Assembly (NCBI GenBank): GCA_009778155.1
Contig: WRKI01000349.1
Coordinates: 1 to 34,606, forward strand
Direction: 5' to 3'
Length of the DNA stretch: 34,606 bases
DNA from: Spirochaetota bacterium
Lineage (GTDB): Bacteria > Spirochaetota > Spirochaetia > Treponematales > Breznakiellaceae
This document shows, in pieces, positions 1 through 34,606 of the stretch; position 1 is the stretch's first letter, and each line of letters starts with the position of its first letter. The notes below the pieces were generated by a model that was given only the letters and a program-made list of their open reading frames with translations, did no database searches and was not told where the DNA came from. A program made the translations under genes and the position numbers.

Positions 1-165
1 CCCCTGCGCCGCCCCCGCCGCGTAGACTTCGCCGGCCGCCTCCGCAGCAGCCGCCTCACTTTCGACAGCCGCCCCGCCCCCGCCGTCCCCGCCGCAGCCG
101 GTTAAAGCCCAGCCAAACAAGACGGCGGCCAAAACTGCCGCGTTTTTTTTCGCTAAACAAGCCAT
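1..165 (-). CDS. Lipoprotein of unknown function, 3'-truncated by the window edge
   Basis: Missing from the ORF track because it runs off the left edge. Reading the minus strand from ATG at 165 gives 55 open codons. The N-terminus has a charged start (MACLAKKN), a hydrophobic stretch and a lipobox LTGC, so Cys24 should be lipidated and the protein exported and membrane anchored. After the cysteine comes a Gly-rich then Ala/Glu-rich low-complexity linker, as is common before the folded domain of spirochaetal lipoproteins. A ribosome site (GGGAG) lies 8 bases upstream and a good sigma-70 promoter lies further up. The functional domain is outside the window, so the role cannot be named; a solute-binding protein is one possibility but nothing visible proves it. 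Confidence 0.8.
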   Translation of the reverse strand, partial: MACLAKKNAAVLAAVLFGWALTGCGGDGGGGAAVESEAAAAEAAGEVYAAGAAQG

Positions 166-219
166 AAAACCACTCCCTTTCGCTTAATTCTTGGAAGACG
201 GACTCTCCCCGCTGGTCTC

Positions 220-247
220 ATTATAACATATCCTCCGCTTTTGCAAA
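220..247 (-). promoter_or_regulatory. Sigma-70-type promoter for the lipoprotein gene
   Basis: On the minus strand there is a perfect -10 TATAAT (225-220), and 16 bases upstream a -35-like TTTGCA (247-242) that matches the consensus at 4 of 6 positions. Transcription would begin near 213, giving a leader of about 48 bases to the ATG at 165. The promoter is divergent from the pxpB promoter. Confidence 0.55.
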
Positions 248-290
248 AGAGAGCGGCAACCCCTCTCACCAAAAACGCTTGCATTAGCCC

Positions 291-320
291 TTGCACCTTA
301 CTCATTTTTTCTGTTATAGT
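291..320 (+). promoter_or_regulatory. Sigma-70-type promoter for pxpB-pxpC
   Basis: TTGCAC (291-296) and TATAGT (315-320) are separated by 18 bases. The predicted start point near 327 leaves a leader of about 57 bases before the ATG at 384. This also argues against the longer ORF-track start at 330, which would lie almost at the transcription start. Confidence 0.6.
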
Positions 321-383
321 TTGAAGTAATTGAGCCGCGCCAAAATCTGGCATTTTGGAAGAGCCTCAATTATGGAGGATTTT

Positions 384-1124
384 ATGAGCAATGAACAGGC
401 AAGATACCTAACCTTTGGCGACCGGGGTTTAGTTGTAGAGTTTGGCAATGAAATATCCCCGCACATCAGCGCGAAAGTAAGGGGCTTGCATATCGCCGCG
501 CAAGATTCCGGCATCCCCGGCATTATTTCAATGAACCCGACTTACCGCTCGCTTATGGTGGAGTATGACCCCGGCGTTATCCGGCACAAGGAGATGCTGG
601 CCGCGCTAAAAGAGCTTGAAGAAAAACTTGGAGTAATGAAGCTGCCCGACCCCGACATCTTTATCGTTCCCACATTATACGGGGGGGAGGCCGGGCCGGA
701 TATGCAGACCGTTATGGAAAAAAACGCTCTTAGCGAACAAGAAGTCGTAAGCATTCATTCGGGAACCGACTATCTTATTTATATGTTGGGCTTTACACCC
801 GGCTTTCCGTATTTGGGCGGCATGGATAAAAAACTCGAAACGCCGAGGCTGGCCAACCCGCGCACGAAAATTCGCGGCGGAAGCGTGGGCATTGCCGGCA
901 GCCAAACAGGAATCTATTCGATTGACAGCCCAGGCGGCTGGCAGTTGATCGGACACACTCCGATTAAATTATACGATCCCGGCCGCGAAAAACCCATCCT
1001 TTACAAGACGGGCGACTACATACGTTTCCAGCCCATTGACCGAGACGAATACGATCGCATAACGACAGAGGTTGCGGCTAACGCATATCAATATCGCATT
1101 TTTCCAATGAAGGAGGCTCACTAA
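384..1124 (+). CDS. pxpB: 5-oxoprolinase subunit PxpB (KipI-like)
   Basis: A 246-residue protein matching the PxpB/KipI (allophanate hydrolase subunit 1) family. With PxpC and PxpA it makes the ATP-dependent prokaryotic 5-oxoprolinase that opens 5-oxoproline to glutamate in the cytoplasm. Family hallmarks visible are the mid-protein GFTPGFPYLGG segment and the late GGSVGIAGSQTGIY and SPGGWQLIGHTP segments. I start at ATG 384, not 330, because GGAGG sits 6 bases upstream and the extra 18 residues do not look like the family. PxpC starts one base after this stop, so the two are co-translated. No pxpA is adjacent. Similar proteins act as the KipI kinase inhibitor in Bacillus, but the pairing with PxpC fits the enzyme. 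Confidence 0.9.
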   Translation: MSNEQARYLTFGDRGLVVEFGNEISPHISAKVRGLHIAAQDSGIPGIISMNPTYRSLMVEYDPGVIRHKEMLAALKELEEKLGVMKLPDPDIFIVPTLYGGEAGPDMQTVMEKNALSEQEVVSIHSGTDYLIYMLGFTPGFPYLGGMDKKLETPRLANPRTKIRGGSVGIAGSQTGIYSIDSPGGWQLIGHTPIKLYDPGREKPILYKTGDYIRFQPIDRDEYDRITTEVAANAYQYRIFPMKEAH

Positions 1125-1125
1125 C

Positions 1126-2232
1126 ATGGGAACTTTTGAAGTAATTGCCCCCGGACTTTTTACCACAATTCAAGACGAGGGAAGGTTCGGACACCAGCAA
1201 TCCGGCGTTTGCGTAGCAGGGGCGATGGACCCCTTCGCACACAAAGTCGCCAACATACTTTGCGGCAACGATAACATGAACGAGGCAGTGTTAGAACTTA
1301 CGATGATGGGGGCGACACTTGCCTTCCACAATGACGCATACATTTCCATAACAGGCGGCGATCTTTCCCCGGCAATAGACGGCGTGCCGGTAAAAACATG
1401 GCAAAGTTATGTTATAAAAGCCGGCAGCACGCTTTCTTTTGAAACGATGAAGTCCGGCGTGCGCGCGTATGTGGGGATTTTCGGTGGCATGGACATTCCC
1501 GTCGTTATGGGAAGCAAGTCCACATATGCCAAGGCGAAGATAGGCGGCTGGGAAGGCCGGCCGTTGAAAGCCGGCGACAAGATTCCCTACAACAAAACAA
1601 ATGTTGCAGGGAAAAGCCCAGTGCAAATGCCGGCGCAATACATACCCGCTTATGCGCAAGAAAATGTTTTGCGCGTAGTGCTTGGCCCCCAGGACGACGC
1701 TTTTACGCAAGAAGGCATCGATACATTTTTATCTTCGGCCTACACCGTTTCCAGCGAGGCAGACCGCATGGGCTACCGGCTCGAGGGTGCCGCAATTAAA
1801 CACAAAGACAAGAGCGATATAATTTCGGACGCAATGCTTATGGGCGGCATTCAGGTTCCCGGGCAGGGGCATCCGATTATTCTTATGGCAGACCGCCAGA
1901 CGACGGGCGGTTACACGAAAATAGCTTCTGTAATTTATGCCGATCTTTACAAGGTAGCCCAAGCAAAGGCCGGCGATGTTATGCGCTTTTCCGCGATTTC
2001 AATAGAAGAAGCCCAGGATTTATACGACCGGTTTTTCAAAACGCTAACAGGGATCGAGGCCGGCTTGTTGCAAGCAGAAGCAGATAGCCCGCAGATCATT
2101 GCGGCGATTGCGGCGGCAATGGAGGCGGACAAAGAGGTCAAGGTTTTCAATGTAAGGGTTGGCAACCAGTATTACTCGGTAAGCGTTTCAAAAAGCGAAA
2201 CCCAGCCCGGCACAGAAGAGCTTGAGTGTTAG
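1126..2232 (+). CDS. pxpC: 5-oxoprolinase subunit PxpC (KipA-like)
   Basis: A 368-residue member of the PxpC/KipA family (allophanate hydrolase subunit 2, often named biotin-dependent carboxyltransferase). It is the partner of PxpB. The start is typical (PGLFTTIQDEGRFG), followed by the SGV..AGAMDP segment and the late MADRQTTGGYTKIA segment. GGAGG lies 10 bases before the ATG and overlaps the end of pxpB, and the intergenic gap is a single base. The protein is longer than the usual 310-340 residues: the last 60 residues hold an Ala-rich helix and then FNVRVGNQYYSVSVS, which resembles the first strands of a biotinyl carrier domain but has no biotinylation motif. It may be a relic of a fused carrier, as in urea carboxylase relatives. 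Confidence 0.9.
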   Translation: MGTFEVIAPGLFTTIQDEGRFGHQQSGVCVAGAMDPFAHKVANILCGNDNMNEAVLELTMMGATLAFHNDAYISITGGDLSPAIDGVPVKTWQSYVIKAGSTLSFETMKSGVRAYVGIFGGMDIPVVMGSKSTYAKAKIGGWEGRPLKAGDKIPYNKTNVAGKSPVQMPAQYIPAYAQENVLRVVLGPQDDAFTQEGIDTFLSSAYTVSSEADRMGYRLEGAAIKHKDKSDIISDAMLMGGIQVPGQGHPIILMADRQTTGGYTKIASVIYADLYKVAQAKAGDVMRFSAISIEEAQDLYDRFFKTLTGIEAGLLQAEADSPQIIAAIAAAMEADKEVKVFNVRVGNQYYSVSVSKSETQPGTEELEC

Positions 2233-2247
2233 CTGACAGGGCAAAAT

Positions 2248-2276
2248 CCTTGGCAAATGTCGGACATTTGCCAAGG
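2248..2276. terminator. Hairpin between convergent pxpC and rlmB
   Basis: A perfect 13-bp inverted repeat (CCTTGGCAAATGT / ACATTTGCCAAGG) with a 3-base loop sits between the two convergent stop codons. On the minus strand it is followed by ATTTT, a weak U-tract. It probably terminates transcription from both sides. Confidence 0.65.
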
Positions 2277-2286
2277 CACCTGCCGC

Positions 2287-3021
2287 CTAACCCCGCTGGC
2301 GGCGTGCTTCGTAAAGAAGCACCCCGGCGGCCACAGACACGTTAAGCGAATCGATTTTTCCAAAACAGGGAATGCCCACGATAGCATCGCAGCGTTCTTT
2401 CAAAAGCCGGGAAACCCCCGCCCCTTCACTGCCAAGCACGAATGCCGTTCTGCCGCTAAAATCTTTTTTGTAAAGAGCCTCGCCCTCCATGTCCGCGCCG
2501 TAAATCCAAAAACCGGCATCTTTTAGATTGTCGGCCGCCCGCACCAAATTGGCAGTTTCCGCCTGCGGAACCCAGTTTACAGCGCCGGCCGAAGTCTTGG
2601 AAAGAACCTCGGCGTGTTTCGCGCTGCGCCTGTTTCGGCTAACAACCAAATCCGCCCCCAGTTGATCGCAAGTGCGTAAAATTGCGCCGTAGTTGTGCGG
2701 GTCGGTAATCTCATCCAACAGCAAAACCAAAGAGTCCTTTCTGTCGCCCAAGTTTTCGATAAACTCTTCAAGTTTGACATCCGGCCTGTCGCTTTTTATA
2801 TCATCAACCCGCAAGGCAATCCCGCGATTTCCCGGCGCAAGCCCTTCCAGCTCGAAGGTTCCGACACGATCCACCCGGATATTGTTGTTAACAGCAAGCG
2901 CGACAACTTCTTTCGCGCGCGGCCCGGGCTTTGCCAACAGCAAGGGGCCGCAGGCCGCGCCGGTGGATTTTGCGAACTTAATCCTTTCTTCTATGGCGTG
3001 AAAGCCAGTTAAATAAATCAT
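2287..3021 (-). CDS. rlmB: 23S rRNA (guanosine-2'-O-)-methyltransferase, RlmB/TrmH family
   Basis: A 244-residue SPOUT-class RNA 2'-O-ribose methyltransferase. The N-terminal ~75 residues form the L30e-like RNA-binding substrate domain (starting with GFHAIEERI). The C-terminal SPOUT domain shows motif 1 DPHNYGAILRTC, motif 2 VLGSEGAGVSRLL and motif 3 DSLNVSVAAGVLLYEARRQ, which form the S-adenosylmethionine-binding trefoil knot. Length fits RlmB, which methylates a conserved guanosine of 23S rRNA. CAGGAG lies 8 bases upstream of ATG 3021. The exact target cannot be read from sequence, and a tRNA-directed TrmH homologue remains possible. Confidence 0.88.
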   Translation of the reverse strand: MIYLTGFHAIEERIKFAKSTGAACGPLLLAKPGPRAKEVVALAVNNNIRVDRVGTFELEGLAPGNRGIALRVDDIKSDRPDVKLEEFIENLGDRKDSLVLLLDEITDPHNYGAILRTCDQLGADLVVSRNRRSAKHAEVLSKTSAGAVNWVPQAETANLVRAADNLKDAGFWIYGADMEGEALYKKDFSGRTAFVLGSEGAGVSRLLKERCDAIVGIPCFGKIDSLNVSVAAGVLLYEARRQRG

Positions 3022-3039
3022 CGTAAAACTCCTGTAAAT

Positions 3040-3067
3040 TGGACTTGTTCAAAAAATGGACTTGTTC
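3040..3067. repeat. Short direct repeat upstream of rlmB
   Basis: TGGACTTGTTC occurs twice (3040-3050 and 3057-3067), offset by 17 bases and separated by AAAAAA. It lies just upstream of the rlmB ribosome site. It could be an operator pair or a copy of a dispersed genomic repeat; the window alone does not decide. Confidence 0.6.
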
Positions 3068-3099
3068 GGAAACTTCAATTTCAAAACAACTTCAGCTCC

Positions 3100-4209
3100 T
3101 TAGCCGCTGCCTTCCTGCCGTTCCGCTTTTTTTGCCTCAACATTTTTTTGCGTTCCCAAAAGAATCGAAACAGGTTTTAGAATAGGCACATTTTCGCACA
3201 CAATTTTTATAATAACAACCATAGGAACCGCAAGAATCATCCCGACAAAGCCCCATATCCATCCCCATATTGACAGCGAAACCAGAACCATCAAGGGTGA
3301 AATACCCACATGATTTCCGACAATTCTTGGGTCCAAAAAACTGCCAATCACCGTGTTTGTCGCTAAAATCAAAATTACAACCCAAACAACCGGCAGCGGG
3401 TCTGGCCAGAACTGCACAAGCGCAAGAGACGTCATCCCGACACCGGCGGCAATACTGCCCAACATCGGTATAAAGTTCAAAAAGAATTGAAGCACTCCCC
3501 AAAGAACGGCAAACTCAAGCCCGATAATGGACAAGCCCACGCCGATTATTAAACCCGTAACAAGCGAGATAAAAAACTTCGCCGTCAAGTAACGCGAAAC
3601 TTGAACCATAGAATCGTAAGCTATCTGCTGAATGTTATCCGAGCGTTTGGCAAAAGCCGCTTCCAGTTTTTCCTTGAAAAAACTCACCTCTAGCAAAATA
3701 AAAACGATAAAAAGAATCACCAGCACCGCGCTTGAAATAAAATTGATAGAGATAGTCGAAAACGAAACCGCAAAATCGCGGATAAAATTGCGAACCCCCA
3801 ACTGCCCCCATAAGTTTTCCCAAATAGTCAAAGACTCGTCAAAGGAAAGATCGAAAAACTGGGCGACCCAAAGATAAATCTCGACAATCCGGTATTCGTA
3901 TCTGGGGTAGGCGGCGACAATGTTGCTCCCCGATGTAAAAAGAATGAAGCCGAACAGAAACAAAGCGGCAACCAAGATGCTGACCACTAAAAAAATTGAC
4001 AAAAACCGGTGAACCCGCTTTTTATCCAGCCACCTTACCATTGGATACATAACAAATGTCAACAAGACGGCGATTGTAAAGGGCAAAATAACGGAGGAGG
4101 CGACTACCAGCAAGGCTCCGACAAAAAGACAGCAAATAAATATCAGTAAAGAAAAGATGGCGCGATTCAACCGAAATCTATTGTTTTTTTCCATAGCTTT
4201 ATTATGCAA
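3100..4209 (-). CDS. AI-2E family transporter (membrane permease)
   Basis: A 369-residue polytopic inner-membrane protein of the AI-2E (YdiK/PerM/TqsA) family. Hydrophobic segments lie near residues 13-35, 38-60, 70-92, 150-175, 205-235, 240-268, 270-300 and 310-340. The family landmarks LNFIPMLGSIAAG, a DPRIVGNHVGISPL-type loop and the terminal WGFVGMILAVPM are present. Members export autoinducer-2 or other small solutes, or act in Na+/H+ exchange, so the substrate is open. The start is uncertain: ATG 4209 and ATG 4194 both lack a clear ribosome site. The last ~20 residues are a charged cytoplasmic tail. The gene is divergent from the RNA ligase gene. Confidence 0.85.
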   Translation of the reverse strand: MHNKAMEKNNRFRLNRAIFSLLIFICCLFVGALLVVASSVILPFTIAVLLTFVMYPMVRWLDKKRVHRFLSIFLVVSILVAALFLFGFILFTSGSNIVAAYPRYEYRIVEIYLWVAQFFDLSFDESLTIWENLWGQLGVRNFIRDFAVSFSTISINFISSAVLVILFIVFILLEVSFFKEKLEAAFAKRSDNIQQIAYDSMVQVSRYLTAKFFISLVTGLIIGVGLSIIGLEFAVLWGVLQFFLNFIPMLGSIAAGVGMTSLALVQFWPDPLPVVWVVILILATNTVIGSFLDPRIVGNHVGISPLMVLVSLSIWGWIWGFVGMILAVPMVVIIKIVCENVPILKPVSILLGTQKNVEAKKAERQEGSG

Positions 4210-4303
4210 TAAAACCGTGAAACCGGCAAGCTATTTATGATTAAAAAATGCCTCCGGCAAAGCGAATGCTGTACATAATCGAAAAAAAATGCTAAAATTC
4301 AAT

Positions 4304-5089
4304 ATGGAACGGCTTTACAAGTACCCCCGGACACGGCATATAGCGGGATCGAAGCTTCAAAAGGGGGATGAGGATTTGGAGGCGGCCGCGTTTTCCGAGG
4401 TTGCCGGAAAATTTGTCGTGGTGGAAGAAAAAATCGACGGGGCGAATGCCGGCCTCTCTTTTGCCGGCGGCGAGCTGCGCTTGCAAAGCAGGGGGCATTT
4501 TTTAACCGGCGGCTACAGGGAGCGGCACTTCAACCTTTTGAAAAGGTGGGCGGCCGCGCACTCGGTCGAGCTTTACGATGTTTTGGGGGAGCGTTACATC
4601 ATGTACGGCGAGTGGATGTACGCAAAGCACACGGTCTTTTACGACATTCTGCCCCACTATTTTTTCGAGTTCGACATCTTCGACAAAGAGGGCGAAGTTT
4701 TCCTGTCAACGGAAAAACGACGGCAGATGCTCGCGCCGGTTCCCTTCGTGCAATCCGTGCCCGTTCTTAAAGAGGGCTGCCTTAAAAACGCAGACGAGCT
4801 GGCGGGCTGTTTGGGAAAGTCCTTGTATAAATCAGATGCCTGGCGGCAACGACTACGGGAAATATGCGAGAAAGAAAAACACGACTTCGATTTAGTGATG
4901 AAGCAGTCAGATGATTCGGATTTTGCGGAGGGGCTGTACATCAAGGTTGAGGAAGCCGGGGAAACAGTCCAGCGTTACAAGTTTGTACGAAAAGAATTTA
5001 CCGCGCGTATTTTATCCAGCGACAGCCATTGGCTTGAGCGGCCTATCATCGCCAACTTGCTTGTAAATCCCGGCGTTATGGGGGTGTGA
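4304..5089 (+). CDS. RNA ligase family protein (ATP-dependent polynucleotide ligase)
   Basis: A 261-residue covalent-nucleotidyltransferase ligase. Motif I is EEKIDGAN with the nucleophile Lys at about residue 43. An Arg downstream (QSRGHF, ~63), motif III-like YGEWMYAKHT (~101-110), IIIa FFEFDIFD (~120-127), motif IV EGLYIKVE and motif V RYKFVRKEF complete the adenylyltransferase domain. No large extra domain follows. It seals 5'-phosphate to 3'-hydroxyl ends. I prefer ATG 4304 to 4289 because homologues usually start close to the YKYPRT motif; no clear ribosome site supports either. The next gene, HD-Pnk, begins right after this stop, and supplies exactly the end-healing activities such a ligase needs. 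Confidence 0.82.
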   Translation: MERLYKYPRTRHIAGSKLQKGDEDLEAAAFSEVAGKFVVVEEKIDGANAGLSFAGGELRLQSRGHFLTGGYRERHFNLLKRWAAAHSVELYDVLGERYIMYGEWMYAKHTVFYDILPHYFFEFDIFDKEGEVFLSTEKRRQMLAPVPFVQSVPVLKEGCLKNADELAGCLGKSLYKSDAWRQRLREICEKEKHDFDLVMKQSDDSDFAEGLYIKVEEAGETVQRYKFVRKEFTARILSSDSHWLERPIIANLLVNPGVMGV

Positions 5090-6202
5090 ATGGCCACGCT
5101 AGAACAAATCGAAGGTTATGCCTTTAGCGAATACGATTGGCGGGAACGCTTGCAAAAAACGCCGCAGGAAAAAGAGTATCACGGGGAAGGCGACGTGTGG
5201 ACGCATACAAAACTTGTCATAGAAAATCTTTTGCAAGACGATGACTACGGGCGGCTCCCCGGCGACGCGCAAAAAATTATCCTGTTAGCCGCAATCCTTC
5301 ACGACATTGGAAAACCTTTTTGCACGAAAACGCTAAACGGAAAAATCACCTCCCGGCATCATGCGGTAAGGGGCGCGATGGAAGCGAGGAAGCTGATATA
5401 CAGATACGGCTTTATGGAAGAACTGTTCGGCAGGCTCTCCTTTGCAGAACGCGAACAGGTTTGCTCAATGGTAAGATACCACGGATTGCCGCTAATGTTT
5501 TTGGAAAAGGCCGATACGGAAAAAGCCATATGCCGGGCAAGTCTTGAGGTTAATCCGGAGTACCTGTACATACTTGCAAAGGCCGATGCAAAGGGGCGCA
5601 TCTCTAAAGACAAAAAAAGCAACCTTGAAACAATAGAACTTTTCAAGGAATACTGCACGGAAAACGATTGTTTTACGCAGCCGAAACATTTCCCTAACTC
5701 AAGTGGCAAATTGTTATATTTCAAGGATGCATCGTCGTACACCGGTTACGCGCCTTACGAAAAAGACAAGTTTCCGGTGTATATGATGTGCGGCATTCCC
5801 GCCTCCGGCAAAGACACTTATATAGAAGAAAATCTGGAAGGCATCTCCGTAGTTTCGCTTGACGCTATACGCCAAGAGATGGGCGTTTCGCCGCAGGACA
5901 ATCAAGGGCTTGTCGTGCAGGCGGCAAAGGCGCAGGCGAAAAAACTGCTTGCCAAAAAACAGAGTTTTGTGTGGAACGCGGTAAACATTACGGAAAAGCG
6001 CCGGCGGCCGCTTGTTGATCTTTTTACCGCATACAATGCCTTTGTCGAAGTGATCTACACGGAAGTGCCAGTGCCGGAGCTTTTCCAGCGGAATAAGTTA
6101 CGGGAGCGCACTGTGCCGGAAAACATAATCGAAAAGCTAATCGACACAATGGAAGTGCCTAAGCTGTGGGAAAGCCACCAAGTGCGCTACAGTGTTTGTT
6201 GA
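5090..6202 (+). CDS. HD-Pnk: HD phosphoesterase fused to a 5'-OH polynucleotide kinase
   Basis: A 370-residue two-domain end-healing enzyme. The N-terminal HD domain shows His39 (WTHT), the HD pair His71-Asp72 in ILHDIGKPF, His90/91 (SRHHAVRG), His131 (RYHGLP) and Asp166 (AKADAKGR), as expected for metal-dependent removal of 2',3'-cyclic or 3' phosphates. The C-terminal P-loop kinase has Walker A GIPASGKDT (~235-243), the SLDAIR motif with likely base Asp258 and phosphate-binding Arg261, and an Arg-rich lid (KRRRP). The architecture matches the HD-Pnk family described from Runella slithyformis. The ATG follows the ligase TGA with no gap, so the two genes form a co-translated repair cassette. 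It probably handles broken RNA, possibly DNA. Confidence 0.85.
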   Translation: MATLEQIEGYAFSEYDWRERLQKTPQEKEYHGEGDVWTHTKLVIENLLQDDDYGRLPGDAQKIILLAAILHDIGKPFCTKTLNGKITSRHHAVRGAMEARKLIYRYGFMEELFGRLSFAEREQVCSMVRYHGLPLMFLEKADTEKAICRASLEVNPEYLYILAKADAKGRISKDKKSNLETIELFKEYCTENDCFTQPKHFPNSSGKLLYFKDASSYTGYAPYEKDKFPVYMMCGIPASGKDTYIEENLEGISVVSLDAIRQEMGVSPQDNQGLVVQAAKAQAKKLLAKKQSFVWNAVNITEKRRRPLVDLFTAYNAFVEVIYTEVPVPELFQRNKLRERTVPENIIEKLIDTMEVPKLWESHQVRYSVC

Positions 6203-6218
6203 TGTAAAAGGAGGAAAA

Positions 6219-6272
6219 ATGCAAATAAACCGGCAAGGGGTTTTTTGCGTTTCCAAAACGCAGGGAAATTAG
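6219..6272 (+). CDS. Possible 17-residue leader-like peptide
   Basis: An ideal ribosome site (AGGAGG, 4 bases) precedes ATG 6219, which opens an 18-codon frame encoding MQINRQGVFCVSKTQGN. It starts 16 bases after the HD-Pnk stop and ends inside the hairpin at 6269-6299. No homologue is known to me. It may be a real micro-protein or a chance frame behind a good ribosome site. Confidence 0.25.
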   Translation: MQINRQGVFCVSKTQGN

Positions 6273-6299
6273 CGGCTAACGCTTCTTGCACGCCGCTAA
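6269..6299. terminator. Hairpin between HD-Pnk and the catabolic operon end
   Basis: TTAGCGGC (6269-6276) and GCCGCTAA (6292-6299) form a perfect 8-bp stem with a 15-base loop. It overlaps the stop codon of the minus-strand MFS gene at 6296-6298. It has no clean U-tract in either direction, so it is at best a modest terminator between the convergent units. Confidence 0.45.
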
Positions 6300-7486
6300 T
6301 TCCCGGCAGCTTTTTTCCGTCTTGCGGCCAGCGACAAAGAACCCATAGTGTAAATGCCGAGCACCGAAAGAGCCGCCACGGCTAAAAAGCGCAGGTTGTA
6401 CGAACCCCAAAGCCCGATTACGCCCGGCATAACAAGCGCGGAAAAGGCAAAACCCAAAGCAACCGTTCCGTAGTTTTCGCCCAAGTTTTTAAGCCCGAAA
6501 TAATCGGCCGTAATAAGCGGGAAAACGCTCAAAGCCGCGCCGAAACACATCGGTATCAACGCGATCATCACGACAAACAAAGGCCCTGTCGCAAATGACA
6601 ATGTAAAAGAGGCGGCGGCAAGTATTATCATCAAACATACGACAATGTTTTCGTTACGCACCTTGCCGGAAAAAATAGGCAGCACCATGCGGCCGAATGT
6701 GTTGCTTATCCCCGTTATCATCAATAGAACCGTGGCAAAGCCCGGATCAAAGCCCCGGTAAATGGACAAAGTTTGCGCCGCCGGGTTTACAACAAAGAAC
6801 GCCACTGTAACTAGCAGAAAAGATACGATAATATGCCAGAACTCCCTTTGCCGTATCATTTCTTTCATAGTAAACTGCCGCTTGCCGTCTGAATGCACAT
6901 CCTTAACCTCGCCGCTTTCCGGGAACTTTACCATTCTGCCAAGCAAAAGACTCGCCGCAAAATATGCGGCGGAAAGCGCAAGGAAGGTTTGCCGCAGCGT
7001 AACCGCGCCCAGCAAAGCCCCGACAACTGGAGCGAAAACCGTAACGGACAGGCCGAAAGCCCCAACGCAAATCCCGGTGGCAATCCCTCGGTGGCTGGGA
7101 AACCATTTTTGCGCGGAAGAAACGACAGAGATGTAACCCATGCCGCCGCCCATTCCGCCGAGTATTCCGTAAGTTAAATACAAAAGCCAGGGGAAGGCCG
7201 CCGGGGTAAAGGCCGCCAGCAAAGAGCCGCTGCCGAGCATAAGGCCGCCGAGCATTGTTACCTTTGACGCGCCAAGTTTCCCGTGAAGTTTGCCGCCCAA
7301 AAGCCCGCCGAGCGAAAAAAAACCGATTGTAAAAGAAGCCGTTATTTTTACCGCTTCGACATCCCACACAAGTGCCTGCGAAACAGGTATGACGAATATG
7401 CCCCAAATATAAATCATGCCCAGGAACAAATTTAAAAACGTCCCGGCTGCCAGCACCTTTAACCCTTGTCTGTTTTCTTTCAACAC
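6296..7486 (-). CDS. MFS transporter, OFA (oxalate/formate antiporter) family
   Basis: A 396-residue major-facilitator protein with about 12 hydrophobic segments. The start (GTFLNLFLGMIYIWGIF) and the TM4-5 region rich in GGMGGGMGY and followed by WFPSHRGIATG are typical of the OFA family, whose members exchange small carboxylates. The start codon is GTG at 7486, with AGGAT about 7 bases upstream. It is the last gene of the nine-gene operon, 42 bases after the CoA-transferase. It may export an acid end product or exchange it for the substrate brought in by the GntP permease. The substrate is inferred from context only. Confidence 0.85.
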   Translation of the reverse strand: MLKENRQGLKVLAAGTFLNLFLGMIYIWGIFVIPVSQALVWDVEAVKITASFTIGFFSLGGLLGGKLHGKLGASKVTMLGGLMLGSGSLLAAFTPAAFPWLLYLTYGILGGMGGGMGYISVVSSAQKWFPSHRGIATGICVGAFGLSVTVFAPVVGALLGAVTLRQTFLALSAAYFAASLLLGRMVKFPESGEVKDVHSDGKRQFTMKEMIRQREFWHIIVSFLLVTVAFFVVNPAAQTLSIYRGFDPGFATVLLMITGISNTFGRMVLPIFSGKVRNENIVVCLMIILAAASFTLSFATGPLFVVMIALIPMCFGAALSVFPLITADYFGLKNLGENYGTVALGFAFSALVMPGVIGLWGSYNLRFLAVAALSVLGIYTMGSLSLAARRKKAAGN

Positions 7487-7528
7487 TTGCCTATCCTTAT
7501 CCTTGCGAACGTAAAATTTGAGTTTGCC

Positions 7529-8830
7529 TCAGATAATAATATTCTGCTTTTTTGCCGAAAAAGTCAACTCGTCCCGGAACTTAGGATGGGCGATTGCGAT
7601 CAATGCCTTTGTGCGCTGGCTTAACGTGTGCCCGCGAAGTTTTGCGATCCCGTATTCCGTTACGACATGATCCACTTCGTTTTTCAGCGTTGTTACAATG
7701 GAGCCGGGAAGCAGCGTAGGGACGATTTTGCTTACAGTGCCGTTTTTGGAAGTGGATTCAAAAGCGATAAAACTCTTGCCCCCCTTTGATTCAAAAGCGC
7801 CGCGCACATAGTCAACCTGCCCGCCGGAGCCGGAAACGTGCCGGGTTCCTACGGATTCCGCGCTAACCTGGCCGAAGAAGTCCACCTCCACCGCCGAATT
7901 CACCGAGACAAAGTTAGGGTGCTGGGAAATTATCGCAGGATTGTTGACATAATCCACAGGCAGCATGAGTACTGCCGGATTGTCGTCAATGTAATCGTAT
8001 ATACGCCGCGAGCCTAGAGCGAAGGTTGCGACAGTGCGCCCGGTATGTATTGGCTTTTCGCTGTTAGTAACAGCGCCGCATTCCAAAAGATCGATCATCC
8101 CCTCCGTCATCATTTCCGTATGTATGCCGAGATTGTTTTTTTCGCGTAACGATTTCGCCACGGCGTTGGGAATTGCCCCGATGCCAAGCTGCAAGGTTGC
8201 GCCGTTAGGTATTTCCGCCGCGATCAAGCTCCCGATTTTCGAGCTGGCCTCGTCCATTTCCACTTTGGGCAGTTCGACAAGCAGCGCGTTGTGTTCGCAA
8301 AAAGCCGTAACTTGCGAAATATGTACGACAGGCCCGGAAAGAGCGCGCGGCATTGCCGTGTTTACCTCAAGATATATGCGCTTCGCTTTCGCCATCATCG
8401 CGACACTAAGAGATGCGCTGCAGCCAGTGCTGAAGTAGCCGTGTTTGTCCATAGGCGAAACTACCGCGTAGTATGCGTCAATGTCCACATAGTCGGTAAT
8501 AAGACCGGGGCCGTCGCGGTAATGTGTCGGCATTATGTCAGCGGCGCTTTTGGCGACAGCCGCCCGCCCGGCCGCGCCGGAGAAATAAGTTATCCCGTTG
8601 ATTTTGCCGAAAAGGTCTTCCTGATAACAAGGCAAGGGGAATAAGTCCAAAAATGCGTGTATCGTAACATTTTGTATGTCCCCGGCCCGTGCGCGATCTC
8701 CAAGGGCTTTGTATATTCCCTGCGGCGCGGCCAGGGCAGTATCGGCGGCGCAGGCCCAGCCGGGCTGTATCTCGCCGGCGATTTGCTGTGTCGTGCGTAA
8801 TTTTTCTTTGTACAGGGCTTGAAAGTTCAA
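7529..8830 (-). CDS. Acetyl-CoA hydrolase/transferase family CoA-transferase (4-hydroxybutyrate CoA-transferase-like)
   Basis: A 433-residue class I CoA-transferase of the Cat1/Cat2/AbfT type. The HTEMMTEGMIDLLECGAVT segment carries the glutamate that forms the glutamyl-CoA thioester intermediate, preceded by the GIGAIPNAVA nucleotide-loop and followed by the PVDYVNNP and AESVGTRHVSGSGGQVDYVRG landmarks. The track start at 8902 is rejected: AGGAGG at ~8836-8841 points to TTG 8830 (protein start MNFQALY), which gives the usual family length. In the operon it can move CoA between acetyl-CoA, acetoacetate and the acyl group released by the BKACE enzymes. A hairpin lies in the leader toward the preceding gene. 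Confidence 0.85.
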   Translation of the reverse strand: MNFQALYKEKLRTTQQIAGEIQPGWACAADTALAAPQGIYKALGDRARAGDIQNVTIHAFLDLFPLPCYQEDLFGKINGITYFSGAAGRAAVAKSAADIMPTHYRDGPGLITDYVDIDAYYAVVSPMDKHGYFSTGCSASLSVAMMAKAKRIYLEVNTAMPRALSGPVVHISQVTAFCEHNALLVELPKVEMDEASSKIGSLIAAEIPNGATLQLGIGAIPNAVAKSLREKNNLGIHTEMMTEGMIDLLECGAVTNSEKPIHTGRTVATFALGSRRIYDYIDDNPAVLMLPVDYVNNPAIISQHPNFVSVNSAVEVDFFGQVSAESVGTRHVSGSGGQVDYVRGAFESKGGKSFIAFESTSKNGTVSKIVPTLLPGSIVTTLKNEVDHVVTEYGIAKLRGHTLSQRTKALIAIAHPKFRDELTFSAKKQNIII

Positions 8831-8866
8831 AATAACCTCCTTTTTTTCCAGATATTTGATAGGAAT

Positions 8867-8896
8867 CCGCCGGCTAGCTTGCTGCCACCGGCGGAC
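8867..8896 (-). promoter_or_regulatory. Intergenic hairpin before the CoA-transferase gene
   Basis: TCCGCCGG and CCGGCGGA form a perfect 8-bp GC-rich stem with a 14-base loop in the 88-base gap between the dehydrogenase stop and the CoA-transferase start. There is no U-tract, so mRNA processing or stabilisation is likelier than termination. Confidence 0.4.
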
Positions 8897-8918
8897 TCCC
8901 AAAGCGAATTAATCCCTC

Positions 8919-9980
8919 TTAATCGTTGTAACCCAAATAGTCGCTCTTAAAGTCGAACATACTGTCCTCGAAAAGTTTGACATTATCCATCGAGTATTTT
9001 AGCTCGCCGTTTTCTATGCGCGTAACTATATCTACAACTTTGTCGCAGAAGGGTGTTTCAAAACCATGCTTGTCCCCGGTCGCGCTGACATGGCCGTTGA
9101 TCATGCGGACTTCTGTTTTAAGCCCTTTTTCCAAGTCTTGCAACATACTAGCTTTGCCGCTGCGTGCGATGCCGTAAATCTCCAGAAAGGTTTTTTCTGA
9201 CTTTTCAAAACTGGCCTTGTCATTAAAGGCGAACACGTTCAAGTCCCACTTGCCGTTATACACCGGCATTGTAAGACCGTCGGCATTGCAGCCCTTTAAC
9301 ACTTCCCGGGCGATGTGGCAGGCGCAGGCGCGCGTAAGCGGATTGTGCATAACCTCGCCAAAGGTGATGCCGCAAACCGCGCTCATGCCGCTGCCGCAAG
9401 AGTTTAAAACAAGTTTCGCCCAACGCGACGGCATAAAGTTGTCGCTTACTTTGGAAGGCCAGCCCATGTGTTCCAACACTTCGCGCACTTTTTGTGTGCG
9501 CTCTGTTACTGGGCCTTCAAACTCGCCTATCTCGAACATATAGGGTGTTTTTGTTAAATCTTGCGTCAACTCCGAAATGCCCGGGCTAACATAAGTCGCG
9601 CCCCAGTTCGAGGTTCCGCCCATCGTCCTTTTCGCGCCGACATAGCCGGCCACCGCTGGTTCCGGGATGCCGTTTTGCAAAGTGCAGACAATGCTGTTTT
9701 CGCCAAGGTGCTTCATAAGATTTTTGAACACAGCTTCATTGGCGGTTTGTTTTGTCAATACGAACACAAGATCGTAAATCCCGTCCATTTCCTCTGGAAG
9801 CCGGGCATCAACCGGGACTGTAAAGTCCACCGTGCCGATAATTTTTGCGCCGCCGGCTTTCATAGCGTCAACATGAGCTTTGTTTGCATCTACCATTTCG
9901 ACAGGATGCCCGTTTTTTGCCATGAATGCGCCCAAAATAGTGCCCATAGCTCCGCAACCTACAATTGCAATTTTTTTCAT
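8919..9980 (-). CDS. Ketopantoate reductase (ApbA/PanE) family 2-hydroxyacid/ketoacid dehydrogenase
   Basis: A 353-residue NAD(P)-dependent oxidoreductase. The N-terminal Rossmann fold shows GCGAMGTILGA (residues 8-18). The C-terminal helical domain has SRWAKLVLNSCGSGMSA, holding the lysine and asparagine that serve catalysis in PanE. It is about 50 residues longer than classical PanE, so pantoate synthesis is not the best guess. AGGAGG lies 8 bases from ATG 9980. Set in a beta-keto-acid catabolic operon, it more likely oxidises or reduces a hydroxy/keto acid of that pathway. The substrate is unknown. Confidence 0.8.
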   Translation of the reverse strand: MKKIAIVGCGAMGTILGAFMAKNGHPVEMVDANKAHVDAMKAGGAKIIGTVDFTVPVDARLPEEMDGIYDLVFVLTKQTANEAVFKNLMKHLGENSIVCTLQNGIPEPAVAGYVGAKRTMGGTSNWGATYVSPGISELTQDLTKTPYMFEIGEFEGPVTERTQKVREVLEHMGWPSKVSDNFMPSRWAKLVLNSCGSGMSAVCGITFGEVMHNPLTRACACHIAREVLKGCNADGLTMPVYNGKWDLNVFAFNDKASFEKSEKTFLEIYGIARSGKASMLQDLEKGLKTEVRMINGHVSATGDKHGFETPFCDKVVDIVTRIENGELKYSMDNVKLFEDSMFDFKSDYLGYND

Positions 9981-10045
9981 TTTGATTTCCTCCTAATTCG
10001 ATTTTATAACTTATCCAGCAACTAATCAAGTTGCCGAATAGTTAC

Positions 10046-11206
10046 TCACTCTATCTCGATTATTCCGGCAGCACCCATGCCGCCGCCAATACACATTGTT
10101 ATCATCGCGTAACGTCCGCCTGTTCGTATAAGTTGCGACAATGCCTTGCAGATAAGCACTGAACCTGTCGCGCCCATAGGATGGCCAAGGGCGATTGCCC
10201 CGCCGTTGGGGTTTGTTTTTTCCGGCGGCAGGTTTAAGTCCCGAATGCAGGCAATGGCTTGGGAAGCAAAGGCTTCGTTCAGTTCGATAACGTCCATGCT
10301 TTCAAGCGTTAGCCCGGTTTTTTTCAGCACTTTCGGCACTGCGTAAATCGGCCCTAACCCCATGACCTCCGGCGCAAGGCCTGCAACTGAAAACGACACG
10401 AAGCGGGCTATGGGGGCAATGCCTAGGCTCTGCGCTTTTTCGCGGGACATTAACACGACAAAACTTGCCCCGTCGGTCATTTGCGAGGATGTCGCTGCTG
10501 TAAGAAGCCCGTCTTCCTTAAAACAGGGCTTCAGTTCAGCTAACGCCTGCAAGTTTGTGCCGGCGCGCACGCCTTCGTCGCCGGCCAGCTTGATAACGCC
10601 GCCTTGAGTTTTCACTTCGACAGGGATAATCTCATCAGTAAATTTTCCCGCGTCTTTTGCAGAGGCGGCTCTTTTATGGCTCTCTACGGCAAAAACTTCC
10701 ATTTCGTGGCGCGTTATCGCGTAACGTTCCGCGACAAGCTCTCCGGTAAGTCCCATCGCCATGTAAGAAGCCGGGGCCTGTTCGATTAAGGCCTTGTACT
10801 GGTATTCTGCCGCAAGCTCCATGTTGATGTTTGTCATCATCTCGATGCCGCCCGCTACTACGACATCCATTTCCCCGGCAGAAATCGCATTAGCCGCAGT
10901 GGCAACCGACTGAAGCCCGGAAGAACAAAAGCGGTTCACGATATGCGCAGGTACGGAATCGGGAAGGCCGGCCCTTTGCGAAATAAGTCGTGCGGCATTC
11001 CAGCCCAAGTATCTTTCCGGCTGGGCGCAGCCGACTATGACATCGTCTATTTCTGCCCGATCAAGTTTGGGGACTTTGTCCAAAATGCCGCGTAACGCCT
11101 GCGCTCCGTATTCTACCGGGTGGGTTTCGGCAAAGCTGCCTTTGTTTGCCCTTGCCAATGCGGTTCTGCCAAATGCGACTAACACGGGTTCTCTGTTTTT
11201 TGTCAT
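10046..11206 (-). CDS. Thiolase (acetyl-CoA C-acyltransferase)
   Basis: A 386-residue thiolase with all catalytic parts: nucleophile Cys94 in NRFCSSGLQS, the NEAFASQA motif, the base histidine in NPNGGAIALGHPMGATG, and the second cysteine in MCIGGGMGAAG. It would split acetoacetyl-CoA, or a longer 3-ketoacyl-CoA, into acetyl-CoA plus an acyl-CoA. AGAGGA overlaps the preceding BKACE stop and the gap is 9 bases, so translation is coupled. It supplies the last step for the acetoacetate that BKACE reactions release, after CoA activation. Confidence 0.9.
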   Translation of the reverse strand: MTKNREPVLVAFGRTALARANKGSFAETHPVEYGAQALRGILDKVPKLDRAEIDDVIVGCAQPERYLGWNAARLISQRAGLPDSVPAHIVNRFCSSGLQSVATAANAISAGEMDVVVAGGIEMMTNINMELAAEYQYKALIEQAPASYMAMGLTGELVAERYAITRHEMEVFAVESHKRAASAKDAGKFTDEIIPVEVKTQGGVIKLAGDEGVRAGTNLQALAELKPCFKEDGLLTAATSSQMTDGASFVVLMSREKAQSLGIAPIARFVSFSVAGLAPEVMGLGPIYAVPKVLKKTGLTLESMDVIELNEAFASQAIACIRDLNLPPEKTNPNGGAIALGHPMGATGSVLICKALSQLIRTGGRYAMITMCIGGGMGAAGIIEIE

Positions 11207-11215
11207 AGCAATCCT

Positions 11216-12061
11216 CTAACGTACAAGCGGCTTCAAGCCTATAATTTGGCGGGCTTCTGCCGGCGTTGCGGGTTCTTTGCCGAACTCTTTTACTATGCGC
11301 ACAGCCCTTTCTACCAGCATCGTGTTTGTGGCCTTTACGCCTTTGGAGTAATACACATTGTCTTCCAAGCCGACACGGATTCCGTGCGCCCCAAGCGCCA
11401 AAGCCGCGTACATGATAGGCAGGTGGTCTTTGCCAATGCCGAAGGCAGACCATATCGAACCTTCCGGGATGTGTTTCACCAAATGCGTAAGACATTCGAC
11501 AGTGGCTGGCGCGCCGCCTAACACGCCAAGCACAACCTGGCAGAATATCGGCGTTTTGATAAAGCCCTGCTGTATGTAATAGTTTGTGTTGGTAATCATA
11601 CCCATATCAAAAAGCTCGACTTCGGCTTTTACTTCGTTATCCAGATAACACTGCGCCAACTCTTCCAAAAACTTAGGGCTGTTTTCAAAAACATTCGTAC
11701 AACCCCAGTTCATAGTGCCGGCATCGTAAGAACCAAGTTCTATATCCGGGATTGTTTTGAAATGCTCCATGCGCTGGTGGTTTTCCAGCTTTTTTACCGA
11801 GCCTGATGACGTGCAGCAGATTACTACATCGCAGTCTTTGTGCGCGCGCAGAAGTTCCACGCTTTTTTTGAAACGTCCTACATCCATTGTGCCCTTGCCT
11901 TCGTCGTCCCTCATGTGAAGATGCACGATTGAGGCTCCGGCCTTCCAGCACTTGTAGGCATCTTCTGCGATTTCTTCCGGTGTCATAGGAATATGCTCGG
12001 AAATGTCTTTTGGTGTTACGGCTCCTGTTAGTGCCGCTATTATCATCGTTTTGTCTTTCAT
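11216..12061 (-). CDS. Beta-keto acid cleavage enzyme, BKACE family (BKACE-1)
   Basis: A 281-residue DUF849/BKACE protein, a Zn-dependent TIM barrel that condenses a beta-keto acid with acetyl-CoA to give acetoacetate and an acyl-CoA. The Zn pair HLH sits at ~48-50 in SIVHLHMRDD. The IRVGLEDNVYYSKG segment carries the third Zn ligand Glu and the catalytic Arg. GSYDAGTMNWG lies between them. AGGAG precedes ATG 12061. Kce of lysine fermentation is the reference member, but no lysine-pathway genes (kamA, kamDE, kdd, kal) are present, so another keto acid is expected. It shares the fold and motifs with BKACE-2 but is clearly divergent. Confidence 0.88.
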   Translation of the reverse strand: MKDKTMIIAALTGAVTPKDISEHIPMTPEEIAEDAYKCWKAGASIVHLHMRDDEGKGTMDVGRFKKSVELLRAHKDCDVVICCTSSGSVKKLENHQRMEHFKTIPDIELGSYDAGTMNWGCTNVFENSPKFLEELAQCYLDNEVKAEVELFDMGMITNTNYYIQQGFIKTPIFCQVVLGVLGGAPATVECLTHLVKHIPEGSIWSAFGIGKDHLPIMYAALALGAHGIRVGLEDNVYYSKGVKATNTMLVERAVRIVKEFGKEPATPAEARQIIGLKPLVR

Positions 12062-12094
12062 ACTTGCTCCTGTTTGTAATTTTTTGCGACGGCC

Positions 12095-12835
12095 TTACTT
12101 AAAACCACCGCAAATTTTTATGCACTCGCCGTTGATATAGGCCGCCTCATCGCTTGCTAAAAATATGACTAAGTTTGCAACTTCTTCTGGCTTGCCCAGA
12201 CGCCCGGCGGGATTCCTCTTTAGCAGTTCTTCCATTACATTTGCCGGTACGCTTTTTATCATGTCTGTATCGATAAAGCCGGGAGCTACGCAGTTTGCCG
12301 TAATACCCTTCGGCCCCAACTCCAGTGCTAGAGTAGATGTAAACCCGATAAGCCCGGCCTTGGCGGAAGAATAGTTGACCTGCCCCACGTTCCCAAAGGC
12401 CGAAGTAGATGACAGGGAAATAATGCGCCCCCAGCCTTTTTCCCTCATGCCGGGGATAACTTGCCTTGCACAATAAAAGCTGCCGTTCAAACTTACAAGG
12501 ACTGTTTTGTCAAACTGCTGCGCCGTCATTTTTGCGGCAAAGCTGTCCATCGTTATCCCGGCGTTGTTGATTAAAATATCCACAGGGCCAAAATGCCGCG
12601 TAACGTCGCCAAAGGCTTTTTCCACAGATGCATAATCCCCGACATCGCAGACGGCGACAAAGCTGCGAGACTTTTCCGCATCTAGGGCTTTCTGCGCTTG
12701 CAAAAGCGCATCTTCGTTCAAATCCAAAAGAGCGACACCTTTCGCTTTTTCTTTCAAAAAACGCTGTGCAATGGCGTATCCCAAGCCTTTTGCCGCGCCG
12801 GTAACCGCCACAATTTTACCGCTGAAATCATACAT
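12095..12835 (-). CDS. SDR family oxidoreductase (FabG-like 3-hydroxyacyl/3-hydroxyacid dehydrogenase)
   Basis: A 246-residue classical short-chain dehydrogenase. The cofactor motif TGAAKGLG (13-20), the NNAG motif, the catalytic Ser in SLSSTSAFG, the YSSAK pair and the PGFIDTDM segment are all present. The Asp at the end of the second strand (LLDLNE) suggests a preference for NAD(H). AAGGGA precedes ATG 12835. FabG itself is biosynthetic and NADP-dependent; here, inside a catabolic operon, it most likely oxidises a 3-hydroxy acid or acyl-CoA to the keto form used by the BKACE enzymes or thiolase. Confidence 0.88.
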   Translation of the reverse strand: MYDFSGKIVAVTGAAKGLGYAIAQRFLKEKAKGVALLDLNEDALLQAQKALDAEKSRSFVAVCDVGDYASVEKAFGDVTRHFGPVDILINNAGITMDSFAAKMTAQQFDKTVLVSLNGSFYCARQVIPGMREKGWGRIISLSSTSAFGNVGQVNYSSAKAGLIGFTSTLALELGPKGITANCVAPGFIDTDMIKSVPANVMEELLKRNPAGRLGKPEEVANLVIFLASDEAAYINGECIKICGGFK

Positions 12836-12852
12836 AAGTTTACCATTCCCTT

Positions 12853-12894
12853 AAAAAACACGCCTGCCCGCAAAGCCTCGTGCCCTGCGGACAG
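12853..12894 (-). terminator. Terminator- or attenuator-like hairpin inside the catabolic operon
   Basis: On the minus strand CTGTCCGCA and TGCGGGCAG form a 9-bp stem with one mismatch (12894-12886 / 12872-12864), followed 5 bases later by TTTTTT (12858-12853). It lies in the 68-base gap between the GntP permease and the SDR gene. It may lower expression of the six distal genes relative to the three proximal ones. Confidence 0.45.
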
Positions 12895-12903
12895 ACATTT
12901 ACA

Positions 12904-14211
12904 TCAACCTGCCATTGCTATAACAGCCGCCAGACATATAAGCCCGACAAAGGTAGGTATAACGACAGCACTCCAGAACACATATCTGTAACCGTCCTTG
13001 TGCGACAAGCCAAGATAGGGAAACATTAGAAACAGCCCCGGGGAGTGCGGCAGTGTGTCAAGCGTGCCTGCAAACATTGCCGATATTCTGTGAAGAAGGT
13101 CAAGGTTTGCGCCGGATGCAATAAGATGATCGGCAAGCACCTGCAAGGAAATGTTAAGGCCGCCAGATGAGGAACCGGTTATTCCGGCAAGGATTGACGG
13201 GGCCAAGGCTGCCAGCGCGTATGGCGACATTTCCATTCCCAAAAGCCCTTGAACTATGGTTTGGAATGCCGGCGTGGCCTGTACAATCGCTCCAAAACCG
13301 ACAACCGAAGCAGGGCCTGCTATTGCAGTAATAGCGCCGCCAGAGCCTATGTTTATTATGTTTTTCAAATTCGGTATGCGCTTCCAGTTAAGGATTATCG
13401 CAAGCGTGGATGCAACTAACATAGATATTACCACCAATTGTGCGGCCGGTGTTACAACAGTACGCAGACCTATGATCATAGTTACTACAACAATTAGCGG
13501 TAAAAATGATACTATTGGCGAAGGCAGTTTGTCGCGGTCAACTTTGTATAACTCTTCATTTTGCCCTTCCATGAAACTGAAGGTTTCCCCGCGCTCTCTA
13601 GACTTGCGTTCCTCGTATCGGAAGTAAAAAATCTGAAGGACAAGCATCATTATAGCAGAGATAATGCCAAGCATTGGGGCTGCAGTAAGAGTTGTGCCAA
13701 AAAAACCTGTAGGTACTACGTTGGTCAACTGCGGACTGCCCGGCAGCGACTTCATTGTAAATGTAGCCGAACCGGCGACCAAAGGCCCTATCGCCATGCT
13801 GCGCGGAATGTTGGCTTCTCGAAACAGTATCATAATGATGGGGCGTAACGCGAAAACTACCACGAACAAGCTTACGCCGCCATAAGTGAGTGCTGCCGTT
13901 GTTAGGAACACAATGAGCACAGACCTGTGCTTGCCAAACCAGTCGATAAACTTATAGCCTACCGCCATTGCGGCCCCTGTTTCTTCCATAATTTTTGCAA
14001 AAAGTGCCGATGATGCAAAAATAAGAAAAAAGGCTAAAAAGAACCCTACATAGCCGGTCATGTACGACTGGGCAAAGGCCGGCCATACATCCATGCCGTT
14101 TGTAAGAATTACGACCATGCCCGCAAATAAAGTTAGCGGAAGGGCGTTAAGCCCTTTATACGCGCCGACAACCAGTATTCCAACACCTACTATCAATCCA
14201 AGTATATCCAT
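12904..14211 (-). CDS. GntP family permease
   Basis: A 435-residue membrane protein of the GntP/ion-transporter superfamily, with 11-13 hydrophobic segments. Typical features are the LIVGVGILVVGAYKGLNALP start, TYGGVSLFVVVFALRPI, SATFTMKSLPGSPQLTNVVPT with the family's re-entrant Pro/Gly-rich loop, and the late GITGSSSGGLNISLQ. Members take up gluconate, hydroxybutyrate or other hydroxy acids by proton symport. The track start at 14286 is rejected because AAGGAG lies 7 bases before ATG 14211, which starts MDILGL at the first membrane segment. It is the probable uptake system for the operon's organic-acid substrate. Confidence 0.88.
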   Translation of the reverse strand: MDILGLIVGVGILVVGAYKGLNALPLTLFAGMVVILTNGMDVWPAFAQSYMTGYVGFFLAFFLIFASSALFAKIMEETGAAMAVGYKFIDWFGKHRSVLIVFLTTAALTYGGVSLFVVVFALRPIIMILFREANIPRSMAIGPLVAGSATFTMKSLPGSPQLTNVVPTGFFGTTLTAAPMLGIISAIMMLVLQIFYFRYEERKSRERGETFSFMEGQNEELYKVDRDKLPSPIVSFLPLIVVVTMIIGLRTVVTPAAQLVVISMLVASTLAIILNWKRIPNLKNIINIGSGGAITAIAGPASVVGFGAIVQATPAFQTIVQGLLGMEMSPYALAALAPSILAGITGSSSGGLNISLQVLADHLIASGANLDLLHRISAMFAGTLDTLPHSPGLFLMFPYLGLSHKDGYRYVFWSAVVIPTFVGLICLAAVIAMAG

Positions 14212-14295
14212 TTTCCATCTCCTTGTATTTTTATGCGGCGCACCGGCAAAATTATTCACAAAGATTGCCGGAGCGCCGTTATTCAAAATGAACTG

Positions 14296-16197
14296 TCAAA
14301 TAGCCAAGGCCGCTTCGTAGCCCTGCGATACAGCGTCAAGGGCATCGCCGGGTTCTTTTGCATCGCCTATCACAACGGTATTTTGCAAGCCGGCGGATAA
14401 CGTATCGACTTTGGTTACGCCTGTCGCCAAAACTACGCTGTCCACGGCAATTTCAATGTCGCCTGACGCAGTGGCAGCGACAACACAGCCGTCTTTTATT
14501 TCCTTGACTTTTGTATCCGTCAAGATTTTTACATCGCGCCCCTTTAGCGTGCGAAGCAAATCCCAGCGGGGAGCCATAGCTTCTTCTGCGGCAACCGCGC
14601 CTGTCATTTCTATCAATGTTACAGCCTTTAGCTGGACAGCCAAGTGGCTTGCCGTCTCTGTGCCGGCCTGCCCGCCGCCGATAACGGCCACACGCCCGCC
14701 GACATTGCGCCTGCCCAAAAGCACATCTTCCACAGACATAACATGAGGCAAGTCCGCGCCCGGTATAGGGGGCTTTGCCGGTTTTGCGCCAGTTGCGACA
14801 ATCACTTTGTCGTAACCTTGCAAGTCGCCGGCAGTGGCTTCGCTGTTGTATTTTATGTTTACACCTAATTTTTCCAGCCTTGTCGTTTGCCAGCGTATAA
14901 AAACCGATATTTCGCCCTTGCACGGCGGTATTGCCGCAAGATAAAACTGCCCGCCAGCCCTTTCGGTTTTTTCAAACACCGTAACCTTATGCCCGGCTTC
15001 TGCCGCTGTTATGGCGGCTTGCAGGCCGGACGGCCCCGCGCCAACTACCGCGATGTTTTTCGGGCTTGCCGACTTTTTCACAGCGCCATGTTCCTCTTTG
15101 CCAAGAGCCGGGTTTAACGTGCACTTGATCGGATTGTCGGAAAACAAAACACCCAGGCAGCCGAAATTGCAGCCAATGCACTGGCGAATATCCTCGAAGC
15201 GGCTATCGGAGGCCTTGTTGGGTAACTCGCAGTCCACCAAGGAAGCGCGCGCCATGCCGGCAAAGTCGGCCTTGCCACTGGCGATAATTCCGTTAGCCGT
15301 AACCGGATCGTTTATGCGCCCGACTGTAAGGACGGGAATGTCGTGCGCTTTTTTTATTTGCGCGGCATAGTCGGCAAGCCAGCCATGCGCAGTATATGCC
15401 GACGGGACTACCTTGTCGGCAGAAGCGTAAACGCCGGCAGTGGCGTTTATCATGTCAACGCCGGCTTCTTTTAACAGGCCGATAATGGCCAGCGTGTCTT
15501 CAAAAGTCCGGCCGCCTTCGACAAACTCGTCGCAGGATATTCTAAAACCGAGGATAAAATCATCGCCGCATCTTTTTCGTATTTCTTTTACGATTTCTAT
15601 AGCGAACTTTGCGCGGTTTTTAAAATTACCGCCGTATTCGTCCACGCGTTTGTTGCTGTACGATGACATAAATTGCGCGATAAGATAGCCGTGCGCACCG
15701 TGAACCTCGACACCGTCAAAACCACATTGCTTTGCCCGGTAAGCTGTGTCGCCGAACTGCCTCACTATCTCTTTTATTTCCGTTACGCTAAGTTCCCTTG
15801 GCATACTCGGACTAAAAGGGCAGGGGATGAGCGATGGAGCTACCGGGGCCTGCCCGATTACACCTTCGTTTGTTTGCCGTCCGCAGTGGTAAATCTGTGC
15901 AAGCACTGTCGCGCCGTGGGCTTTGACACGCTTTGCCAACTCCTTGTGCCCTTCCATCTGGGCATCTTCCCAAAGCCCGGCTACAAAGCTAAAACCGCGA
16001 GCCAGGGGGGAGACTGCGTAGTCCTCTGTTATAATGAGTCCCCAGCCGCCCTTGGCCTTGGCTTCGTGGTACGCGATAAAACGTTCTGTCGCATAACCTT
16101 CGCGGGTGCAGTAGTTCGTAACCATTGCGGGAACCGCGCAACGGTTTTTGATTTTTTTGCCCTTCAAAATAAAGGGGCTGAATAATGAATTTTGCAT
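14296..16197 (-). CDS. Fe-S flavin oxidoreductase, old yellow enzyme/2,4-dienoyl-CoA (2-enoate) reductase family
   Basis: A 633-residue three-part enzyme. Residues ~1-350 form an FMN-binding TIM barrel with the family segments VEVHGAHGYLIAQFMS and NKRVDEYGG. The cluster region CIGCNFGCLG...C (~C-x2-C-x3-C-x11-C) binds a 4Fe-4S centre. The C-terminal half has two dinucleotide folds, IAVVGAGPSGLQAA for FAD and VAVIGGGQAGTETA for NAD(P)H. Such enzymes reduce C=C bonds of enoates or enoyl-CoAs in anaerobes. GGAGG precedes ATG 16197, in the tail of the BKACE-2 gene. It implies that an unsaturated intermediate is reduced in the pathway. Exact substrate unknown. Confidence 0.88.
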   Translation of the reverse strand: MQNSLFSPFILKGKKIKNRCAVPAMVTNYCTREGYATERFIAYHEAKAKGGWGLIITEDYAVSPLARGFSFVAGLWEDAQMEGHKELAKRVKAHGATVLAQIYHCGRQTNEGVIGQAPVAPSLIPCPFSPSMPRELSVTEIKEIVRQFGDTAYRAKQCGFDGVEVHGAHGYLIAQFMSSYSNKRVDEYGGNFKNRAKFAIEIVKEIRKRCGDDFILGFRISCDEFVEGGRTFEDTLAIIGLLKEAGVDMINATAGVYASADKVVPSAYTAHGWLADYAAQIKKAHDIPVLTVGRINDPVTANGIIASGKADFAGMARASLVDCELPNKASDSRFEDIRQCIGCNFGCLGVLFSDNPIKCTLNPALGKEEHGAVKKSASPKNIAVVGAGPSGLQAAITAAEAGHKVTVFEKTERAGGQFYLAAIPPCKGEISVFIRWQTTRLEKLGVNIKYNSEATAGDLQGYDKVIVATGAKPAKPPIPGADLPHVMSVEDVLLGRRNVGGRVAVIGGGQAGTETASHLAVQLKAVTLIEMTGAVAAEEAMAPRWDLLRTLKGRDVKILTDTKVKEIKDGCVVAATASGDIEIAVDSVVLATGVTKVDTLSAGLQNTVVIGDAKEPGDALDAVSQGYEAALAI

Positions 16198-16207
16198 TGC
16201 CTGCCTC

Positions 16208-17128
16208 CTAAACTTTTTTGTTAATCCCCAATGTCTTGCGGCTTTCTTCGTAAGACATTGGCTCGTAATCGAACTCTTTCATGATCCGTACCATTTTTTC
16301 TACCATTTCGGCGTTGGTTTTCGCTTTTACACCTTTGGAAAGATACAAATTGTCTTCCATGCCTACGCGCACATGGCCGCCCAAGAAAAGGCTTTGCGTA
16401 CACACCGGGTATTCCGCACGGCCAGCCCCGAATGCCGACCATTCAAAGTTCCCGTCGCCAAAAAGCCTGTCGGCGGTCTGCTTCATTGTAACAAGATCGT
16501 AAGGTGTTGCACCTAACGCACCGTTTATGCCAAGGACAAACTGCATATAGGGCCTGCCTTTAAGCCAGCCGCTGTCAATCATAAACTTTAGATTGTACAA
16601 ATGCCCGACATCGTAGCATTCCAGCTCCGGCACCACGTTATGCTCGCCGAATATTTTCAAGATGCCTTCCATGTCGGCAAATGTGTTTTGAAAAATGCCG
16701 GCCCTTGTCCGCTCGTAGTAATCTTTTTCCCAGTCGTGTTTCCACTCTGTTATCTTTGCGGCCAAGGGGAACAGCCCCCAGTTGATGGAACCGCAGTTCA
16801 TGGAGGCAAGCTCCGGCTTTAGGTGCGGGATGATGTGCGTGCGCTGTTCGACTGTCATGCCCAAGCCGCCGCCGGTGGTGATGCAGATTACAACATCTTT
16901 GTTTTTAGTGCGAATCTTGTCCAGAATTGTCTGGAAGTCTTCCAGCTTGGACGACGGCGAGCAGTCCTTGGGACTGCGCGCGTGGATGTGCACGACCGAA
17001 GCCCCGGCGTTTGCCGCGTCAATGGCGTGCTGTGCAATTTCCTGCGGGTTGGACGGCAGATACTCGCTCATTGCCGGGCAGTGTATGCCACCGGTAACTG
17101 CGCAGGTTAAAATTCTTTTTTGACTCAT
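16208..17128 (-). CDS. Beta-keto acid cleavage enzyme, BKACE family (BKACE-2)
   Basis: A 306-residue DUF849/BKACE protein and the first gene of the operon. The start TCAVTGGIHCPAMSEYLP, the Zn pair in SVVHIHARSP, ASMNCGSINWG and the VRVGMEDNLYLSKG segment with the third Zn ligand Glu and catalytic Arg are present. HIHAR with an arginine after the Zn pair differs from HLHMRD in BKACE-1, and the substrate-loop regions also differ, so the two probably act on different keto acids. AGGAGG lies 8 bases from ATG 17128. Product would be acetoacetate plus an acyl-CoA. Confidence 0.88.
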   Translation of the reverse strand: MSQKRILTCAVTGGIHCPAMSEYLPSNPQEIAQHAIDAANAGASVVHIHARSPKDCSPSSKLEDFQTILDKIRTKNKDVVICITTGGGLGMTVEQRTHIIPHLKPELASMNCGSINWGLFPLAAKITEWKHDWEKDYYERTRAGIFQNTFADMEGILKIFGEHNVVPELECYDVGHLYNLKFMIDSGWLKGRPYMQFVLGINGALGATPYDLVTMKQTADRLFGDGNFEWSAFGAGRAEYPVCTQSLFLGGHVRVGMEDNLYLSKGVKAKTNAEMVEKMVRIMKEFDYEPMSYEESRKTLGINKKV

Positions 17129-17292
17129 GGATAAATCCTCCTGTTCGTTTGTTTTTATGTAAGGTTATGTTTTTATTGCCGGCAAATGCCGAAAAATATT
17201 TTTTTTGAAGGGGGGAGGGGAAGGGGGTAAATACAACCGAATCTTTGCCGGTTTTTACTCTCGCTAGCCTTAGTTTTGGCATTTTAGCTCCT

Positions 17293-17310
17293 TTGCTATT
17301 CTACTAGCAA
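17293..17310 (-). promoter_or_regulatory. Possible operator/promoter site for the catabolic operon
   Basis: TTGCTA and TAGCAA (6 bases apart) are inverted repeats that bracket TAGAAT, a -10-like hexamer on the minus strand (17303-17298). No good -35 is found at 16-18 bases, so the promoter would need an activator or lies elsewhere. The leader would be about 160 bases. Confidence 0.22.
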
Positions 17311-17442
17311 GAAGCGTGCCAACTATTGTAATTTTTCGCTAAAATTTAAAAAATCGCATTAAAGCCCGTGCAAAATGCCCGGCATAAGCCGCGCCTTTCC
17401 AAAAAATGAATGTTTGACAACCTAGCCGCAAAAATATGACGG

Positions 17443-17468
17443 AAAAAACCGCCGTTTTCAGGCGGGTT
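17443..17468 (-). terminator. Rho-independent terminator of the defence operon
   Basis: On the minus strand CCGCC-TGAAAAC-GGCGG is followed directly by TTTTTT, a standard intrinsic terminator. It lies about 110 bases after the DUF499 stop codon and matches the end of the six-gene transcript. Confidence 0.75.
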
Positions 17469-17509
17469 TAATGCGAGGAAGTTTGAAAAGTGAAGTTTTT
17501 GAGAGTTTT

Positions 17510-17559
17510 TCTGTCCTAAAATCGGACAGCTTTGCAAAAGTGTCTGAATTTAGGACAGA
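17510..17559. repeat. Nested inverted repeat after the DUF499 gene
   Basis: TCTGTCCTAAA (17510-17520) pairs perfectly with TTTAGGACAGA (17549-17559). The same CTGTCC can instead pair with an internal GGACAG (17524-17529), so two hairpins exclude each other. It starts 22 bases after the stop of the last defence gene. It may be a protein-binding repeat or an RNA 3'-end structure. Confidence 0.55.
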
Positions 17560-17580
17560 GATGTAAAGGCAAAAGCCGCT

Positions 17581-20500
17581 TTAATCAAACTCATTGCTTT
17601 CAAACTTCAGCACATGGCAATTCGTCTTTACAGTTCGTATTAAATCATCTGAAACACCTTCCGGGCAATGAACCTTAATATCCAGAGATACCTCTACTGA
17701 CACTCCAGGCAGTTGGTTAAAGTGCTGCAGTATTTCCGTGTTAATTTGACCGGCGGTTGATCCGAGCTTTGCAGGATCAAGTTTGACACTGCCATAAAAA
17801 TGAGTCGGCTTTGAGCTAGCCGCTTGCTGTGGCTTTATGCCGGGCAAAGATTGTTTGTCATCAAAAAGAAAAGTTTCATGAACTGATGATGCTGAAGTAG
17901 TATGGCCATCATCTGAAACTGGTGTTTCTTTGTTAAGCTGTAATTCGGCAATTTCCGGTTTAACAATAAGAGCGTCCATAGAAAAATGAAGGAACCCGGC
18001 GGAGCCGACAAGCCCCCTATATTTCCCGGCTGCATCAACATCTTCTGCATAATAAAAATATTCGCCAGAGCGGATACCCGCTTCCAATGCCTTTTCAAGA
18101 ACACTCCGGTCTTTAAGCCTGTGCAAATATACATATTGCGTATAATCTGCCCATAATTTTCTGACAGAAACATGATTTTTTTCCTGCCAAAGTTCTTGGC
18201 CTTTTTTTGACATTTCCATTGAAAGAATCTTTGGAGACAGAGATTCTATTAAAAGTTCATCCTGTTTCATTTTTTGGATCGCTTTCATTGAAGGGTTGTT
18301 CATTCCAGAAACCTTCATTTCTTTCAGAATAATCTCGTTTGCACCCTCTTGGACTGGAACAATGAGATGACACCATGCGTTTTGAATAAGCTCGCCAATG
18401 GAACGTTCTTTTTCTGATATTGCTTCATCAGTTTCCTTGCGTTGCGCAGTATCAAGATTTAAAAGGTCAGCATCTTTTTTAATTGATTCCCATGCAAGAA
18501 GCATTTTTGTTTCTTGACGTACATTGGAAAGCAACTCTGAATCCGGGGCTAGAAAAGCGATCATGTTACGGTGAATACGAGAAGAAGAACCGCGTTTTTC
18601 AAGATATTCTTTTGCAATAGACATCGCCAGAGAATTTGCATCATTTGGTTTATGCGACTCTGTAGCCCGGAGCAATACAAGATGAAAGTTTTGATCATCA
18701 GGAATGTCGGCCGATGATTTTACAGCAATATGGGCAAGACAAACAGACACCGGTACTTTGGCCAGTCTTTTTAACTCTGCTTCTACGGTGTCAATAATTG
18801 ATTCCGCTGATTGATGTTGAGTGCGATCTATTACAGTTTTACGAAGAGTCGGCCTAGTATCAAACCAATGACGGTTTTCTGAATGATATAAAAAAGTGAG
18901 ACTGTCTGCTAAAGCCCCCAGAGCGGCTTCATAAGCGGGAATGTTTTCCTCTGGCTGAATTACACCTAAGTATATGCGGCTAGAATCAATGCCACGGTTT
19001 TTTTGAGCACTGCTTGACGGGGCACTGCCTAAAAAAATTGTCCGGGCAATGCGGTTATATGCAAATTGTTTCTTGTAATACCCGCCTTGAGCATCATCAA
19101 GTTTTGCAGGCCTAGCATTTTTACCGTCTATTTCATTTTCAATGATAGGATTCCAGCCGTCTGAAAGATACCGTGTAAGTTCGTCGCGGATTGCAGGTTT
19201 GCCAATCGCAATAGAGCCGCCGGTAATCATTGCGCTGCCATCATTGTTGTCATATAAATCATAGATAACAGAGGCCATTAAGCGCAAAACGCCGCGGGTT
19301 CTTTGAAAGTGGTCTATGCTCGCCCAATCGTTGTAAAGCCTGTCGAAAATTTCCGGGTGAATAGGATAACATCGTTTCAATTTTTCCAGATAGTCTGATT
19401 CCTTGCATTCCGCAGGGAACAGCGACGAATTATTTTGATAGAGTGAAAAAAAAGCTTTACAAGTTCGTTCTACAGCTTCATTGTTTTCAATTGGCTTAAA
19501 AAGACGGCGGCGGACAATCTCGAAACTTTCTTCGGCAACAACCGGCTTCCAAATTGTTTGTATGCGGCCAATTGTTTTTTCGATACTTTGTTCGATACTT
19601 TTTAATGCGATATTTCCAGCTTCGCCGCCTGTCTCCGTTTCTGATTCTGGGATTGACACAACAACAATGCAATTGTTTGTTTTTTTGCTTGCTTCGGTAA
19701 GCTCCTGAAAAAAAGACAAAACATTTGCAAAAGTTCCCGCAGGAATATCCCCATGTTTTGTGTCGTAGAGCTTTCTTACATAAGCTACGAATTCATCAAT
19801 AAGTATAAGGCAGGGGGCGCTTTTTTCCAAAATTGCCTGCAAAGTAGAAGAGCCGGGGGAAATACCTTTTTTGTCTGCATCTTTTATTAAATCGTAAAGC
19901 TTAGGGTCGCCAGATTCTTCTGCAAGCTGGGCGGCCATTTCGCCCCAAAGAGTGTGAACCGTTATGCCGGGAAGCTTCACAGGGCGGCGCGATTTTGTCG
20001 GGTCTAAAGAAGTTCCGACAAGCGCGGCGACTTTTACTTTGGGCATCGCTTTAATATCTATTTCTGATTCGGTAAAAATTTTAGGAACATGGTGAAGTTT
20101 TTCCGGGTTAGCTGAACGCATTAGGTGATACAAAGCCAGCATACTGTGAGTTTTACCGCCGCCGAAAGCGGTTTTAAGCTGAATGACAGGTTCGCCGCCT
20201 TTGCCGCAAACACGCATTGCAGATTTTATCAATAACCCTTTCATGCCATCGGTAATATAAGTGCGGTCAAAAAATTCAACGGGGTCTTGGTATTCGATAA
20301 CTGCTTTCCCGTGCAAAACCTGGGAAAGGTCTGCGGCAAACTCCGCTTGCTGAAACCTGCCGTGGGCTACATCGGGGCGGGGTTCCGCAATTTGCCGCCA
20401 GGGTAGTGCGTAATTCGGCCCCGCAACCGGCGCCGGCCTGACAGCTTTAACAACTACGGTTTTTCCGCTAGGGCCGTCAATTTTAGTTCGCACTTCCCGC

Positions 20501-20931
20501 ATAATTTTTCGTATTGCCCCGGCAATTTCCAAATCGATTGGTTCCATAAAACGAGCCATAGTGTCCAAGGCGCGATAAGCATCGTCCAGATTAAGAGGCT
20601 TTTCTTTTGGATGAGCGATTTTATGTCTGAAGTCAATTATTTCCCTGGCATTTGTTCTTTGCTGTGTTGACACAACATATTTGAAAATATCAAACCAGTT
20701 TATTTCCAGAACTTTTTGGCAGGCCAGAATATCAAGACTGTCTCTGAGCGATTCAAAGGAGCCGGACGACGGCAGATGGTTCTGATAGGTTCCCCCTATT
20801 TTATCAATGACAAATTCATTCCACCAAGAATCTTTGTTCTTTTTTTGCAGTTCCCGGCAAATGAATTCTGCCAAGACAGGACGAATGGTTTCAAAACCGC
20901 GATTAATGTAGTCAGTAGCGTTAAGTGTCAT
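17581..20931 (-). CDS. DUF499 ATPase with N-terminal HEPN (Swt1-like) segment
   Basis: A 1116-residue protein and the last gene of the defence operon. The first ~140 residues look like an all-helical Swt1-type HEPN domain and contain FRHKIAH, an Rx4H motif (102-107) of the kind that forms the active site of HEPN RNases. The ATPase core has Walker A AFGGGKTH (255-262) and Walker B LILIDE (375-380), with SIPESE-type sensor sequence after it. The C-terminal ~80 residues (HFYGSVKLDP...VSLDIKVHCPEGV) match the DUF499 tail. DUF499 proteins accompany DUF1156 methylases and are comparable in place to the PglY/BrxC ATPases of BREX. AGGAGG precedes ATG 20931, 9 bases after the methylase stop. Role inferred: energy-driven control of modification versus attack. 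Confidence 0.82.
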   Translation of the reverse strand: MTLNATDYINRGFETIRPVLAEFICRELQKKNKDSWWNEFVIDKIGGTYQNHLPSSGSFESLRDSLDILACQKVLEINWFDIFKYVVSTQQRTNAREIIDFRHKIAHPKEKPLNLDDAYRALDTMARFMEPIDLEIAGAIRKIMREVRTKIDGPSGKTVVVKAVRPAPVAGPNYALPWRQIAEPRPDVAHGRFQQAEFAADLSQVLHGKAVIEYQDPVEFFDRTYITDGMKGLLIKSAMRVCGKGGEPVIQLKTAFGGGKTHSMLALYHLMRSANPEKLHHVPKIFTESEIDIKAMPKVKVAALVGTSLDPTKSRRPVKLPGITVHTLWGEMAAQLAEESGDPKLYDLIKDADKKGISPGSSTLQAILEKSAPCLILIDEFVAYVRKLYDTKHGDIPAGTFANVLSFFQELTEASKKTNNCIVVVSIPESETETGGEAGNIALKSIEQSIEKTIGRIQTIWKPVVAEESFEIVRRRLFKPIENNEAVERTCKAFFSLYQNNSSLFPAECKESDYLEKLKRCYPIHPEIFDRLYNDWASIDHFQRTRGVLRLMASVIYDLYDNNDGSAMITGGSIAIGKPAIRDELTRYLSDGWNPIIENEIDGKNARPAKLDDAQGGYYKKQFAYNRIARTIFLGSAPSSSAQKNRGIDSSRIYLGVIQPEENIPAYEAALGALADSLTFLYHSENRHWFDTRPTLRKTVIDRTQHQSAESIIDTVEAELKRLAKVPVSVCLAHIAVKSSADIPDDQNFHLVLLRATESHKPNDANSLAMSIAKEYLEKRGSSSRIHRNMIAFLAPDSELLSNVRQETKMLLAWESIKKDADLLNLDTAQRKETDEAISEKERSIGELIQNAWCHLIVPVQEGANEIILKEMKVSGMNNPSMKAIQKMKQDELLIESLSPKILSMEMSKKGQELWQEKNHVSVRKLWADYTQYVYLHRLKDRSVLEKALEAGIRSGEYFYYAEDVDAAGKYRGLVGSAGFLHFSMDALIVKPEIAELQLNKETPVSDDGHTTSASSVHETFLFDDKQSLPGIKPQQAASSKPTHFYGSVKLDPAKLGSTAGQINTEILQHFNQLPGVSVEVSLDIKVHCPEGVSDDLIRTVKTNCHVLKFESNEFD

Positions 20932-20940
20932 AATAGCCTC

Positions 20941-23751
20941 CTAGAAACCTAAATCACCCTGAACTGGGTTAAGCTCTTTTTTAGCTACAGCTTTGGCCGC
21001 TCCTTCCAGCGCGCTCCATGATGCAACTAAATTATTATACGCCAAGGCCTCGTCTGTCAAGCCCTTGCGCTCGCAAATTTGATAGATGCGATACGACAAA
21101 GTTTTGACTTTTTCGATTGTGTCGGCAGGCAGTTTGGCCATAAGTGCCGCGCACTTGTCATTGCCGCCGGCTTCGTCTAAAGCGTGGCATAAATGCTGGA
21201 CAATAGCCCAAACAATGTCAATGCTTTTTATAAACCAATCGAAAGAAAGTTCGCCACGGCGTTTTAGGCGGACTTTTCCGCTTTTTGCTTCGAGTATACC
21301 GGCATCTTTTAATTTTTGCTCGCTTGCCATTAGCGGGCGCATGACGGTGTTGGCATCCCCGTAGGGGCCGTCTTTGAAACCGTACTGTTCAAACCAAGCT
21401 GCGCAAAACTGGCTTTCGCCGTCCAGCGCACCGGATTGTTCGTTTAGGAAGGCATAACGCTCGTGGTTAATCATTTCCAAAGCCTGCCTGACGGAGAGAG
21501 GTTCGCCGGATGCGTCCAGAACCTGCTTGTATTTGGAGTAAACCGAAATGCCAGGGCCGATGGAAGCCTGGGGCAAGTCTACCGGGGCAATGTTTCCCGA
21601 TTGTAAATCGCGCAAACCGATTTTTAGAGCTTCGCGGAGTTCGCCTTGGAATTCTTTGCGAAAAATTTCTGCGGCATTGTCCGGCCGGGGGCGACAGACA
21701 ATTGCAATAGAAGAAGCGAGCGCGTTTGAGTCCAATGAAATAGTCCGACCTGGTCGCTCTGTTCTTAAAGGCCAAGTTCCGGTTATAGAAAAACCTGCCT
21801 TAATGATTGCTTGGAGCATAGTTTCCCAACCTGATGATGTGGTATCTGTATTATCTATATCATCATCAATGTCAGTTTGCTTATAAGCATAGTATATAAT
21901 AAGAGGATAGTTTTGCGATACAGTTTTTCGCATTTGCCTGAACGCTTGCAACATTCCTTCTTCAAAAAATGCTTTTGCTTTGTCTTTTTTCCCGTCAAAA
22001 CGATGAGGCGTTGCGACTAATTCTTCTGCCTTTGGAACAAGCATGGTAGAAAATAATTGCGGGTATACATTTTTGAGAGAGCGGCGCAGCCAAATATAAA
22101 AAAAGTCGGATAAATCGGCATAGCCAATATTGTCGTAATACGGCGGGTCAGTAGAAATAACTATTGGAGATTTGAATGTTAATTGTGTTGCATCTTTTTG
22201 GGTTACACTTGCCGTTTTTAATGCTGGAAGATTAGAAATACATTTAATCATCAAAACAAAATAATTATCAAAGCTACCTGATGAATCAGAAAATAAGTTG
22301 CATTCGGCATAATCCCAAACCATAGGAATTGCTTGTCTGGCAAAAACGCCACGGATTTTATCTCCAATATTTTGCCAACTTGCAAATGAGCAATTTCTAT
22401 CAAGCAATTTATTTACAGCACAAGCCAAATACACCCCCACAGCTTCAGCGTATGCTTTGACTCCTGCGCCGTTTTCATCAAGGCTGCTTGTATCTGTGTT
22501 ATTTTTATAACCAGACGACTGTTTGGCATCTTTTTCAATCTGTGCAATTGCTTCGCTTATTAAATCGCTGAAGGTTACCAAAGCGGTAAGCTGGCGCGGG
22601 GTAAAAAGGTCTGCCCAAGTGAAAAAGCCATACCCCCTGCCACTTACTAAATCGGTAGTATCTCGACTCATTTCTTGTTCAGGTTTCCATTTAGGGATAG
22701 CTGTTTTTACAATTTTTTCGTGCTCATCTAAAGGGGATAAATATACACGATTCTTCGTACCTTCCGCCACAATAGCTATTAGTTTTGCTGTCATACGTCC
22801 AGACATACTTTCATTTTTTATATACTTTTCTCCAGCAATCTGTTTGCATACTTCACAACAAAACTGTGCTCCGCGTCCAACTTTAGGCGAATCTGGCACT
22901 TTGCCTTTTCCTGTTTTAACTTGAAAAGAAACCATTTTACTGTTTTTGTCAACAATAGGTTCTACCCATGCTTCTTTGCCTTTTTTCTTTGAAAGCCAAT
23001 AACTGCTAACTAAAGGCATCTGTGCGCCGCACGCCGGGTTAGGGCATTCCACCGTCCGCGCCCAAAGCCATGCTATTACGGTGGCTTCATGGCTTTTTTC
23101 TGTGGCTGTCGCAGGAACCTGCACTTTTGGGTACAAATGGCCAATTTTATCGTAAGCTTTTTGCCGCATCCATTCGCCGTAGTACCTTACATCTTCGGCA
23201 AGCCCCGCCGCGCTCTTCCATTCAGAAGCCCCGCCGATTTTTCTTTGCGACTCTGGATTTACCGGCGGCCGGTTGGCGAACTTTGGTGGGATTTCTATTA
23301 GCGCCTTGTTGATAAGAACCGCTACCGGGTTAAGATCGCTTGCATGGGCTTCAAGCCCCAGCCGCTGGGCTTCCAAGGGAATGGAACCCCCGCCAGCAAA
23401 TGGATCGAGTATTGGCGGCGGCTTGCCCCCGGCGGAATTTTTTATTTCTTCCCAGGCTTCATTGTAAAGTTTTTCATCCTTGATATTTTCCCATTTTACC
23501 AGCCGTTCAATAATGTTAAAAAGACGCTCGCGTTCTTTTTCCTGCGCCTCCGCCGTAGGAAATTTGTCTTTATCGCTGGAAGGGTCATCCACAAGCGATG
23601 CGAAAAGCACTGCCCGGCAAGCCGCCAACGGCCGGCGCGCCCACCAAAGATGCAATGTAGAAGGATGTCCGTGGCGGATCGATTTTTCACGAGCGGCTTC
23701 GGCATTGATTGCCTCCAAGGGAAGCGCCACTTCGATTAGTTTTTTTTTCAT
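20941..23751 (-). CDS. DUF1156 protein, adenine-specific DNA methyltransferase-like
   Basis: A 936-residue protein. The start (KKLIEVALPLEAINAEAAREKSIRHG, then LHLWWARRPLAACRA) is the DUF1156 domain. The S-adenosylmethionine motif DPFAGGGSIPLEA is at ~116-128, and the amino-methylase motif TDPPYYDN is at ~535-541, in the order of alpha-type N6-adenine methylases with a very long insert between. The insert holds a likely zinc ribbon (CPNPACG near 235 and CCEVC near 297) and a WADLFTPRQLTAL segment typical of the family. It should mark host DNA. ATG 23751 overlaps the upstream stop as ATGA, giving coupling. The insert is AT-rich compared with the ends. The target sequence cannot be read. Confidence 0.85.
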   Translation of the reverse strand: MKKKLIEVALPLEAINAEAAREKSIRHGHPSTLHLWWARRPLAACRAVLFASLVDDPSSDKDKFPTAEAQEKERERLFNIIERLVKWENIKDEKLYNEAWEEIKNSAGGKPPPILDPFAGGGSIPLEAQRLGLEAHASDLNPVAVLINKALIEIPPKFANRPPVNPESQRKIGGASEWKSAAGLAEDVRYYGEWMRQKAYDKIGHLYPKVQVPATATEKSHEATVIAWLWARTVECPNPACGAQMPLVSSYWLSKKKGKEAWVEPIVDKNSKMVSFQVKTGKGKVPDSPKVGRGAQFCCEVCKQIAGEKYIKNESMSGRMTAKLIAIVAEGTKNRVYLSPLDEHEKIVKTAIPKWKPEQEMSRDTTDLVSGRGYGFFTWADLFTPRQLTALVTFSDLISEAIAQIEKDAKQSSGYKNNTDTSSLDENGAGVKAYAEAVGVYLACAVNKLLDRNCSFASWQNIGDKIRGVFARQAIPMVWDYAECNLFSDSSGSFDNYFVLMIKCISNLPALKTASVTQKDATQLTFKSPIVISTDPPYYDNIGYADLSDFFYIWLRRSLKNVYPQLFSTMLVPKAEELVATPHRFDGKKDKAKAFFEEGMLQAFRQMRKTVSQNYPLIIYYAYKQTDIDDDIDNTDTTSSGWETMLQAIIKAGFSITGTWPLRTERPGRTISLDSNALASSIAIVCRPRPDNAAEIFRKEFQGELREALKIGLRDLQSGNIAPVDLPQASIGPGISVYSKYKQVLDASGEPLSVRQALEMINHERYAFLNEQSGALDGESQFCAAWFEQYGFKDGPYGDANTVMRPLMASEQKLKDAGILEAKSGKVRLKRRGELSFDWFIKSIDIVWAIVQHLCHALDEAGGNDKCAALMAKLPADTIEKVKTLSYRIYQICERKGLTDEALAYNNLVASWSALEGAAKAVAKKELNPVQGDLGF

Positions 23752-24644
23752 GCTTGTCCATTCCCCTTGTATTCATCAATGCGTTTTTTCGCCTGTTGAA
23801 TCGCGGCGTTTTGTTCACCGGAGCTTTTCCCGTAAAAACCGCCAATGATTATTTCAGGCGAACTGTCTTTTCGATGTACAAAAAAAATTCTCTGCCCTTC
23901 GCTGTGCATTCGCAGTTCAAGCAAAGAGCCGTATTTTGTATCGGCATCAACAAGACTTTTTACGAGCTTGCTGTCTACCGCATAATTCCTTTCTTTTGCC
24001 CTTTCCATTTTTTGGAAAAAACCAGAATTCTCCCAAAGCTGCGGAGGCGGGGCTGAATTGAGTGCTCCTGTACAAAACGTTGCATTAAATTGATTGCAAA
24101 AACGGTCGGGAATGTTTGAGATTGAATCTATGCAATGTTGTTTTATTATTGAAAGATCACTTTGCCCCCAAAGGTTGTGTAAAATTTCCTGTTGATTTTC
24201 AAACTCAATTTTATCAACACACCAATCTTGTTCTGTTGGGATTGTAAGAGCAATGGCTTTGTTTTTAACAGCCAGTTCAAGCAAGGGAGCCGGAACACCT
24301 AGGGCAGGGGCAGATAAAATCCAGTTTTCTGCCTTAAGAATTTCATCGCTAACAACTATTTTCCCCTGAGAAAAAGAAAGCAATAATAAACGAAGTTTAT
24401 CCCGCTCTGCATTACCTGTTTTGAACATAAGAGAGCCAATGTCAAACTCTCCGTTTTTACTTCTAACAAGAATAAATTTCGATGGCGGCAATTCAACTTC
24501 TGGGTTAGTAGTCTTTGCAGATAAGCTAACGCCGGAGCATTCTTTTTTTAAGCGCAATAATGAGTCCGCCGCCATTACTGCCGAGCGAATACCTTCTTCT
24601 TCGGTTTTAGCCGCGCCGGGAAACGGGTTAAAATATATTTCCAT
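23748..24644 (-). CDS. Uncharacterised protein with C-terminal HigB/RelE (Gp49-like) toxin-type domain
   Basis: A 298-residue protein that I do not recognise as a whole. Residues 1-190 (starting MEIYFNPFPG) match no family I know. Residues ~220-294 follow the Gp49/HigB pattern: a helix, then YGSLLELRM, a strand with a central arginine (GQRIFFVHRK), EIIIGGFYGKS in place of the usual hxHGFxKK, and a closing helix AIQQAKKRIDEY. In toxin-antitoxin pairs this fold cuts mRNA on the ribosome. No separate antitoxin gene is visible. GGGGGG lies 5 bases from ATG 24644; the next gene (methylase) overlaps its stop. The toxin reading is from pattern alone and could instead be a structural or DNA-binding use of the fold. 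Confidence 0.7.
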   Translation of the reverse strand: MEIYFNPFPGAAKTEEEGIRSAVMAADSLLRLKKECSGVSLSAKTTNPEVELPPSKFILVRSKNGEFDIGSLMFKTGNAERDKLRLLLLSFSQGKIVVSDEILKAENWILSAPALGVPAPLLELAVKNKAIALTIPTEQDWCVDKIEFENQQEILHNLWGQSDLSIIKQHCIDSISNIPDRFCNQFNATFCTGALNSAPPPQLWENSGFFQKMERAKERNYAVDSKLVKSLVDADTKYGSLLELRMHSEGQRIFFVHRKDSSPEIIIGGFYGKSSGEQNAAIQQAKKRIDEYKGNGQA

Positions 24645-24655
24645 GACAGCCCCCC

Positions 24656-25681
24656 TTAAATCAACCGCATGAGGTTTTTTTCTGTCTCGTCAAAAAAACC
24701 TTCAGGCCAAAAATCGAGCATACCGTGTTCATCAATATCGGGGCTTTCAACAGTTACTGGCTCTTCGTTGCTGTCATCTGTGGAATCCTTTTTAAAGAAA
24801 AAAGCCTTTACGTCGGCATGATCAATCTTTTTATCTTTTATGGCAATTCTAATGCCATTCATCAAGTGATCTGAATGTGTTTCAACAACAATTTGCACGC
24901 CGCACGCGGCCGCAAGGGCAAGCATTTCGCCAATTTTAGTCTGGCCAGAAGGATGTAAATGAGCTTCAGGGTTTTCAAGCAAGAGTAAAACCGACTCGGT
25001 TTTTTTTGCGGCTAACTGGCTTGCATGGATTAAAATACTGGCTATTACCGGAAGCGTATATGACAATCCAAACCCGACATGAACCGGCCGGTGTTTGTTG
25101 AACACAGTTTGGCCAAGATCGGTATTATTATCGGATTTATATTCAAAATTAATCCCCGGCGAAATAAAACGGAGCCACTCCCTTATGTTTGCATTTACGC
25201 CATTCCCCTCTTTTACAATGAGAGGTCCGGGAATTGTAAGATCATCCCAATCATTGTCAAGCCGTGTGAGAAAATCTACGATATATTCCCCCCGGATGCC
25301 AACGGTTGCAATATCTTTATCAATGCTTAAAGGCAATGATGTTCTTGGCCCCAAACGGTCTGCGGATATATAAGACACAATGCCGCTAAATGCGCTTTTT
25401 CCTTCAAGCTTGCCGCCGCGCTCATAGGAAAAAGCTACGACATCGTTTTCATTTGCCACGATTTGCTCGCACTCAAGGCGGAACCCTTTCATATCGCTTC
25501 TGATATATTGAACAAGGGGGCCAAGCTCTGGAAGCGGTTTCTTTTCTTGTAACAAACGAATTGCCTGAATTACAGAGCTTTTACCGGAGCTGTTTAGTCC
25601 CGACAATATGTTCAACCGGCCTAAATCAAAAACTTCGTCTTCAAAGGCTTTGAAGTTATTTAACGACAGTTTGGAAATCAC
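24656..25681 (-). CDS. AAA/RecF-like ATPase with C-terminal DUF3696
   Basis: A 341-residue SMC/OLD-type ATPase. The start KLSLNNFKAFED, Walker A GLNSSGKSS (28-36), a VGFGLSYTLPVI signature-like segment (202-213), Walker B LLLLENPEAHLHP (232-244) and the ETHSDHLMNGIR switch (268-277) are present. The last 31 residues (GMLDFWPEGFFDETE) are the DUF3696 tail. No TOPRIM nuclease domain follows. The start codon is GTG 25681, overlapping the DUF262 stop as GTGA, with GGAGG 7 bases upstream. Translational coupling to DUF262 implies that the two proteins act together as sensor and effector. Cytoplasmic. Confidence 0.88.
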   Translation of the reverse strand: MISKLSLNNFKAFEDEVFDLGRLNILSGLNSSGKSSVIQAIRLLQEKKPLPELGPLVQYIRSDMKGFRLECEQIVANENDVVAFSYERGGKLEGKSAFSGIVSYISADRLGPRTSLPLSIDKDIATVGIRGEYIVDFLTRLDNDWDDLTIPGPLIVKEGNGVNANIREWLRFISPGINFEYKSDNNTDLGQTVFNKHRPVHVGFGLSYTLPVIASILIHASQLAAKKTESVLLLLENPEAHLHPSGQTKIGEMLALAAACGVQIVVETHSDHLMNGIRIAIKDKKIDHADVKAFFFKKDSTDDSNEEPVTVESPDIDEHGMLDFWPEGFFDETEKNLMRLI

Positions 25682-26892
25682 GAGTTGTCCTCCATTAATA
25701 CTTGCTGAACGATTTTATTTACAATTTCATACCGGCCTTTTATGCCGGATATTTTTAAGCTGTCTTTGCCTATACAGTTGCGCAACATGGAATTGTTACT
25801 ATCAAATTCTGCATCCAGTTTTTTATGCAACAAACTTTTATTTTTTTTCAGTTTTTCAAAATCGCTTTCTGTCATTTTTGCCAATATAACTGTCCATAAT
25901 TCAAAAAGCGATTTGTTGACTGGAGCCCTCTGTTTTCCCCAATCCCTTTTTATCGGTGTTGTAATCCTAAATGCGCAATTTTCAAAAAGCTGCGTTGCCC
26001 TTTCCATTGCCGCCAAAAATTCCTTTTTAAGGCTATCATCGAAGTTACGAGTTGCATTTCGATTTACAGACAAGGGATTATTGTATTTGCTATACGCTTT
26101 GGGTTCAATGGCGCGATTTATTAATTGCATTGTATCAGAAAGGAAAGAATCCATCTCATCGTCTTTTTTATATTCGCTTATGTCAAAAACCATGAACGCA
26201 AAAGAACGTAAAACAAGTTCCTGCGCGGCCATTCGAGAATCCTTCACGCTGTTATCAATTGCGGTTTTGAATTCATTTGTATCAACAAGCTTTTCAAGCA
26301 GTTCGGTAACAGGGCCAAAATACAGGGCGTTTCGTATTTCTTGATCCGTCAATGGAAGCCCTCCGGTATTAAGGCGTTTGAATATGTTCCGCTGTACTTC
26401 TGGCGGGGAATCTGAACCAATGACGGCAAAATCAAGTTCCGTTTCACTTATCCGTATTTGCATTTGCTCTGGTATTTCATCAAAATATTTTCCGTCAAGC
26501 TCTTTCAAAAATTCCAAAGACTCTAGTTTGTATTCTTTTTCCAATACGAATCCCCTAATGGCGCTTAGGCGTTGCAACCCGTCAACAATAAAAAGTTGAT
26601 CATCCTTGGTTTCTGCGGCATAAAATAAAGGCAAGGGGATTTTTAACATTATCGACTCTATCAACCTGCTTTTTCTTCCATCATCCCAAAGGTTTTCACG
26701 TCTCTGTATTGAAGCCGCATGGATCAAGCCCCTGCCCAATCTTCTTATTACGTTTGAAAGAGAAATTTTCCTGTTTGATATGGAAATTTTTCCCGTATCA
26801 AAAGGATATGGCGCGAATACTTCTTCTTCTACACCCGAATTGCTGCCATCGGCTCCCAGTTCCTGCTTAATGGTTTCATCAATATCGTTCAT
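25678..26892 (-). CDS. DUF262 domain protein (GmrS-like, without the HNH half)
   Basis: A 404-residue protein of the DUF262 (ParB/Srx-fold) family seen in type IV restriction enzymes such as GmrSD. It has the LIESIMLKIPLPLFY segment (~77-91), FIVDGLQRLSAI (101-112; the family's DGQQR appears as DGLQR) and FKRLNTGGLPLTDQEIRNAL (171-190). The C-terminal half is helical and lacks the DUF1524 HNH motif, so the protein lacks its own obvious nuclease. The track start 26910 is a TTG overlapping the helicase; ATG 26892 with GAGG 8 bases upstream is the better start and gives a 10-base gap. It pairs with the downstream DUF3696 ATPase. Nucleotide-dependent control is inferred. Confidence 0.85.
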   Translation of the reverse strand: MNDIDETIKQELGADGSNSGVEEEVFAPYPFDTGKISISNRKISLSNVIRRLGRGLIHAASIQRRENLWDDGRKSRLIESIMLKIPLPLFYAAETKDDQLFIVDGLQRLSAIRGFVLEKEYKLESLEFLKELDGKYFDEIPEQMQIRISETELDFAVIGSDSPPEVQRNIFKRLNTGGLPLTDQEIRNALYFGPVTELLEKLVDTNEFKTAIDNSVKDSRMAAQELVLRSFAFMVFDISEYKKDDEMDSFLSDTMQLINRAIEPKAYSKYNNPLSVNRNATRNFDDSLKKEFLAAMERATQLFENCAFRITTPIKRDWGKQRAPVNKSLFELWTVILAKMTESDFEKLKKNKSLLHKKLDAEFDSNNSMLRNCIGKDSLKISGIKGRYEIVNKIVQQVLMEDNS

Positions 26893-26902
26893 TTCCCCCA
26901 CC

Positions 26903-29900
26903 TCATACAATAATTTCCTTCTCCAGGGCTACATGAGCCACCTGGCAAAGTTTCCTTAAATCCAAACTTCGCCTGCTTTCCGCAAAAGACGGTCCGGAAT
27001 CAACCCAATTCGTAAAATATGTAATACTGCGTTTATTGCAATCTACAATTACAACTGCCAAGATAAACTTACCAGGGGTAGTGGCCGCAACTTTCATTTC
27101 ATTATGGGTTACCGTTATGTCGTTTTTCCCGGCTGCCCGGCCTTTTACTTCAATAAACCTTAGAGAGCCTTCCGTGGTTTTGGACTCTATGTCGTATCCA
27201 AGGTTATATTTGCTGACATCTTTGGGTAGATTGCCGGCTTCTTGTTCGATAACGATTACTGTTTGCATAGCTATCCGCTCAATTTCATCCCGGCCTTCTT
27301 CAGTAGTAATTGTCGGTACATCCTGTGTGCTTGAAGGCAACATAGCTCGCGGTACAATCCATGCTCCGCCAAGTATTGCAGGCGGTTTTGATACAATGTT
27401 GCGTTCAAGCGACAATTCGGCAAGGCGTTTATTGCGGCGTATCTCCAAGGCATTGACGCGTTCCCTAAATTTGTCCGCATTAAGGCTGGCATTTGCTTTG
27501 CCCAAAGCCGCTTGGTCTGACATTATGCCTGCCTGAGCATCCCAATAACGTATTTCCGCATTCAGCCTGTTTTTTACTTCCTGCTCAACCTTATTCACAT
27601 AAGCAATACGACGATCCTTCATCTCTTTCAGATGGCTAGGCATAAGATTTGTTACCGCATAATTTTTTGCCAATGTTCCAACATCTTGACCCCACCAAGC
27701 CTTTGATAAAATAAGATTTTGAAGAATGGAATATTCTTCCTGCGAAGGTATGGCATAATCCAGATACGGGGCAAGGCCGGCTGATTCCACTGTTCCGTCT
27801 TTATATATTTCGATAAAGTGCAGGCGGTGAGATGCCTTTACCGGGCGGCCAATGCTATCGATTCGTCCGTCTTCAAGAATGTCCTCCACAAAGAAAAGCA
27901 GCCGGTCTTTTTTACCCGATGCAGTATCATCAATAAAAATAGTTCCTTGTGTAAGAAGACTTTGATTCTTTTCCAGAATTTCACCTATTAACGCGCTAAG
28001 CAACGGATGTCCCGGACAGATCAAAGCTGCATCATCAATACGTCCGTCAACATGGACATATTTTTTTTCAAAGGTTATTGCCTCATAACTTTTGGCTATT
28101 GGGTAGCTAACCCCCATATTGGAACGGCTTTCCCGTAAAATGCGCGGAACATACGGAATTGTATAACGGCGATCAGGACGTTTGCGGATTTGGCCTTTCA
28201 TCTCCTCAAAAGCGCCAATAAAGAAACTTTCGATAAAGTGGGGCTGTAGCCGACGGGCTTCTATGCGTTCCATTGCTTCACGAATTTCATGGACTTGTTC
28301 TATTCCCAGGCTTTGGCCGGCAAGGGAGCGTTCCGCAATGAGTCGTTCCAATTCGCTGCGATCCAGTGCGCCATCGATTGTATTTTCCAGTTTTTCTAGA
28401 ACTTCCGGCTTGTTGCCGTAACGAATCGCTTCGATTAAAAGTTCGCGTAACGGCCTGTCTCCAAAATTCACTTTTCCCAATACGTCAAAAACCTTGCCGC
28501 CCAAAGCTTCTCTTTCCCTGTCCAATTTTTCAAAAAGCCGGGTAAACACATCGCCCTCGCGGGTGTCTTTTGCTACAAGGTTCCACAGATGGCACACGGT
28601 TTTTTGCCCAATCCGGTGAATGCGTCCAAAACGCTGTTCAAGGCGGTTTGGGTTCCAGGGCAAGTCGTAGTTAATCATCAAATGCGCCCGCTGCAGGTTA
28701 ATGCCCTCGCCGGCGGCATCCGTGGCAACCAACACGGAAACATTCTTTTCGTTCTTAAATCGTTCTTCGACCAGTTTTCGTTCTTCCCGCCGCATACCGC
28801 CCTGTATAGTAACCACCGATTCATCATTGGCTAGCATAGAACGGATTCTGTTTGTCAAATATTTTAGCGTGTCTCGGTGTTCGGTAAATATAATTACTTT
28901 TTCCCGGCTTTCCGCATCGAACATAAGGGAATTGTCTTGCAATGTTACGGAAAGTTGTTCCCATTTTTTATCAACCCCGGAATGAAGCAATTGTTTTGCC
29001 TCCAGTTCCAAACTGTTCAATGTATGTATTTCTGTTTCAAGTTCGACTATTGTTTTTGCCGATGTCGCTTCATCAATAAATTGTTCTTCTAAACTGTTGA
29101 TTTCTTCTTCAGAAGCATCTTCGTAATCGTCCCAGTCTTCTTCGGAAAAATCTTTTGCGAAATCTGGCGTTAGGTGCACATCGTGTAAATCTTTCGCCGT
29201 TTGGTAAAATTCCAACTTTTTTTCAAGGCGTTCTCTGCGGCGTTGCAAAGATTGATATATCGCTTCCGGCGATGATGCCAGGCGACGCTGCAAAACTGTG
29301 AGCGCAAAACCTACTGCATGGGCGCGTTTTGGATCAAGAGCTTTTTGCGCCATGTCAAAACCGGTTCTGACATAATCGGTAACTTTTTGGTAAAGCTCCA
29401 TTTCCTGATAAGAAAGTTCATATTTAAGGGTATACGCAAGACGTTCCGGGAATAAGGGTTTGCCTTCAAACGTTAAAAGTTCTTCTTTGACAAGACGGCG
29501 CATAATGTCGCCTGCATTGGTTTCCATTTTGCTTCGATTTTTTCCTTCAAAACGGTCGCCGTCAAGCAAGCGTAAAAATAATTGAAAGTCGTCCTCTTTG
29601 CCGTTATGCGGTGTCGCGGTGAGCAATAAAAAATGCCGTGTTTGTTTTGAAAGCAGTATTCCAAGATTGTACCTTTTTGTATGCTGCTCTTTGTCGCCCG
29701 AAATCGTGGCGGACATTTTATGCGCTTCGTCGCAGATAATAAGGTCCCATTCAGAATGTTCCAGTTTTTTTTGAATTTCTTCGTTTCTTGAAAGTTTATC
29801 CAAACGGGCAATAAGGTAAGGGTGCTGGTTTTCGGCAAAGACATTCCCGCTTCGGGATGATTCCAGCATATCGTTAGTAAGGATTTGAAAATCAAGCTGA

Positions 29901-30421
29901 AACTTGCTGTACAGTTCGTCTTGCCACTGTTCAACAAGATTCCCCGGCGAAACGATGAGGCAGCGGTTTAAGTCTCCGCGCACTATCAGCTCCTTGATAA
30001 AAAGGCCGGACATGATGGTTTTACCCGCGCCGGGGTCATCGGCCAAAAGAAAACGCAAGGGCTGTCTGGGGATCATTTCCTTATAAACGGCTGTTATTTG
30101 GTGAGGCAAAGGCTCGATAAGGGATGTATGCACGGCAAGATGGGGATCAAAAAGATGCGCCAGCTTTATCCTGTATGCTTCGCAAGCAAATTTTACCTTT
30201 GCGGCATTGGCGTCAAATTTCCAGGGCAATCTTTGCGTTTCTATGGAAAGGCCAGCCAAGTCATCTGAATAGAGCAACTGGTTTCCTATGGAGCCGTCAT
30301 TCTTGCGGAAAAACACTTCTATAGCGTCTTCGTTAATGGGCTGGGTTGTTACTATTTGGACAGATTGTCCCGGAATTAGCCCATTTAAACGGTCGCCTTG
30401 CTTTATTATGTGGAAATTCAT
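26903..30421 (-). CDS. SNF2-type helicase with C-terminal DUF3883 domain
   Basis: A 1172-residue protein and the first gene of the defence operon. The helicase core shows motif I ADDPGAGKT (~127-134), DEAH (231-234), TATPHNG (~268-274), VLVATDAAGEGINLQ and QRFGRIHRIGQ, as in HepA/RapA-like SNF2 translocases. A long helical linker follows. The C-terminus has the DUF3883 pattern GYDIES...RFIEVKG with EVK near 1091, which resembles the Asp and Glu-x-Lys of PD-(D/E)XK nucleases. The track start at 30550 adds an Arg-rich stretch translated from intergenic GC repeats; ATG 30421 (MNFHIIKQGDRL) fits homologues. DrmD of DISARM is a comparable SNF2 protein. Role inferred: translocation along, and perhaps cutting of, foreign DNA. 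Confidence 0.85.
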   Translation of the reverse strand: MNFHIIKQGDRLNGLIPGQSVQIVTTQPINEDAIEVFFRKNDGSIGNQLLYSDDLAGLSIETQRLPWKFDANAAKVKFACEAYRIKLAHLFDPHLAVHTSLIEPLPHQITAVYKEMIPRQPLRFLLADDPGAGKTIMSGLFIKELIVRGDLNRCLIVSPGNLVEQWQDELYSKFQLDFQILTNDMLESSRSGNVFAENQHPYLIARLDKLSRNEEIQKKLEHSEWDLIICDEAHKMSATISGDKEQHTKRYNLGILLSKQTRHFLLLTATPHNGKEDDFQLFLRLLDGDRFEGKNRSKMETNAGDIMRRLVKEELLTFEGKPLFPERLAYTLKYELSYQEMELYQKVTDYVRTGFDMAQKALDPKRAHAVGFALTVLQRRLASSPEAIYQSLQRRRERLEKKLEFYQTAKDLHDVHLTPDFAKDFSEEDWDDYEDASEEEINSLEEQFIDEATSAKTIVELETEIHTLNSLELEAKQLLHSGVDKKWEQLSVTLQDNSLMFDAESREKVIIFTEHRDTLKYLTNRIRSMLANDESVVTIQGGMRREERKLVEERFKNEKNVSVLVATDAAGEGINLQRAHLMINYDLPWNPNRLEQRFGRIHRIGQKTVCHLWNLVAKDTREGDVFTRLFEKLDREREALGGKVFDVLGKVNFGDRPLRELLIEAIRYGNKPEVLEKLENTIDGALDRSELERLIAERSLAGQSLGIEQVHEIREAMERIEARRLQPHFIESFFIGAFEEMKGQIRKRPDRRYTIPYVPRILRESRSNMGVSYPIAKSYEAITFEKKYVHVDGRIDDAALICPGHPLLSALIGEILEKNQSLLTQGTIFIDDTASGKKDRLLFFVEDILEDGRIDSIGRPVKASHRLHFIEIYKDGTVESAGLAPYLDYAIPSQEEYSILQNLILSKAWWGQDVGTLAKNYAVTNLMPSHLKEMKDRRIAYVNKVEQEVKNRLNAEIRYWDAQAGIMSDQAALGKANASLNADKFRERVNALEIRRNKRLAELSLERNIVSKPPAILGGAWIVPRAMLPSSTQDVPTITTEEGRDEIERIAMQTVIVIEQEAGNLPKDVSKYNLGYDIESKTTEGSLRFIEVKGRAAGKNDITVTHNEMKVAATTPGKFILAVVIVDCNKRSITYFTNWVDSGPSFAESRRSLDLRKLCQVAHVALEKEIIV

Positions 30422-30429
30422 AAGCCATT

Positions 30430-30465
30430 CAATTCTAGCACAAATCAATAATTTTTGCCAGCCTC
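30430..30465 (-). promoter_or_regulatory. Candidate promoter of the defence operon
   Basis: On the minus strand a TAGAAT lies about 12 bases before the ATG at 30421, and about 18 bases further upstream a CTGGCA matches the -35 consensus at 4 of 6 positions. The transcript would have a leader of only a few bases, in line with the lack of a ribosome site before this ATG. Read-through from the hemerythrin gene is the alternative. Confidence 0.33.
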
Positions 30466-30510
30466 TAGGAGCAAAAAGAGAACCGTAAGTTTTTCTGCGT
30501 CCGATTTTTG

Positions 30511-30556
30511 GCCGCTTCGCCGCCGCGCCGCTTCGCCGGCGAAAGGGCAAAGCGGC
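30511..30556. repeat. GC-rich direct/inverted repeat after the hemerythrin gene
   Basis: GCCGCTTCGCC occurs at 30511-30521 and 30527-30537, and its near-complement GGCAAAGCGGC at 30546-30556, so either copy can form a stem. It lies between the hemerythrin stop and the helicase start. It probably folds into a 3'-end hairpin of the hemerythrin mRNA; there is no U-tract. Confidence 0.5.
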
Positions 30557-30568
30557 AACGCGTGGCGG

Positions 30569-30982
30569 TTAAGATGCACCCTTTGATTTGATAAAGGAAA
30601 CCATGCTTAAATCGTGCCCCTTTATGTGATTTAAAAGCCATTCGCCGATCGTGTTTGTCGTCAAATCCACCAGCTCCGCAGTCGGGCCTTGCTTTTTAAG
30701 CTCTTCGACCAATTCGCCAGCCCTTGCCTTAAAATCATCGTGATACTGCTTATGCGAAAGATATTCTGGGTAAGCGTAATCTTTTTGCAGCTTTTCTTCG
30801 GTGTTAAAGTGCATTATAACGTAGCCGGTTAAAAACTCCAGAGTTTTGAAAACCTCCTCCTGGTCTCTCCCCTGTTCCGAAGCCTTGATCAATTTGTTAA
30901 GAGCCTCCACAAGCTGCTTGTGCTGACTGTCCACCTTTTCATACCCAGACTCAAGGCTGGGGTCCCACTGATAATAAGCCAT
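30569..30982 (-). CDS. Bacteriohemerythrin
   Basis: A 137-residue single-domain hemerythrin, the usual size for the stand-alone bacterial form. The di-iron ligands are visible in order: His in VDSQHKQL, His and Glu in MHFNTEEK, His in LSHKQYHDDF (two), and His and Asp in NHIKGHDLSM. The protein binds O2 reversibly in the cytoplasm and may store, shuttle or sense oxygen, useful to a microaerotolerant anaerobe. AGGAG lies 9-10 bases before ATG 30982. It stands alone, between hairpins, with its own likely 3' end before the defence operon. Confidence 0.92.
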   Translation of the reverse strand: MAYYQWDPSLESGYEKVDSQHKQLVEALNKLIKASEQGRDQEEVFKTLEFLTGYVIMHFNTEEKLQKDYAYPEYLSHKQYHDDFKARAGELVEELKKQGPTAELVDLTTNTIGEWLLNHIKGHDLSMVSFIKSKGAS

Positions 30983-31039
30983 TAATAGCCTCTCCTTTTC
31001 GTGCGGAATTAGCCCGCTACTACTTTCTTTATTTTATTT

Positions 31040-31080
31040 TAGGAAACGCTGATTAACTCGAAGCTAATCAGCGTTTCCTA
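31040..31080. repeat. 16-bp perfect inverted repeat (hairpin A)
   Basis: TAGGAAACGCTGATTA (31040-31055) and TAATCAGCGTTTCCTA (31065-31080) pair perfectly with a 9-base loop, upstream of the hemerythrin gene. The + strand has a T-rich run to the left of the stem. It shares the CTGATTA core with hairpin B next to it. Confidence 0.75.
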
Positions 31081-31118
31081 TGCATTTGCTCATTTCATTG
31101 CGCAAAATGCGGGTAAGA

Positions 31119-31156
31119 AGCACTGATAAAATCCTCGATGGGATTTAATCAGTGCT
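31119..31156 (-). terminator. 16-bp inverted repeat at the end of the NHL gene (hairpin B)
   Basis: AGCACTGATAAAATCC (31119-31134) and GGATTTAATCAGTGCT (31141-31156) pair with a single mismatch and a 6-base loop, 2 bases after the NHL-protein stop codon. On the minus strand the stem is followed by TTCTTACC, a weak U-tract. Likely a 3'-end or terminator hairpin. Confidence 0.5.
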
Positions 31157-31157
31157 C

Positions 31158-33236
31158 CTATTGTAACGGGGCGAAATAACCAGTATTGTCGCGCCCGGAA
31201 CGCTCCATTAAATACACCTCGACCTCCACAGGAAGCCATGCTCTGCCAAAATCGGTGTCAAGCTGGGAGCGAAAACTAAGAAAGTATCTTCCGACAGGAG
31301 CTCTGGCAATATCCCGTATCATTTCCCCGATGCCTTGCGGCCGGTACAAGTACATCGCCTGCCCACCTGTTTCGGCAGTTAAAAAGTTGATTTCCGGTGA
31401 AATAAAATCGGAGCCGACAATCACCGCGTTAAAAATTATCCCGTTGTTTGCAAGATACGCGGCCAGCTCCGAAAGACTGTGTTGTTCAAAAGCAAGATAG
31501 CCCAAATCCCCCGTGCCTACATAGATGACCGAGCGGCGCGGAGAGCCGTGCAATACATCCGTCGCGGCAAGACGCAGACCAAGATCGAAACGCCAAAGCG
31601 GACTGTAAACAGCCGGCGAACCACGCGCCGCATTGTCAAGCGCAAGATGGTTTTCCCGCTGAGGCTGCATTCCGGCGGAAATAACAGAGACAATATTCGA
31701 GGAGCCAATTTCGGCAAGCCCCGCCGCAATGTCCCGCGCCGCGATAGAAAAATCTTCCATAAGAGTTACCGTTCTGTTCGAGCGTTCAAACAGAATCGAA
31801 ACATCGGTGCCCGGGAAAAGATGCCCCGGCTGCAAAAACTGCTGATTGGCCGCCACCATCCCCCCCTCCGTAATAAGGAAGTTGTGCTGATTCAACCCCA
31901 CAATAGGCCGGCGCAGCCTGTCCTCAACCGAGACCTCCAGCGTTACAAAAGGAAAGTTTTCCGCCGCAATCCGCTGAACCTGGACAAAAAGCCCGGAAGC
32001 AAGATCGTCAAAACGAGTCATAATCGAAACTTCGTCGTCGGCAAAATTGGCCGCCAGAATATTGCCGTTGCGGTCAATGTCCGCGCCCACAATACGAACC
32101 CTGTCATTCCCGGCAAGCCCCAGCTCGCGCATAATCGCCGTGTTCGTGTCGATCAGCAAAATGCGATTCGTGTCGGCAACCAAAAGCTCGCCAGAGGAAA
32201 TAAAACGCATACTTTCCGGCCCCTGCAAACCCGACACCCCCAGCAAACCTAAAAAGTTGCCGTTAGGATCGAACATATAGATACGCCGGGAGACCGAGTC
32301 GGCCACATAAACGCGGTGGTTTCTTGCGGCAATGCCCGTGGGGGCAAGAAAACCGGGAAAAGCCCCGCCCCGTTGCCCGAAGGAAAGCACAAAACCGCCG
32401 TCCGGGTCAAACTTGGAAATACGCCTGTTGCCAAAGTCAACGACATAGAGAAAACCCTCTTCGTCTACCGCCATGTTTTGCGGCCCTACAAGCATCCCGT
32501 CCTGCACGCCGCGCGAGCCAATGTGCCCAAGCCACGCGCCGTTTTCGTCAAGAACGCTGATCCTGCCCGCCCGGTGTTCGGAAAGAAAAAGCCTGCCGTC
32601 AATGCCGCGCACAAGATCGTAAGGCCGGTTAAAAGCGTGAAGAAGAGGCCCGCGCTGGCGTTCCTGCACCACACCGTTTACATCCACCCGGACAATCTCG
32701 TTGCTGCCGAAAGCCACGATCCATGCGGAGCCGTCGCCGACAGGCAACACCGCCGTAGGCTGGCGGTAGATTAAAATATCCCCGCTGCGCCCCGGATAAC
32801 GCCCCGCTTCCACAAAGCGCACGCCGTCATTGACAACGGGCAAGAGAAAGCGGCGGTTCGAGACAGTTTCGACACGCGTGTTAAGAAGCATACCCGCCGC
32901 CGTGTGCCTGCCCAAAACATCTACGGCCGCCATCCATTGGCTTAAAGCCGTGTGTTCAAAACCAGAACGGTGGTAAGCCCTGCCCAGCCACTCAAGAATA
33001 AGCGGCTCGCCGGGACGGTAAGCCAGGGCGCGTTCAAAAGAAAGAATCGCTTCGTTAAAAGCCATGCGGTTGTAGGCGTGAATGCCAAGGCGGAACTCCT
33101 CGGCCGCGTTCAAGGCGGCGATCCCCGTCCCGCCCATTGAAGTTATGGGGGCAACCCCCGGATCCGGAACATTTTGAGCTTCGGTAAAAAACATCATGGT
33201 AAAGAAAAAAACGATAAAAAAAGGAAAATATTTCAC
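31158..33236 (-). CDS. Secreted TPR/NHL beta-propeller protein with VWFA-like C-terminus
   Basis: A 692-residue exported protein. Residues 1-20 form a signal peptide (MKYFPFFIVFFFTMMFFTEA). A TPR-like pair lies at ~45-115. Residues ~165-410 hold about six NHL-type repeats (GPQNMAVDEEGFLYVVDFGNRRI, APTGIAARNHRVYVADSVSRRI and similar), which should close a beta-propeller. Residues ~430-670 start with a strand-rich segment and continue with a VWFA-like fold (TDVSILFERS, RRSVIYVGTGDLG, NGIIFNAVIVGS). It probably acts in the periplasm or on the surface as a scaffold. It overlaps the upstream TPR gene by 4 bases (ATGA), so the two are made together. No catalytic site is visible. Confidence 0.8.
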   Translation of the reverse strand: MKYFPFFIVFFFTMMFFTEAQNVPDPGVAPITSMGGTGIAALNAAEEFRLGIHAYNRMAFNEAILSFERALAYRPGEPLILEWLGRAYHRSGFEHTALSQWMAAVDVLGRHTAAGMLLNTRVETVSNRRFLLPVVNDGVRFVEAGRYPGRSGDILIYRQPTAVLPVGDGSAWIVAFGSNEIVRVDVNGVVQERQRGPLLHAFNRPYDLVRGIDGRLFLSEHRAGRISVLDENGAWLGHIGSRGVQDGMLVGPQNMAVDEEGFLYVVDFGNRRISKFDPDGGFVLSFGQRGGAFPGFLAPTGIAARNHRVYVADSVSRRIYMFDPNGNFLGLLGVSGLQGPESMRFISSGELLVADTNRILLIDTNTAIMRELGLAGNDRVRIVGADIDRNGNILAANFADDEVSIMTRFDDLASGLFVQVQRIAAENFPFVTLEVSVEDRLRRPIVGLNQHNFLITEGGMVAANQQFLQPGHLFPGTDVSILFERSNRTVTLMEDFSIAARDIAAGLAEIGSSNIVSVISAGMQPQRENHLALDNAARGSPAVYSPLWRFDLGLRLAATDVLHGSPRRSVIYVGTGDLGYLAFEQHSLSELAAYLANNGIIFNAVIVGSDFISPEINFLTAETGGQAMYLYRPQGIGEMIRDIARAPVGRYFLSFRSQLDTDFGRAWLPVEVEVYLMERSGRDNTGYFAPLQ

Positions 33237-34012
33237 GTCTCGTCCCCCGTTACGATCTTGAAATGGCGCAGAATTTCTTTTTCATCCGGAGCGATTTCCA
33301 GCGCGCGGCTAAGGCAAATACGCGCCCTTTCCGAATCGCCGCTTTTATAGTAAGCCCAGCCCAGCGAGTCCAAGTAAGCAGCATTTTGCGGGTTAATTTC
33401 CACGACTTTTTTGCAAAAATGCAAGCCCCGCAGTATGTCAATCCCAGTATCAGCCAAAATAAAGCCGATACTGTTCATCGCTGTTATATTGTCGGCATCA
33501 ATCTTCAAAGTTTTCTCATAAAGTTCAATCGAAACTTGATGCCGGTTCTGAACCCAGGCGGCATAAGCCATCGCGTTGTAAAGCTGGGGCGATTCCACCC
33601 CGTTGTTTTGCAACTGCCGCAGCTCCAACTCGGCCTGCCTGTGCCGGCTTGTGTTTATGTACACAAAGGCCAAAAGCAAGCGGCACTGTTGAAAGCGAAG
33701 CGTATTCGCCGGGCTTGACGTTACCTGCTCCAGATAAAGCTGGGCTTCGTCATAGCGCCTTAACTTTGTGTAGCACAACCCCAAATAATAATGATACTCC
33801 GCTATCTCTTCGGCAGAAAGCTTGGCGATCCTTACAGCAATAAACTCTTCCAGAGCTTTTTCCCATTGTTTTTTGTTGTAAAGCCTTATCCCCTCGGAAA
33901 GGGACGGAGAGATGCGCCCCAAACTATCCGAGAATGCTATAAATTCATCTTTTGGTTCTTTGGACGGCTCTTTTTTTTCAAAAGCCTGCCCCAAATCCTT
34001 GCCGTCAACCAT
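33233..34012 (-). CDS. TPR-repeat protein
   Basis: A 259-residue protein with a charged N-terminal segment (~1-35) and then five or more tetratricopeptide repeats, such as AEYHYYLGLCYTKLRRYDEAQLYLE, PQLYNAMAYAAWVQNRHQVSIELYE and AAYLDSLGWAYYKSGDSERARICLS. Such repeats bind partner proteins. No signal peptide is visible, so it is cytoplasmic or membrane-peripheral. GGGAGGG lies 6 bases before ATG 34012. Coupled to the secreted NHL protein gene by a 4-base overlap. The partner is unknown. Confidence 0.82.
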   Translation of the reverse strand: MVDGKDLGQAFEKKEPSKEPKDEFIAFSDSLGRISPSLSEGIRLYNKKQWEKALEEFIAVRIAKLSAEEIAEYHYYLGLCYTKLRRYDEAQLYLEQVTSSPANTLRFQQCRLLLAFVYINTSRHRQAELELRQLQNNGVESPQLYNAMAYAAWVQNRHQVSIELYEKTLKIDADNITAMNSIGFILADTGIDILRGLHFCKKVVEINPQNAAYLDSLGWAYYKSGDSERARICLSRALEIAPDEKEILRHFKIVTGDET

Positions 34013-34087
34013 TCCGAGCCCTCCCGTATTCTACCAGCGGCTTGGCAACTCCGCCGGTATGCTCTAAAAAACTGAACCCCTTGGATG

Positions 34088-34606
34088 TTACACCCCAAAA
34101 ACCGCCACCGGCTGGGACAAAATCACGCTTAACGAGGCATTGCCGCCTCGCACCTGTTCCCCGTCGTTTAACACCGCCGGCGCCGCCTCCTCATCCTTGC
34201 AAAGGCTTTTCCCGATTCTGGCAAAGCAGTAAATGTCGCCACCGGGGGCTGTGAACGGCTCTATCGCGTCGGTATAGTGCCGCTTGCAAAGCGAAGCCTG
34301 CACAAGGTCGGCCGCCCCGGCCTGCGTGTTGGGAAAGTTCACGTTTACAAAAGTTCCCTTTTGCCAGTAGCCGACCATTTCTTCCAGCTTTTTCATAGTG
34401 AAGGCGACAGCCGGCTCCCAGTGCCACTCGCTGCCGGTTCCGCTGGCCGCCCCGGCCGCCCACTCCACCAGCGACAAAGCCACGGAGGGAATGCCCATAA
34501 GACTGCCCTGCCGCGCCGCCGCCGCCGTTCCCGAATAAACGACATCCGTTCCCAAATTCGCCCCCCGGTTGATGCCCGACAAAACCAAGTCCGGCGGCGC
34601 ACCGCC
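34088..34606 (-). CDS. surE: 5'/3'-nucleotidase SurE, 5'-truncated by the window edge
   Basis: The C-terminal ~170 residues of SurE, a metal-dependent phosphatase of nucleoside monophosphates linked to stress survival. The segment [15 protein letters not shown] is the family signature, with the Asn that binds metal; then [23 protein letters not shown] and FVNVNFPN follow. The track starts at TTG 34588, but the frame is open through 34606 (GGAPPDL...), so the true start is outside the window and the N-terminal DD metal site is not seen. It is 75 bases upstream of the TPR gene and probably co-transcribed. Confidence 0.9.

What the first reader, a model, noticed from the sequence alone, without database searches (positions are those of the whole stretch)
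4304..6202. RNA heal-and-seal cassette: ligase directly followed by HD-Pnk
The ligase has all nucleotidyltransferase motifs and HD-Pnk has complete phosphoesterase and kinase sites, with no gap between genes. HD-Pnk enzymes are described (Runella), so the family is known, but the physiological substrate is not. The window also encodes HEPN- and RelE-like candidate RNases, so repair of cut RNA is a tempting but unproven link.
Basis: partly seen in the sequence, partly recalled or inferred. Interest (0 to 1): 0.5.

Follow-up and report, generated by a model that had tools for sequence, protein, structure and literature searches.

The report
Ligase plus HD-Pnk repair gene pair

Summary
Window 4304(or 4289)-5089 encodes a PF09414 RNA-ligase-fold nucleotidyltransferase. 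Window 5090-6202 encodes HD-Pnk (HD phosphoesterase plus AAA_33 polynucleotide kinase), with the stop and start codons abutting. All expected catalytic residues are present and both AlphaFold models are confident. The pair is real and conserved: a full-length ligase of the same family lies upstream on the same strand in 75 of the 80 best genomic HD-Pnk loci, across at least six phyla. It also occurs on plasmids, in jumbo phages and in Deinococcus radiodurans (DRB0100/DRB0098), so the family and the pairing are known. The ligase model is closest to RNA ligases, ahead of all DNA ligases. The HD domain is homologous to that of tRNA CCA-adding enzymes. RNA end healing and sealing is therefore most likely, but the D. 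radiodurans literature keeps DNA repair open. The proposed RNase-toxin link is not supported: no RNase or defence family recurs among 120 flanking genes, the HEPN domain belongs to an Hma defence protein 11 kb away on the other strand, and no RelE-like gene was found. One exception, in two sister cyanobacteria, puts a Card1-like CARF nuclease and a WYL regulator beside the pair. Verdict: a new member of a known kind.

The parts
4304..5089 (+). RNA-ligase-fold nucleotidyltransferase (class A partner of HD-Pnk), single catalytic domain, 261 aa from ATG 4304 (266 aa from ATG 4289)
   Evidence: PF09414 E 1.7e-34; motifs; AlphaFold pLDDT 92.6; Foldseek best hits are RNA ligases
4430..4441 (+). Motif I KIDG; K48 is the predicted lysine-AMP nucleophile
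   Evidence: Sequence; K48, D50 and G51 in 99% of 85 homologues
5090..6202 (+). HD-Pnk: N-terminal HD phosphoesterase and C-terminal P-loop 5'-OH polynucleotide kinase, 370 aa
   Evidence: PF01966 and PF13671; AlphaFold pLDDT 95.1; Foldseek best hit to Clostridium thermocellum Pnkp kinase domain
5147..5674 (+). HD phosphoesterase domain (about residues 20-195), homologous to the HD domain of CCA-adding enzymes
   Evidence: TIGR02692 E 5e-8; 3wfo E 3e-9 by profile; metal-ligand residues
5774..6199 (+). Polynucleotide kinase domain (about residues 229-370), Walker A GIPASGKD
   Evidence: AAA_33; 4gp7, 4jst and 1ltq; Walker A count

Best explanation
The pair is a two-enzyme end-healing and sealing module. 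The HD domain removes 2',3'-cyclic or 3' phosphates. The kinase domain phosphorylates 5'-OH ends. The ligase then seals the resulting 3'-OH and 5'-PO4 ends through a K48-AMP intermediate. RNA broken by metal-independent cleavage (for example tRNA or rRNA) is the most likely substrate. It is an accessory, probably horizontally acquired function in this species. Domain content, active sites, fold and genomic pairing are shown here; the reaction sequence is inferred from characterised relatives; the RNA substrate and physiological trigger are inference.
For: Complete active sites in both proteins. Conserved ligase-then-HD-Pnk order in 75 of 80 genomic loci, median gap about 0 nt. The AlphaFold ligase model's best PDB matches are Naegleria Rnl, TbREL1, archaeal Rnl and T4 Rnl2 (E 1e-8 to 1e-6); the first DNA ligase with a DNA complex is at rank 33, E 2.5e-5. 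The HD domain is homologous to that of CCA-adding enzymes, which act on tRNA 3' ends. Megaphages carry the pair, in one case with a 2H (2'-5' RNA ligase superfamily) phosphoesterase close by. RtcB lies within 5 kb in 3 of 80 loci. From memory, not read here: Munir and Shuman 2017 showed that Runella HD-Pnk phosphorylates 5'-OH ends and removes 2',3'-cyclic, 3' and 2' phosphates from RNA and 3' phosphate from DNA, and that its gene is often in an operon with a putative ligase.
Against: The nearest studied relative, D. radiodurans DRB0098-DRB0100, is radiation-induced and was long classed as DNA repair. [quoted passage not shown] A later review reports ligase activity only with DRB0098 and PprA, and loss of DNA damage tolerance on deletion (PMC5128194). 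Runella HD-Pnk also heals DNA ends (memory). No flanking gene identifies a substrate.
Confidence: 0.68

Rival explanations
1. A DNA strand-break repair pair: HD-Pnk cleans 3'-PO4/5'-OH DNA ends and the ligase seals nicks, perhaps with a recruiting partner, as proposed for the D. radiodurans LigB operon.
For: D. radiodurans operon is radiation-induced and its loss lowers DNA damage tolerance (PMC1997131, PMC5128194). The Deinococcus QL22 locus has uracil-DNA glycosylase, dinB and spore photoproduct lyase genes nearby. Runella HD-Pnk acts on DNA 3' phosphate (memory).
Against: Ligase model matches RNA ligases first and has no added DNA-binding or OB-fold domain. D. radiodurans carries the divergent class B ligase. 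DNA-repair genes do not recur beside the cassette elsewhere.
Confidence: 0.2
2. An antidote that repairs RNA cut by the cell's own or rival RNase defence systems (HEPN, CARF nucleases, tRNases), that is, an immunity-linked repair module.
For: In two sister cyanobacteria a Card1-like CARF-PDDEXK nuclease gene lies divergent to a WYL regulator, ligase, HD-Pnk array. Megaphages carry the pair. The window has an Hma island with an intact HEPN motif 11 kb away.
Against: The Card1/WYL link is one lineage. No RNase-toxin or defence family recurs in 120 flanking genes. The Hma island is separated by about 10 kb of metabolic genes on the other strand.
Confidence: 0.12

Closest known systems
Runella slithyformis HD-Pnk (Munir and Shuman 2017, from memory; paper not held)
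   Same: N-terminal HD phosphoesterase plus C-terminal P-loop polynucleotide kinase; reported as often encoded with a putative ATP-dependent ligase
   Different: Sequence not compared directly here; its native substrate is equally unknown
Deinococcus radiodurans DRB0100 / DRB0099 / DRB0098
   Same: Ligase followed by HD-Pnk (L045); HD-Pnk 26% identical to the window protein
   Different: Ligase is of the divergent class B; a TIGR02452/PARG gene lies between the two (DRB0099); the window has no such gene
Class A ligase plus HD-Pnk pairs in Pseudomonas, Variovorax, Achromobacter and cyanobacteria
   Same: Same ligase class (about 50% identity) and same order
   Different: HD-Pnk only 33-44% identical; window protein sits on a long, unresolved branch
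Bacterial Pnkp-Hen1 (TIGR04075/TIGR04074)
   Same: End-healing and sealing; homologous kinase domain
   Different: Calcineurin-type phosphatase and ligase fused in one 850-aa protein, with Hen1; a separate copy exists elsewhere in this genome

Membership tests
HD-Pnk | N-terminal HD domain and C-terminal AAA_33 / Pnk-type P-loop kinase in one protein of about 370-410 aa | tested here: met
HD-Pnk | HD metal-ligand residues (H39, H71-D72, D166) and flanking H31, H91 | tested here: met
   98-100% conserved and present
HD-Pnk | Kinase residues: P-loop K241, D258, R261, R305, R338 | tested here: met
   Invariant in 92 homologues; Walker A ends in D rather than S/T, as in 58 of 92 (29 more have N)
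HD-Pnk | 5'-OH kinase and 2',3'-phosphoesterase activities | not testable with these tools
   Needs purified protein
PF09414 RNA ligase (covalent nucleotidyltransferase superfamily) | Motifs I (KxDG), III, IV (EG) and V (K-x-V-R) | tested here: met
PF09414 RNA ligase (covalent nucleotidyltransferase superfamily) | Fold closer to RNA ligases than to DNA ligases | tested here: met
   Foldseek ranks 1-32 are RNA ligases apart from one putative Aquifex ligase (2 chains); DNA ligases from rank 33. TM-scores are moderate (0.40-0.55 on the query length)
PF09414 RNA ligase (covalent nucleotidyltransferase superfamily) | Seals RNA | not testable with these tools
   DRB0100, a class B relative, was inactive alone (PMC1997131)
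D. radiodurans LigB-type operon | TIGR02452/PARG gene between ligase and HD-Pnk | tested here: not met
   Ligase and HD-Pnk abut in the window; PARG found only in L045 among the loci searched
Pnkp-Hen1 RNA repair system | Pnkp with calcineurin-type phosphatase and fused ligase, plus Hen1 | tested here: not met
   Window protein matches only the kinase segment of TIGR04075, 33 bits against a 750-bit cut-off
RNase-toxin-linked repair module | Recurrent linkage to RNase toxins or defence genes | tested here: not met
   Gene-neighbourhood level only; genome-wide co-occurrence not tested

The most novel reading that the evidence does not exclude
The ligase/HD-Pnk pair repairs RNA cut by CARF- or HEPN-type immune nucleases, acting as a built-in recovery system for the host (or counter-defence when carried by a jumbo phage), with the cyanobacterial Card1-WYL-ligase-HD-Pnk cluster as the diagnostic case.
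Probability: 0.1. Interest if true: 0.6.

Novelty: new member of a known kind. Interest (0 to 1): 0.27.

Why it matters
The substrate of HD-Pnk cassettes has been open since their first description. The genomic survey shows that the ligase is an almost constant partner, that two ligase subfamilies fill the same slot, and that the HD domain shares ancestry with the tRNA CCA enzyme. These make RNA versus DNA repair directly testable with the pair rather than with HD-Pnk alone.

Tried and rejected
RNase-toxin linkage: rejected at neighbourhood level. A third conserved operon partner: none; clustering of flanking ORFs gave only lineage-specific groups and common superfamilies. Many weak HD-Pnk hits in the window's order and in 37 viral contigs matched only the HD part. 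One viral example checked is a CCA tRNA nucleotidyltransferase with an HD domain, so these were not counted as HD-Pnk. RelE-like gene: none found; the 89-aa ORF at 2257-2526 overlaps the SpoU gene on the other strand and matches no family. tRNA-linked insertion: no tRNA gene in the window and almost none near other copies. A within-genus co-occurrence test in Pseudomonas could not be run because the tool does not accept that centre.

Full report
Observation. The window carries two abutting genes on the + strand. The first (ATG 4289 or, better supported by homologue starts, ATG 4304, to 5089) encodes a 261-266 aa protein that matches PF09414 RNA_ligase at E 1.7e-34. The second (5090-6202) encodes a 370 aa protein with an HD domain (PF01966) and a polynucleotide-kinase-type P-loop domain (PF13671). 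The ligase stop codon TGA is followed at once by the HD-Pnk ATG. The catalytic residues are present: ligase motif I EEKIDG, motif III E108, motif IV EG and motif V KFVR are conserved in 99-100% of 85 homologues at their key positions, and the HD and kinase residues in 98-100% of 92.

Structure. AlphaFold2 models are confident: pLDDT 92.6 for the ligase and 95.1 for HD-Pnk. No solved structure is close in sequence to the ligase. By fold, the best matches are Naegleria gruberi Rnl, trypanosome REL1, archaeal RNA ligases and T4 Rnl2; DNA ligases appear from rank 33 with E-values about a thousand times worse than the best. TM-scores are moderate, so this is kinship of the nucleotidyltransferase core, not identity. 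The protein has no OB-fold or other accessory domain. The HD-Pnk kinase domain is closest to Clostridium thermocellum Pnkp and to the T4 and mammalian polynucleotide kinases. The HD domain aligns with the HD domain of CCA- and A-adding tRNA nucleotidyltransferases; weak HD-only hits in phages include a genuine CCA enzyme.

Is the pair real? A full-length ligase of the same superfamily lies upstream on the same strand in 75, and a ligase fragment in one more. The median spacing is 0 nt for class A and -4 nt for class B (that tally includes the plasmid, phage and window copies). The sampled organisms include Cyanobacteriota, Bacteroidota, Pseudomonadota, Bacillota, Planctomycetota, Chloroflexota and Acidobacteriota, as well as plasmids. 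Two ligase subfamilies fill the slot: class A (window type, mostly 40-56% identical to the window ligase) and class B (DRB0100 type, about 20-24% identical); profile comparison shows that they are homologous. On the HD-Pnk tree the class changes at least four times, although several branches are weak. Selection of the best 80 favours HD-Pnks like the query, so 75 of 80 should not be read as the family-wide rate.

Viruses. Eleven viral contigs (17 to 597 kb, nine of them over 130 kb) encode full HD-Pnk, and seven of them have a ligase within 4 kb, not always adjacent; two of the seven look alike in this region. A 462-kb uncultured phage has the class B pair directly adjacent (L047). One viral locus has a 2H phosphoesterase (2'-5' RNA ligase superfamily) close by. 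This fits RNA repair, as described for jumbo phages in PMC7824862.

Context in the window's genome. Of 40 genomes of the genus, only the window's own has a full-length HD-Pnk; of 244 in the order, likewise only one. Most relatives read keep the neighbouring SpoU and AI-2E genes but show no cassette within the 1.5 kb beyond AI-2E. The cassette is thus an accessory gene pair, probably gained by transfer; its donor is unresolved. The same genome also encodes a Pnkp-Hen1 operon and two RtcB-family proteins, so three separate RNA end-repair kits coexist.

The RNase link. The HEPN domain is real (PF18731, RHKIAH) and belongs to HmaC of an Hma defence system at 17581-30550. That island is 11 kb away, on the other strand, behind thiolase, keto-acid and other metabolism genes. 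No RelE-like protein was found. Among 120 nearest flanking genes of cassette loci, no PADLOC family matched more than two genes and no RNase-toxin family recurred. The exception is a Card1-like CARF-PDDEXK nuclease gene plus a WYL regulator in two sister cyanobacteria (L060, L064), one evolutionary event. RtcB lies nearby in three loci. Genome-wide co-occurrence was not tested.

Mechanism. From homology, HD-Pnk converts 2',3'-cyclic or 3' phosphates to OH and 5'-OH to 5'-PO4, and the ligase seals. Runella HD-Pnk was shown to do the healing steps on RNA and, for 3'-phosphate, on DNA (Munir and Shuman 2017, from memory; the paper is not in the library). RNA is favoured by ligase fold, by the kinship of the HD domain to a tRNA enzyme and by the phage context. 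DNA is favoured by the D. radiodurans operon, which is radiation-induced (PMC1997131) and needed for DNA damage tolerance (PMC5128194); there DRB0100 alone sealed neither DNA nor RNA. The RNA reading is put at about two in three.

Verdict. The finding is sound but belongs to a known kind. Details added here are the quantified pairing, the two interchangeable ligase classes, the family-wide GK[D/N] Walker A and the single Card1/WYL association. None of them makes this window's copy exceptional.

Noticed in passing
window 5090-6202 and L033-L128: The HD-Pnk Walker A motif ends GK[D/N] in 87 of 92 homologues instead of the canonical GK[S/T]; only five (two Deinococcus, one Vibrio, Chitinimonas, one myxobacterium) keep S/T. 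The Mg-coordinating residue may differ in this kinase family.
   Followed up: partly
L060:3118-7059 and L064:1934-7059: In two sister cyanobacteria a Card1-like CARF-PDDEXK nuclease gene is divergent from a WYL regulator followed by the ligase and HD-Pnk genes.
   Followed up: partly
G000 contig C283 (L159:5662-9572), C196 (L160), C228 (L161): The window's genome also has a complete Hen1-Pnkp operon and two RtcB-family genes, so three RNA end-repair systems coexist in one genome.
   Followed up: partly
window 17581-30550: Hma defence system (HmaA, HmaB, HmaC) with an NsnA/NsnB/(weak NsnC) set lying inside it, between hmaA and hmaB: one defence system nested in another.
   Followed up: no
L047:1-9644: A 462-kb uncultured phage carries the pair beside a PARP-catalytic protein and a major-vault-protein-like protein (MVP shoulder, Band 7).
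   Followed up: partly
L093:4613-4975: A tmRNA gene lies just upstream of the ligase in a planctomycete copy of the cassette.
   Followed up: no
L159:1128-3485: A 785-aa CCA tRNA nucleotidyltransferase-like ORF with an unannotated N-terminal extension of about 320 residues lies upstream of the Hen1-Pnkp operon.
   Followed up: no

Follow-up and report, generated by a model that had tools for sequence, protein, structure and literature searches.

A Putative HEPN RNase Built into the DUF499 ATPase of an Hma Operon

An N-Terminal HEPN Domain in HmaC

The DUF499 ATPase (HmaC) of an Hma operon from a Spirochaetota bacterium carries an N-terminal HEPN domain whose RNase motif is almost invariant among homologues, and this domain is therefore likely to be an active RNase. 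We propose that HmaC joins a DNA-surveillance ATPase to a catalytically competent HEPN endoRNase, and that pairing of its HEPN domains would lead to RNA cutting and growth arrest. The probability that this entire model is correct is, in our estimate, roughly 0.6. The DNA analyzed here (the window) is 34,606 nucleotides long and represents one entire contig of a draft genome composed of 353 contigs. The features discussed are listed in Table 1.

Table 1. Locations of the Hma genes, domains, and motifs in the window
Feature	Position	Strand	Basis
hmaC, DUF499 AAA+ ATPase with N-terminal HEPN, 1116 aa	17581-20931	-	PADLOC, Pfam
HEPN_Swt1 domain (PF18731), aa 11-133	20533-20901	-	profile positions 1-115 of 115
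Rx4H motif RHKIAH, aa 102-107	20611-20628	-	R 91/91, H 90/91 in HEPN-bearing alignment
Walker A segment GGGKTH of HmaC, aa 257-262	20146-20163	-	no variation in alignments of 12 and of 60 homologues
Ribosome-binding site AGGAGG of hmaC	20937-20942	-	read directly, just upstream of ATG at 20931
hmaB, DUF1156 N6-adenine methylase	20941-23751	-	PADLOC HmaB 1142 bits; Pfam DUF1156 2.1e-32
Nsn-like cassette, nested between hmaA and hmaB	23748-26910	-	PADLOC
NsnC-like	23748-24644	-	PADLOC 2.2e-6
NsnB, AAA/DUF3696 ATPase	24656-25681	-	PADLOC 1e-92
NsnA, GmrSD_N	25678-26910	-	PADLOC 2.2e-111
hmaA, SNF2 helicase with C-terminal NOV_C nuclease domain	26903-30550	-	PADLOC HmaA 1443 bits from aa 45
NOV_C / PD-(D/E)XK nuclease domain of HmaA, aa 1090-1176	27023-27283	-	NOV_C 7.4e-21; D...ExK intact

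A preliminary description of this DNA had noted the residues FRHKIAH at positions 101-107 of the ATPase, and had proposed that they provide the Rx4H motif of an active HEPN RNase. These residues are indeed encoded by the hmaC reading frame, where the codons for R102 and H107 occupy positions 20626-20628 and 20611-20613 of the minus strand, respectively. A bare Rx4H motif carries little information: it appears in 19.8% of shuffled versions of the first 144 residues of HmaC, and the entire window protein contains four copies. Thus, the case for a HEPN domain rests on the profile match and on the conservation of individual alignment columns.

The suggested search with the HEPN_Swt1 profile produced a match over the full model, with Pfam E-values of 8e-22 for the first 144 residues and 1.2e-20 for the whole protein. 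The corresponding scores of 74-78 bits are well above the curated cut-off of 27.5 bits. The window protein therefore exhibits both features of HEPN_Swt1 membership, which are a full-profile match and an Rx4-6H motif in which the R is followed by a polar residue. The remainder of the protein matches the PADLOC HmaC model (1.7e-290, aa 177-1116) and Pfam DUF499 (1.2e-34, aa 313-820). At the level of sequence, the assignment of the N terminus of HmaC as a HEPN domain is confirmed. A search by sequence of solved structures using the HEPN alignment yielded no relative, and the two matches that it did give, both to designed helical proteins, are attributable to chance.

Conservation of the Predicted Catalytic Residues

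Homologues were collected from whole genomes, plasmids, and 80 named genome contigs, and those with an N-terminal HEPN domain were assembled into an alignment of 91 sequences that includes the window protein. R102, R120, and D123 are present in all 91 sequences, and the columns for E97 (90/91), H107 (90/91), D67 (89/90), and W79 (89/90) are nearly invariant. The possibility that R102 and H107 might not be conserved, which would have counted against the original proposal, is not borne out. Position 103 is N in 89 sequences and H in the other two (the window and locus L099), such that every sequence carries N or H. This agrees with the report that N, D, or H follows the motif R in most HEPN domains (PMC3710099). 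Mean pairwise identity is 37% for the HEPN domain compared to 50% for the ATPase core, and the Rx4H motif has therefore been retained despite substantial drift.

All 76 homologues scanned with Pfam match HEPN_Swt1. Subsets of these proteins also give weak matches to the HEPN families RiboL-PSP (15 proteins, best 3.8e-6), Apea (17, best 2.6e-4), and DUF4145 (11, best 1e-3), which lends indirect support to the HEPN assignment.

KEN and PrrC depend on the motif R and H for their RNase activity (PMC3710099). The conservation of the catalytic columns is the basis on which we predict RNase activity for the HmaC domain. An alternative is that the HEPN domain is non-catalytic and serves in RNA binding or as a scaffold for ATPase dimers or oligomers. 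Such domains do exist, including those of eukaryotic Swt1 and MtlR (PMC3710099), and one homologue has P in place of H107. However, HEPN domains without catalytic activity have lost the Rx4H motif, whereas this motif is kept almost without exception in a set of domains that are on average only 37% identical. In addition, ten HmaC ATPases manage without any HEPN domain. We consequently regard a purely structural or RNA-binding role as improbable. The sole H107 exception, in which the residue is P, occurs in an archaeal (Bathycorpusculum) homologue (locus L045, 6587-7021).

The HEPN domain and the ATPase core of HEPN-bearing proteins have diverged together. Their pairwise distances are strongly correlated (Mantel r = 0.89, n = 90), and none of 1000 permutations gave a value as high. 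This favors joint inheritance of the two parts over frequent swapping of HEPN domains. The same pattern is expected of any integrated part, and the conservation of the catalytic columns is compatible with any RNase role. Both results would therefore also suit an active HEPN RNase that cuts phage RNA or one particular host RNA in ordinary defense or regulation, for example to control the mRNA of its own operon, with no suicide switch. Weighing against this reading is the established behavior of the defense HEPN RNases PrrC, RloC, and RnlA/LsoA, which mostly stop translation or growth (PMC3710099). We consider such an ordinary role unlikely, but it deserves more weight than a non-catalytic domain.

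HmaC Homologues with and without HEPN

A FastTree phylogeny was built from 104 rows, comprising 102 HmaC cores and two outgroup proteins. One homologue (L113) was counted as HEPN-bearing because its HEPN domain lies in an adjacent split frame, and another (L096) was excluded because it is located at a contig edge. On this tree, 91 proteins carry HEPN and 10 do not, which requires a minimum of four changes. These counts should not be read as prevalence, given that the ranking of homologues was based on their similarity to a query with HEPN. In a published survey, HEPN-fused ATPases were found in 1370 of 2446 taxa with Type-1 DUF499-centred systems (PMC12839542, 2026). The existence of the 10 sampled homologues without HEPN indicates that the domain is inessential to the Hma system.

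The nearest relative of the window protein (L010; 57% identity, same family) is among those that lack HEPN, and no HEPN remnant was found on its contig. In this locus (L010/L150, contig C81 of genome G377), hmaB and hmaC are separated by a HEC-01-like AAA gene together with a short partner fragment. We considered whether this might be a fixed substitute cassette for HEPN, but rejected the idea because it is absent from the other HEPN-less loci. Likewise, a separate HEPN gene was sought in the flanks of the HEPN-less loci and none was found. The genome that includes the window does encode a second, stand-alone HEPN_Swt1 protein (L002; G000:C324:7908-8243, minus strand) that has the motif RTIVAH and adjoins Sel1-repeat genes.

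A Complete Hma Operon

The helicase, the DUF1156 methylase, and the DUF499 ATPase are all present in one operon that spans positions 17581-30550 of the minus strand, and the Hma operon is thus complete. Based on these sequence matches, the gene examined is hmaC of an Hma system, which is also known as a Type-1 DUF499-centred BREX-related system. The genes are close or overlapping and are transcribed in the order hmaA, Nsn-like cassette, hmaB, and hmaC, with metabolic genes downstream of hmaC. Translation of hmaA probably begins about 40 codons after the listed TTG. PglZ, which would be encoded with the operon in BREX proper, was not found among the window proteins scanned, which represent part of the window ORFs, and no HmaC match was found in phage genomes.

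Other Hma loci hold different genes, or none, in the slot between hmaA and hmaB. A literature search on Nsn returned nothing relevant. In three loci from Bacillota, a tandem pair of different HmaB-like methylase genes precedes hmaC (L049, 4644-9732; L050, 4890-9974; L072, 4837-9978).

Elsewhere in the window, positions 4289-6202 of the plus strand encode an RNA ligase (PF09414, 1.7e-34) followed by a protein with HD and AAA_33 kinase domains, which together resemble an HD-Pnk RNA-repair pair. Some 11 kb with metabolic genes separate this pair from hmaC, which lies on the opposite strand. RNA-repair genes were rejected as regular Hma partners because no relatives occur in the flanks of other Hma loci.

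Relation of the HEPN Domain to the HmaA DNase

The fused helicase-nuclease is missing from about a fifth of Type-1 systems, and compensating nucleases have been suggested (PMC12839542). It might therefore be reasonable to view HEPN as a substitute for a lost DNase effector where the helicase has no nuclease. However, the D...ExK pattern is intact at the C terminus of HmaA in the window and in all 58 loci where this region is readable, of which 54 are HEPN-bearing and 4 HEPN-less. The intact motif implies that HEPN at the window locus adds to the DNase rather than replacing it. We reject the substitution idea for this locus, and judge it very improbable as an explanation for the domain.

Proposed Mechanism

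According to our preferred model, HmaC would be a DNA-surveillance AAA+ ATPase fused at its N terminus to a metal-independent HEPN endoRNase. Self DNA would be methylated by HmaB, with HmaC serving as the partner of HmaB in recognition, and unmethylated DNA would be cut by the HmaA helicase-nuclease. Persistent engagement of HmaC, or disturbance of the complex, might then cause HEPN domains to pair and so bring two Rx4H motifs together into an RNase site that cuts RNA and stops growth. Pairing is plausible given the general behavior of HEPN RNases, and the trigger, the RNA target, and the abortive outcome that we envision are likewise plausible. In the literature searched, we found neither a structure of an HmaC HEPN domain nor any RNase assay or phage experiment addressing one.

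One possible extension, which we offer tentatively, is that the DUF499 ATPase governs two effectors. The HmaA DNase would act first, the built-in HEPN RNase would act if the DNase fails, and the Nsn-like cassette would provide a further layer.

Comparison with Known Systems

The fusion of HEPN to DUF499 and the suicide-RNase idea are already known, and the fusion is common in such systems. In 2013, the fusion was reported from an R-M-like operon, with its HEPN domain labeled active (Anantharaman et al., PMC3710099). The Ava_2192-type fusion described there shares with the window an Abi2/Swt1-family HEPN domain joined to a DUF499 AAA+ ATPase, in an operon with an SNF2-DUF3883 helicase. There is no essential difference between the two, although the motif in the window begins with RH instead of the RN of most homologues, and the window operon also carries the nested Nsn-like cassette. 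Type-1 DUF499-centred BREX-related systems share the core of ATPase, N6-methylase, and helicase-nuclease (PMC12839542), whereas the window has three additional genes between the helicase and methylase. Extra nucleases inside such loci have been reported, and a last-resort suicide RNase role has been proposed for the HEPN-fused ATPase (PMC12839542).

All three components of the PADLOC Hma system (HmaABC) match the window very strongly. The PADLOC HmaC model (941 aa) begins at residue 177 of the window protein, and the HEPN domain consequently falls outside the model. Many plasmid homologues are named "Swt1 family HEPN domain-containing protein" by NCBI and align over 99-100% of the query. These proteins exhibit about 30-37% identity to the window HmaC, and do not differ from it in substance.

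To these earlier findings, our analysis adds the residue-level conservation of the HEPN domain, the co-divergence of this domain with the ATPase core, and the examination of the HmaA nuclease. The conservation data point to residues for mutation, and the intact HmaA motif eliminates replacement of a lost DNase as an explanation at the window locus. Should the HEPN domain prove to be an active effector, then a suicide RNase is part of the recognition ATPase in an R-M-like system. This would help to explain the circumstances in which such systems save the cell and those in which they sacrifice it.
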